A DNA stretch of 64,000 bases. Source: Periplaneta americana (taxonomy: Eukaryota > Arthropoda > Insecta > Blattodea > Blattidae). Below the pieces are notes generated by a model. It did not search any database and was not told the DNA's origin. It saw only the letters and a list, made by a program, of their open reading frames with translations. The stretch is taken from the NCBI RefSeq assembly GCF_040183065.1, contig NC_091122.1:80725455-80789454 (forward strand). The letters run 5' to 3'. Positions 1-64,000 of the stretch are shown here, one piece after another. Position numbers and translations under genes: made by a program. Positions within the stretch are counted from its first letter, which is position 1. The number at the start of each line of letters is the position of its first letter.

Positions 1-49
1 TTAATGTCGGTATTACATTATAATACTATTATTTCTTTTTTATTTACAG

Positions 50-900
50 TACCATTCAGGTTCACAGTGCAATTCTTTAGTTTTTGAAGTGAAACTGGAC
101 ATCCCAACAATATCTCCAGGTAATTTGATTTATACTACAAAACGTCCTTTCACATTCTACGTATGATGCTTACTTTTCCAATCTGAAATAGCTGTAACAT
201 GTAAACACATTTTCAGACAACATGTTGAAAATAAAACTAACACACATACTATATGAAATCTGCAGCAAGCAGTGGATAAATTAGATGCAAAAGTTAAAAA
301 AAAAATGTTTAAATATAAATTGTACATAATGATGAAATGGTCACAAGAAATGGATATCACAAAAACTAAACATCATTGTATTATAATATTATGTGGGATT
401 TGAGTGGGAATTTGAAATTTATAAATGTAGGCCTAAAAATAGAAAGTACACTAAACTGAAGAATTTATTTTGAGATTTCTCTGTAATGGGTTTGTAATCA
501 GATTAGGCTACATTATGTTAAGTTGTATTTCAATTTTACCCTGAGGATTCTCACTTTGAAACTTGTGAATGATTTCTTGTGTACAGAAAAACTGAAAAAT
601 ATCTTTTCATAAGATAAAACAGAAATTGACTACACTCTATTTACAATAGAACTATATGCTTGGTTTTTTCTCTCTCTTTTTTATTGCAGCTTCACTTTCT
701 TATTGTTAAAAATGAGTTTGGATTAATAGCACGTTAGAAAATACAATACTGTTACAGCTGCTGACTTTGAAGTGTCCACACATTTATGATAAAACATCAT
801 CTTTCTCCAGAATTAATTCCACTCTTAAAATATTACAGAGTCAGCTGGTGGAGCAGATGAAGGTCTTCCACTGTACGGGTGTCTACACAGTGTAATGAAA
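50..900 (+). CDS. candidate pair of host-gene exons (50-119 and 839-900)
   Basis: Two short open stretches are bounded by splice-like signals. The first follows TATTTACAG and ends at a GTAATT donor; the second follows ATATTACAG and ends at GTAAGT. The first leaves one base over and the second begins with two, so the frame closes (reading ...TISP, E, SAGGADEGLPLYGC...). No family is recognised. The intron (120-838) shows nothing else. A third candidate exon at 1003-1128 does not continue the frame. These may be internal exons of a gene extending left of the window, or chance; confidence is low. Confidence 0.25.
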
Positions 901-1002
901 GTAAGTTTTAAGTGAAATTACTGGTTTATTCAATGTAGGTAGTGTAGGCTAAACCCAGGAAGGTCTGAATATAAGCATATATCCCTCTCTTAAATATTTC
1001 AG

Positions 1003-1128
1003 CTGATAATGGAATAATAGCTGATCGAGTTACACCCCAAGGATGCTTAAAAAAAAAAAAAGAAAGAAAAAGCAAGCCTCTGAGGAATGCATTAGCCACA
1101 TTGAAAAATCTTTCTCCATCTGTGAACG
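1003..1128 (+). CDS. candidate exon, lysine-rich
   Basis: An open stretch between a TATTTCAG acceptor and a GTAAGT donor. In the third frame it reads NGIIADRVTPQGCLKKKK followed by more basic residues and ends PSVNG. It contains a 13-A run. Its entry phase does not match the exon at 839-900, so linking them needs an extra exon or an indel. Nothing recognisable lies in 1130-1934. Confidence 0.2.
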
Positions 1129-1934
1129 GTAAGTTTAATGTTGACTTAATTATACTTGAGATATTAGAAATGCATGAACTTCAGTACTATTACAGTGATT
1201 TCTTTAAAAAATACATTAGTTGAAAGTTGGATGCTAACATTATAACAAAGAATGATTTGAAATAAAAGTAAGTCATGTCCTCATGTTTGGAAAGAGATGG
1301 GGTTTGGAATATCAAAAGTAACATTTGCAGTTTTTACATTACTTTTTCCTCCTCTTTAATGGGTGGTCCATCTACAAGGACATCTTCAATTAGTGGCAGA
1401 AAGTAAATGCTACAATAATCACCCATTCTTTATGTTTTAACAAAAAATATGTTTAATTTTGTTGACCAGATTTGTTTGACCTGGATGACTGGGAGATTAC
1501 TTCTTCTCATCTTCTAATGGAGTGATAATCTCTTGCAGCTGTTCTTGATTCCTGTGGTCTCTGGCCTCTGCTTTATCTGCTAGTCTTCCGGATTAGGTTC
1601 GAGTCAGGTGATAATTATAAGCTAATCTAAGGTTTCTGGTTGGGTTCGGGTCTGGTTCAGATCAGGCCGAGATGGGCTGGGCCTAAGAATTATGGCCCGT
1701 GCAGATCTCTAACAAATGGGGCTAATAGCTGAAGTTGGCTCTGCCACAGTTTTCCAAGTTTTGTGTACCCAAGTTTTGTGGGTATTTGCATATGTATTTG
1801 TGTTGTGTTTAATTACAGTTATTATGTACTCATATGTATTAGCCTGCATATTATTAATTTGTAAATATGATATATACCATAGCATATATAATGAGACAGT
1901 GGATGTAATAAATGATTATGCTTATTGTGTCTCC

Positions 1935-2425
1935 TGAAAAATGTCTTGTTTTGTTTACACAAAATAAATAAATAAATAAATTTTAAATTTAATTGCAGCT
2001 ATAGTCCATCTCTCTTGTTTTAAGTACACATTTACAGAGTACCTGAATACAATTGAAGCGTCAGCTGGAACAACGTTGTAAGTTACAAAATTTTCATTCG
2101 GTGTGTTTCCGTGTAATAATGTTGTATGTCATGTTACCTTCCTATACTCCTTGGCTTGCAACTGTCCATCAATGCAGTACGTGAAATTTATCCACTGAAA
2201 AGTTTGCTACCCTCATAAGAACAAAGTTGTACTCATACACATTTTTGCAGCTCCTGTAAATTTTACCAAATGTAACTTATAACGTTGTTCCAGCCGATGC
2301 TTCAATTAATGTACCTCTTGAAAAATGTTGTTTTACCATATTTTGCTTATGTAAAATAAATTTGAATTGCAGATACAGTGCATTTTTATTGTTTTAAATA
2401 GCTACACGTGCAGAGTACCTGGTCA
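1935..2425. repeat. diverged direct repeat (1935-2050 and 2313-2425) around a MITE
   Basis: The two flanks of the foldback element at 2051-2307 resemble each other over about 110 bp. Both run from GAAAAATGT through an AAATAAAT-rich stretch and AATTGCAG to CAGAGTACCTG. This is an old local duplication, or a repeat into which the MITE inserted. 2426-2869 shows nothing recognisable. Confidence 0.5.
2051..2307. mobile_element. foldback MITE, about 257 bp
   Basis: Terminal inverted repeats of about 45 bp begin AATTGAAGC and contain GCTGGAACAACGTT and a TAAGTTACA block on both arms (2051-2095 and 2262-2307). It has no coding capacity. The superfamily cannot be set because no clean TSD is seen. Confidence 0.65.
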
Positions 2426-2869
2426 TAATTTTTAAAATGTATTTATCAAACCTTTGTGTTTGAATCATCTTAGCCTGTTAAGAGATCACTGTGAGGGATC
2501 CAAGCAATAAAATATATTTAAAAAGTAACGATATGAATATGTTTGCATACATGAATCACTAGGTCTAGCGTGAATGAATGAGATCCCTTGCAAAACATAA
2601 ATGCCAATTCCAAAACTTTCAGGAAATGAAGAAAAACTGTCACGTCTAAAATTCAATAAACTGTTACAGTTTGTTAAATAATAATATATAGCAAGCATAT
2701 CTTAAGTCTGATTAGTGGAATATGTTAGGCCTACTCCTATTGGTGAGCGATATATGCAAGGAAGGAGAAGGGAACTTGCCACCCTACCACATTATCTCCT
2801 GACAGTTGTCTCATGAGTGATGCCTTATTGGTATTCCAATCTATCTTCGGAGAGTTGACTAACCAACTA

Positions 2870-3090
2870 GCAGACACAAAATGAAACAGTTCTAGGAAAA
2901 CTTTAATCAAGACCTATAATATGTACATAAAACCTGTATTAAAATACTATTCAGAAGTATTCGTAACAGCATCAAAAAGAGAGACAGAATCCCTTGAAAA
3001 AAAAAAAAACAAGCCTTGCACTTAATTAGTGGAGCAAATAAAACTACTCCCAATGAAGCAATAAAAATCATCACTTCAATTAAACCAAGT
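2870..3090 (+). pseudogene. non-LTR retrotransposon fragment (C-terminal part of RT ORF)
   Basis: Translation gives SRKTLIKTYNMYIKPVLKYY, then EVFVTASKRETESLEK and, after a frame change at the A-run near 3000, ALHLISGANKTTPNEAIKII. This matches the region after the RT palm in Jockey-like insect LINE ORF2 proteins (TY..YVKPVLKY.SE, LEK.QN.ALRLI.GA.K.TP). Only about 220 bp remain, without catalytic motifs. It abuts a Harbinger fragment on the other strand. Confidence 0.6.
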
Positions 3091-3258
3091 AGCAAGTGCA
3101 GCACTAGCTCGATTGATAACAGTTCCTACTGTAACTTCGTGGACCCCACAAAAATCTCCTACTGCTATCAATGTTCTCCCAGTGGCATAGAATCTCAATA
3201 CCAGTAGTAGTTGGTCCATTGGAGGTAAGGCATTATTTCTGGAAAAATGTACAAACAA
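3076..3258 (-). pseudogene. PIF/Harbinger transposase fragment (HARBI1-like)
   Basis: Sixty residues match the N-terminal region of Harbinger/HARBI1 nucleases: MDQLLLVLRFYATG, then IAVGDFCGVHEVTVGTVINR. In the family this segment precedes the DDE catalytic core. No catalytic Asp or Glu region is found downstream, so this is a relic. 3260-4055 has only a poly-T run and AT-rich DNA. Confidence 0.65.
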
Positions 3259-4055
3259 TGAGATTTGCTTACACCTTTACCGGTAAATCTTTACAATAGC
3301 GTTACCAAAAGAAGGCAAGGACTCCCTACAGGATAGCCTGGAAGAGAGAGGTTTGGATGTAGTTTTGACTTTTTTTTTTTTTTTTTTTAGACAATTGTAA
3401 ATATATGCAAATCATACTAACCTAACCTGTCACTAACTCGATCTTACGAAAACTTGTCTTTTCCCTTTAATTAGTAAGGAAACACAGTAATGAAATGAAT
3501 GTGCTGCCCTTCCCTGCTGCCTACCCCTTCTATCTCGATAGAGCGATCCCACCTACCCATACCTCTCCACCGGACTCCACTTTCACAGTAACTTTCCATC
3601 TTTATTTGGGAAATTGGTGTCGGCACTCAATTTCTCTTTCGTTTACGGTACATATGACTTGACTAGAAGCCAAATATGTGAATACATTTGTATCTTAAAA
3701 TGGTAACGCAATTGTGAAGAAATGATAGTTTATCATATAAAGGATTTTGATATATTATATATGGTTATTTTTATATAAAAGTATTTTGAAACTTATTGTA
3801 GGTTGCCCTATATTATTATATCAATCACCTTAATACCTTGTAAGGGCAACAGAACACCTGCATGAAGCAACATTCTAACCTCACTTCTACTGTATACCTA
3901 TTACAGGTTACTGTACTTCAAAATAATTATTATAGTGCTATTATATACAAAATATTAATGTAATACCTACCGAAATAGTGTAGCTTATTATTAACTGTGT
4001 ACTTACGATCTGTGTCTTGTTTCAGTTGATCATTGATTTCATGTAGTAGGTTTCG

Positions 4056-4256
4056 TTATTCGAAACTGTCTAAAAAATTTCTCGTCATCCCACTCTTCAA
4101 AATTATTTGGACGCAGCCTAATTCATTTTGCTGTTCTGATATAACGAAGCATCTGCTCCAGAACTTATCATCAGAATCAGCATCAAAATTAAATTGATCC
4201 TTCAAATCACCAGCTGTACGACGTGCAGACATCTTGATTTCAACACCGAGTTCCAA
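4056..4256 (-). CDS. small ORF of unknown function (66 aa)
   Basis: The ORF reads MELGVEIKMSARRTAG, then an acidic stretch (FNFDADSDDKFW). The stretch from MSARR is hydrophilic and could be a first exon or an N-terminal piece of a transposon protein. No family recognised, no clear splice donor seen; it may be chance. Confidence 0.2.
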   Translation of the reverse strand: MELGVEIKMSARRTAGDLKDQFNFDADSDDKFWSRCFVISEQQNELGCVQIILKSGMTRNFLDSFE

Positions 4257-4621
4257 CCTCCGGATAACGCCTATCTGCCACTCTGCCTTCCGGATTGCTA
4301 ACCTGGAAGTTTAGCCTCCAGATTGCACATAACCAAAAGTCGTAGTAAGCAATTATAACCCAACTTCCGGATAAATATGCCATCTGCCGGATAAGTTTAA
4401 ACTAGAACTTTATCCGAGAGTCATAGTATAGGCCCTTAAGACGCATAAATATATATTGCAGGTCAACTCAAAGTCAGGAAAGGTTGTTATCATTAGTTAT
4501 TTTGTCAATGAGAAGGAATTGCTTGCAAAGATTAAATTACAATCCATTTTCTATGATCAAGTTATTGAAGAGTTTGTAAAGAAAAGCCGCATAAAACGAA
4601 ACAAATATATATATATATATT

Positions 4622-4799
4622 GAAATGTAGGCTTTCACGGCCGGCGTTGATAGGATGCATATATTTTCAGGGCAAGAGGGCCGTGGTCTGTCGGTGTTAC
4701 AACCAAACGTTTCGTCCACTACTCAAGTGGACATCTTCACTGGCGTGGTACACGTGTCCGGAGAGATCTGCTGTGTGTATTAGGAACTGGTATTGAGAC
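4622..4799 (-). repeat. PLE 3' end with hammerhead-like core, left copy
   Basis: On the minus strand this reads GTCTCAATACC, then a stretch with TGAAGAT-GTCCAC, a short loop, GTGGAC and GAAACG, then GACAGACCACGGCC and the outer end. It is the inverted partner of 12422-12567 and related to the arms of the palindrome at 63025-63333. The core C is G here (GTGAAGA rather than CTGAAGA), so ribozyme activity is unlikely for this copy. Confidence 0.6.
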
Positions 4800-6015
4800 T
4801 CGAAAAAAATCGAAAAATCGAAAGGGGATAATTGGGAGGAAAAATTTTAAGGTACGCATAACGTGTCCTTGCAAGGGGTTGGGGGCTGTAAGAAACTAAA
4901 TATGTGAGCTCCAAGCCTGTTACGCTGCTCCACTGAAGGAGCTCTAGAAAATTTTGAAGAGGATAACCGAAAATGGACGTAACCTCTTAGGTACCACATA
5001 CGCGAGGGGGACTGAAATGTGATCAAAGGATCACGGGACGGGGCGAGGAGGAAATGGCTGGTGTTTGCCGTTAGGATGGCAGGTGTCATCTTGCACATTG
5101 AAAGGGGCTTAGCCATTTCGCAGTGCAAGTGGAGTCGTGAAGACTCTGTCATCTGTTGTTCGATGACAAGGCAAGTGAAGGCCGTCAGAAGAAGCTCCGT
5201 GAAATCTAAATCTGCAATTTGAGAGGTCCCTGACCTTTCAAATTGCGACTAATTGAGTGACCTCGTACATTTAATAGACAATTTATAGGTTCTGAACTAG
5301 GGCATACGTCGTTTACAAGAAAAGGGGAATATATATGGGGAAGGGCATATAGGTCCGTGGCCCATTTCTTATAGGGCTCATCGCGACATTTGACTTACGC
5401 CTTAGGAAAACCACGGAATACCTTAGGCAGGATGAGTTTTGTCATATAAAAGACTAGCCAATTTGGCTATTAGGTAGGAGGTGATTGTTGTCATGAGCCT
5501 TGTTGAATAGTCTCAATTTAGAGACCGCCCATTTGGCTTTATGGTGACTCAATTACGAAGAGAGGGGAGAGATGAAATTATTAATTAATTTAGAGTAATT
5601 AAAGGGATTCATGGGGATACGAGTGCAGGTCCGTTGCCCATTTCTTTTAGGGCTCATCCCGACATTTGTCTTAGCGCCTTAGGAAAACCACGGAAAAAAC
5701 TTAGGCAGGATGAGTTGTCTCAACTTCAGAGACTAGCCAGTTGGCTCTTAGGTAAAATGACTCTATGAATCGATGGATATATACTAGCCAATTGGCTCCA
5801 TGATAGTTCCATCGATCAACAAATTTAGATATTGTTAGGGAGGGATTTTGTTTAGCCCAGTTAAGACAAGGTCATTTCAAAGCGGTTGCACTATCCAAGG
5901 AGTTTCATGGAGTCTAATCGTGACTACCAAAACCTAGGAGTAACGCCAGCCTCCCTGTCCTCCTGTCTCAAGGGTATAGCTAATGGACTTGTAGGTGTCT
6001 ACGCCGTAACCTAGG
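4800..6015 (-). repeat. LINE 3' tail, inverted copy 1
   Basis: Reverse complement of the LINE 3' region at about 11207-12421, at high identity throughout (shared TCGATTTTT end, the TTAGGCAGGATGAG block, and the TTACGGCGTAGACACC start). It lacks the A-to-G bias of the adjoining 6016-6438, which makes a sharp boundary near 6016. It includes no complete ORF. Confidence 0.75.
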
Positions 6016-6438
6016 ATCACACTGGCCGAGACCAGACACGAGCGGGCCGGGGCCAGCACGAGCCCCCGCACACAGGCCCCCAGCCAGCCGGGCAACGAAC
6101 CCGCCCATGGCCGGCAACCCCAGCCCACCACGGAACCCCCCCCCCCTCGAGGCAACCCGGGGGAGACGGGCAACGAGTCGAACCACCCGGCTCTAGACAA
6201 CCCGGAGTCCACGGAGACGGGACACCGCCGCAAACCCCCACGCGGGCGCGGCACAGGCAACGACAGAGCGAACGAGGGCCCCACACATGGTAAGTCCTAT
6301 CCCCAGGTTGTCCTACCATGCACAAGGTCCTCACTCGCCCCGCCACTACCCACGCCGCACTCGCACGGGGGTCCGCGGCAGCGCCTCACCAACGCAAACC
6401 CCAAGCGATCCAAAACCAGGCGACCCGACCCACCACCT
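6016..6438 (-). repeat. A-to-G hypermutated LINE hairpin (arms 6016-6290 and 6312-6438)
   Basis: The minus strand of 6016-6290 is LINE sense sequence (matching 11216-10940). 6312-6438 matches LINE 10935-11063 in the opposite sense, so a minus-strand transcript folds back on itself over about 120 bp. On that strand arm 1 shows about 54 A-to-G changes, no G-to-A and about 8 other substitutions; arm 2 shows about 26 A-to-G among about 35. The connecting loop (6291-6311) keeps its A positions. GC content is extreme only here. The ORFs seen across it on both strands are by-products of the base bias, not genes. Confidence 0.85.
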
Positions 6439-6449
6439 GGCATTGAGAC

Positions 6450-7499
6450 GAAAAAATCGAAAGAGAATTGGGAGGACAAATTTAAAAGGTACCCAAATGC
6501 GTCCTTGCAAGGGGTTGGGGGCGGTACAAAACTAAATATGTGAGCTCCAAGCCTGTTGGCCACTATTCTCATTCCGGGTTACGCTGCTCCACTGAAGGAG
6601 CTCTAGAACATTTTGAAGGGGAAGCCGAAAATGGACGTAACCTCTTAGGTACCACATATGCGAGGGGGACGGAGATTTGATCAAGTGATCACGGAACGGG
6701 CCGAGGAGGAGATGGCTGGTGTTTGCCGTTAGGATGGCAAGACGCTGTCATCTGTTGTTCGATGACAAGGCATGTGAAGGCCGTCAGAAGAAGCGCCGTG
6801 AAATCTAAATCTGCAATTTGAGAGGTCCCTGTCCTTTCAAATTGCGACTAATTGAGTGACCTCGTACATTTAATAGACAATTTATAGGTTCTGAACTAGA
6901 GCATACGTCGTTTACAAGAAAAGGGGAATATTTATGGGGAAGGGCATATAGGTCCGTGGCACATTTCTTATAGGGCTCATCGTGACATTTGTCTTACGCC
7001 TTAGGAAACCACGGAATACCTTAGGCAGGATGAGTTGTCTCATATATAAGAGACTAGCCAATTTGACTATTAGGTAGGAGGTGATTGTTGTCATGAGCCT
7101 TGTTGAATCGTCTCAATTTAGAGACCAGCCATTTGGCTTTATGGTGACTCAATTACGAAGAGAGGGGAGAGATGTAATTATTAATTAATTTAGAGTAATT
7201 AGGGAGATTCATGAGGATATGAGTGCAGGTCCGTGGCCCATTTCTTTTAGGGCCTTTCCCGACATTTGTCTTAGCGCCTTAGGAAAGCCACGGAAAAACC
7301 TTAGGCAGGATGAGTTGTCTCAATATCAGAGACTAGCCAGTTGGCTCTTAGGTAGAATGACTCTATGAATCGATGGATATATACTAGCCCATTGGCTCTA
7401 TGATAGTTCCATCGATCAACAAAAGTAGATATTGTTAGGGAGGGATTTTGTTTAGCCCAGTTAAGACAAGGTCATTGTAAAGCGGTTGCACTATCCAAG
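6450..7499 (-). repeat. LINE 3' tail, inverted copy 2, 5'-truncated
   Basis: Same orientation and content as 4800-5900 but starting at the CTTGGATAGTGC point of the tail. It is bounded on both sides by the same 11 bp, GTCTCAATGCC on the minus strand (plus positions 6439-6449 and 7500-7510), as expected for a target-site duplication of a 5'-truncated LINE insertion into PLE sequence. Confidence 0.7.
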
Positions 7500-8060
7500 G
7501 GCATTGAGACTGGTAGCACGTCGATATTCAAGGTGTGGGGCTGTTGTTTCTTGTCGTCGCCGCGGTCCGCACTAGTGGCTTCGGTGTTATGATTGTTTGT
7601 GGTAGTGTCTAATTGTCGGAGAAAGGGTTTGATGTGTGTGCTTCAGAGGGCCGGATACCAAGCTTTGTTGACCTTGAGTCCTTCCTCCTAACGGTTAAAG
7701 TTGTTTTAGTGTTTATGAATCTCAATAGCTTCCCGATGTAACCTGGCATAGAAGTGTGGCGTACTGCTTAGGATGTCGGTGTCCTGGAACCTGATGTTGT
7801 GATCCCCATCATTATAAGCATGCTCGGCTACAGCTGACTTGTCCACGTAACCTAGACGGCAGTTCCTTTTATGCTCGGTGATTCGGGTCTTGAAGCTACG
7901 CTGTGTTGTACCTATGTACACTGACCCACAGGAACACGGGATTCTATATACTCCAGCTGATGAAAGTCGGTCACGTTTGTCCTTGACAGACCGTAAGCAG
8001 TTACGAGTCTGTCTAGTAGTAGTGAAAATTGTCTCCGCGTTGTGTTGTTGCAAGATACTA
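7500..8060 (-). pseudogene. Penelope-like element: GIY-YIG endonuclease and 3' tail
   Basis: The minus-strand ORF at 7706-8053 encodes a GIY-YIG nuclease domain of the PLE type: GVYRIPCSCGSVYIGTTQRS, then FKTRITEHKR, then AEHAYNDGDHNI. Here the family's GIY and YIG appear as GVY and YIG, with the usual Cys pair and the EHKR helix. PLEs use it with their reverse transcriptase for target-primed integration. The RT portion is absent. The tail (7500-7600) reappears inverted at 8061-8153, joined at a 9-bp palindrome (GTGTTGTTG / CAACAACAC). Fossil fragment. Confidence 0.75.
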
Positions 8061-8153
8061 CAACAACACCGAAGCCACTAGTGCGGACCGCGGCGACAAC
8101 GACAAGCAACAACAGCCCCACACCTTAAATATCGACGTGCTACCAGTCTCAAT
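8061..8153 (+). repeat. PLE tail in plus orientation, upstream flank of the LINE
   Basis: Inverted copy of 7501-7594 (GAAGCCACTAGTGCGGACCG through CGTGCTACCAGTCTCAAT). It ends in GTCTCAAT, where the LINE begins. The same motif, GTCTCAATGCC, resumes after the LINE 3' end at 12422, so the LINE lies inside a PLE copy with a TSD of 8-11 bp. Confidence 0.65.
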
Positions 8154-8181
8154 ACAGGCGGACATCCCTTCGCTGTTGGAT

Positions 8182-8583
8182 ATGCCCATTGCCGCGCCTC
8201 TGTGGTCCACCGTGGCAGCGACAGCCCCCCAAACTGCTGCCAATAATGTAGGACCTCTTTCCCAGCGCCCTAAGCGCAACAGGGGCAGCAGAAAAGCCAC
8301 CAAGGCTACCACGGTAGAGTCCATCTCCGCACCTGTCCCACCAGCCCAGCAGGAAGCTATTGCAAGCACCTCGAAAAACCCGACCGATCAAGGTGCTCCA
8401 CTCGACCAAGTCCAGCACTTTGCCGAGGCGTTGGAATTAGCAAACCCCAACCTCCCCCTCGCCCCAATCCTAGAAGGATTAACGAGGGTGATAGTTCTCC
8501 TTATAGAGAATCCTATGTCTGCCCTCCCGGAGATATTTAAGCTCCTAACCTCCCTCGTTTCTCTCAATGGCCAGACGAAGTGA
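8182..8583 (+). pseudogene. LINE ORF1 C-terminal part (134 aa)
   Basis: The open frame runs from 8029, but its first 42 codons are PLE tail sequence; the LINE-derived part starts about 8154 and its first Met is at 8182. It has a basic middle (RPKRNRGSRKATKA), a Ser/Thr/Pro-rich segment and a hydrophobic end (ILEGLTRVIVLLIENP). No CCHC knuckles are seen. It overlaps the start of ORF2 by 17 bases, usual for Jockey-type elements. Confidence 0.55.
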
Positions 8584-11247
8584 CGAAGTTGCTAGGATGT
8601 GTATATGGAACGCCAGGGGCCTTAGACATGATAGACATGAGTTCAGGGCTTTCCTAGACACTAATAATATAGACGTAGCATTTATAACAGAAACGTTCCT
8701 GACACCCCAAGTAAATTTAAGATGCGCGGGGTTTAAAGTCTATAGACAAGATAGAGCAGGTAGAAGAGGCGGAGGTGTACCGGTGTTCGTTCGTTCTTCG
8801 AAAGCACACTGTGAGTATATCCTTCCCCAGCTAGCGCCATTAGAGGCAGTGGCTATTAGAGCCTACATAGGCAGCCTCCCCTTTCTGCTTATGGCTGCCT
8901 ACAGTCCTCCGGGCACACTAAATGAACGCGATTTAGATATAGTGACAAGTCTATCCCATAGATTCGTAGTCGCCAGCGACTTCAACGCGAAGCACGCTAG
9001 CTGGAACTGTCAACCCCGCAATCGGCAGGGCGATAGGCTTTTTCTAAATTCTACAGGAAACGGATACGTCGTGATGGCCCCTAGGGAACCCACACACGTG
9101 CCGGATGCTGCAAATCAACTTCCCGACATTTTGGACATTCCTCTGGTGAAAGGTCTCACAACTAGAGCGAGACTAACAAGCCTGGATGATCTTCCGTCCG
9201 ACCACCTACCGGTGATAATGGAGATCATGCACCCAGTCGAACTCTCCCCAACCGCTGAGAAATTCATCTACAAGGCGGCAGACTGGGTGTTCTTCCAAGA
9301 CCAGGTACCCGCTACGCTTCCACTCCCCCAGAAGTCACTCCGGCAGGGATAGATAAGTCAGTTAGCGACCTGACGGAGTGCATAAAGAAGGCAATGAGTG
9401 TTGCAATACCGAAACGGTCTTCACAACCGGGACGGATGCAACTCCCAGCCTATATTAGAGACCTAAAGAGCGCCCGCAATAGAGCAAGAACATTGTGGAA
9501 GCGTACTAGGTTAGATGAACATAGAATAGAAATGAACCGCTTGCGTAGGCGGATCAGTGAGGCGGTCCACGAAACGGTCGTAGATGCTAGGAAATCCAAG
9601 TTTGAGACGTTGGACAGCAGAAACATGTCAGATATCTGGCGTGTATCTCGAACTCTGTCCAATCCGTCTCAATCTATACACCCATTAGTAGTCGGTCCAG
9701 ATGTCACGGCCTTTACTCCTGAGGAGAAGGCTACCGCACTGGCAGACGTTCTAGAGACCACTTTTCAACCCTTGGAACAAAATTTAAACTTGCCCCATAT
9801 CAGAGCTGTTGAGGAATCGGTGCGAGACCTCCTTAGCAGGTAGCCGGAAAATGGGATACGACCTACGAACACCCACGAGGTCGCCCATTTCATTCGTCCT
9901 CTCGGCCCTCATAAGGCCGCAGGAGCCGACAATATCCAAGGGATTATATTGTTGCATCTCCCAAGGTCAGCTATGAACCGCATAGCAGAGATAATTAATA
10001 ACATCTTGGCTTCCGGTCACTATCCTATTCCCTGGAAAGAGACTCACGTAGTTCTCTTTCCAAAGCCCGGAAAGGATAAGACGAATCCAAGCAACTATAG
10101 GTCTATTAGTCTCCTCAGTTGTCTCAGCAAACTGGCGGAGCGGGTTATTCATAGACGCCTCACTGAAGTAGTGTTGCCCTAAATCAGGAACGAGCAGTTC
10201 GGTTTCCACCCTGGTCGTTCCACCACACTGCAGGCACTCCGCATGACGGAACACATTACCTGGGCTATGAGCACGAAGCGTGTAGTAGCTGCAGCTTACC
10301 TGGACATCGAGCGAGCATTCGACAAGGTTTGGCATGAGGGACTCCTCGTTACGTTATTGGGCATGGGAGTCCCAGATGGAATGATACGCCTCATTTCTAA
10401 CTACCTCCGAGACCGCACATTCAAAACCCGTGTAGGCACTAGTTTCTCCATCCCACCTGAAATTCACGCAGGAGTCCCACAGGGTTCCATTATCGAGCCC
10501 ATACTTTTCAATGTATTCATTAATGATCTCCCGTTTCGCTATATCCACGGCAGAAATAGTCATCTGTATATCTATGCAGACGACACTGCCCTCTTGGCGA
10601 TGGGCAAAACCTATAGATTGGCGTCCCGTAAATTGCAGTCGATCTTAGATCACTTCCAACCGTGGTTCCACGACTGGAGAATCAACGTCAATGTAGAGAA
10701 ATGTCAGGCCATACTCTTTTCACTAAGAGCGAGGCTCGAAGACATACCACCACCACCCACACTTTTCGGACAAGAAATGCCGTGGATGAACCAAATTAAA
10801 TATTTAGGGATCATTATGGACTCTCGTCTCACCTTCCGAGATCACATCCAATCCCTTCTTCGTAAGACCAACGGGCTGATAGTTAGACACTATCCCATTC
10901 TGGCGGCCTTAACTCCTGACAACCTGGGGGTAGGACTTATCATGTATAAGGCCATCATCCGCTCTGTCATTACCTATGCCGCTCCCGCATGGGGGTTTGC
11001 GGCAGTGTCCCATCTCCGTAAACTCCAAGTTATCCAAAACCAGGTGATTCGACTCATTACCCATCTCCCCCGAGTCGCCTCGAGAAGAAAGTTCCATGAT
11101 GAACTAGAGTTGCCAACCATAGACGAGTTCATTACTCGACTGGCTAGGGACCTGTATGCGGAAGCTCGTGCTAACCCCAACCCGCTCATATCTGGCCTCG
11201 GCCACTATGATCCTAGGTTACGGCGTAGACACCTACAAGTCCATTAG
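8567..11247 (+). pseudogene. LINE ORF2: APE endonuclease and reverse transcriptase (Jockey clade)
   Basis: 8567-9352 is the APE domain: CIWNARGLRHDRHEF, ITETFLTP, VASDFNAKHASWNC, then SLDDLPSDHLPV near the catalytic His. 9394-9843 is a linker region. 9949-10182 and 10243-11247 carry RT: AYLDIERAFDKVWH (catalytic Asp), AGVPQGS, then IYADDTALL. The frame is interrupted near 9350, 9843 and 10182, so the copy is dead. The product would nick DNA and prime reverse transcription on it. Base use is normal, in contrast to its hypermutated relatives at 6.0-6.4 kb. Confidence 0.85.
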
Positions 11248-12421
11248 CTATACCCTTGAGACAGGAGGACAGGGAGGCAGGCGTTACTCCCAGGTTTTGG
11301 TAGTCACGATTAGACTCCATGAAACTCTTTGGATAGTGCAACCGCTTTGAAATGTTCTTGTCTTAACTGGGCTAAACAAAATCCCTCCCTAACAATATCT
11401 AAATTTGTTGATCGATGGAACTATCATAGAGCCAATGGACTAGTATATATCCATCGATTCATAGAGTTTCTGAAATTGAGACAACTCATCCTGCCTAAGG
11501 TTTTCCCGTGGTTTTCCTAAGGCTCTAAGACAAATGTCGGGATGAGCCCTAAAAGAAATAAGCCACGGACCTGCACTGATATCCCCATGAATCCCTTTAA
11601 TTACTCTAAATTAATTAATAATTACATCTCTCCCCTCTCTTCGTAATTGAGTCACCATAAAGCCAAATGGCCGGTCTCTAAATTGAGACGATTCAACAAG
11701 GCTCATGACAACAATCACCTCCTACCTAATAGCCAAATTGGCTAGTCTCTTATATGAGACAACTCATCCTGCCTAATGTATTCCGTGATTTTCCTAAGGC
11801 GTAAGACTAATGTCGGGAAGAGCCCTATAAGAAATGGGCCACGGACCTATATGCCCTTCCCCATATATATTCCCCTTTTCTTGTAAACGACGTATGCCCT
11901 AGTTCAGAACCTATAAATTGTCTATTAAATGAACGAGGTCACTCAATTAGTCGCAATTTGAAAGGACAGGGACCTCTCAAATTGCAGATTTAGATTTCAC
12001 GGCGCTTCTTGTGACGGCCTTCATTGCCTTGTCATCAAACAACAGATGACAGAGTCTTCACGACCCCACTTGCACTGCGAAATGGCTAAGCACCTTTCAA
12101 TGCGTAAGATAACACCTGCCATCCTAACGGCAAACAACAGCCATTTCCTCCTCGCCCCGTCCTGTGATCCCTTGATCACATTTCAGTCCCCGTCGCGTAT
12201 GTGGTACCTAAGAGGTTACGTCAATATTCGGTTATCCCCTTCAAAATTTTCTAGAGCTCCTTCAGTGGAGCAGCGTAACCCGGGGTGAGACTAGTGGCCA
12301 ACAGGCTTGGAGCTCACATATTCAGTTTCGTACAGCCCGCAACCCTTTGCAGGGACGCGTTATGCGTTTTTTTTAATTTTTCCTCACAATTATCCCCTTT
12401 CGATTTTTCGATTTTTTTCGA
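11248..12421 (+). repeat. LINE 3' untranslated region
   Basis: From the ORF2 stop to the TCGATTTTTCGATTTTTTTCG end. Contains recurring submotifs such as GACTAGCCAATTTGGCTA-type blocks and CATCCTGCCTAAGG, seen in both inverted copies. No ORF of note. Confidence 0.7.
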
Positions 12422-12567
12422 GTCTCAATGCCAGATCCTGATACACACAGCAGATCTCTCCGCACACGTGTACCACGCCAGTGAAGATGTCCACCGGAGT
12501 ATTGAACGAAACGTTTGGTTGTAACATCGACAGACCACGGCCCTCTAGCCCGGAAAATACGCATCCT
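12422..12567 (+). repeat. PLE 3' end with hammerhead-like core, right copy
   Basis: Begins GTCTCAATGCC and continues with GTGAAGAT-GTCCAC, a loop, GAAACG and CAGACCACGGCC. Inverted partner of 4622-4799. It lacks the outermost 30 bp (the CACGGCCGG segment) present on the left. 12582-12930 shows nothing recognisable. Confidence 0.6.
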
Positions 12568-12932
12568 ATATATATATATATTTATACGAAAGCGGATACG
12601 AATTCGGGTTTTCTGCGTGGGAAGTCAGAGTTTTACCACGGAGCTATGACACATACACAGTTCAAACGGTTGTTTGCCCGTATAAGAGTATGTTCTTGGA
12701 TCTCGGTGGTTTCGTCCTTACTACTCTGATTTTAGTCTTGTGTACCAGGCGCACAGCCGAACGGAACTTAGGCAAGTTTTCGCTTCAAGAATCGGGTCAT
12801 TTTTTTTTTGTCTAAGAGTGTACATACTTTAATGTTTAACTCACTATAATGTCAAGTAAATGGCTCATAATGATTTCATATTTATAAAGGAAATTATTTA
12901 TGTGAGTTTGATTATATTTTATTAATTATGAA

Positions 12933-14291
12933 TTATATCCTCCCATCTTCCCCCATCAATAAAAGAGCAAGCCTAACTTTCGTGAGCAGCATTCGCCCCT
13001 GATCAAAACTGAAGTAAAGTTTACGATTATGATCGCATGGATGAGGGACACACGTCTTGAGTTCTCCGCCTCCATATTGCTTAAACATAGAAACATCAGT
13101 GCTGTGATTATCTGTCACTATCCTAAGTACATAGAAACCACAGTCTTCTACAGCATTGATCACTTGCTTAACTCAAAGGTGGAGGTCGGAGCCCTGCAGA
13201 CCTCTAACTAGGAAATAAGCCGCGGGATTAGTGTACTTTGTAGACAAACCGTTTACCACAGAACAGAGTAGCTTGTTTGCTAACACATGATATTTCCCTA
13301 TGTTTGCGTCATACACCCCGTCAGCATTGACTGCTTCAAAGAATTTATCAATTGTCCTGTCATAGATAAGGCGTTCCTTTATTGCCATTTCATCAACGAT
13401 AACTGAGACAGTCTTATCTATTGGTTGCAGATTCTCACACTCAGCTTTAAGCCTGTCCTTTACTAACTGTGAAATTCCCACATCACAGTCAATATGACCC
13501 ATGTACCTGTCTAGAGTAGGCCTACTTCGTGAAGGAGCTGAAATAAATCCTGAAGTTCTACCATGCTCATAACCCTTAGGGGATGCTATTCTCCACACAA
13601 CACAGTATCGAATAGATTGTTCTGACCACTTTGGTGTTTTCATTTCGAAATTGTTAATTTGGTCCAATAGGTACACAGCTTTCTGATTCTTTTCGTTTGC
13701 AGCCTCTTTTATCATATTGATTTTCTTTATTTGTGGACACCCGTCGAGCTTCTGCGCGCTCTCAAGTTCAGATTTTACGTCCGCCAATTGTTTTTGCAGT
13801 CTCTGTATTCTGGATCGAAGCCTGCTATTTATTATCTTTTGGTAAACATTATTTCTTGTCGGAAAATCAACTTGAATTCCGATGCCACTCTCTACGTGCC
13901 TTTCATTTCCACTATTTTCTATTGATGGACCCACTTCATTGTTGATTGTTTGTCGTTCTTCTCGATGTATCCTTTCTCGTATTTTCCGAGAAGTTTCCTT
14001 GCTTTTCTGAACATAGCTTGGATAATCAAGAAATATGGTTGGTACAACACCAGGCTTTAAAATCTTTCTTTTACAATTTTCCCTATAGTCTTCTTCTTGG
14101 AAATGAAGGCTACAAACACGTGCATAATCGGATGGAATCCACTCATTTCCTTTGGTATCACCTTGTCTTCTTATAACAGCTAGCCATCTTTCTCGAAGTT
14201 CTTTGGCCGAAGGAATTTCATGAAATCTTATTCCTACCGAACTAGATTTTACCTATTTGTGTTTGCAAAAAGGCACACAACAATTAACCAT
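12933..14291 (-). pseudogene. THAP/P-element transposase, truncated copy
   Basis: On the minus strand from 14291: a THAP zinc finger (NCCVPFC ... RVCSLHF, then VVPTIF), a coiled coil (LRSRIQRLQKQLADVKSEL), and the P-type catalytic region (VSVIVDEMAIKERLIYD; IVTDNHSTDVSMF; HPCDHNRKL). A stop lies in the THAP domain after FCKHK and another before VKQVINAVEDCG. The protein ends at YFSFDQG, and the C-terminal third of the family is missing. Related to, but clearly diverged from, the copy at 14659. Confidence 0.8.
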
Positions 14292-14443
14292 TTTCAATCA
14301 TTACTACGTTTGCGACTATGTAAATCTGTGCTCAAACACCGACATGTATAGATACGCACTGCTATACACCACACCATTGTACTGATATGTGTGCGTTGGG
14401 TGGCGCCAATGGCGGAGAATTATGTCAATACATGTGTACTTCC

Positions 14444-17400
14444 ACGGCCGACTTGATGCTCGCTTTGCTTCGTCCTTACCGGCCTTGACAATTCATATTG
14501 ATCCCTGTGTTAAAGCTGTAATCTAGAAAATGTGAAATTTCCGCCAGATTGCATTAGTTGCCAAGGTTCGCGGAGGAATGTGTGTATGGTTTCTTGTGCG
14601 ATTATACTAAAATATTGTGCTTCTTTCTACTGGTGAGTTTATTGTGATGTGATTCAAAATGACGAATTGTTGTGTACCATTCTGTACCTCGAATAGAAAA
14701 AAGAGTGGAGGAAGAATATCATTCCACGAATTTCCGAGTGATAGGGAAAGATGCGAAAAATGGCTTAAAATGATTTCACTCCAAGACTTCGTTCCAAACA
14801 GCAACTCACCATCTTCAGTCGTTTGTAGTTTACATTTCAAGGAAGAAGATTATTCTAATAATGGAAAATTTAGACGATTAAAACCAAATTCTGTGCCAAC
14901 AATATTCCATCATTATCCTAGGTATAAAGTGACAAATATCAACAGACCAAGACGAACGATTATTAAAACTGATCTCCCTCCACCAAAGAAACGCAAATCT
15001 TTTAGTAATATTGGTTTTTCACTATTTGAGCAAGATGTCCCGAGTGGCTCAACATCAGTTAGTGACATTTCCTTCTTGCCAGTTGAAAATGACCATAAAG
15101 CCACGCAAACAGAAGCTGTCAACATTGACGAGCTAAAAAGAAATATTAACAGATTGCGTGTGAAAATTACACGACTTAATCGGTTGTTACCTGAGAAGCA
15201 AGATGAGATAACGGAAACAACCAAAAAACTCCAACTAATTAAAAGAGATCCGTTACATAAGGAACTGGAAAATGTAAAGAAAGAGGCAGATGAAGGCAGT
15301 ATTCATGCAAAATTTATCCTAGATCAGCTGCTTAATCATCGAAAGAGAATACCAAGGTGGAATAGTGAGACAATCAGAGAATGCATAATACTGCAATACA
15401 CTTCTCCTAAAGGTTATTCCCATATACGATCAAGAGGTTTTTTAAACTTCCTTCTAAGAGAACGCTCACGAAATATTCTGGCCCTACTGATTGCTCGTCT
15501 GGTGTCACTCCTTTGATTAAAGAAAGGTTGGTCTTAGAGGCAAAAAACCTCATTGTAATCGAGCGGTTTTCATCACTTATTGTAGACGAGGCTGCAATCA
15601 ACCCCAAGATAATATACGATCGCAAGCTTGATACTTTTTTTGGCTATAAGGAAACATCAGAAGCACAAAGAAATAAGGATGAAATACTTGATATTCCCAA
15701 GAAAGAAGTAGTGGCTAATCGAGTCTTGTATTTTGTTTTAAGGGGGCTCTCAACCAGCTACCGTATACCATGTGCATTTTTCTTCACAAAACTATTATCA
15801 GGGCAAGAGTTATATATACTAACATTGCAAGTGATTAGTGAAGTCGAGAAATGTGGTTTTATAGTTATTAGAATTGTTTCTGACAACCATAAAAGCAATA
15901 CTACAATGATGAAGCATCTTTCAGGTGGTTCATTGAAACCCGTGACCACACACCCTTGTGATGGAAACAGAAAGTTATTTCTAAGTTTTGACCAGTGCCA
16001 CATATTGAAAAACATCAGAACCCAATTCCTGGAACGTGAAATGTCTGATGGTACTGGAACAATCTCAGGGAAATACGTGAAATTGTTACACAAACTCCAA
16101 AAAGATGATACAGTGAAACCTGTCAGATATCTCACGAAAAAACACGTTGAGCCTACTGCATTTGAAAAAATGAACGTTCGAAGGGCAAAAGAAATATTTT
16201 CTCCATGTGTAATTGCTGCTATCAGAACATTAAAAGAAAATGCAAGCTCACACCCTGAAGCCCTCAAATTCAAAGATTCTGATGCGAATTGACTTTTATG
16301 GAAAATATTAACAAGTGGTTCGCAATGCATGATATTAGCAATACACATTATCATGTGGAAAGTCGAAATCATGATAAGCAACAGCTCTTCTCTTTGGATG
16401 ATTATCGTCTAGATTGGCTAGAAAATTAGTTCCTTTCTTATCTCCATACAACGAAGTGTGCAAGTAGCACACGTCAAAAAGTTTTCCTAACTAACAAGAC
16501 ATATGAAGCTATCACGTTGACAACAAAATCAACTGTTCTCTGCATTAAATATCTTTTAGAAAATGGATACCATTATGTTCTTACTAGAGCATTTTCAAGT
16601 GATCCTGTTGAGTCGCTCTTTAGTACATTGCGCCGTATGTCCGGATCAAATGACATGTTGGATGCAAGGGCAGTGAACTTCAGTTTGCAAAAGATATTGA
16701 AAACGGGTATTTTGTGCATGTCAAACTTTAGCAATGTAGAGAACCATACATCTGACATGACAGATGGACGACCTATTCAAGAAGTAGATATGCCAGATAC
16801 TGCTGCTGCACCATATAGTATTCCTGAGTCAGTTTTAAACATCCTGCAACAGCTACTAAATCAATCAGGTAAGCTATAGGCATATTCAATGACAATTAGT
16901 CATTTGATTTACTAGTAACTGTTACGGTGTTTCATTTAAATTTTCTGTGGTTTTTATGTATTTATTATTGCAATTTTTTGTAAACCAGTAATGGATTTTT
17001 TTTACAGACATACCATTACCAACAATGAAAACAGCAAGTTTGACATACATTGGTGGCTATATAGCACGAATAGTGGAAGAAAGGGTCTCCTGCATAGGGT
17101 GCTTAGATTGTATAGCTGAAAACACTAATAGCTCTCCATTGATGGATGAGTCTTAATGCAAATCAAGATTTAGGAGCTCTGCGATATCCGAAACCTACCT
17201 TTGTTTCAGTGTTATCAGTCATTCATCATTTTGTTGAACGGGCAGTACCATTCATACCAAACAAGAATATATTAGAAAATTTGTGTTCGGAAATTTAGCC
17301 GTTACTGTGTAGATGCCTTCTCTTGCAATGCCCAATTTGTGACGAAGACGACCAAAAACGACTTGCTGATATCATTACTGTGAAATTTGTTAGGCCACTT

Positions 17401-17961
17401 CGAGATAACATTGCAGCAGCTTTAACTGAAAAGCTTGTTCCTTCGAAGAATGTGGCTTATAATGCACTGAGTCGCAAATTTTGAAGCTATGATTCTTGAA
17501 TATGCAATATCAAGTGGAATGTACCAGTGCAGTGAGTGAAATTATAAAACTTAGTACAAGTTATGGTAAATATTCACCCTAAGTGATTATTTAGAAACAT
17601 CGCAGTTTAGGCTAGGGGTGCTACTCAGCGAATGAACTACAAAATTACGCCTCTGTCATCATGTTACTTAAACTGAAAAGGTTACTATGTGTTATCTTCC
17701 CTGCTTTTAAACTCACGCTTTTACCATAATTAACAGAACTAAACATAATAACACTTATTATTATTTTCTTATTTATTATTTATAAGTGTTATTATTACTC
17801 TATAATCATTTATTTTAATTCATATTGAGTATTTCTTCTGTGGACACCAGAGCTTGGCAGACAGCGCCTCGTGGTGGAATTGAGAAATTATCCAATTTCA
17901 AGGAAACATTACTATTGTCTAGGCCGTATACAAAAAAGCGAAGGGACATCAAGTCGGCCGT
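14444..17961 (+). mobile_element. P-element-superfamily DNA transposon, about 3.5 kb
   Basis: A THAP transposase lies between inverted ends: ACGGCCGACTTGATG at 14444-14458 and its reverse complement at 17947-17961. A few more matching bases lie on each side (GTAC and GCTTCG). P elements make 8-bp duplications; none can be called with confidence here. Confidence 0.65.
14659..17485 (+). pseudogene. THAP-domain P-element transposase (THAP9-like)
   Basis: 14659-15516: C2CH THAP finger with Cys5, Cys9, Trp35, Cys56 and His59 and the SVPTIF box, then a coiled coil (INRLRVKITRLNRLL). 15513-16292: catalytic domain with LIVDEAAINPKIIYDRK, IVSDNHKSN and HPCDGNRKL. 16517-16879: TLTTKSTVLCIKYLL and SSDPVESLFSTLRR. 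A likely intron is 16869-17007 (CAG|GTAAGC ... TTTACAG), after which the end is LTYIGGYIARIVEERVSC and LADIITVKFVRPLRDNIA. The frame is broken near 15470, 16290, 16430 and after 17150, so this is a relic. Confidence 0.85.
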
Positions 17962-19331
17962 AGTACGGCGGGTTCCATGTTAAACTATAGCATAGAGCAG
18001 GCGGTTAACAACGAGACGCTAGGCGAAGGGATCCAGACGGCGGTGGTACGTACAATAATTTCATAGGAGTGGTATGGTAAATTTTCTGTCTACAATTAAG
18101 GAAGGTAGATATGGTAAATTAAAATCACAATATAAATTCGTTTTTATTGAACCTCAAACTAGCTTCCATTCTAAACTTAAAATGTTGATGCGAACAGATT
18201 ATGTTAACATGTAAAATTCTCTTCACATTAAAATAACACAGTTTTGTAATTATTTCTGCAACATATGATGCAACAAAAAGTAAACGGAACTTATAGACAC
18301 ATTACACTAAATAAAGCTTAGCAATGATACGCAATAAAGTTATAATATAATATCTCACTGAGCTCCATACACAGAAATGGAAAACCCGAACATACATTAC
18401 GGCCTGGTCTAGATCGAAAAGGCATTGACTGTGCCGTATTTCGCTTTGTTGTGAAAAGTTGTGTAAATTGTGAAATTTTCGTTATCGGTTGTAATAACTG
18501 TAAATGGCTAAAATGCAATAATTTGAATAATAATATGGGACAAGGAGACGTTTGTGTCAAAGACGTTTTATAGTATAACCTAGACTCACTACGAGCGCTG
18601 TTCCTAGACCAAAAATTTAACACTTTCGCGCATCTCCATCTTGAGGGTGAGTGCCATGTGATTACAATATGTTTACATCACAATTCCGCCTAATTTGAAA
18701 TAACATAGAAGGTTATTCAGTATTATTGAATATGTTAGAAGTAAGTGCGTATTAATTTAATCAATAGTGTGTGTATATAGTGTTTATATAGTTTACTGTA
18801 AATGAATCGTTCTCCTGTGATATACGTGAAATCACAGTGTAGGCCTACTATTGTGTCTATACAAATAGTGTTTATATAGTCTTTTACACATTGGACAGTT
18901 TTTGGGCTCATGTTCGGTGCCCGTGGCACGATCCCACGTGAAACTTTAAATCAACTTAAACAATATAAAATTTCTGATGCAACGATTGATGCCATAGGAT
19001 CTCACGTATTAAAATCATCCTTAGCTATAATTAGTAATCATTTGTACCCAACAAAATTTTTATTGTAAATGATTTCCTACGTTTTCTTATCTTAATGTTT
19101 TTTTCTTTTTCTTTCCAAGTGTCACAAAATTGTTTTGTTTACTTATTATCCTTCATGAATTGAAGAGTAGGCCGATCTATCGAACCCTTATTTAGGGCGG
19201 CTTTTGTTTATACAAATTATCTATTTTCTTTGTTATAAGTGGAACCATCGTGTGCTCTTGTGCTGCATACAACTGTACAAATAGTGTATTTAGTTTTATC
19301 GTACTCCTATATAAATTACGTAAGTGGAATT
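17962..19331. other. no recognisable feature
   Basis: AT-rich sequence with short ORFs only. An incomplete duplicate of the THAP start (TGTGCTGCATACAACTGTAC) lies at about 19258-19280. Confidence 0.4.
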
Positions 19332-19645
19332 ATGGTTCATAGTTGTGCCGCATACAACTGTACGAATCGACGTAAGAAGGATTCGAAAATATCTTTTCAC
19401 AAGTAAGTTAGTTACATATATTATATTAGGATATTGTAAAATGACTGAGAACATTAGTACATATTTATTGTGTTAATAGAAGAGAATGTTTTATAGCAGT
19501 AAGCGCAAACTTTCTTTTTAGGTTTCCATTGCAAAAGCCTGAGCTTCTCAGTTAATGGTTATCTCCTGTTAAACGCGATAAATTTATACCATCAATTCAC
19601 CACCAGTATTGCTTTGCACAAGAAGATAGTTAGACAACATCTCTC
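19332..19645 (+). pseudogene. degenerate THAP-domain fragment (two exons)
   Basis: Exon 19332-19402 reads MVHSCAAYNCTNRRKKDSKI, then SFHK, ending AA|GTAAGT. The next exon starts after TTTTTAG at 19523 and continues in phase with FPLQKPELLS, a stop, then WLSPVKRDKFIPSIHHQYCF. This is the C-x4-C and W order of THAP fingers, but the closing Cys-x2-His pair is not preserved (YCFAQEDS). The remainder of the gene is not found. Confidence 0.55.
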
Positions 19646-19805
19646 TAAATCAATTTTATTTATGAATCAATAGGTGAGTGCAAAATAAATCTAGTTAAGT
19701 ATTTTCATACTATCTAGATATGGCCTAGTTACAATATTTTGAAATTCTTGCACATATTCGATTTAATAATAACAGTTGATGCATTTCCTTGTTTATTGAA
19801 ATATT

Positions 19806-20516
19806 TATTATTAGGCCTAAGCAAAATGCACACAGTGTGCAAGATTAAGTTAATGTCCTAACTCGATTAATTAAATATTTCAGGAACTCCATCGGTACAG
19901 ATTTGATGAATTGTGTAAATATGTATAGGCCTAATAACGGAGAGAAGAATTTTTAATTGACAGTTTTAGCATAAGTGCTTAATATTTGTTGTTCACAAAG
20001 ATGACGATTACTGACTGACAGTTCCAGTTTCTTCAATTATTTGCTGTTGTAGACTACTATAGGAATGCAGGTGATTACGTTTCACTGTTTATATTTGTTT
20101 TTATCCTTGTTACTCTTTTAGCTTATATTTGGTTGTTTTTTATGGTATAGTAATAAATCTTAGTGTCTTTTGCGGTTGCGTTCTATCAGCATTACTTTTC
20201 GTCCGCTATTTTTCACGACCGCAAGATGCACACAATGTGCAAGATTAAGTTAATGTTCTCACTCGGTTATTGAAATATATTTCAGGAAGCCCATCCTACG
20301 GATATGATGAATTATGTAAATAGAAATACACCCAAGTCACAAAGTCGACGAAGATTATTGACTGACAGTTGCAGGATTAATATTTTTGATTATTTGATGT
20401 TATACCACAAGAATGCAGGTAATTACGTTTTACTATTTATATTTGTCTTTATCCTTGTTACTCTTAGGCTCATGTTTGGTTGTTTTTATGTTATATAGTA
20501 ATAAATCTTAGTTTGT
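19806..20516. repeat. diverged tandem duplication, units of about 300-360 bp
   Basis: 19806-20166 and 20212-20516 share CACA-TGTGCAAGATTAAGTTAATG, a TGATGAATT-TGTAAAT block, GACTGACAGTT, GGAATGCAGGT-ATTACGTTT and ATATAGTAATAAATCTTAG. Each ends in an exon-like piece followed by GCAGGT. Function unknown. Confidence 0.55.
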
Positions 20517-20520
20517 TTTT

Positions 20521-20659
20521 ATGGCGGCGAGCGATCGCTTCAATTTGGGTCCAGTCATACCTTCTGCGCATCTGGCAGTGTGGGGACTTGGTTTGTGGTA
20601 CTATAAATATTGTAAGAAAAAGAGGTCAGAGTTATCCTTCTTCCGAAAGATCCAGGAAG
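20521..20659 (+). CDS. candidate first exon of unknown gene
   Basis: ATGGCGGCG context start; reads MAASDRFNLGPVIPSAHLAV, then WGLGLWYYKYCKKKR (a short hydrophobic stretch followed by basic residues), and stops at a GAAG|GTGAGT donor. Could encode a small single-pass membrane protein's N terminus. No downstream exon was identified; the family is not recognised. Confidence 0.35.
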
Positions 20660-20810
20660 GTGAGTTTATAAAGTTTAATATATACTTTATGAAAATAATA
20701 TATAAACCTTATGTATTTCACATTTCAATAGTGGAAGGAAGGTGTTAACTTTTTCAAAAGAATACGATATCGAAAGTACAATACATTTTATCGTCTGCTG
20801 GGGAAAGGGT

Positions 20811-20901
20811 CTGTGATGAGACGATAGTAGCGATCCTCTTGGTGAGCAACTATCTATGTTTGCATAGTTAGTAATTATTGAGCTTCGTGACTGTATATAT
20901 T
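20811..20901. mobile_element. partial copy of the CAGTCACGAAGCT MITE
   Basis: Shares the interior (GCGATCCT..TGGT.AGCAACTATCTATG) and right terminus (GAGCTTCGTGACTGTATATA) of the complete copy at 22832-22994. The left terminus is missing. Confidence 0.6.
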
Positions 20902-21187
20902 AGACTTTGGTAGCGCCTTTTGTGTGAACAGACTCGCAACGTCCAATTGTAACTTTTGCAGCATCGGGTTGCGCAGCACGAAAAGTAGCGTGCAACGCGC
21001 TACTTTTGGCTTACGTGTGAACACGACACGCAACTTTTGCAGGTGCAGTACGAAAGTTGCACAGCAAAAGTAGCGACGTGTGACCGTGCCGTTTTGTAAT
21101 AACTAGATGGCAGCATAGTAAACCTGACAAAAGTTGTTACCGTTAAAACCTATAAGGCCGAGTAATCTGTGTATATATGATATATAG

Positions 21188-21566
21188 TCCCGTCGCTCTA
21201 ATTTCCGGCAGCCAATCGCGATGCAGGTCGGCTACATTTATCTATGCCATTAAACGTGTGCGTCTTGTGATTCGCTGAGGAAGACGTTATTCATTTCTTA
21301 AGGCTCGATAAATACTTAATATAATCGCCCGCCATTTTGGGTCTTTCGTTGGAGTTCGCAGAAAGCACACGAAGACGTTATTTGCCGCTCAATTATTTGC
21401 TGAATTACAGTGTGTTTGATTTATTAGCATAGGAGCTACGACATGATAATGTTTAACGGTGTGACAAATAGGTTCCTCGTATGGTAGCTCGGCAACGAAA
21501 GAACAAAAATGGCGAACGTTACTACCTACCTAGACTTTATAGAGCCTTCACTTCCTAAGACGTAAG
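21188..21566 (+). repeat. dispersed repeat, copy 1 (about 380 bp)
   Basis: Closely matches 33800-34172: shared blocks include CTCTAATTTCCGGCAGCCAA, CGCCCGCCATTTTGG, ACGACATGATAATGTTTAAC and AAAAATGGCGAACG. It has no tRNA-like promoter or terminal repeats. Sequence following it (GTCACGCCGGGAATAA) recurs at 46774. Class unknown. Confidence 0.6.
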
Positions 21567-22068
21567 CAAAGATGAGGAGTCACGCCGGGAATAATAAGAG
21601 CGTCGCGACTTTAGGATATGATCTACGGTATTATTAATTGTAATGCCTGCGATCATATGAAAATTCAGGGATTGGCGACATTGGGCTATAGTAGCGCGTC
21701 AATACGGCGACTTCACCTAACAACAATCTGGCCACTCTGGTCAGAACATAGATAAATAACAGAAGATATTAGTCAATCATGGACATCTGTAAATAAGCTA
21801 CATAATAACAACAAGAGAGCAGTATAGATGTTGGGATAATAGTTTTAAATCTATTAATTTTTGTGTTCAACTGGTTTACGAATTCATTTAGCAGTGAATT
21901 CGATTAGGCGCTGTTGTCTTTTGGCGTTGCCACGAGGCAATAATAATAATCTGTGCAGACGATATTTTACATAGTTTATTGGCAGTAATCTGCTAGATGA
22001 CAGAAAGACGCTGTTGTGTAGGTTAGCTTAAACTGGTTAGGTACAATGTTTCTACCGGAATTGATAGC

Positions 22069-23323
22069 GTGAAACACAAGTTTAATAAAATGGTTAAAAG
22101 AAAGTCTGTTCTTCCCCAACGCCTTTGCGATGACCGCAGGTCTGAGTTAACTTGGGATTTGGCTAATAAAGACGATCCATTGTTAGGTGAGGTTAGTAAC
22201 ATTGATGTCAGCCATTGTTCAGGGCTTCTATTTCAGGAAAATGATCATATAACGAAAAATAAAACCAACAATAAGCGTCCGCGTAGCAAATCACAACGGG
22301 AGGAAGAAGTGACTGATAAATATTTGAAGGATCTCTTAGCAGATTGTGCATTTTACTTGAAACTTGAAAAGAGCCTAAAATTGGATAAGAGTGAGCGTAC
22401 TTTTCATCTGGGAACTATATCACTGACTATAAAAACAAACAGCAAGATATTTCCGAAGGATGGTGAATACTGGTTATATGTTAGCGAGTTTCCAGATCGA
22501 AGTTTGCTCTACAGTGAATGTTGTAATGATGTTGCGTATTTTCTTATAGACGGAACTTTGGATTTCCAGTTTTATTCAGGTATGTACGTATTTCACAGTT
22601 ACTATTTGCTACCTTGACTTGATATATTTTAATTGCATATAGGTCTATATGTTGCTATTTTAATGTTAGAAGTCAAAATCTACAAGTGGCCACACTGTTA
22701 AGCAATAGGCTATTTGGAAATCATTTATTTATTTTCACACTTAAAGTTTGAAAGTCATGGCCTTGTGAACGAGCATTTCAAAATCAGTGTTATAGGTGTA
22801 AGTGTAGGCCTAATGTTGCACCACAGTCAAGTATATACAGTCACGAAGCTTGAGTTTATGAGGCTACTAGGAACAATAGACTGTGCAGGTACTATTTCGC
22901 ATTGTCTGTAATGAGGCGATAGTAGCGATCCTAGTGGTTAGCAACTATCTATGGATGCATATTTACTACGTATTGAGCTTCGTGACTGTCTATACTAGAC
23001 TGTGGTTGCACTTTATGGTGAATGTTACTTATGTCCCGCCCACTATAGGAGACATAGGGCAGTTTTACACTAATTCTAAACATATTTAGTATAACTTGTT
23101 GTAGATATCTCAGTCATGACAACCTCATACAATATCCTATCAATTGAATAATCGATCTTGCTACGTACAACATAATTATATTATATTATTACCCATTTCA
23201 GCGAGTACTGACGACCACTGCAAAACACGACAATTTGGTCCAGGAAGCATTTTCTTTTGGCACAAGGATGATTTATGTAACATGTTAATAAATTATTTTT
23301 TTAAATACCGGTACATTTTTTAA
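22069..23323 (+). CDS. candidate two-exon gene, about 211 aa, unknown function
   Basis: Exon 1 (22069-22579) starts MKHKFNKMVKRKSVLPQR; Met8 is an alternative start. It has a basic stretch (NNKRPRSKSQREEE), then YLKDLLADCAFYLKLEKSLK, and ends FQFYS at CAG|GTATGT. Exon 2 (23202-23323) follows TTTCAG and joins in phase: ASTDDHCKTRQFGPGSIFFW, then HKDDLCNML and a stop. The intron contains a MITE (22832-22994). No family is recognised. It may be a host gene or a transposon-derived one. Confidence 0.45.
22832..22994. mobile_element. MITE, complete copy, 163 bp
   Basis: Terminal inverted repeats TATATACAGTCACGAAGCTT and its counterpart ending AGCTTCGTGACTGTCTATA. The TA-rich ends suggest a Tc1/mariner-type origin. 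Related copies lie at 20811-20901 and 48480-48627. Confidence 0.7.
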
Positions 23324-23426
23324 TATAATTTGGTCCAGGGAGCATTCTCTTTTGGCACAAGGATGATTTATGTAACATGTTTCTAAATTATTAGTCTTTT
23401 AAATACCGGTACATTCTTTAATAAAT
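23228..23426. repeat. tandem duplication of the end of exon 2 (about 100 bp units)
   Basis: AATTTGGTCCAGG-AGCATT, GGCACAAGGATGATTTATG and AAATACCGGTACATT occur twice, at 23228-23328 and 23329-23426. The first unit is in the exon of the candidate gene; the second lies after its stop. 23430-24366 shows nothing further. Confidence 0.7.
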
Positions 23427-24366
23427 CACTGAAAAACAAATGTGAATATAGGGATATGGAGTGAGTACGAAATTATTATTATTTTTTGGCGCATCATTTT
23501 TACGTAAATAACAACAAATAAAAACTAACATGCCACATATTTTAAGAAATACAGGAAACAAGCATGAATATTATTCACTATTCTTAATGATCTTGGGATA
23601 GAAAAAAAAACGTATGGAATAGAAATTACATACAATTAATGTGCGTGTAATAGACAATAAGCAAACCGTCTTCGATTAATCATTTCAAAACAACGTGAAT
23701 ATAGCGTGGATTGTGTAGGAAAATAATTTTTTTATATGTTGCTCCCAATGTGCATGAAAACAAATGACAATTAACATGGCATATAAACACTATTTGAAGA
23801 AAGATAGGAGATATTAAGTAATATTCAGCGTTCTTAATGATCTTTAGATGGAAAATAACAATGAAATATGTATAAAATAGAAATTACATACAAGTGAGCA
23901 TATAAAAAACGGTAAGTAGAATCATATCTGATTAATAAGCTTAAATTACTCCAGGTTTAGTGTAAGAGTGGTCTATATCTAACGATGTCTCCCAGCAAAT
24001 TACTTAATTCATAAAAATAAAAAACAATTGTATTAGAAGATTGAATTTGTTTATTTTCTCTGAAACTTTCCAAATATCTGTTAGGCAGTCTTTTACATTA
24101 ATTGCCGAAAATTGGTTTATAGCGTAGCATTGGCAGTGATAAAAGTGTGAAATATTCGTTCAGTGGGTGGTGGATACTCTACATTGACCCACTTTATTAT
24201 TATTCCTAATGACTGTATTTGCTTCAGAGAGATCTAAGTGAGTTACCGCACTACCACAGTGTGTTACTTGTGCTGTGGTGTTATGCAACGAGCACAGATG
24301 ACGTAGAGCAGACAAAAGCATACAGCCCCCCACCTTTTTTTTTTCTGCTTTGAATATTTCCCATTG

Positions 24367-24773
24367 CTTCACTGGCTTCTGTGAGACGTATACAGTGATA
24401 AAGAAGTAGTTTTAATCTGCAGCCACAAATACTTTCAACATAAAAACCGTTTGATACCGGTACTTACCTGTACGGTGTGTTCTTATGTATGCAATATTGC
24501 AGGTCCCTCAACTTGTTACAAATATTACACTCGAGAGGTTCAGGATGCAATACGGGGAAATAGGCCATTTCCTTGATATGTCCTGGATCTCTCACATGTT
24601 ATATTGGTAATTAGTAACAAGTAGTGGGGAAGTGTCTACCTACAACAGTGCATTAGAATAAACAGGTAAGTATCAAACGATTTTTATGTTGAAAGTATTT
24701 GTGACTGCAAAACTAAAATCATATGTTTATCACTATATACATCACACAGAAACCAGTGAAGCCAAAGAAAACT
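24367..24773. mobile_element. foldback element with about 105-bp inverted arms
   Basis: Left arm CTTCACTGGCTTCTGTGAGA through TTTCAACATAAAAACCG to CTTACCTGT; right arm is its diverged reverse complement ending ACCAGTGAAGCC. A shorter relative is at 42120-42265. No ORF. Confidence 0.65.
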
Positions 24774-24966
24774 GCCTCCTTTTGTGTAGCTTTTCTCAAA
24801 AAATGGTTCTGGATTGCAGCACTGTAGAGTTGGACCGTTTATGTTCATGAACATCAAAAAAGATATAGGCCTATTAGAAACTGCAAGAGATATAACCAAG
24901 GACTCATGCTACAGAATGCGCGCTGGTTCGAATCCACATGGGGGAAGAAATTTGCTCATGAAATTT

Positions 24967-27900
24967 GCCTGGGAGTGTCGCCTTGTCGTGGCAGAGGGGC
25001 TCAGTAACCGATGATCCAGATGTCTGAGCCAGGGAGCGTAAGCTGCTGGCCAGAAAGAGGTGAGGGGAAGCGAAGAACACTCACAATGGATAGATGGGAC
25101 TCGTAAGTCATGGAAGACGACTCGTCTAGGAGAAAAACCTCTGAAATAAAATCCCTTACCCAGGATTAAGGGTGAAGTCTCTAACGGTCCAAGGTGAGCA
25201 GGGAGCGATCCTCCCCATGGGGCTGAAACATTGGGAAGCTGGGTCAGAAGCTTTAAGATGGCAGCCCCGTCACTGACCTTACCCTGTGTGGCACTCGTAA
25301 CGCAACCAGGGGACATTTAATTACTGATAAACATTAAGGAAATAGCCAGACGGAAAATAATATGACAACCAAAGCTAGGAAAAAGGACAAACGATTAGGA
25401 ATAATGAATAGAGTAAATCTTGCCAGCTGGAATGTGAGGGGACTGTCACATAAAGAATTATAATTGGAAAATGAACTGAAGAAAATGAATATAGTTATAG
25501 CAATAGCTACAGAAACAAAAAAGAAATTAAAGAGTACAAAAGACTTAAGTGAATATATAATGTTTTATAGTGGACTAACTTACCACAAAATAAAAGAGCC
25601 ACATCTGGAGTTGCAATTTTATTAAAACAAAGTTGGAAAAGAAGAATTCATAGCTACAACTTTATAATTGATAGAATAATTAACTTACCGGTAAGGATAC
25701 TATTTCAAAGAAAATATATGACAATAATAGGAATATATGCACCCGAAGAAGGAAGAAAAGAGACAGCATAGAATTTTATGACCTATTGCAGGAGCACTTA
25801 AATTCGGTGAATGAAACAGATTACTTAGTGGTATGTGGTGATTTCAGTGCACGAGTGGGAAACCAACCAGTCGGTAAAATCCTAGGAACAAATGGTGAAA
25901 ATGTTTTAAATGAAAATGGAAAGTCCTTAATTAATTTTGCTACGTTTAATGAATTGAAGACTACAAATACATTTTTTAAACATAAAAATATTCATAAATA
26001 CACATGGAGCGCAAGAGGAACAAAATCCATTATAGATTATGTGCTCACCAATACGGAACTATCTCTGCAAATAATGGATACAAGAACATATAGAGGATGT
26101 GATATATATTCCGATCATTATATGGTTAAATCAACAATAATCGAGAAAGCAAATTGGATAAATACGAAAAACAAAACTCAACAAGCCAATAAAAGCTGCT
26201 ACAAAGTACACCTCCTACAACAAGAGAGTATTAGGAAATTATACTCAGATAGACTGAAACAATATATGGATCACAGAGCTGTAAATTTAAATATAAATCA
26301 GGAATGGGAAGAATTAAAAAATACCAACTTAAAAGTGGCAGATGAAGTTTTGGGTAAGAGAAAGAAAGAAGGACCAAGAAAAGGACTGAAAATATGGAAT
26401 GAAGAAATAGAGAAAACAATAAAAGATAAGTAAGAAGCATACCTGAAATGGATACAATCAAAGTCACCTGCAGATAGAAGTGAATATAAAAGGAAATGTG
26501 CCATAGTAAAGAAAGAAGTAAGAAAATTGAACAGAGAAAGTTGGGACAAATATATATCCAACATAGAGTGCGACGTACATGCATCTCAAGGAAAGGCTTA
26601 CAAAATAATGAACCACTTAAACAAATCAGAAAGAGATACGGCAATTATTAACAATATAAAAGAAGAGGATTGGTTACAACATTATAAAGATATTTGGACA
26701 AATGCAACAGAAATAGACATTGATCCATATACCGACGAAATTGAAACCGTAGATTTAATTACATACTGGGAATTAGATGAAATGTTCAAAAATTCTAAAA
26801 ATAGGAAAGCCCTGGGAGGAAATGGGATGAATTTAGAGCTCCTTAAGTATTTACCGTTTGAATTTAAATATAGACTTCTAGATATTATGAATTTATGTTG
26901 GAAAACATACAGGATACCTGAGGAATGGCTGGAGGGAAAAATATTTTCAATTTTTAAAAAAGGAAATAGACATGAATGCACAAAATATAGAGGAATAAAC
27001 CTTTTGAATTCAGCTTATAAGATATATGCAAAAATAGTGACGAGAAGAATAAATGTAATTAATGAAGCTCTGCTGAAAGAAGAACAATGTGGATTCAGGA
27101 AGGGACGTTCTTGTTCAGACTGTGTATTTATAATGCAACAACTTATACAAAAAAGAAGAGAATTCAACCTGCCAACATATATCCTATTCATAGATTATGA
27201 GAAGGCATTTGATAGTGTTATAATAAATAAACTATGGAATATAATGGAAAATAAAGGATACCCAAAACATATACTTAAGGTGATTCAGAGTCTGTATAGG
27301 AAAACATATATAAGTATAGAAAATGGAGAAGGAATTACGAATAGTATGGTGGCAATAAACCAGGGAGTGAAACAGGGATGCCCATTGTCACCAGCAATTT
27401 TTAATGTATATATAGACGCAGTCATTGAAGAATGGCAAAGTATTTTAACAGAACATTTTATAGTCGGCAAAGAGAGCATAGATACTCTTTTGTTTGCCGA
27501 TGATCAAGTGATTTTCAGTAATTCAGAAGACGGTTTGCAAATAGCAACAAATAAGTTATTAAGAGTTATTAAAGAGTTATCCTCAACAAAAACTAAAGCA
27601 GTGGGCTTTCTGGGGACTAGGCATTTAAGGACCAAAATAGTAATAGAGGATAAAATAATTGAGCAGGTGAGTAGTTTTAATTATTTGGGCTGCAACGTAT
27701 CCTATTGCGAAAATAACGATGTTAACAACAAAATAAATAAATTCCAGAGAATGTGCGGTACAATAAAAAGAACTTTATCCCGGAAAACACTATAAGAGAC
27801 CCAACTAAAATTCTATGAAGTAATGGCAGTCCCTGTTATTATGTATGGCAGTGAAAGCTGGGCATTGACTCGATCAGAAAGAAGAAGGATAGAGGCTGCA

Positions 27901-28157
27901 GAGATGAGATTTCTGAGATCAGTGGCACAGATCAGCACAGACATAAGGACGGAACTGGAAATTTTCAACTTAAACGACAGATTAGCAAGACAAAAGAAAA
28001 ACTGGAAAGAACATATATTAAGGATGAATGAAGACAGATTCCCAAAAAAAATACTGAACTACAGACCGGAAGGAAGGAGGAATGTCGGAAGACCCCGCAA
28101 TAGGTGGGAGGACACTTTCCAAGAGGAAGGAACTGGCCACCAGGCCTAAACCTTGAA

Positions 28158-28190
<33 letters not shown>

Positions 28191-28191
28191 A
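24967..28191 (+). mobile_element. APE-type LINE (RTE/CR1-like, clade unresolved), nearly full length
   Basis: A 395-bp GC-richer 5' leader, an ORF2 remnant from 25362 to 28149, and a 3' end made of GAT repeats (28157-28190). Simple-repeat tails are common in RTE-type elements. It interrupts a SINE. No ORF1 is seen. Confidence 0.75.
25362..28149 (+). pseudogene. LINE ORF2: APE endonuclease and reverse transcriptase
   Basis: APE motifs: NLASWNVRGLSHKE near 25420, ATETKKKLKSTKD, VVCGDFSARVGN, YTWSARGTKSIIDYVLTN, and YSDHYMVKS. RT (26527-27795): ALGGNGMNLELLKYL, YILFIDYEKAFDSVI, VKQGCPLSPAIFN, LLFADDQVIF. The C-terminal region (27823-28149) has VIMYGSESWALTRSE and GRRNVGRPRNRWED. Breaks lie at about 25460, between 25560 and 25790, at 26433 and at 27794. 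Otherwise the order and length are as expected for an RTE/CR1-like ORF2. Confidence 0.85.
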
Positions 28192-28407
28192 TTTTGGCCA
28201 GTGTATGGGACCGGTGCCCACCCAGCATCGTGATGCACTTGGGGAGCCATGATAGGTTTCACAAACCAGCTATAACAGCTAATCACACGATACCGCCATT
28301 CTGGTTGGATGATCGTCCACCTCTGTTTCGGCATATGGACGTGAGGCCAGCAGCCAGCTGGTCGGTCTTGGCCCTTAAAAGTGCTGTAGTGCCATGGATT
28401 TTTTTTT

Positions 28408-31400
28408 TAAGAGATGATATAAGATCAGTACAGATCTCCATGTACAAAATTTAGGCACCCATACACTGTATTGCTCAATATAGGCAAAATTTTCTCTTCC
28501 CCCATATGGTTCATTCAAAGATTCTAGGTTCTCATACAATGTATGGCCTTCTTGACAGCACTGGACAAAAGCATCATTGGACAGAGTGAAGCTGCTTTGA
28601 TGGACTTGACGCCATCTTGTTGCTACCAAAACATTGCAAAATAGCTAAGACTATGTTAAGATCTTATGATAATAGGAATTCCATATGTCCCTAATTTTCT
28701 GAAGGAGTCACAGTTTCTTTTTTGTTTCGTAACACAGAATCGATAAGCACATATTTTTTTTTAGCAAAAATTGGAAAAGTGTCATCAATAAATCACATAG
28801 GCTACATAGGCCTACATAAATACATACCAGTTGTTTAAGTTGACAGCTCTTCAAAATGCAGTATGGTATTTAAAAAAAAAAGAAAACACTTTGACCTTAT
28901 TTTATCATTGGTCCAATAAAAATGCTAACCTACAATAATTACTCGTACTTTGATAGGTTGATCCATTTGCTTTGAGTTAATAATGCAACTGGTTACTTAA
29001 TGTATAATATCATCTCTTCCTTTTGCCAGTATTTCGTATAGATGTTTGTTTTGTTTAGAGAAAATGGAATCCCCTTAACCGTATAAAAATTTTATGCTCT
29101 TCGTTAAAATTGTTTTGCTATAGCATTTGTAGGGGACATAATCAAGTTGACAAGAACCTTATTTTTCAAATGAAAAAAGGCGCCCTAAATAAGGTTTCAT
29201 AAGGGTTAAAATGTTACCATAGTTACTGCATTATTATTGATGTTTGCAAATGGAAGTAACATATGAAGTAGAAGATTTCAGAAATATTTAAAATAATTTC
29301 TACTAATTGCTGGTTGCAATTCTTTCTTTAGTATCTATGTAAAATGAAATGCATAGAAAAAACTAAAATGAAAGAATTTATAGCCAAATGTCATTTAACT
29401 AATACATAATATAAATACCGGTATTATTTAACTTATTTAGGAAAATTATTGTTTCACTTGTGTTTCTTCATGCTGTAAACTACTGTATAACATACCTGTA
29501 TTTATTATAGTACAGGCAGAATTAATAGGCGGGTTTTTGGTTTGGTACGGAAACAACTCACTCCACACTTTCTCTAGCGGTTTATGACCTGAACAAAGAG
29601 ACCTTTCCGTTGCTCCGTTCGAATGTTAGTTATTGACAAATGCTCGTCTGTAATACTACTGTGCTGCAGTATGTTCGTAAATACAATGTATCTCATTATA
29701 AATAGTATTTTTAAACAGTTACTAATCATCCGAGTACTGTAATTGCTATCATGTCTCATCGGGCCCTGATATCAGAAGCCTTACTAAAGGTGTTATTTAT
29801 CAACTTCACTGTTCCTTGAAAGAACTGTGAGGACATTAAAAATGTCCTGTCATCAATGCAGACAGTCACTGTCAAAGGCCAGTGGCGCTTCTTTACGATC
29901 GGTCCAGAGAATTTGTGCAAAAGGGAGAAGAATAGCAGTAAAACAATGATCCTATGGAGCCTAATTTTACATTTAAATTACTAATATATTTTTTTAGCTA
30001 TTGTAACATTTTATTTTATGTTATATGATGTTGTTTATTTAAGACATTAACAATGGAAAATTGTTTCATTACTTAGATAGTTGAAGACCATTATTAAGTT
30101 AATTTAATTTTTTTAGAAATTGTTCACGGAAAACATAAATTTCTTAATTGGTATGCTAATTATATCTCTGTCAAATGGAGTATTATATTGTAGTCTACTA
30201 CATATTCTTAACTGCTAAAATTTTAGGAGTCCAGTGTTAGTTATAATTAGATAAAATACATTACGTTTGGGAATAAAATATTATTAGGATCATAAAATGA
30301 AATATTATTTAATAACTTGTCAATAATACATTAACTTGAGTAGATATAACTGTCATTGGCGACTATTTTATCGACTTTTTTTCAGCGAATATTTGCTGTT
30401 TCAACACATCTTATATTGAATTGTTGATGGACTTCAATAATAGGCTACAGACGTATAAACAAAACTGATTGAAACTCACTGTATAGAATCAGAATAGTGC
30501 TGAGTGCCCAATTTATAAAACGATTTTTTGTGTCATACTTATTATGTTATTTATTTTATTAAGCTAAGCCATTTGTAAGTGTGCTCGTTCATGTTGTAAT
30601 AATATACATATTCCAAAATCAGTAAACAGACATTAATATTTTGTACTTTAATTTTTAGTTTTATCGTGATTTATAAAGTTGGTAAGTATAGTGCATAAAC
30701 ATTATTTAGTATTTACTATTTCAACACAACATTCTGAAAATACATAAATACAAAATATTTGTGTAATGCTAAATATTTGATTTATATAGGTTTACATTAC
30801 ACTTTATTACATTTGTGAAATAGCTTAACTTGCGAAATATTATAATGATAATATTGAGTAAAGAACGTAGGTCCTGTTTGTAATTATTACAAATTACGTT
30901 ATTATTTTATTTATTTTCTAAGTTTTCCTGTAGCGAAAAAGTATCAATGGAGGAGAAAGTTATTTGGGACAGGACCATACACCAAGCAGGTTGTGAGGGG
31001 TGTAGGAGTTGGGGTAGTCAAGTAGGGGTTCGCCAGACCCGCCGATTTCTTCTGCCCCTAGTATAGTAGGAGGATCGTTTTGACTGAAGTATATCGTCTT
31101 CTTCAGTTACTTCATCTTGACTGATATTTATTATTCAATAATATCATAGTTTTCAGTTTAATAGTAGTTCCACAGTACTGTATATGGTAATACAGTACTC
31201 ATAAAGTGAATATGACAAGGATGATGTTAATGACTTTTAAATGATTTAGTTCTGTAAAATAATATCCCAATTTTTTGTAATATGATTATTTATTCTGGTC
31301 AATCTTCAATATTGCCCCACACCACACATGGAACTGACGCCTGATTCAAATTTATTTATGGGATGGGTTAGATGGGTTAATTGAGGGGATAGCTAAGTGA

Positions 31401-32619
31401 CATTAAGTCGAGTATGTGACGTGGTTAGTGAGTTAGTTGAGGGCATTATTTAAGTGATGTAAGACTGAGGAATTGTGTAGTGTGGGGAGATACCGAAGTT
31501 TCACCTTTATTCTTTATATTTTTATTGCATTCAGTTGAAGAGAAACCTAGCTACACCAAATGCTGGCTTTTCTATAACATGCGACACTGAAAGTTTCAAT
31601 TTGGGTTAAGTTAGGTTAGCTTCGCTCGTAAATGCTTAAGTATGCAAAGCCTATGTTTTATTTTGTGGTATCGTGATTATAAAAATTAATTGCAATAATA
31701 GCAATACATTATTCCTTTCTCTTAATCAGACTAATGCACGAACAATATGATTCTAACCTAGGCTAAATCATTACATAATAAATACATTCCACGCATACAT
31801 ATTTATACATTTAGGTGCAAAGTTACCTATTCCAGAAATTTTCTTTGAAAATCCATTTGTGTAGTCATACGCAGCACATGTAGGCATCTGGAAATTAGTT
31901 GAGTTATGAATAAAACGACGATGTAACACCACAGTCAACTGTCCATGTGCTAAGCAGGAGCTAATGTTTTGGGAGCATCATGATGGCAACTGTCCCCAAG
32001 TGCGGCTTCACCTCCAAACTGCTTTTGTCTTCTGTGTTCGTTGGTGTTATGCAAATGGTCACTGGAAAATAAGTTATACCGGTACTTCAAACTAAATAAA
32101 TGCCATTTTATGATATATATTACTGGAGAAAAAAACTTACTTCACTTACAGATACTAGTAGGTGGGGAATTACTGGAAATGACCATAACTGTCAACGATT
32201 TAGGCATATTATTCATACATAGGCTATATTTGAACTTGTATGTCGTTTTCTTAAACTTGTAGGATTTATCTGTAGATATCCCATAGGGTCTATATGACTA
32301 TAGGATATCGGTAGTATGTTTACGAGAATTTATGTTGGCTAGATTGGAGAATGGGGTGATGTTATAAGATTGACGTCATTGGTTAGTGTGGTTACTTTTT
32401 GTTTTTTAGGGTAAGTATATAGGTGGCTGTGGATTCCAGTGGTTGGGTTGGTGCATGTATAAATTTTATTAGTGGTTGGTATTGCTGAAGTTTGAATAAA
32501 AGAATCTTGATATACACAAAATCCTCTTCATAAGATTGTTTAAAAATTCTATTTCTTTTCATTATTTAGGCCTATATCAAACCTTGAATTTTGCAGTATT
32601 ATATGAAAATTGAATATTA
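28408..32619. other. AT-rich stretch without recognisable genes
   Basis: Only short ORFs. A GAAGAAGACGATATAC-like stretch near 31090 and GGTTAAGTTAGGTTAG near 31605 are simple low-information sequence. I could not support any feature here. Confidence 0.4.
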
Positions 32620-32621
32620 AG

Positions 32622-32860
32622 CCACCGGCGTGGCTCGGTCGGTTAAGACGCTTGCTTTCCATTCTGAAGTTGTGCTCAGGCGCGGGTTCGATCTCCGCTT
32701 GGACTGAATATCTGGTTGGGTTTTTTCCGAGGTTTTTCCCAATCGTAAGGTGAATGCCAGGTCACAGTATAAAGAAGATACAGTAGAGACAACTCTTGTC
32801 AGCACCTTTGATGTTGTTGGTACTAAAATCAAGCTCAGGGAGGTCTAGTTCTCAATGAAT
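32622..32860 (+). repeat. tRNA-derived SINE
   Basis: Head: GGCGTGGCTCGGTCGGTTAA (A box region) and GCGCGGGTTCGATCTCCGC (B box), then the insect SINE core GGTTGGGTTTTTTCCGAGG. This is the common polyneopteran/hemipteran type. The usual 3' body (as at 47455-47570) is not present, and the end is uncertain. 32861-33799 shows only a small direct repeat (ATTCTTACCTTCTTCCATT, twice near 33370 and 33425). Confidence 0.75.
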
Positions 32861-33799
32861 CCAACCATGTCGCTAGTATCGGCAGAGCTAACAGCTGATT
32901 TTAGCGATCAGCTGTTCAAACATGCTAAATTTTCAGATGAAACTTTGTATTAATTGTTATAATTACTCCTTTGTTCTATAGTGATATTTGTGTCTTATTA
33001 TGTAGGTCTAATGAAAATTCACTATATACTATAGCGAAGTGCTTACCATTTATTCTCTTTCTTCATATCCATTGCATTTCATCTTGGATCATAATATGTT
33101 GTAAAATACATACATCAGGGAAACATTTAATAAATAAACAAAAATTCGAGGTAACCTGTTCTAATTAAAAATGTGTAGGCTACTATTGTAGGCACAAAGA
33201 GAGCCTAATAATTATCTACTGCAACTTTTATCACATAACTACGTAATCCTTAAATCATTATGGTGTGCTACACTTGGAGGACAATGCTTAATTGGCAACA
33301 GTTAAATCCCGATAATTTCTTTCACTTTTCCTTTGCTGTAATAAGGCTACGTTTGAATTACAATATTCTTACCTTCTTCCATTTTCGTAAAAGCTATATT
33401 GCAGTAACATATTTGAATTAACAAATTCTTACCTTCTTCCATTCTCGTAAAGGATTTTTTATAGTCAGTAATACAAATTCTTAACACCATAGCTAGTCAC
33501 AAGAATCCTACACCAAACCCTAATTACGTCTTATAATTTTATAAGAGTCGAACTCAAGAAATAATTCCCTTACAAAGCTGGCTTATTACTATGGGCAAAA
33601 ATCATTATGTATGTAAATTTTGACATTTTTTAACTCCTTCATATGCATAGTAATTACTTAGGCCTATCTCTATACAATCTTCGAACCCAGGAAATAATGC
33701 ACTCACGGAGTTCAAACTATGGCATGTTACTACACGGGCAAGTCAGTGCTCATATCAATTTTTCTATCTTTTCAATCACTCTTTCACAGCTAGATCCAA

Positions 33800-34172
33800 G
33801 AGCTAGTCCCATTGCTCTAATTTCCGGCAGCCAATCACGTTGCAGATCGGCTACATTTAAACATGTGCGTCTTGTAATTCGCTGATGAAGAAGTCATGCA
33901 TTTCCTAAGGCTCGATAAATACTTAATATAATCGCCCGCCATTTTGGCTCTTTTGTTGGCGTTCGCAGAAAGCACACAAGGATGTTATTTGCTGCTCAAT
34001 TATTTGCTGAATTACAGTGCGTTTGATTTATTATCATAGGATCTACGACATGATAATGTTTAACGGTTTGGCAAATAGATCCCTCGTCTGGTAGCTCAGC
34101 AATGAAAGAACAAAAATGGCGAACGATACTACCTACCTAGATTTTATAGAGCCTTCACTTCCTAAGACGTAT
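33800..34172 (+). repeat. dispersed repeat, copy 2
   Basis: Same repeat as 21188-21566 in the same orientation, ending at CTTCACTTCCTAAGACGT. 34173-35057 has no recognisable feature. Confidence 0.6.
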
Positions 34173-35604
34173 AGTCGACACAACATATGATGAGGTACCA
34201 AATAATCAAACATGGCTGCACTTCAGTGCTACCAACCTTGAACGTAAAGCACTAATGTTAATAATGTTCATGGCTTAAACTACCTTATTTTTCTCTTATG
34301 CCGCAATAAGTTCTTCTTAAAACTATATTACATTCATTCCTATTTTTATTTTTCATTTATTTTGGTACACACATTCCTCTTTGAAACCTGATCAGCAAGA
34401 ATTTCAATAAACATATAAGTAAAATAGTAGATAGCCTAATTATATTAAATTGCCCTATTTTTTTTCAAGGGCATCATCCCAGAAGGGCATATGAGCAAAA
34501 CTGCACCTTTACATTAGAACCATTTAAATATAGAATAATTATTCTATCCTTGTTTACATAACAAGGTACATTTCTGATCTGTCCTCATGCCCATTGTAAT
34601 TAACAAACGTTAGTTCAAACATAAAGTTTCTATTGAAATATTTCAATAACCCTGCATTTGTTCATGCGCCCTTTTGGTATGATATCCTCGAAATATTCAA
34701 TAGGGCATTGGGATTTTTGAAATTAAATAAATAACATTTTTAATAAACAGATACAGAAAATGTAAAATATCATACTTACTTTTGATTGCCAATTTTTATA
34801 TAAGAAGAATTAATTTTGTATGATGGAATTTGTTTCAACCAGCAAAAGGAACAGAACTGAAATATTTGTATTATTTTAGAAATAATGGAGGGAGAAGTGT
34901 ATGTGTGTGTGACATAATAACCAAACTTCTTTTTATTATATGCATATATTTATATAGAACATTATGGAATGATATTCAATCAGAATAATACAATTTTAAT
35001 ATTCCAGCCTTTGCCTCAGGACAAAAATAAAATAATTATAATTTTTTGACAGACATATTATGGTCCTCGAGCATTCATGTTCTTTGCACAATGTTCTAAT
35101 AATTCTGAAATGGTCATATTGTCGAATTTCCAGACGTCCTCTGCTTTAACTAGTCCCTTGATCATATTCGGTGGACCTATCTTGGCATCATAAGATCCTT
35201 TGAGACTGAAAGAAAGACAGAAGTTGATTTAAGAGATGGTCAATATTAGAAGGGGATCTGTGTAGATTTTATATAAGAAAATTTGGACACAAACCCTTTT
35301 AACAGCAACAGTAAATGAATGAATTTTTTAGTCGAATTGTAGTGGACATTATGCTGACAACACTGGACTTGTCAATAAATCACGTTTTTCGGAGGAAAAA
35401 TTAAAATTAGAATCAAGAAAATATGTTATACATAGTATATAAATTAACACTGCATTAATAAGATTTGTATAAAAAAATGTGACATCAAGCTCTGAAAGAG
35501 AAATGTTGAAAATAAGCCAACTTTTAACGCACATCTCAAGGACCTGGCAAGTTTTGAAGCAAAATACCACCCTCACAGAAATATATTCGTTGGGTTTTTA
35601 AATC

Positions 35605-35607
35605 TAG

Positions 35608-35645
<38 letters not shown>
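35605..35645. repeat. (AT)n microsatellite
   Basis: An uninterrupted AT run inside the last intron of the minus-strand gene. A second such run is at about 38722-38760. Confidence 0.95.
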
Positions 35646-35649
<4 letters not shown>

Positions 35650-35729
35650 AGAAAGCAACATATGGTGGGTTTTGATATGAGATGTCTGATCATCAGAGAC
35701 ACATTTACTTTCCTTGACTTAGTGATGGC

Positions 35730-35890
35730 CTCTCATGCGCCTATCCTGCTGTATGTTATGCAATCTTCTGTCATGGATGTCGGAAGGTTGGTGTACTCAG
35801 CGAAGAGACCAACGAAATAAGCTGTACCCGTTTCTTGGAGCACCATGATAGCTAATCCCAGGAAGTGAAAATATGTTGTTAAGTCTTAAG
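35730..35890 (-). pseudogene. histone H3-like fragment, copy A (interrupted at 35891)
   Basis: The minus strand reads LAIMVLQETGTAYFVGLFAE, then YTNL, close to the H3 core around alpha-2 (family: [22 protein letters not shown]). The reading continues past the inserted element at 37879-37965. Not spliced; lacks the N-terminal tail. Confidence 0.55.
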
Positions 35891-37878
35891 TAGAGATGAG
35901 CTTAAACGATATTTTCAAGTATCTGTGACAACTGTGACTATGACAATTAAATATCTGTGACTTTTATCAGTGATTTTGTCACACCGATATTTTATATCGA
36001 TAAGTAGCATGAATTACACCGATATTTTGTCACACCGATAAAAATTAGCAGGAAATATTGAAGAGCAGTGAAATATGAATACATTTTCTCTATACACACC
36101 ACTCATCAGTGATTTATATGGGAAAATCCAACAAAGAAATTATGTACATGTACCATTAAAAATAAATACTTACCTAACTGAACTGTAACATGTCAAAAGT
36201 TAACCTCATGTACCAAGAGGTTATATTATAGATACTGAACCAGTTGATCATTTTTAAATGTAGTTGGGTATGGAGAAATTGAGGTTATATGATTATCCTA
36301 ATCGTTTTAAAAATTGATCCTTTTTATTGTATATATTATAATGGATAACTTATTTTAAGTCGTGCATTAACATTATAATATTGAGTCATAGAATAAAAAT
36401 TAATGAAACATAAGTATTCGGAAAAACATTGGAAAATAATTACAAAACAAAACAGTTGTTCAGACAGGGTTTTACACAAGATTAAGTGCTGGTAACCACT
36501 GGTGTTATTATTTAAATCGTGTAATAACTGCATCATTTATAATAAGATGGAGAAACTAGCTCCCGATTGCTGTTATTGTGTATCATGTCACACCGATAAA
36601 AATTAGCAGGAAATATTGAAGAGCAGTGAAATATGAATACGATTTCTCTATACACACCACTCATCAGTGATTTATATGGGAAAATCCAACAAAGAAATTA
36701 TGTACATGTACCATTAACAAATAAATACTTACCTAACTGAACTGTAACATGTCAAAAGTTAACCTCATGTACCAAGAGGTTATATTATAGATACTGAACC
36801 AGTTGATCATTTTTAAATGTAGTTGGGTATGGAGAAATTGAGGTTATATGATTATCCTAATCGTTTTAAAAATTGATCCTTTTTATTGTATATAATATAA
36901 TGGATAACTTATTTTAAGTCTTGCATTAACATTATAATATTGAGTCATAGAATAAAAATTAATGAAACATAAGTATTCGGAAAAACATTGGAAAATAATT
37001 ACAAAACAAAACAGTTGTTCAGACAGGGTTTTACACAAGATTAAGTACTGGTAACCACTGGTGTTATTATTTAAATCGTGTAATAACTGCATCATTTATA
37101 ATAAGATGGAGAAACTAGCTCCCGATTGCTGTTATTGTATCATGTCACACCGATAAAAATTAGCAGGAAATATTGAAGAGCAGTGAAATATGAATACGAT
37201 TTCTCTATACACACCACTCATCAGTGATTTATATGGGAAAATCCAACAAAGAAATTATGTACATGTGCCATTAACAAATAAATACTTACCTAACTGAACT
37301 GTAACATGTCAAAAGTTAACCTCACGTACCAAGAGGTTATATTATAGATACTGAACCAGTTGATCATTTTTAAATGTAGTTGGGTATGGAGAAATTGAGG
37401 TTATATGATTATCCTAATCGTTTTAAAAATTGATCCTTTTTATTGTATATAATATAATGGATAACTTATTTTAAGTCGTGCATTAACATTATAATATTGA
37501 GTCATAGAATAAAAATTAATGAAACATAAGTATTCGGAAAAACATTGGAAAATAATTACAAAACAAAACAGTTGTTCATACAGGGTTTTACACAATATTA
37601 AGTACTGGTAACCACTGGTGTTATTATTTAAATCGTGTAATAACTGCATTGTTTATAATAAGATGGAGAAACTAGTTCCCGATTGCTGTTATTGTATCAT
37701 GTGCACGCGCAAACCTACGACGTAGAGGAGAAAATATCAGTCACAGAGTACTGAATACGGAGCAGATTTCGATAACGATATTTTGTCACAGATATTTCGC
37801 GTTGTCAGTCACAGGTTTATCTGTGACAAAAAAATACCTGTGACAAAATATCGGTTTGTGAAATATCGGCCATCTCTA
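35891..37878. mobile_element. hAT-type non-autonomous element with 3 tandem 557-bp units
   Basis: Ends TAGAGATGAGC and GGCCATCTCTA are inverted. 8-bp flanks GTCTTAAG (35883-35890) and GTCCTAAG (37879-37886) fit a hAT TSD, and the duplicate at 38219 (GTCCTAAA) is the empty site. The interior holds units at 36029-36586, 36587-37143 and 37144-37700, nearly identical. Subterminal CTGTGACA/TGTCACA motifs recur at both ends. The ORFs beginning MMQLLHDLNN are shadows of the repeat. Confidence 0.75.
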
Positions 37879-38049
37879 GTCCTAAGCAATTTCAGAATAA
37901 TAGAAAAGAACACAGCTTGAAATTATCAGTAATGAGATCATACAGCCTCATTGTATTTTAAAGTACAGAAATCTGTCTATAGTTTATATTGTAAAAAAAA
38001 ATAGTAGGTTGTGATATGAGGTGTCTGATATCAGAGACACTTTTACTTT

Positions 38050-38300
38050 CCTTGAATTAGTAGTGGCTTCTGATGCGCCTGTCCAGCTGTGGCATTGTGC
38101 AAAATGGCATGGATGGTAGAAAGGTTGGAGTATTCGAAGAGAATGATGAAATAAGACTCACCAGCTTCTTGGAGCACCATGGTACCTAATCCCTCGAAGT
38201 GAAAAATCTGTTGTTAAGTCCTAAACAATTTCTGAATAATAGGAAAGAATATAACTTGAAATTATCAGTGATGAGATTGTCCAGCCTCCTTCATCAATAT
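38050..38300 (-). pseudogene. histone H3-like fragment, copy B (empty-site copy)
   Basis: The minus strand reads MVLQEAGESYFIILFEYSNL, then STIHA, matching H3 [25 protein letters not shown]. Duplicate of 35660-35890 plus 37879-37965 without the inserted element. Lies in the last intron of the minus-strand transposase-like gene. Confidence 0.6.
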
Positions 38301-38724
38301 TTTGAAGTATATGTGGGAGAAAGCATACTAATTGATGCAGTATATTCAATAAGTTATTTACAATGCTCTTTGTAATATGGACTTTTAAAACAACTCAGAC
38401 TCAAATTGTATTTCATATGAGGGATACAAATATTAACCACTTGTTTTTTTACCTTGAAGTCCCTGGTAGAGATTCAGTAGGAGTGGCCAACACCTCTTCG
38501 TTATCTTCTGTGTCATTGTCATCAGTATCTCTAAGATCGACAATAAACTATTGAAATTCTGGCGCATTTCTCACTTCTTGATTATAATATTTCATAATTA
38601 TTTTCTCTGTATGGTTTACTTCATTCTTCCATATATCTGGAGCTACCTGTATGAATACAGAATTTAGAATATTAAATATAATTAAATTAATCATAATTTA
38701 TGTAAGTATACATATATAATTAAT

Positions 38725-38763
<39 letters not shown>

Positions 38764-39075
38764 CTATTATTGAAACCGCATTTTTTAATATGTAAAGAAA
38801 GATATGCTTGCGTTAACTACATACCTTGCTGAGTGCTTCATGCCATGCAGACTTGGCTCGATCTAAACCATGGCCTGGGTGTGAAGCTACTGTTTTGTTA
38901 TAATAGTTTTTTGCCACTGACCACACAAGCTCAATTACATTAAAGAAAGAATGGTATGGAGGGAGTATCAGAACTGTGTGGCCTTCTCTTGCTAAAAGTT
39001 CATCAACAGTATGTCTGAAACAAGAATCAAAGAATCATACATTATAACAAACAAGAAACATTTTGCTAATAGCTG

Positions 39076-39370
39076 TCATGGTGGCCCAGTTGCTAGAGCT
39101 CTAGACTCATAATCCTGTGGACCCAGATCCCCAGCATACTCCTGATTTCCATATTGTGTTGGGCAAGCCCATGATCCAGGTGACACAAAAGTTTTATTCA
39201 GGAGCTCCAGTTCCCCTGTAGCATCCCAATAAATCACCATTCTCATCTCATCTCATTGCGAGTATAGTGTACATCAGCCTCCTATGGCACACCCTGGGTA
39301 ACGACTTTGTCAGTAAATTGGTCTACACAACTCCCTTTAAATGGGTGAATGACGAACAGTCATGTATCTG
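39076..39370 (+). repeat. SINE-like element
   Basis: The start (TGGTGGCCCAGTTGCTAGAG) and a degenerate B box (GGACCCAGATCC) resemble a tRNA head. The body contains CATCTCATCTCATT and CACCCTGGGTAACGAC. It lies in an intron of the minus-strand gene. Boundaries are approximate. Confidence 0.4.
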
Positions 39371-40723
39371 CCATTATATAAAAAAATAATTTCACTAATG
39401 AATTATCATTTTAGAAAATTACCTCTTCAAATAGCTTTTATTCCTTTTGCAGAGCTGTTGCAATTCATTCTTGTTTGCATTGTCTGACACTGGTACTCCA
39501 TTCTGTCTCAGCCATGTTTGCAAAAACATTGGAACATAAATAATGAAACTTAATAGCATTGTTTATCACTCAGATTGTATAGAAATAATGTTTACCATTA
39601 ACTGATCTTTTCTCCATTTTGTTGTGGGTTATTCCTCTGCAGCTTTATTGTGGTACGATGCATTATCCATAACAATGATGGAAGGACCTACATCTCTCAA
39701 ACCAACAATAAGCTGCCTTTCCACTCACTTCTGAAAAGTTTCACTATTCATGGCACCATGGTAATCTTGGCCAGTCTTCAAATTAGATGCAAATATTAAA
39801 TCTGCACCTGTAAAAGATAAAAGATGTTTAGATTCTAGATAGAAAATATTATAATAAAAATTACTTTGCAGTATGTAGTAGCTACTGTATATTACCAGGA
39901 ATAAAACCATTATAGGTTCCAGTGTGTAAGATGACCAATCTTCCTCCCTCAGCAGGCCGACGCATGACTCCCTGAACCTTACAACCAACAATAGCTGGTT
40001 TACTCCAAGAATGTGTTGCAGAGCCTATGAAATATACATGGAATGAATAATATTATAACTTATATTCCCTTCACTATCCTAAAATAGTGTTGTTATCCAA
40101 TGCTCAGCTGTCTTACCAATGAAGCCACCAGTTGATTTAATAATATTGTAATAAAACTTACCATTCATAAAAATCCATGTTTCATCCAGAAAAACAACAG
40201 GCTTCGGACTCTCACTCTCCATATCCCTTACACATTCTCTTAAAAACAGGACCTCTTGAATTGGATATCTTCACTCTCTCTTACATATGTGAGACTGTCT
40301 TCTTACTTCCATTTAAAACCCATTTCTTTCAAAATCATCCTTAATGACGAAAGCGATCCTTGAAATAAATACGTACCATGGTTTTCCATTACATGGTCCA
40401 GCACCAACTTTGCTGTTACTCTTTCTCCTGCATGGAAATAAAAATAGCAATGATAAAAGATAAATTATAATAAGTGTAAAGTGTATAATGTTTCAACTTA
40501 ATATAATTCTTTTAAAAATGTCACTGCCATAATTATCTTTACCTCGATTTGGTCTATCATATAAATCTTGCAATGGCTTCCTTGGAAAAATCATCAATAC
40601 CAGTTACGCATCGTGGACGTTTCTTGTTTTTCCCTGGCATAGACAGTGGGTGCCTCTTTTCATATTTGGTAATAATTATGTCAACTGCACTGTACGAATG
40701 CTGTAATAAAAATATGGATATTA

Positions 40724-41312
40724 CGAGGCTCATCCAGAAAGTAAGTTTCCCTATTTAAAAAAAAAAAAAGAACACACACTTTCAGGAAAACATTTAGTGG
40801 TACAGCAGTGTTTCAGCTATTTTTCAACATAGCCACCATCAGAATTGAGACACTTGTCGTATCGTGGAATCAACTTTTGTATCCCTCTGTCGTAGAACTC
40901 TGCCGCCTGTGAATGGAACCAGCATGTGACAGACGTCTTCAGCTCTTCATCGTTGCCAAAAAAGCTCACCGGAGGACAGGAATTTCTTGAGAGAGAGAGA
41001 GAGGGGGGGGGGGAGAGGGAGGGAGGAAGAGAGAGAGAGAGAGAGAGAGAGCTGCCGATGAATTTCAATTGGCGCAATGCTTTGTGCATGAAAGAACTTC
41101 ATCACCGACCGAACCTCGCAGGCGGCAGGAGAAAGAATGAGAGCTTCCATTTCGGACCACTTCTGCCATGCTACTGGCACCAGGCGAGAGCTGTCCGGCT
41201 GGCATATGATTCATACGTCATAGATCTGTTATACATGCGCAATTGACAGGGCTAATTACGTTTACTTTCAAAGGGAAAAAAATCGGGAAACTTACTTTCT
41301 GGATGCGCCTCG
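40724..41312 (-). mobile_element. mariner element, internally deleted, 589 bp
   Basis: Inverted ends CGAGGC(T/G)CATCCAGAAAG with AAGTTTCCC, flanked by TA on both sides (40722-40723, 41313-41314). The minus strand keeps the transposase N terminus (ACEVRSVMKFFHAQ, EIHRQL) and C terminus (FYDRGIQKLIPRYDKCLN, GGYVEK stop). A purine-rich GA/GGG run (about 40989-41051) lies between them in place of the catalytic middle. Inserted in the first intron of the nine-exon gene. Confidence 0.8.
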
Positions 41313-42119
41313 TATATTAATATATTTATATTTCAAGCTTTTCATGTCTGATGTAAACAAATAATATGCTTTTTTTAAATTATTTCTATAGACATAAAGA
41401 GTACAGTAGACATATTTGAGGCAAATATTAATAATTTTATCCTTCACGTTACTGAATACTTCTTTCTTTTCTAACGAGAATATTCTTGTACATACCAAAG
41501 TGTGTCAGTAATGAGACCTGGCTGTGGTTTTTCTCATATTTATAAGCTTAAAATTTAAAAAAATTAGGTGCAGATATGGATTAAACTCCACCTCACACAT
41601 TAGTTTATAATGAACTCTACATTAGGTTAGGATATAAAGTCCTTGTGTAAATATTTTGAACAGTATTATGGATGCATCCTTATGGAATAAGTCTGTGCTC
41701 ATCCTGTCAAATATTATTTATAAAAACAGGTAGACATACTTACACTCACAAGAACTGCAGTTCTTTTCATTAGAGCCCCTTTGGTTAGACAGACATCTTC
41801 CTCTTCTGCTTCAGCCTTCAATTGTCTGTACATATTAACCACTGCTTCTTGTAAGCTGCTCTGCAATGAACGCCTCTTCTTTCTTGATGTACAAGTTTCT
41901 CCAACCTCTCTCCTTTTGGACATGTTGTAGGCCTAATCTTAAAATGAAATGGTTACTGTATTATAAAATATGAACTACACATTAACCTAACCTCACTCTT
42001 AATTTTATTAATTTTTATTACACTACATATTTGTAATGTTATGTAAACATTAGGCATATATTACGTAATTCTTCAAAACAGCTGAACCAAACGAAATACA
42101 ATTTCCTTTTGTTTTACTG

Positions 42120-42265
42120 TCTTCTGTGAGATGTATAGAACTTACTTTCAACATAAAAGTCATTTGATACTTACATGCATATTCTAATGCACTGTTGGAA
42201 GTATTTATGACTGCAAACTAAAACCACGTGTCTATCACTATATACATTTCACGAAACCCAGTAAA
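42120..42265. mobile_element. short foldback element, relative of 24367-24773
   Basis: Arms CTTCTGTGAGATGTATAGA and CTATATACATTTCACGAA, with TTTCAACATAAAAGTCATTTG on one side. The interior CATATTCTAATGCACTGTTG also occurs (inverted) in the larger relative near 24640. Confidence 0.5.
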
Positions 42266-43377
42266 TAGTGCCTTTGGTGTAGGTTTCTGAGAAAATCCTT
42301 ATATGTAAACAATGTAAATATTATATAATTCATTTTAATATGAATATTAATTGTTTTTTGTGTTCAAAGAATGATGTTACCTTCAGTAGTCACTGTTCTA
42401 AAACTGAAGTATATAACTTATTATAATACCTTAATACATATATTAGAGTGAGTCATAATACAGAACAACATTCTAATATGCATAATAATTTATTGTAATA
42501 TTACAACATGTTCCAGTGGCGTGCATTCAGGGTAAGCTACTGAAGCACTGCTTCGGTAATAATATATTATGTCATTATAATCACACGATTATTCAATAAT
42601 ATCTAGATAAAACCGTCAGATTTCTTCAAAACGTATAAAACTTCGAGCTTAATACGTTACAGTATTGGTATGAGCATTGTGAGCGAACCAAAGCATTGTC
42701 ACTTCTACTTCGGCTGAACAGCGAAGGAATTGCGCGCGCACCTCTGAGGAAGGCCACGGGCTGTGTGCGTCTGCACCCCACAATCCGAAGCGAGCATGGG
42801 TTGTGACGTCACTGTTACACGTGTCAACTAAGAGAATGCCTGCAAGAGCATGGAGACGAGTACTGTCAGTGACTCAGAACAAGACGAGCACGGAGTGAGG
42901 GGAAAGAGAGGATAATAGATTACATTACGACAACAGTGCAATACTTGTACTACTAGTGAGTGGAAACATTATTTCCGTCTACTGGTTGTACACGTATTGC
43001 ACTGCTGTCATAACGTTATGTTTGCCACCCTTTCTTCTCTTCCCTTCCGCGCTCGTCTTCTCCTGAGTCACTGACTATACCTGCGTGTTGCTTTTTTTAG
43101 AGCAGTATGATGCCACACTTCGCCTCTATTTTTTTTTGTAGTGTTGTTCAGACCATCGCGCTTAGAGGCATTCTCCGTAACTTCGAGTCGCATGTGAGAG
43201 GTTGTATATAGAAAGTGTAAAGTGTATCAGTAACAGTATGTTTTCTTCAGTGTACATGCTTGTCGAATGTGTGTGAAAATGTATTAGTGTGTGAAGGTAC
43301 CAGGCAGTAACTAATAATGCAATACATTATATAATATAGAACAATGTCTACATGTATTATAAAAGAGCTTGTGTTGA

Positions 43378-44234
43378 AGCCCTTTTCCTCTCATTCTTTC
43401 TCAGAAAAAAATGAGATAATTAAAAATGGATGGCCAGCACCAGAACTACCGAACTTGGTTCAAAAGACCAGTAAATTTACTAGACATTTTCAGTCTAATA
43501 TGTATAGCAAAATGTGACTGGTTAGCCGGCAGCGCTGAGCTAAATGCAGTGTTTTGCTGGTACTATCTGTTGTTTGGAAAGGATAGAAATACTAGTTGGA
43601 CCAAAACTGGGCACACGCATTTGGGCTGTCTGTTAACCACCTACGACCGTCTGTAGCTATAGTTGCTTTTGGGGAAAATAGAATAGAAACTGCACTTGAT
43701 CACCAGCTTAAAAATGAAATATCTCTACACAATCAAAAGGTAAAGCAGAACAGGGACATCCTCAAAAGGCTTATTAATGCAGTGTGTTTTCTGGGAAAAC
43801 AAGAGTTGGCCTTTCGAGACATGATGAAACAGCAAATTCTATTAATCGGGGCAATTATGTGGAATTGCTGAAGTACACTGCAGAATATGATCCTCGTTTA
43901 GCGGAGCATTTAGAAGCCTCTACTGTGTTTAAAGGCATTTCTAATCGAATTCAAAATGACCTCATCCAAGCTGTAGGTTCAACCGTTTTATCAGCTATAA
44001 AGCAGGAAATTATTGATGTTCCTTTTGTAGCCGCCATGGTTGACGAAACTTCAAATGTGGCAAATAAAGCACAGTTTTCTATTGTCCTGTGTTATGTACA
44101 TGAAGAAGAGGTAAAGGAAAGATTCTTGGGGTTCTGTGATATAAGTAGTGACAAACATGCCCAAGCTATTGCAGCTATTGCACTTCTTATCAGAATTCGG
44201 ATGTAATGAAAAATTGATTGAATTTTATATACTT

Positions 44235-44286
<52 letters not shown>

Positions 44287-45833
44287 TATATAATCATGAC
44301 ATGGTATGGAAGAAACATTCTAAATATTTAGAATGTTTCTTTCCACCCATAAGAAATGCTGACTAGATCAGACGCTATGGACAGTACTCTATAACAGAGT
44401 CGCCGGTATGAGAGGAGAATCTCAAGCCTTTGGCGTGAAATGAACTCGATAGCTCAGTTGGTAGAGCACCTGACCGGAGTACAGGAAGTCGCAGGTTCGA
44501 ATCCCTCTCGAGGTTGTGAAATTTTTCTTTCATACCATGCCATGATTGTGACTACATAAGTATATAAAATTCATTAATACGTCATCCAACATCGTAAGAT
44601 GAAGTTTACATTTAAAAATTGATTGCACAAACGTATGATGGTGCAGCGACGATGGTGGGAAATTTGAATGGAGTACAAGCATTAATCAAAGTCACACATC
44701 CAGAAGCCCTATTTTCCACTGTTATGCCCATGTACTGAACCTCGTTTTGTCTCAAAGCACCAGCCAAATATCTGAGTGTAAAATATTTTTTAGTATGCTT
44801 AATGGACTTGCAGCTTTTTTTTCAAGATCGCCAAAACGTGCTAACTTTTTGGATCAATTTTTGCAACGTCGTCTTCCACACATCTGTCCACCGCAATGGA
44901 ATTATTCATCAAGACTGGTGAACACTGTGTGCAGGAACAGAATTCAACTTTGTAATGTGTTTTGTGCTATGCTAGAACACCCTCAAGAAATTGAGTCAGA
45001 TATTTTAGCACCAATTAATGGCTTTTTGACACTTTTTGGAAGATTTCAAATTTGTTTTTCTCTTAAATACGTTTGACAAAATATTTACCTTCACCGATGT
45101 GTTGTACAACATCCTACAGAACCAAGCAAATGATATTCTGTACTGTCAACAGAAAATACAAGAAACTCGCCATTCCATAGCTACATTACGTAACGATTAT
45201 GAAGGGGTTTTCGAAGAAACCGTGTCTCAAGTAGGTGAGCCTTCGAAGAGAAAAAATATCAACTATAAACGCATCTATTGCAAAGTGTTTGATAATATTG
45301 ATAACCACTTAGATTTAAGATTTCAAGATTATTCTAAACTGAAATTTTTTAATTTATTGTCGCCTCAAAACTCTGAAAAATATACTAACCAATTCCCAGA
45401 AAGTTGCTTTCAAAGTCTCATAGATACATATGGAAAAATTTTCGACATCATTCGATTGAAAAATGAGCTGAACGTAGTGTACAGCAGTGAAGAGTTTGGA
45501 AATAAAACCATGAGTGAACTTGCAAAACTATTGAGTAGGCCTACTAATTCAATGCTGAAAAAAAGTTTTCAGCAGTATAATGTGTTTGTGACATTACTGT
45601 GTACAATTCCTGTGAGTACGTCTTCAGTAGAAAGGTCGTTTTCAACGCTGAAGAGAATCAAGAGCTACTCTCGAAATTCTACTGGAGAAGATTGACTATC
45701 TCATCTTGGAATTATTTCAATTGAAGCCTGCGTACTAGGAGAACTCGGGAAGAAGAAAGAGTTCTTTGATGAGGTGGTTACCAAATTTGCTTCCCAGGAG
45801 AGAAGGATTGAATTTCAGTTCCGTTGATCTTGC
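43378..45833 (+). pseudogene. hAT transposase (ZMYM1-like group)
   Basis: From the N terminus: NGWPAPELPNLVQK and CDWLAGSAELNAVFCWYYLL (zinc-binding region), NRDILKRLINAVCFLGKQE, GNYVELLKYTAEYDPRL, VFKGISNRIQNDLIQAV, AAMVDETSNVANKAQFSIV (catalytic Asp). After the SINE: TYDGAATMVGNLNGVQALI. The C-terminal dimerisation domain is IPVSTSSVERSFSTLKRIKS. Frame changes near 43480, 43650, 43830, 44740 and 45060 and a stop after STGED show decay. The family acts by cut-and-paste on its own ends. Confidence 0.8.
44221..44613 (+). repeat. SINE with tRNA-like promoter inside the hAT element
   Basis: Perfect 12-bp TSD AAAAATTGATTG (44209-44220 and 44614-44625). Interior: an AT microsatellite, then TAGCTCAGTTGGTAGAGCA (A box) and GCAGGTTCGAATCC (B box). 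The putative T stem does not pair, so it is not a working tRNA gene. Removing it restores the hAT reading (EKLI...AQTYDGAA). Confidence 0.75.
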
Positions 45834-46215
45834 TGTGAGAAGTGCCAAGGGTGAGTTTAAAGCCAGAAGCTTGTTATTTTATATCAAATGTTGCATAGTG
45901 GTAGCTTTAAGAAATATAAATTGATATTAAGTCTAATTATTTTAATATATGTTCTTTTAAATTATTATCAGTTGTGATTTTATCAAGGCAAGCCCCTTGA
46001 TTTACTATTGTTTACCAAACAATTATAATATTCAGTGCTTCGGCTGTCTGAATGGTCACCGCACGCCACTGACATATTCTAAATGTTTACTTACCACGAA
46101 ACACGCATATAGGCCTACACAATATCGGTACTATAGTTCTGAAAATAACTGTTTCACAAAGTTGTATTATGTGAAATGATGAAAACAATAACTTCACATA
46201 CAACTCGCCACTTTC

Positions 46216-46451
<236 letters not shown>

Positions 46452-47454
46452 CAATTTATAATGTATTATAATCGTGATATACAATAAAATACACACACAA
46501 TATTAAAATTGGTGAATTTTTGCCGAACGTGATTTATCAGCCTGAAGATAAACTCCAACCGGAATCAATTGTGCCGCTCCTAACAATTACAAAATGACTA
46601 TCCTGATATCTGTAACTTGCAGGTGTTGGAGCAAGTGTTGGCAGTAATGAAGTGAACTTGTGGGCTGGAAAAGCACTAGATTTAAGCTTGTGATCAAGTA
46701 ATAGGGGAAAAATGTCGAACTTGTATCTTAGTACCTCATAATATGGTGTGTCGAGTATAAACAAAGAGGAGGAGTCATGCCGGGAATAACAGCGTGGCGA
46801 CTATAGCTATACACCAACGTAATCGGGTAATTATTATGTAGTCGAGGTTATGTTTTCTTCCACTTACAGTATTTAGAGACATTCTATTCAACCGATACAG
46901 TTACAAATTTTAATGTGTATGTTAATTCCAATTTGGAAACCAAAATCAATATCAATATACAAAATATTACTGTCAATGATAGAAATAATCTTGTAGGGCT
47001 AAGTATGAAATACTTAATATCCATCACTAATATAATGTTATTTTCTAGTCAACAAAATTTTATTATATCCATTGTTGACGTCGTAACTTCATCGAAACGA
47101 ATGTCATGATCTATGTAGCTAATGATTCAATATTACGTTACCAACATAAGCATCGACCAGTGACTTTAAAGTTAGCGTCAATTAATGAATATTTTCATGA
47201 TGTTTACATACGGAAGTAATTATTATTATGATTATGTTGCCATTCCTTTGTCTCATGTCTTTCAAATTGTTAAAATATGAGTAATAAATCTTTTCAGTTA
47301 ATATTAAATTATGCCAGCCCTGTCGTAGGTGGAAAACCATATGGTGGAGGTTCCAGATAATACACCCGGTTTCATGACATGCGCACTCAGAATTTGTTCC
47401 CACGAAATGGGCTAGTTGCCCATACTGTATCTTCTTTATACTGCAGCCAGGTAA
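46452..47454. other. no recognisable gene
   Basis: Contains a short match (GTCATGCCGGGAATAAC, 46774-46790) to the sequence following the dispersed repeat at 21.2 kb. Otherwise featureless. Confidence 0.35.
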
Positions 47455-47570
47455 TCTATGGCGAATCCTCAGCCTCATCTCGCCAAATACCATCTCGCTA
47501 TCACCAATCTCATCAACGCTAAATAATTTCGTAGTTGATACAGCGTCGTTAAATAATAAACTTAAAAAAG
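47455..47570 (+). repeat. 3' half of a tRNA-derived SINE
   Basis: GGTAATCTATGGCGAATCCT, CTCGCCAAATACCATCTCGC and GATACAGCGTCGTTAAATAA are the well-known 3' body of the insect SINE whose 5' type is seen at 32622. The head is missing. Confidence 0.75.
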
Positions 47571-47619
47571 AGTGAATATCAGTTGAATTATTAAAATTGA
47601 AAGTGTTTAAAAAAGATGG

Positions 47620-48300
47620 TAATTATGGAGATTGACTACTGCGCGGATTTTTAAATTAGGACTCTTGATTATATGGTAGTTTTATGAGGTGAAAATAGTG
47701 TTTTGCTTTTTATTTGTTGGAAATGTCGGGAACATGTTTATTTGTGTTTATTATTATTAATTTATTACTATTTGTACGGTTGTTGTGATTGGCTGCTGGG
47801 TGGGGAGTTCAATTGGTCGATTGGTTGCAGTATTGAAGTATTTGTCTTTTGTGTCGACTTCGATCAAAGTGGATCGTGTCTTGTGCATGGGATGTAGAAC
47901 GAGTGAGGTAGAGTTTATTAGATTGAGGGAAGAAAAATTGCGTGAGTTCTTAGTTAATTATGGTGTCGATCGATTGGAGAGTTTATTAGATTGAGGGAAG
48001 AAGAATTGCGTGAGTTCTTAATTAATCATGGTGTTGATGGATTGGAGTATTGAAGGATCTGTGTTTTGTGTGGATGACTTCGATCGTAGTGGATCGTGTC
48101 TTGTGCGTGGGATGTAGAACGAGTGAGGTAGAAGTTATTAGATTGAGGGAAGAAGAATTGCGCGACTTTGAATTAATTATGGTCTTATTTGATAGATTGT
48201 GCTTGTGGAATTTGTGGAGATATTTTGAAAGCACATTGGAAGAGGAAGTGTTTTTTAGGTGTCAAAGAAGGGTTAATGATTTGAATGGGGGGTTGTGATT
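47620..48300 (+). repeat. coding-like repeated region behind a MITE-type terminus
   Basis: 47620 begins TAATTATGGAGATTGACTAC, the same terminus as the foldback element at 48991-49243. The interior repeats a coding-like unit: VDRVLCMGCRTSEVEF, IRLREEKLREF (47870-47960), a partial one (47980-48020), and VDRVLCVGCRTSEVEV, IRLREEELRDF (48080-48165). No family recognised; it may be an autonomous relative of the MITE. Confidence 0.35.
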
Positions 48301-48479
48301 GGTGGAGTTCGATTGATCGATCAGTCGATTACAGTATCCGAGCCTCTGTCTTTTGTTTTTTTTTTATTTGAATCTTGGGTGCCGGTAGATGGACGTCTGA
48401 TGCAGTGGCAGCGTGGTTGTACATCTTGCATATACGAAGGTTAGGTTTGGTTAGTTTAGGTTTTTATTAACAAAGTCGG

Positions 48480-48627
48480 TAATTATAGTCACGAAGCTTG
48501 AGTTGTGAGGGTGCTGTGCCCGTACTATTTCGCAGTGTCTGTAATGAGGCGATATTAGCGATCCTAGTGGTTAGCAACTATCTTTGGATGCATGTTTATT
48601 ACGTATTGAGCTTCATGACTATATATA
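48480..48627. mobile_element. CAGTCACGAAGCT MITE, third copy
   Basis: Ends TATAGTCACGAAGCTTGAG and ATTGAGCTTCATGACTATA; same interior as 22832-22994. Confidence 0.65.
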
Positions 48628-48990
48628 CTAGACTGTGGTGGTACAATAAGAGGTAGGAACATCTAGGAGAGAAAAGTTGAAGAGAAAACAGAAGAAGGGG
48701 GAGACCACAGTATAATCTTCTTTATACTGTGGGGAGACATGTAGAAGATAGAAAAAAAAAAGCCTTAAAATAATTTTAATTCAATTAAAAAGAACTAATT
48801 CAATTGAATCATTGACTCAGCGACATCTCGTCTATAATTACCACAAAGTCCTGCCAAGAATAATCATGGTTTATTACCTGACAGTTGTGCATGTGGAAAT
48901 AGTGTAGATATTTTGAAAGCAGATTGGGAGACACTATATTTACCACTTCACGTCTATTTGGTAAGTTGCAGAGGTTATTATATTCGCTGG

Positions 48991-49243
48991 TAATTATGGA
49001 TTTTGAACTATTTTTTTTTTTTCAAACTTCCATTTTCGCCTTATTTTACCGTCGTAAAAACGATAGAAATATTTTCAATTGTCGGAAATGACCTATAATG
49101 TGTTCTTAGGTTATGTTAGGTTAGTTTAGGTTGTAGTTCATTTCCGACAAATGAAAATATTTCTGTCGTTTTTGCGACGATAAAATACAGCGAAAGTGGA
49201 AGTTTGGAAAAAATTGTCCAAAAGTAGTCAGTCTCCATAATTA
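48991..49243. mobile_element. foldback MITE, 253 bp
   Basis: Arms begin TAATTATGGA and end TCCATAATTA. Both arms contain AAACTTCCA and matching blocks around GAAATATTTTCAATTGTCGG and its inverse. GGTTAGTTTAGGTTG lies at the centre. Confidence 0.7.
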
Positions 49244-49283
49244 TTATCTATAAGTACTGCTTTTGGTTTTTATGAAATTAATA

Positions 49284-50942
49284 CATTGACTGGCAAAAAA
49301 AAAAAAACCGATCACTTGAAAAAAATACTAAAAGTCAAGTTTAAATGTGAATTATGAAGTAATCCCAGAAATAACATAACTGTAATCCTACTCAATTTAA
49401 AGATTACACTTTTATGAACTTGTGACACGTAAATTCACACCTTTCACACCAATTTTGAGTCAGTGACCATCATATGTTCATAAATCTACACTTCTATTGA
49501 AATTTTGTAAAATTTTTCACTTAGCTTTCAGCTGAATATTTGTCTACCAAACTTCACTGAAAATGATGTTGATGCACAAAACTTAAATTCACACTAACAA
49601 TAACTGAAATGAACACTCAGTATCTGGTGTGTCCCCCTCTGGCCCTAATTACAGCCGCTATTCTCTCAGGCATGGTTTTGATTAAGGTTATGATGTCTCT
49701 CTGGTCGATATTGTCCCATTCCTCTTGGAGTGCTGCCTGCAGATCACCTAAGGTCTCTGGAACAGGATTACGATCTCGGATACGTCTACCCAACCTATCC
49801 CAGAGATGTTCTATAGAGTTTACGTCGGGACTCCGAGCTGGCCAGTTGAAACAAACAATCTCCAATGCATCAAGATACTGTGATATGCAGCACGCGCATT
49901 GTCATGCATGAATATGAAATCATCTCCAATAAATGAAGCAAAATCTTGTTGATGTAGCGGTGAGTGTTGAGACTGAGACTACCATTCTCGACGATCACCA
50001 ATTCGGTTCGGTCCTCCATGGCCCCACTGAGCCTCCACCAAATGGCGTCCTTGCAGACAATGTGCACTCTGCATACCGCTCTTCAGATTGCCTCCAGACT
50101 CTTTCCCTACCATGTGGGGATTTCAGGAAGAAGCTGGACTCATTAGAGAACAGCACACTGCTCCACTGCTGCACAGTCCGTTGGGCATGCTGATGAGCAA
50201 ACTGAAGACGGTCGGCTCAGTGCTGTCTGGTCAGATCTGGTCCCGTAGCAGGTCGTCGTGATTGAAGATTTTGTTCTCCAAGGTGTCGTCGAACAGTCCT
50301 TTCCCTCACATTAACACTCCACACATGTTGCAGTCGATTCCGAGCTTCAACTGCTGTGGTATAGCGGTTTCTTAGAACCTGGCTGACGAGAAATCGGTCA
50401 TCTCGGGCTGAAGTCTTTCTTTTTCTGCAGATCCAGGTCTTCTGGAGTAACTCTGTTTCCTGGAACCGTTTCACATCCTCTTGCACCATGGTGTATGGTG
50501 TGCCACTGCTACAGTGGCATAACGGAGGCTGCATCCGTCATCAATGACAGCGACAGCTCTGACAACGTCTTCGGGTGACAGAGGCATTGTCTGAACTAAA
50601 CTTACTGATGAAATGGCAAACAAACCATTTTCGACAGTTTTTATTCATTTTCAAAAAGGAAAGGAAACTATAAAGCAATAAAACCTCTTAAATTGTTTAT
50701 GATGACCTACCCCACATGTTCAGCACAGAAACACACTCCTTCATTGTTAGGCGATAAACCGAAGATTAACTGGTGTGAAAGGCGTGAATTTACGTGTCAA
50801 AAGTTCATAAAAGTGTAATTTTTAAATTTAGTATGATAGGCCTAACGGTTAAGTTATTTCTGAGATTACTTCAGAATTTACATTTAAACTTTACTTTTAA
50901 TATTTTTTTCAAGTGATTGGTTTTTTTTTTTGCCGGTCAGTG
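49284..50942 (-). mobile_element. Tc1-like transposon, 1.66 kb
   Basis: Inverted ends CA(T/C)TGAC(T/C)GGCAAAAAAA continue with ATCACTTGAAAAAAATA and TAAATGT-AATT-TGAAGTAAT over at least 90 bp. TA flanks both ends (49282-49283, 50943-50944). Transposase on the minus strand. Confidence 0.85.
49617..50587 (-). pseudogene. Tc1-like transposase
   Basis: Starts MPLSPEDVVRAVAVIDDGCS at 50587. The HTH region has ARDDRFLVSQVLRNRYTTA and RERTVRRHLGEQNLQSRRPA. The DDE domain has VLFSNESSFFLKS and ends with WPARSPDVNSIEHLWDRLGR and a stop after GGHTRY. Several frame breaks (about 50475, 50220, 49980, 49870) interrupt it. Length is that of a standard Tc1 transposase (about 320 aa). Confidence 0.8.
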
Positions 50943-52155
50943 TATTTTGAAACCTTATGATTATTATTCCTAATGTGGAAACACTTAGAAAAATTGAGTG
51001 GAAAACATAGTTTAGATTTATTATATTTATGTACTTATGGATATCGGTCGATTGGAAGTAGTCCTCAACCATGTTTCTCTGTTTCTCATGTAAATAAGGG
51101 AAGGGGCTCGCACAGTGTCAGTGTAGTTCTTACCGGAATTTATTTTCCAGATCAAAAATCAAGAAGTTCCCTTTGTACTCCGGTTACACAACTTGCATAT
51201 AGTCTACGAAGGTTACTTTAGGCTTTTATTAATCAAGTCTGTGCATATGCAGACAGCCAAGATGATCCTGTCGCGAGCTGCACATGTATAAGTCAATGTT
51301 TGATGACGTCACATTAATTCGATATTCGATTGTTTTCATTTTGTTTCTGTCACTTTGACATTAGTTCTGGTGAAAGAGGGCGTATCCAGATCATTGTGAA
51401 TATATGCATTATTTTTTCATTAATGTAAGCCCTGATCATGTATAACCAGATTGCTCATGTATATAGGCTTTGTCGGTAACAATATGAGTAGTTCCATAAA
51501 TCGACAACAGATGACGCAGTGACCAAAACCACCACAATATCCATGGACTCTGAACTGCCAAGGTCTGTTGATTGGAATAATTCGATTGTATGTACTGTCG
51601 ACAGCTCAAGATCTTGACAAGTTGGAAACATCATGTTGGCAGTCGGCTAATTATAGTTGTCACATGGGCAAAGTGAAGAGATAAGATAAAGTTCGCCTTT
51701 CTATAGAATAGAATCCTGCATTCTGGGTCCTGGGCCACTGGTCACCAAGCCAATGTAATTAGAATACATAGTCCATACATGCATTTTGAATAGGGTGACC
51801 AGAGTCACATCGATAAAAAAAGAGAACTTAGAGCTTCAAAAAGGAGGACATTATTGGAAAAAAGAGGACAGAAAATATGTATTTAGATTTAGGCTTATTA
51901 TACTTTAAATTACATCACTATCTATTTTACTACAAAATATTTACAGTAGAGATTTAGGCTTATATCAAACTTAAATATATATTAATATCTATTCTATTAT
52001 GAAATCAAGGGCTGGGGGCAATAACAAGACAAGTCACACTTTTGCTTAAATTGAGGTATTTGTATTAAAATGTGGAGGGAAATTTCCCATACAAACTGTG
52101 AAAACAGTATCATGATTCCTCAACAGATGGCACCACCAGCCAATAAGTTCTTCTA

Positions 52156-52370
52156 TTGCCCAATAGATTATATTTGTCAGTTTCTGTGAAAGAACATAAC
52201 AAGCTAGCGGAACCTGATAGACAAAGACTGCTGTTTAGAAGGAAACATTTTTATAATAATGCTGATCTTAATAGTGAAAGTGAAAATGGAAGTTCACAAT
52301 TTGATGACCATTATATGGACAAAGATTTTATTCTATCAGAACTAGAATCATCATGTAATGAGGTAAGCTT
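52156..52370 (+). CDS. candidate exon of unknown protein
   Basis: Reads MPNRLYLSVSVKEHNKLAEP, then LLFRRKHFYNN and an acidic end (MDKDFILSELESSCNE) with a GAG|GTAAGC donor. The end of it and the start of the intron are duplicated at about 52470-52590. It may be the N-terminal part of the transposon gene whose C terminus lies at 52990-53702. Confidence 0.3.
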
Positions 52371-52599
52371 ACTATTAATATTAATTTTTGGCTTGTCACA
52401 TTCTTGTCCAAAAAATGTTCAATTCTTATAAGAAGAAAAATAAACTGTGAAAAATTAATGTAAAAATTCATGAACTAGAATCATCATCATGTAATGAGGT
52501 AAGCTTACTATTAATATTAATTTTTGGCTTGTCACATTCTTGTCCAAAAAATTTTTAATTCTTATAAGAAGGAAAATAAACTGTGAAAAATTAATGTAA

Positions 52600-52950
52600 A
52601 AATCCATGACGCTACAGCCCTGAAGGGCCAAGACCGACCAGCCGGTTGCTGGCCTCACGTCCACATGCTGAAGCAGAGCTGGACGATCATCCAACCAGTA
52701 TGGAGGTTTCGTGTGGTTAGTATGATGATCCCCCCCCCCCCCAATCCATTATAGCTGGTTTGCGAAACCGGATTTTCGCTACCTATCGTAGCTCCCCAAG
52801 TACATCACGATGCTGGGTGGGCACCAGTCCCATACACTGGGCGAAATTTCATGAGAAAGTTTCTTCCCCCATGGGGACTCGAACCAGCATGTATTCTGTA
52901 ACGCGAGTCCTAGGCAAGATGCCTTAGACCTCGACGCCATGGCCCGGAAC
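52600..52950 (-). repeat. tRNA-derived SINE, complete, 351 bp
   Basis: Minus strand: GGCCATGGCGTCGAGGTCTA (A-box region), GGTTCGAGTCCCCATGGGGG (B box), CCAGTGTATGGGACTGGTGC, then GCCCTTCAGGGCTGTAGCG and a T-rich end. A near-perfect 15-bp TSD, GAAAAATTA(A/C)TGTAA, lies at 52585-52599 and 52951-52965. It serves as the intact reference for the split copy at 24865/28192. Confidence 0.85.
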
Positions 52951-52989
52951 GAAAAATTACTGTAACTAGCCTAAATGAAAATAATGTAA

Positions 52990-53702
52990 TTCGTGTAGGC
53001 TAATATAATTTTTTTTACACTTTTTCAGTCTTAATTTCTCATTTCTAAACAAAACCTGAAGTAGAAGACCTCACAGTGTTCACGGATAATTTTATTGTTG
53101 TGGAAAAAATAAAAACTGGACCATTGTTGCGCATGACAACAGTTAATAAGAAGAAAAGCGGCTAAAGAGCATTGAGCATTTTTTTCCTCATATCTGGACA
53201 TACCCATTTGCCTTCAGATAGAGACTTTGGATTTATTGAAAAATATAAAAAGAAATTTCAAGACATCTACTCTTCCAAAATGCGGATATACATTATAAGA
53301 AAGGCAAGAAAAATCCGTTTCATTTTATATACGTATATGGAAGGGAACATTTTCTTAATGTTGGTAACTTGTTACATAATATAACAAAAGCCAAAGTAAC
53401 AAAGTATGGTGCACTAGTTGCAGCTATAGCCTTCAAATTTACCTGTGAAAATCTTACCAGTTTTTTCATTAAACATGTCCTGAATTGTGACTGCTTACAA
53501 AGAAGTACAGTTGAGCAGAGTTGGCAGACCATCACAAATAATGTTGAAAAGCATTCAGCAGAAGTACCCAGAACCACTCAAGATCAAGCACAAGAAGTTA
53601 AGTGATGTTAAGCAACTTCTTCCAATTTTTCATGATTATTACACTGGATTAGTTCCTTACAACTTAGTAGAAGATGATGTGGAAGTGAAATTTATACAAT
53701 GA
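52990..53702 (+). pseudogene. transposon-derived protein, C-terminal part (DUF7869-like)
   Basis: Reads DNFIVVEKIKTGPLLRMTTV, then GHTHLPSDRDFGFIEKYKKK, then at the end KHKKLSDVKQLLPIFHDYYT. The GHTH-P-DR-F--IEK motif and the LL-ipp--hdyY end resemble a large insect family of transposon-derived proteins (nuclease-like fold, function unproven). Several frame changes. The family assignment is from memory and tentative. Confidence 0.45.
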
Positions 53703-53949
53703 AGATTGTATTGCTTGGTGGTTATTTTTCTATGAATGACGTGCTAGTACAATCTCTCATTTTTCCTTGTTTATATTAGTTAGTAAGTTTTTTTTTCGTC
53801 AAAGTTAAAATAACTAATGTGAAAAGTTTTCATACTTCTTGCACCCACACTCTGTATAAGAATGATTATTATTTTTTTCTATGATAAATCAATATCTTGT
53901 CAAATGCAGTATTTATGATATAAAACTTAGTTAAATACATTATGCAAAT

Positions 53950-54085
53950 CTGGCTTTCAGGTAGAAGCTCCCTGTGAAGCAGACTTGAATAATTTCAAGG
54001 GAAAAATTGTTCTGGGGCCGGGTATCGATCCCAGGACCTTTCGCTTAGTGCACAAAATGATCTACCAACTGAGCTACCCCATAAT
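53950..54085 (-). repeat. tRNA-derived SINE (short type)
   Basis: Minus strand: GGGGTAGCTCAGTTGGTAGA (A box) and GGGATCGATACCCGG (B box), followed by GAAATTATTCAAGTCTGCTT and GGGAGCTTCTACCTGAAAGC, a widespread insect SINE body. 54086-55264 shows nothing else recognisable. Confidence 0.75.
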
Positions 54086-55315
54086 TAAATACAGATTGGT
54101 TCAGAATTATAATATACTATTTATTCCTTTTCCAACCTAAAATTTATTGCAAAATAAAAGAGGCAATAATATGACAAGCCACAAAATAGTTGTCACTTAC
54201 CTATAAAAATATAAAAGTATCCATCAATAATCACGAAATATGCAATTTCATTTCAACTGAAGCAAAGTACATGAAATAATGGATAAAATAATGTGTTTTA
54301 CAACAACTCTAAAGTAAAATTGATAATTACAGAACTTCTCACAAAACATAAAAATGGTTATATCTCAAAACATGCAATATGTGACTTGTCTTGTTATTGC
54401 CCCAAGCCCTTCAAATAATTATGAAAAAATGTAATAATAATAATAATGATTTTACAGTTAGCTACATATGAAAGTCAAGGGAACCATAATTATTAAAGAG
54501 GACAGATAATATCTATTTAGATTTAGGTTTAGGCCCATATTATATAGCTCATCCATTTTGTCAAAATACTCGCGATGTGTATTATGGGAACAACGTTTCT
54601 GTGGAGGGTGTAAAAGTAGAAGGGAAGGTCGGGCGTGTGTCTACTGAGTTCAAGGCGAAAACTAACCTATTCCCCTATAATTCGTAAGTAGACTCATTCA
54701 ATATCGTGCGCAGCTCTGTAGGAAGAGTGGGGGATTGTCTTGACAAAATGCATGAGCCGTACTTAAAATTATGTCAATACCTATTTTATTACAGCATACT
54801 TACGATAAAACTTAATAATATAAAATTACTTTACAGTTAGCTACATATGAAAGCAACGACCATAACAAATAGGAGCAAAGAGAGTTATCGTTCCTTCGAT
54901 GCTGCTGCCACCTACAGGCAAATTACTTGAGAAAGGTGTCAAATTAGATAATTTAAAAATATCAGGCATACAGGTTATGAAAGCCAGAAAGTCTCTTTGC
55001 GACGCATTTTTTATTTACAACGAAGTCTTTGCTATCCATGCATTTCCGATTCTTCCGAATCTCGTTCTGTCATCTGTTGTGAAAGGACAGTAGATTATAT
55101 TAACAATATCGCACATTTCCATGGTTATATTAATAACATCGCACATTACTTTGCTGCTGTTACCTGTAATACTGAACAGTGCACAATATGCTGCCTTTAT
55201 TCCTTGATTTTTAAAAAATGCTCCCGGATTCTGGACAAAGGCCTAAAAAGGAGGACATGTTCGGACAAAAGAGGACTTCGGAATATTTATTCTATATCTT
55301 TCGTGTGTTAAATAA

Positions 55316-55785
55316 TACAGTACCTGGTTAACTAGTTTCAGCCTGTTATTGGCCATCTTCAGAACTGGTTGGTGCTGGTCTTGGCGCCTTTTGTTTTTCC
55401 TGTGGGGGTGTATTTGTGTAGTGTAATGTGGAGTCGAAGAGTGTGTGTTCTGAAATTGAGTTGTGTGTGGAGAATTTCGTTTGGATGTGTTTTTTGTGTG
55501 TCTATATATTTCGCATTCTAGTGTGTTTAGTTTCTGGCATTTTGGTTGAATATGTAGAATTTCCATATCTGTGTTGATGTCTCTGTAGGTGTGGGTAGCA
55601 TTTGTGATGTGATCTGCATATGTGGAGGTGTTTTGTAATTTTGTTATGGCTGTGATGTGTTCTTTGTAACGTGTTTGGAATGATCTGTCTGTCTGTCCTA
55701 CATAGAAGTGGTTGCAGGTGTTGCATTTGAGTTTGTGTACGTCTGTGTGGTTGTATTTGTTTGTTTGTGTCGACAACAAACACAT
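55316..55785 (-). pseudogene. PLE GIY-YIG endonuclease, minus-strand piece
   Basis: HKLKCNTCNHFYVGQTDRSF, then TRYKEHITAITK and HTYRDINTDMEILHIQPKC: the Cys-x2-Cys, YVGQT and RYKEH features of the PLE endonuclease. The end carries a hammerhead-like CTGAAGAT-GGCC ... GAAAC segment at about 55345-55372. RT region absent. Confidence 0.75.
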
Positions 55786-56830
55786 TCAAAATCTACAGAA
55801 AACCCAACAACAACACATACACAACACATCCAATCACCCAACACAACACAAACAAGCAGCATTGTGAACAATGGTTACACAGACTACTCAACATACCAAT
55901 GCACCAACAAGAGTACGAAGAAGAGCTAAACACAATCAAATACATAGCACAAGAAAACGGATACAACCCTAACATAATAGACAACATAATAAGGAAGACA
56001 AAACAATAAAAAAAAAATCATAAGATTACAACACAAACACAAGAACACAAGAAATACGTCACACTAACATACGAAAACAAAAACACACACAGGATTGCAA
56101 CCTCATTCAAGAAATTAAATTACAACATAGCATACAGAACAAATAATACTCTACAAAAACATCTCAACACACAAACAAAGAAATGCAACACCTGCAACAA
56201 CTTCTATGTAGGACAGACAGGCAGATCATTGCAAACACGTTACCGTAAAATGGGGTGAATACGATCAGTGGGGGGGGGGAATAGGATCAAATCTTCATTC
56301 TAGGCTATAAAGTTTGTTATAAACTGCAATTGAGAGGGAAGACAGTCATTGCTTACTACATTGTTCTAGTAAGCAATGACTGTCTTCCTGCTCAATTGCA
56401 GTTTATAACAAACTTTGTAACCAAGAATGAAGTTTTGATCCTATTCCTCCCCACTGATCCTATTCACCCCATTTTACGGTACAAAGAATACATCACAGCC
56501 ATAACAAAATTATAAAACACCTCCATATATGCAGAACACATAACAAATGCTAATCACACCTACAGAGACATCAGCACAGATATGGAAATTCTACATATTC
56601 AACCAAAAAGCCAGAAACTAAACACACTAGAATACGAAATTTGTATACACACAAAATCATATCCAAACGAAATTCTCAACACAGAACTCAGTTTCAGAAA
56701 ACACACTCTTTGACTCCACATTATACTACACAAACACACCCCCACAGGAAAAACAAACAAAAGTCGCCAAGACCAGTTCTGAAGATGGCCAATAACAGGC
56801 TGAAACTAGTTAACCAGGTACTGTAATATT
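55783..56830 (+). pseudogene. PLE RT C-terminus and GIY-YIG endonuclease, plus-strand piece
   Basis: Starts in the RT thumb-side region (NTFKIYRKPNNNTYTTHP), then NTIKYIAQENGYNP, THRIATSFKKLNYNIAYRTN, CNTCNNFYVGQTGRS and, after the MITE, HTYRDISTDMEILHIQPK. Ends with the same hammerhead-like motif (56779-56806). The shared protein sequence with the minus-strand piece is close, so both derive from one family. Confidence 0.75.
56243..56479. mobile_element. near-palindromic MITE, 237 bp, TA target
   Basis: Ends CCGTAAAATGGGGTGAATA and its inverse; most of each half pairs with the other (CAGTCATTGCTTACTA / TAGTAAGCAATGACTG centre). TA flanks at 56241-56242 and 56480-56481. The paralogous PLE piece at about 55661-55676 has the uninterrupted site (CGTTACAAAGAA on the minus strand), confirming insertion with TA duplication. 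Tc1/mariner type by target. Confidence 0.9.
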
Positions 56831-57289
56831 TAACACGTGAAAGTATAGAATACATATTCCAAAGTGATACAGTATTAAAAGTTGTGTAATCAAGATGTAC
56901 AAAAGAGGACATCTGGTCACCCTAAATTTGAAGCAGTCATAATGTTATCGGTTATCAATATAGTGATTCGTTACCTAATAGTTTTTCTGTTCTGTTTTTG
57001 TATATTTGTCGTGAATATTATTTATTTTATCAACTGAGTGTATAACATTATTATCTGTTAATTGATATTTTACCAATGATAAATCTGAAGAACAGTGAAA
57101 AATAATGTACTAATCACAAAAGAAATAAAATAAAAAGAGATAAATTGGCGTTCATAGTTATATGTTGTCGGAATTTTGTTATAAAAGTGGAATACTTTAA
57201 CTTTAACCTCAAAAACTTATGAAAATTAATGTTAATTATTATAGAAGGCCGTGACTGATGTTTATACTAGCCTATATACTTACTGGCTT

Positions 57290-57963
57290 TTAAGGAACCC
57301 GGAGGTTCATTGCCGTCCTCACGTAAGCCCGCCATTGGTCCCTATCCTGAGCAAAATTAATCCATTCTCTATCATCATATCCCATCTCCCTCAAATCCAT
57401 TTTAATATTATCTTCCCATCTACGTCTTGGCCTCGCTAAAGGTCTTTTTCCCTCCGGCCTCCCAACTAACACTCTATATGCATTTCTGGATTCGCCCATA
57501 TATGCTACATGCCCTGCCCATCTTAAACGTCTGGATTTAATGTTCCTAATTATGTCAGGTGAAGAATACAATGCGTGCAGTTCTGTGTTTAACTTTCTCC
57601 ATTCTCCTGTAACTTCATCCCTCTTAACCCCAAATATTTTCCTAAGCACCTTATTCTCAAACACCCTTAATCTCTGTTCCTCTCTCAAAATGAGAGTCCA
57701 AGTTTCACAACCATAAAGAACAACCGGTAATATAACTGTTTTATAAATTCTAACTTTCAGATTTTTCGACAGCAGACTGGATGATAAAAATTTCTCAACC
57801 GAATAATAACAGGCATTTCCCATATTTATTCTGTGTTTAATTTCCTCCCGAGTATCATTTATATTTGTTACTGTTGCTCCCAGATATTTGAACTTCTCCA
57901 CCCCTTCAAAAGATAAATTTCCAATTTTTATATTTCCATTTCGTACAATATTCTCGTCACGAG
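57290..57963 (-). pseudogene. RTE-like LINE, 3' fragment
   Basis: Minus strand: VEKFKYLGATVTNINDTREE, VILPVVLYGCETWTLILREE, SRRLRWAGHVAYMGESRNAY, GKRPLARPRRRWEDN, ending AMNLRVP stop. This is the C terminus common to insect RTE-type ORF2 proteins. 5'-truncated; the frame is open over 203 codons. 56925-57289 and 57964-58140 show nothing else. Confidence 0.8.
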
Positions 57964-58141
57964 ACTAGCCTATATGGTTTCCTGAAATATTAGTTTATTA
58001 CTCTTTAACTGCTGGACTTTTGGATATTGAAGTTCATCATCTAGTTCTTGGATTGAAGAACATTTTTTTTTTTTGGAATTAACAGCATTAACTTTCATAT
58101 CGATTGTACAAAGCTCTAATTTTTTAGCATCTTACTACTAC

Positions 58142-58143
58142 TA

Positions 58144-58182
<39 letters not shown>

Positions 58183-58184
58183 GT
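58142..58184. repeat. (ATT)n microsatellite
   Basis: Pure ATT run directly before the fragment at 58195. Confidence 0.95.
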
Positions 58185-58194
58185 TAGATTTGAG

Positions 58195-58663
58195 ATGAGC
58201 CAGACCCAACCATCCGAGGTCAACAAAGAAAAACAACAAATTTATGAGCCTACTATTCCGTATTTTCGAGAAAAATATCAGATGGAAGGCACCTGGGAAG
58301 TACATGGTTTAATGATCGGAGCGAGGGGCACCATCCCACGATCAACTGTAAACACTATCAAAACATTTGGAATCCATGACATCATTCCAAAAATAATTAC
58401 TTCAACCATTAAAGGGTCTGTGGCAATTCTGAAAAATCATTTATACGGAATATCATAATACCCCTCCCCCTTTTCTATTCGTTAGTGTGTGATTGTTACA
58501 AATATATGTACAAATTTATTATTTCTTAAACTTAAGCTCCTAGTTCACATTTAAATTTGGCTCATCTATCTTACTGTAATCATTACTATTCTTATATGTG
58601 TGTTATTCTGTGTTTTTGGCAACCCAGGATGCCTGGGCAGACTATTTCTTGAAATAAATTATA

Positions 58664-58739
<76 letters not shown>

Positions 58740-58740
58740 T
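58195..58740 (+). pseudogene. 3' end of a retroelement, 87-codon ORF and (ATT)n tail
   Basis: The ORF (58195-58458) reads YEPTIPYFREKYQMEGTWEV, then HGLMIGARGTIPRS and NHLYGIS stop, a C-terminal segment often seen in insect retroelement proteins (clade not resolved; the EVIGLMIGARGTIP motif is typical). A 3' UTR with CCCAGGATGCCTGGGCAGAC runs into (ATT)n at 58659-58740, consistent with an LINE-type simple-repeat tail. Confidence 0.5.
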
Positions 58741-59133
58741 GTGTGATCTTCATTGCCAGTAAGTACTGCTTTGCTTATTTCGTGTAAATTGTGTGAAGTG
58801 ATGGCAAAATGTATGTACAGTTTCCAGAAGATATTCAGTCTTTCCGTAACTAATATAAACAGTTCAGTGATAAGAAAAAATTATGTTACAATTTCAGTCA
58901 ACACTTATCAGATTCGTACAAAAACAACTTTTGTTACAATGATCACATTATAATTCTTGGTAGTATCAACGAATATTTTCGATTTAACAAGAAATCATCA
59001 TCAGGTGGAAGCAATATGTTTAGACAAGTTGAATATAAGTGGAACACAAAATATAAAATGCATACATAATGAATAAAACAGAATAGAAAACATTATTATA
59101 TGTCAAAACATTAAAAACATCATATAAAAATTC

Positions 59134-59138
<5 letters not shown>

Positions 59139-59192
<54 letters not shown>

Positions 59193-61375
59193 TTTATTTT
59201 AGCTGGCAGAGTTAAGGCCGTAAGGCCTTCTCTTCCACACAACCAGCAAAAAGTGTATATACATATGCATGAACTTACAAAGAATTCAACAATTTGATTT
59301 AGATGAGAGTTACATGTATACAAGAGTTATTTACGAATTAAACAACAAAATAATATGAACTATTAATTAAACACTGAAATAAACTGGGTAGCAGAATTAA
59401 ACTAAAATACATAGAATGTTAATATATTTCAAATTATATTAGATAATAGAAAGAGATTATTATGAGACAATTTTGAAAATGCAGCACAATCAGGATGATG
59501 TCTAAAGAAAAAAAGCAACAGTGTAGTCAGTAATATTTTAAATCAGTATGATTGGAGTGAAATGCTAATAAGGTTATCTTTTAAGCTGTTCTTAAAGGTG
59601 TTTGTTGTCTTGCAGCCCCTAATACTTTGTGACAAGGAATTCCATTGACGCGAGGTGGATATTGTAAAAGATGAGGAATAACAAGATGTTCTATGAAGAG
59701 GTATATTTAGCGTGCCACAGATAAGTGATCTGGTATTTACGTCGTGGTTAGAGTATAGATAAGAGAAACGAGACGAAAGGTAATTTGGTGTTGAGGTGTG
59801 CAGAATTCGAAAGAGTAAAGACAAAGAGTGTAAAGTTCTGCGTTCTTTAAGTCGGAGCCACGAGAGACTTGCGAAGGACGGTGATATGTGATCATATCGT
59901 CGGATGTTGCACACGTATCTGATGCACATATTCTGAGCTCGCTGTAACTTGACTGACAGTTCAGAACTTAGATCACTTAACAAAACGTCACAATAATCGA
60001 AGTGCGGCATTACTAGGGTTTGTACTAGGGTAAGTTTTAGTTGCTGGGGCAAGAAGTTTCTCAAGCGACTCAAAGAGTGAAAGGAGGAACAGATTTTCTT
60101 TATCGTTTCTTTAACTTGAAGATTCCAACTTAGATTATTATCAAAAAAGAAGCCAAGATTTTTTACGACAGATGAATAAGGGATTAGCGTGTTGTTAAGG
60201 GTAACAACTGAAAGATTACTGTTATTAAGGGAGTTAACTACACACTTATGTCCAATAATTATGGCTTGAGTCTTACTTGGGTTAAGTGCGAGTCCGAAAT
60301 TGGCCGCCCAAGTGGAGACAGTGGCTAGGTCACAATTTAACTTGTCAATCGATTCATTGATCGTATTGGGTCTGGAATGTATGTAAAGTTGTAGGTCGTC
60401 GGCATAGAGGTGATATCAGCAATACTGTAAGTTCTTTGATACGTCATTAATGTAGATAGAGAAAAGTAGTGGTCCTAATACGGAGCCCTGCGGCACTCCC
60501 GCCTTTGTGTATCGCCATTGGGAGAATTGATTATCAAGTGAAACACACTGTTGGCGGTCCCGTAGGTAGGAGTCCATCCAGCTCAAGGTATTGTCTGATA
60601 GGTGCAAAGTTTTCATCTTTGCAAGAAGCAAGTCGATATCAACAGAACCAAAGGCATTGCTGAAATCGAGAAGAGTTAGTGCCGTTACTTCACCCCTATC
60701 CATAGCTTCACGGATGTCCTCGGTCAGTTTAAGTAGGGCTGTAGTAGTGCTGTGTCCATGCCTAAAACCCGATTGATAGTCATCGAGGAGTTTGTGTTCG
60801 TCGAGATAGTTCGTAAGTTGTCCGTGTACAATATGTTCTAATGCTTTTGAAAGAGTGGGAAGAATTGATATCGGTCTGTATTGGTTTACTGTAGAAGGTG
60901 TGTTAGATTTAGGTAAAGGTTTCACTAATGCCATTTTCCAGAGTGAGGGGTAGGACCCAGTCGTAATAGATGCATTGAATATATGGGTGACGGTCGGCAG
61001 AATCACATCTATTATTTTATACAGGAGAGTGATATTTATATTGTCTACACCTTGGGCTTTAGATTTCATACATCGCAGCGTCTTCATTACGTCAGTCGGG
61101 TTAATGTATTTAAAGAAGAATTTATCCCATACAGGTTGGGGGCAAGATCTGAGAAATTCAAGAGTCTCTTTTTTATGTAATGGTTCAGGTGGAGCAGTGA
61201 CGAAATGTTCATTTAGACTATTGAGTGACAAGTTGATGTTATCTACCCGAGGCTTTGCTTTTGTTAGACCCAGGTTATTAAGGTTACGCCACAATTCTTT
61301 CGCACTGACCGAAGGTATAATAAGGGAATGTGCATGGCGTAATTTAGCATTTCTTACTGCTTGATTAATGACATG
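59139..61375 (-). mobile_element. CR1-like LINE, 5'-truncated
   Basis: ORF remnants at 60416-61294 and 59543-60073 on the minus strand, then a short 3' UTR and an (ATT)n tail (59139-59190). The endonuclease domain is missing. The truncation point at about 61375 lies 16 bp from a PLE unit. Confidence 0.75.
59543..61375 (-). pseudogene. LINE ORF2 reverse transcriptase (CR1-like)
   Basis: Minus strand: KALVKPLPKSN-type entry (MALVKPLPKSNTPSTVNQYR), YQSGFRHGHSTTTALLKLTE, ALTLLDFSNAFGSVDIDLLL (catalytic Asp), AGVPQGSVLGPLLFSIYIND, then, after a frame change at about 60416, YADDLQLYIHSRP. C-terminal: RNFLPQQLKLTLVQTLVMPH, FDYCDVL, and RQWNSLSQSIRGCKT. Typical CR1/Daphne-group architecture after the RT palm. 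Confidence 0.8.
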
Positions 61376-61391
61376 TATTCAAAAAGTAAAG

Positions 61392-62863
61392 CATATGCAT
61401 ATATGTCCTTTGTATTGTTAATAATTATTAGAGTGTAAACATCAAATATATGTATGCTAAGAGTTAAAATTTAATGATGCCATATTTTATGGTAGTTGGT
61501 AACTGAAGTTCTATGAAATATTTTGTCACTCGAGTTGATGAGGTGATTAAGACATCTGAAATTAATGAAAAAGGGAATTTTACGAAAAGTAAGTTAACTT
61601 ACATCCCAAATTACCTTTACCTGTGAAACAGAACATAACAGAAGCATTAATTTTCTTGATCTGAACGTAAAAATTAAAAAAACCCAAATTTGTCTGCAGT
61701 ATTTATCGGAAAACCACTTCTATTAATTATACATTACGTCAAACCTCTAATCACCCATATTCCCACAAAATTAGCAAATTAGGGTTTTTAGTTGATCGTT
61801 TGATCAACACCCCCCTCAATAAGCAAGCTTACCTAAAAGAATACAAATATATTTACAAGTAGCCATCGAAAATGGTTTCAATAAAAAGATGATTCAGAAT
61901 TTCATTCAGAATAGAACTCGAAAATTAAAAAAATAAGACAGTCCCCACTACTCTACAACCTTCAGAACCCAAAAATACCAAAAACTGGAATTCGATGACT
62001 TATATTGGTAAAATTAACACTCGACTTTCCACCTTTTTCAAAAAAGAAAATATAAACATCACCTACAAAACCAAGAATAAATTAAATAGCATAATCCCTA
62101 ATAAAATTAGAAACACACTAACAAATATCTACATAGCAGAGTTTATCAACTAAACTGTACCAATTGCAATATGAAATATATTAGTCAAACAAAAAGAACT
62201 TTCACACTAGGTATAAAGAACATAAATCCGACTTCATTAACAACAGAAATAGGCTGAATCAAAATTTGCTTCACACTTAATCAACACTGGCCACGAACTA
62301 AATAGTATTCATAACACATTACAGATCTTAAAAACAATAAATGATCCATATCTTATCAATTCAGCTGAAGAATATTTCATTGCATTAAATTATAATCAAA
62401 TGCACAATTGTTAAATGAACAAATCCCGAATCCCTAAAATCCTCTATTCCGTATCACCATTTAACTATTTATCAAGATGTTCCGCCTGGTGTTTCAATAA
62501 AACTCCCCTCCCCTTTTCCACCCACATTCTACATAGTACATACGATCAGTCACAAGCCATGTAATGTGTCGAGTTGACTATAGATCTAACTTTGCTCCAT
62601 CTTTAACATCGTAAGTATTAACAGAAAAGCACTATTGATACTCCCCAATTAATTCTCTTTTCTAACTATCGTTCGTAAAATCCTCTTTTTCATTAATTTC
62701 AGATGTCTTAATCACCTCATTGACTCAAGTGACAAAATATATCATAGAACTTCAATTACCAACTACCATAAAATATGGCATCATTAAATTTTAACTAGCA
62801 TACATATATTTTATGTTTACACTCTAGTAATTATTAACAATACAAAGGACATACATGCATATG
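61392..62863 (+). mobile_element. Penelope-like element between long inverted arms
   Basis: Arms of about 193 bp (61392-61586 and 62672-62863) are inverted: CATATGCATATATGTCC against GGACATACATGCATATG outside, GACATCTGAAATTAATGAAA against its inverse inside. Between them are the RT end (NFLDLNVKIKKTQICLQ, RQTSNHPYSHKISKLGFLVD) and a GIY-YIG domain (QLNCTNCNMKYISQTKRTF, INTGHELNSIHNTLQI, SAEEYFIALNYNQMHN). Most of the RT is absent. Fossil copy. Confidence 0.75.
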
Positions 62864-63024
62864 TGGAGTGTCATTTCAAATTGTATTAAATGCAGAAAAA
62901 CACATTTTATAGGAAACATGAAAAATGTTTCACGGCTAATATAATGAAAATATTTTTGATATCTTAATGTCAATTTTTAGGCATTGTGAAATAACACCAA
63001 ATGTAATAAACACTGGTACTGATT

Positions 63025-63333
63025 TTGCAGTGTAGGCTATCACGGCCGGAGTCTATAGATCTAGATTCATTTTCCGGGCTGAGAGGCCGTGGTCTATTGG
63101 TTGGTTTTATACCAGACGTTTCGTCTGCAACTGCGGCAGACATCTTCAGTGGAGTGGTATCCGAGGTCGCAAGACTCTTCTCGGCGTACCTGAGGCAACT
63201 GATGTACGCCGAGAAGAGTCTTGTGACCTCGGATACCACTCCACTGAAGATGTCTGCCGCAGTTGCAGACGAAACGTCTGGTATAAAACCAACCAATAGA
63301 CCACGGCCTCTCAGCCCGGAAAATGAATCTAGA
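63025..63333. mobile_element. PLE-derived palindrome with 13-bp TSD and two hammerhead-like motifs
   Basis: Exact duplication ACTGGTACTGATT at 63012-63024 and 63334-63346. Arms 63060-63189 and 63204-63333 (130 bp each) are almost perfect inverted copies around a 14-base spacer. Each arm contains CTGAAGA-T-GTCTGC ... GCAGAC-GAAACG-TC. The left side has an extra PLE terminus (TGTAGGCTATCACGGCCGG). The long ORFs read through it on both strands have the same protein because of the symmetry and are not genes. Confidence 0.85.
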
Positions 63334-63714
63334 ACTGGTACTGATTGTTTAATCTAATGTAAGATGTTGTCAATTGAAGTTTGCACTTAATACATTTTGC
63401 ACCATCACAAGGGATATAATACGTTTTGAAGCAATTTTGTGACATAATACGATTTGCATCTATAAACCATGCCGAATTGTGCCCTGTCATTAGGCAGTTT
63501 TTTCTGTGCTTTTTACAGCAGCATACTAGATAGAACGATATATCAATAGTTTTTATTGCTTTCTGCTGGAAAAAATAATGATAAGGAACAGCGAGTTTCG
63601 TACCTGCAACCCTTCGGATGGAGCTGCCTAAAGAGACATACTTTGGATTGTGCTGCCACCCGGGTCGATTTCTAACTCACATTGAATATAAATTTTAAAT
63701 AATTATGCCATCTA

Positions 63715-63925
63715 CAGGGTGAGCACAAAGTTTCGTTACCTCCTTAAATTTCTGAAATACCTCAAATATGCACACTATTGATGTAATTCTAGTCATAATT
63801 CAAACATACAAACAAAATAACCACTGTACACCGTGTATACCTAAGTGTCTAAAGAGTCAGTATGTTCCCCATTATTCTCATGACACAAAAATAATATGGA
63901 GTAGTGGGACTTTGTGCTCACCTTG
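63715..63925. mobile_element. mariner-type MITE, 211 bp
   Basis: Ends CAGGGTGAGCACAAAGT and the inverse ACTTTGTGCTCACCTTG, each flanked by TA (63713-63714, 63926-63927). No coding capacity. 63350-63712 shows nothing else. Confidence 0.8.
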
Positions 63926-64000
63926 TATACTTTATTCTTCAATCCTTATGTATCAGTATTTTATTAAGCTCTATAACAAAATTATTAAATATGGTATGAA

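What the first reader, a model, noticed from the sequence alone, without database searches (positions are those of the whole stretch)
6016..6438. Genomic fossil of A-to-G hyperediting in a retroelement hairpin
Seen: relative to the LINE at 10935-11216, the minus strand of arm 1 (6016-6290) differs by about 54 A-to-G, 0 G-to-A and about 8 other substitutions. Roughly 85% of the A positions are changed. Arm 2 (6312-6438), which is the opposite LINE sense, shows on the same minus strand about 26 A-to-G among about 35. The 21-base loop keeps all its A positions. Flanking copies of the LINE tail are not biased, and the change stops sharply near 6016 and 6438. Known: ADAR enzymes deaminate A to I in double-stranded RNA and I is copied as G; APOBEC/AID and RIP give C-to-T or G-to-A instead. 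Inference: a minus-strand transcript folded, was hyperedited in its stem, and was reverse-transcribed into the genome with the composite. The unpaired 140 bp of arm 1 is also edited, so the partner was once longer and was lost at the 6438 junction.
Basis: partly seen in the sequence, partly recalled or inferred. Interest (0 to 1): 0.95.

Follow-up and report, generated by a model that had tools for sequence, protein, structure and literature searches.

The report
Genomic fossil of RNA hyperediting
A cockroach chromosome carries a jumping-gene copy whose RNA most likely folded back on itself, had most of its adenosines rewritten by an RNA-editing enzyme, and was then copied into DNA, so that an RNA-level event is preserved in the genome.

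Summary
By size and counts the host assembly matches Periplaneta americana PAMFEO1_priV1. Against the majority of 18 related LINE copies, arm 1 (minus strand, 6016-6290) has 59 substitutions: 55 A-to-G, 0 G-to-A; 55 of 64 adenosines are changed. Arm 2 (6312-6438) has 25 A-to-G among 32 substitutions (4 G-to-A); 25 of 34 adenosines. The loop keeps 6 of 6 adenosines, and 19 of 19 beyond the arm-1 edge are kept. The copy's own tail has 6 A-to-G at 317 adenosines. None of 60 control rows has more than 2 A-to-G in arm 1.

The hairpin is the 5' end of its own LINE insertion (about 4799-6436), between 12-base duplications (11 of 12 identical). By the LINE 3' tail, the edited strand is the RNA strand. 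Best reading: an RNA with a fold-back stem was hyperedited by ADAR, then reverse-transcribed and cut short within arm 2.

Unedited fold-back copies of this LINE exist, one with the same landing site. ADAR's 5'-G avoidance is not significant (19/26 against 61/72, p=0.15). Editing of 82% exceeds the roughly 50% usually quoted. Four pattern probes and one converted query found no second edited copy.

The parts
6016..6290 (-). Arm 1, LINE sense, hyperedited: 55 of 64 ancestral A read G
6291..6311 (-). Loop, LINE sense, 6 of 6 A kept
   Evidence: fold
6312..6436 (-). Arm 2, LINE antisense, hyperedited: 25 of 34 ancestral A read G (counted over 6312-6438); cut short at its 5' end
6437..6448 (-). 5' target-site duplication TCTCAATGCCAG
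4787..4798 (-). 3' target-site duplication TCTCAATACCAG (11 of 12 identical)
4799..6015 (-). Unedited end of the LINE and its 3' tail, same insertion; internal control (38 substitutions, 6 A>G, counted over 4795-6015)
6452..7500 (-). Neighbouring 5'-truncated LINE copy A at the same target; its substitution types were not counted
8154..12416 (+).
7706..8053 (-). GIY-YIG frame, taken as part of the Penelope-like element around the insertions

Best explanation
The stretch is a germline fossil of ADAR hyperediting. A transcript of a LINE copy that carried a fold-back (antisense arm, short loop, sense arm, LINE 3' tail) folded into a long double-stranded stem. An ADAR changed about 80% of the stem adenosines to inosine on both arms and spared loop and tail. 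The LINE reverse transcriptase then copied this RNA from its 3' tail into a target in a Penelope-like element, reading inosine as G. It stopped within arm 2, so only about 127 bases of that arm remain although 275 bases of arm 1 are edited. Shown: substitution pattern, strand, boundaries, short flanking duplications, unedited fold-back relatives, deaminase exons in the genome. Inferred: that the enzyme was ADAR, that the stem was within one molecule and at least 275 pairs long, that the missing arm was lost by 5' truncation, that the target is a Penelope-like element.
For: 80 of 98 stem A read G, against 6 of 317 in the tail of the same insertion. The A>G lie on one strand in both arms although the arms have opposite LINE sense; by the 3' tail that strand is the RNA strand. 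Loop 0 of 6, flank 0 of 19. In the surviving stem 47 A:U pairs became G:U (25 with the A in arm 2, 22 with the A in arm 1), and no pair changed on both sides. Short duplications put the insertion end at the arm-2 break. Unedited fold-backs of the same LINE: L009 with the same landing site; L037 and L031, whose arms differ at 6 of 927 and 6 of 1005 sites. A_deamin exons, one with NDTHAEIIARR, at C7:68.03-68.06 Mb. Fully A>G-converted LINE query: this copy ranks first at 90%; the other listed matches are at 73-75% (40 of 844 candidates scored).
Against: ADAR's 5'-G avoidance is not significant (19/26 against 61/72, p=0.15), and there is no 3'-G preference (19/23 against 61/75, p=0.58). Editing of 82% is above the 'up to 50%' usually quoted (abstract of PMC2075533 in the listing). 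No surviving unedited locus with the same junction was found. Only one such copy is known, and there are no RNA data. The good fold of the pre-edit stem is partly built in, since both arms were set to one ancestor. Copies B and C share the same 3' junction, so they may be related by duplication rather than by two separate insertions.
Confidence: 0.9

Rival explanations
1. Intermolecular version: separate sense and antisense LINE RNAs paired and were edited by ADAR. The reverse transcriptase copied the sense RNA and then jumped onto the antisense RNA, which made the inverted arm during insertion.
For: It gives the same A>G on one strand in both arms. It needs no genomic fold-back source, and none with this junction was found.
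Against: It needs an antisense RNA with ends at both edit limits and a precise template jump. Genomic fold-backs of this LINE exist without editing, one with the same landing site.
Confidence: 0.15
2. The stretch belongs to a naturally GC-rich LINE subfamily, or it is old decay, biased gene conversion or another ordinary mutational process.
For: High GC locally (0.656 at 6001-6500).
Against: No relative above 79% to the edited stretch among the 40 of 770 candidates scored. 55:0 A>G to G>A in arm 1. Other changes are at tail rate. Loop and flank keep their A. In the surviving stem no pair changed on both sides.
Confidence: 0.02
3. Another mutator: AID/APOBEC or RIP (C>T or G>A), adenine-targeted random mutagenesis as in diversity-generating retroelements, or ADAR acting on DNA in an RNA:DNA hybrid.
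For: These are mutators recalled as able to cluster changes.
Against: The direction is A>G. 80 of 82 changed stem A became G (1 C, 1 T), unlike random mutagenesis. The changed strand is the RNA strand, not first-strand cDNA, and the pattern follows stem and loop.
Confidence: 0.03

Closest known systems
[quoted passage not shown] its reference Hajjar and Linial 1995 seen only in the reference list)
   Same: A>G clusters ascribed to ADAR in reverse-transcribing elements, one at an inverted repeat
   Different: Those are retroviruses with nearly 50% of A changed. This is a non-LTR element inherited in an animal genome, with about 82% changed and stem, loop and truncation readable
Ultra-edited and Alu-overlapping human RNAs (PMC3197674 passages)
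   Same: RNA with dense A>G in double-stranded structures
   Different: Those are seen in RNA only; here the edited state is in the genome
APOBEC DNA editing of retroelements (PMC2873906 passages)
   Same: Clustered one-type substitutions in retroelement copies
   Different: G>A from cDNA deamination, not A>G from RNA
LINE copies with 5' inversion or fold-back (recalled: twin priming, template switching)
   Same: Inverted 5' segment in a LINE insertion
   Different: Here the inverted segment duplicates the same piece and both arms are edited

Membership tests
ADAR hyperediting product | Predominant A>G on the RNA strand | tested here: met
   Arm 1 55 of 59, arm 2 25 of 32 substitutions
ADAR hyperediting product | Confined to double-stranded RNA, loop spared | tested here: met
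   80/98 in arms, 0/6 in loop, p=9e-5; 0/19 beyond the edge. The distal part of arm 1 (32 of 36 A edited) has no partner today
ADAR hyperediting product | Neighbour preference (5' G avoided, 3' G favoured) | tested here: inconclusive
   5'G 19/26 against 61/72, p=0.15; 3'G 19/23 against 61/75, p=0.58; near saturation
ADAR hyperediting product | ADAR gene in the host | tested here: met
   A_deamin exons at C7:68.03-68.06 Mb, one with NDTHAEIIARR; the whole gene was not assembled and dsRNA-binding domains were not sought
ADAR hyperediting product | Loss of the pattern without ADAR | not testable with these tools
   needs an experiment
LINE insertion by target-primed reverse transcription | Target-site duplication | tested here: met
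   TCTCAATGCCAG at 6437-6448 and TCTCAATACCAG at 4787-4798
LINE insertion by target-primed reverse transcription | Family 3' end present, 5' end truncated | tested here: met
   TTTCGATTTTTCGATTTTTTTCGA end; 5' break inside arm 2
AID/APOBEC or RIP product | C>T or G>A clusters | tested here: not met
   3 C>T and 0 G>A in arm 1; 4 G>A in arm 2
Diversity-generating retroelement mutagenesis | A changed to any base | tested here: not met
   80 G, 1 C, 1 T among 82 changed A

The most novel reading that the evidence does not exclude
Editing went past the usual limit of about half the adenosines because the element went through more than one cycle. An edited fold-back copy was inserted, its G:U-wobbled stem was transcribed and edited again, and it was inserted again. 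ADAR would then act as a recurrent germline mutator of fold-back LINE copies, an RNA-level counterpart of RIP.
Probability: 0.15. Interest if true: 0.9.

Novelty: new variant of a known kind. Interest (0 to 1): 0.74.

Why it matters
If right, it indicates that an RNA edited at about 80% of its stem adenosines can still be reverse-transcribed by a LINE and inherited. ADAR editing of germline transposon RNA could then be dated and counted from genome sequence alone, without RNA samples. It also makes an open question testable: whether ADAR acts on mobile-element RNA in the germ line and whether edited RNA is still a substrate for retrotransposition.

Tried and rejected
Rejected: pairing of this copy with the inverted plus-strand LINE C (about 1.6 kb of complementarity) as the edited duplex, because editing would then reach over the tail 4799-6015, which has only 6 A>G at 317 A. 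Rejected: L009 as the direct source; its 3' part is too diverged (80.5-88.5% to copy C) and its junction is 5 bases longer. The C14 pattern match shows no LINE homology in its locus and is taken as chance. Other edited copies: four A>G-converted patterns at up to 3 mismatches. The two in the arm region found this locus alone, which serves as a positive control; the two in the tail found nothing and have no positive control. The 698-base converted query scored 40 of 844 candidates, so short edited copies could be missed. Papers: seven searches on editing (open-access PubMed Central only) listed no title or abstract start that reports an ADAR-edited LINE hairpin fixed in a genome. Three more searches were on other points. 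That is no proof of absence.

Full report
Where it is. The window is G000:C6:80725455-80789454 in a genome of 3,231,669,367 bases in 91 contigs. Passages of PMC12774602 give 3.23 Gb, 91 scaffolds and a scaffold N50 of 188.1 Mb for Periplaneta americana PAMFEO1_priV1, and contig C6 here has 188,082,718 bases. I take the host to be the American cockroach, assembled from PacBio HiFi and Hi-C. This is a match by size and counts, not by name.

The observation. I built an ancestor as the majority of 18 copies (17 fetched copies plus copy C) close to the insertion in its unedited tail. On the minus strand, arm 1 (6016-6290) has 59 substitutions: 55 A>G, 3 C>T, 1 T>C, 0 G>A. Arm 2 (6312-6438, opposite LINE sense) has 32: 25 A>G, 4 G>A, 1 A>C, 1 A>T, 1 G>T. 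Two bases of that stretch, with one of the G>A, lie in the flanking duplication. Of 98 ancestral A in the arms 80 read G. Against the consensus of the young family, over the longer piece LINE 10900-11330, this copy gives 56 A>G, 3 G>A, 6 C>T, 2 T>C and 3 other. The tail of the same insertion (4795-6015) gives 38 substitutions, of which 6 are A>G, at 317 A; 80/98 against 6/317 has p=6e-60. Other kinds of change do not differ in frequency between arms and tail (p=0.57), so A>G alone is in excess. In 60 control rows (59 fetched copies plus copy C; L002 and L009 are one place; the 18 ancestor copies are among them) the arm-1 columns hold at most 2 A>G, and no type exceeds 7 in any 275-column stretch.

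Boundaries. The loop 6291-6311 keeps 6 of 6 A (against the arms p=9e-5). Beyond the last edited base at 6020, 0 of 19 A at 5941-6012 are changed (p=5e-12). Folding the inferred pre-edit sequence of the surviving stem (6438-6161) gives 131 pairs and -273 kcal/mol; the present sequence gives 124 pairs and -189. The near-perfect pre-edit stem is partly built in, because both arms were set to one ancestor. In it 47 of 63 paired A and 1 of 5 unpaired A read G. Of the A:U pairs, 25 became G:U with the A in arm 2 and 22 with the A in arm 1; no pair changed on both sides. That is what deamination of a duplex leaves after copying. Arm 1 is edited at 23 of 28 A where a partner survives and at 32 of 36 where none does, so the partner was probably longer when editing took place.

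The insertion. On the minus strand the order is: a GIY-YIG frame (7706-8053; Pfam E=1.6e-5), taken as part of a Penelope-like element; the sequence TACCAGTCTCAATGCC; a 5'-truncated LINE copy A (about 7500 to 6452); TCTCAATGCCAG (6448-6437); the hairpin and LINE tail (6436 to 4799); TCTCAATACCAG (4798-4787); and further sequence that also follows copy C. The hairpin copy thus looks like its own target-primed insertion with a 12-base duplication (11 of 12 identical), and the arm-2 break is its 5' truncation point. One caution: copies B (the hairpin copy) and C have the same 3' junction, so part of this arrangement may come from duplication. Because the LINE 3' tail sets the direction of copying, the minus strand corresponds to the RNA, and the A>G are on it in both arms.

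Relatives with fold-backs. L009 (C10) has the same LINE piece as a hairpin with the same landing site; its junction is 5 bases longer and its arms are unedited (1 A>G in each arm against the ancestor). L037 and L031 have inverted arms, compared over 927 and 1005 columns, that differ at 6 sites each, with 1 and 0 A>G. So this LINE family makes fold-back copies, and their transcripts would be long double-stranded RNA. A pattern fitting the edited junction and its inferred unedited form found this locus, L009 and one match taken as chance. The source copy has not survived, or was not reached.

Enzyme. The genome has two regions with the A_deamin domain (6 matches). One, at C7:68.03-68.06 Mb, is split over exons and holds the sequence NDTHAEIIARR; the HAE signature is recalled as ADAR's. 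The other is a 433-residue open frame at C6:15.29 Mb that I take, by eye, for an ADAT1-like gene; in the PDB its matches are ADAR structures. Neighbour preference, the usual fingerprint, is inconclusive: 5' G 19 of 26 edited against 61 of 72 (p=0.15), 3' G 19 of 23 against 61 of 75 (p=0.58). With 82% edited little contrast is left.

Mechanism. Best reading: a fold-back LINE transcript was hyperedited in its stem, then reverse-transcribed from its 3' tail into the target, and the copy ended inside arm 2. The main rival is editing of two separate RNAs followed by a template jump; the fold-back loci in the genome make the one-molecule version simpler. A DNA-level deaminase, a GC-rich subfamily, RIP or random adenine mutagenesis do not fit direction, strand, loop or product base. 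Pairing with the inverted LINE copy C, complementary over about 1.6 kb, would have edited the tail too, and the tail is not edited.

What is odd. The edited fraction is 80 of 98, while 'up to 50%' stands in the abstract of PMC2075533 (listing) and 'nearly 50%' is given for an avian retrovirus inverted repeat in PMC12925331 (passage). More than one cycle of editing and insertion could explain this: after copying, I:U becomes G:U, which still pairs and might be edited again. No partly edited intermediate was found. The best other matches to the edited stretch were 75-79% among 40 scored of 770 candidates, and the converted query ranked this copy first at 90% with the other listed matches at 73-75% (40 scored of 844). 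Four converted patterns found this copy or nothing. These probes cover one LINE family at a few places and do not exclude edited copies of other elements.

Known or new. A>G clusters ascribed to ADAR are on record for retroviruses (PMC12925331, passage). Dense editing of double-stranded human RNA is described in PMC3197674 (passages), and retroelement DNA editing by APOBEC gives G>A (PMC2873906 passages). Seven searches on editing among open-access papers listed no ADAR-edited LINE hairpin fixed in a genome; only titles and abstract starts were seen for most. I rate it a new variant of a known kind.

Noticed in passing
window 4787-12434: Three copies of the LINE (two on minus, one on plus) sit at one and the same target sequence, apparently in a Penelope-like element; 3' flanks of other copies differ, so the LINE is not strictly site-specific.
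   Followed up: partly
L037 1-2865, L031 1-2863: Fold-back copies of the LINE with inverted arms of about 0.9-1.0 kb that are about 99.4% alike; possible sources of long double-stranded RNA.
   Followed up: partly
L009 4635-5110 and window 6291-6330: Two fold-backs use the same landing site (TTACCATG in LINE sense) with different cDNA ends, which suggests a hot spot for fold-back priming.
   Followed up: partly
window 63057-63336: A 97% palindrome with arms of 138 bases and a 4-base spacer.
   Followed up: no
window 44443-44515: A tRNA match above the Rfam gathering score.
   Followed up: no
L070 1501-2802 (minus): A 433-residue open frame with an A_deamin domain, perhaps ADAT1 (by eye), besides a separate ADAR-type gene on C7.
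   Followed up: partly
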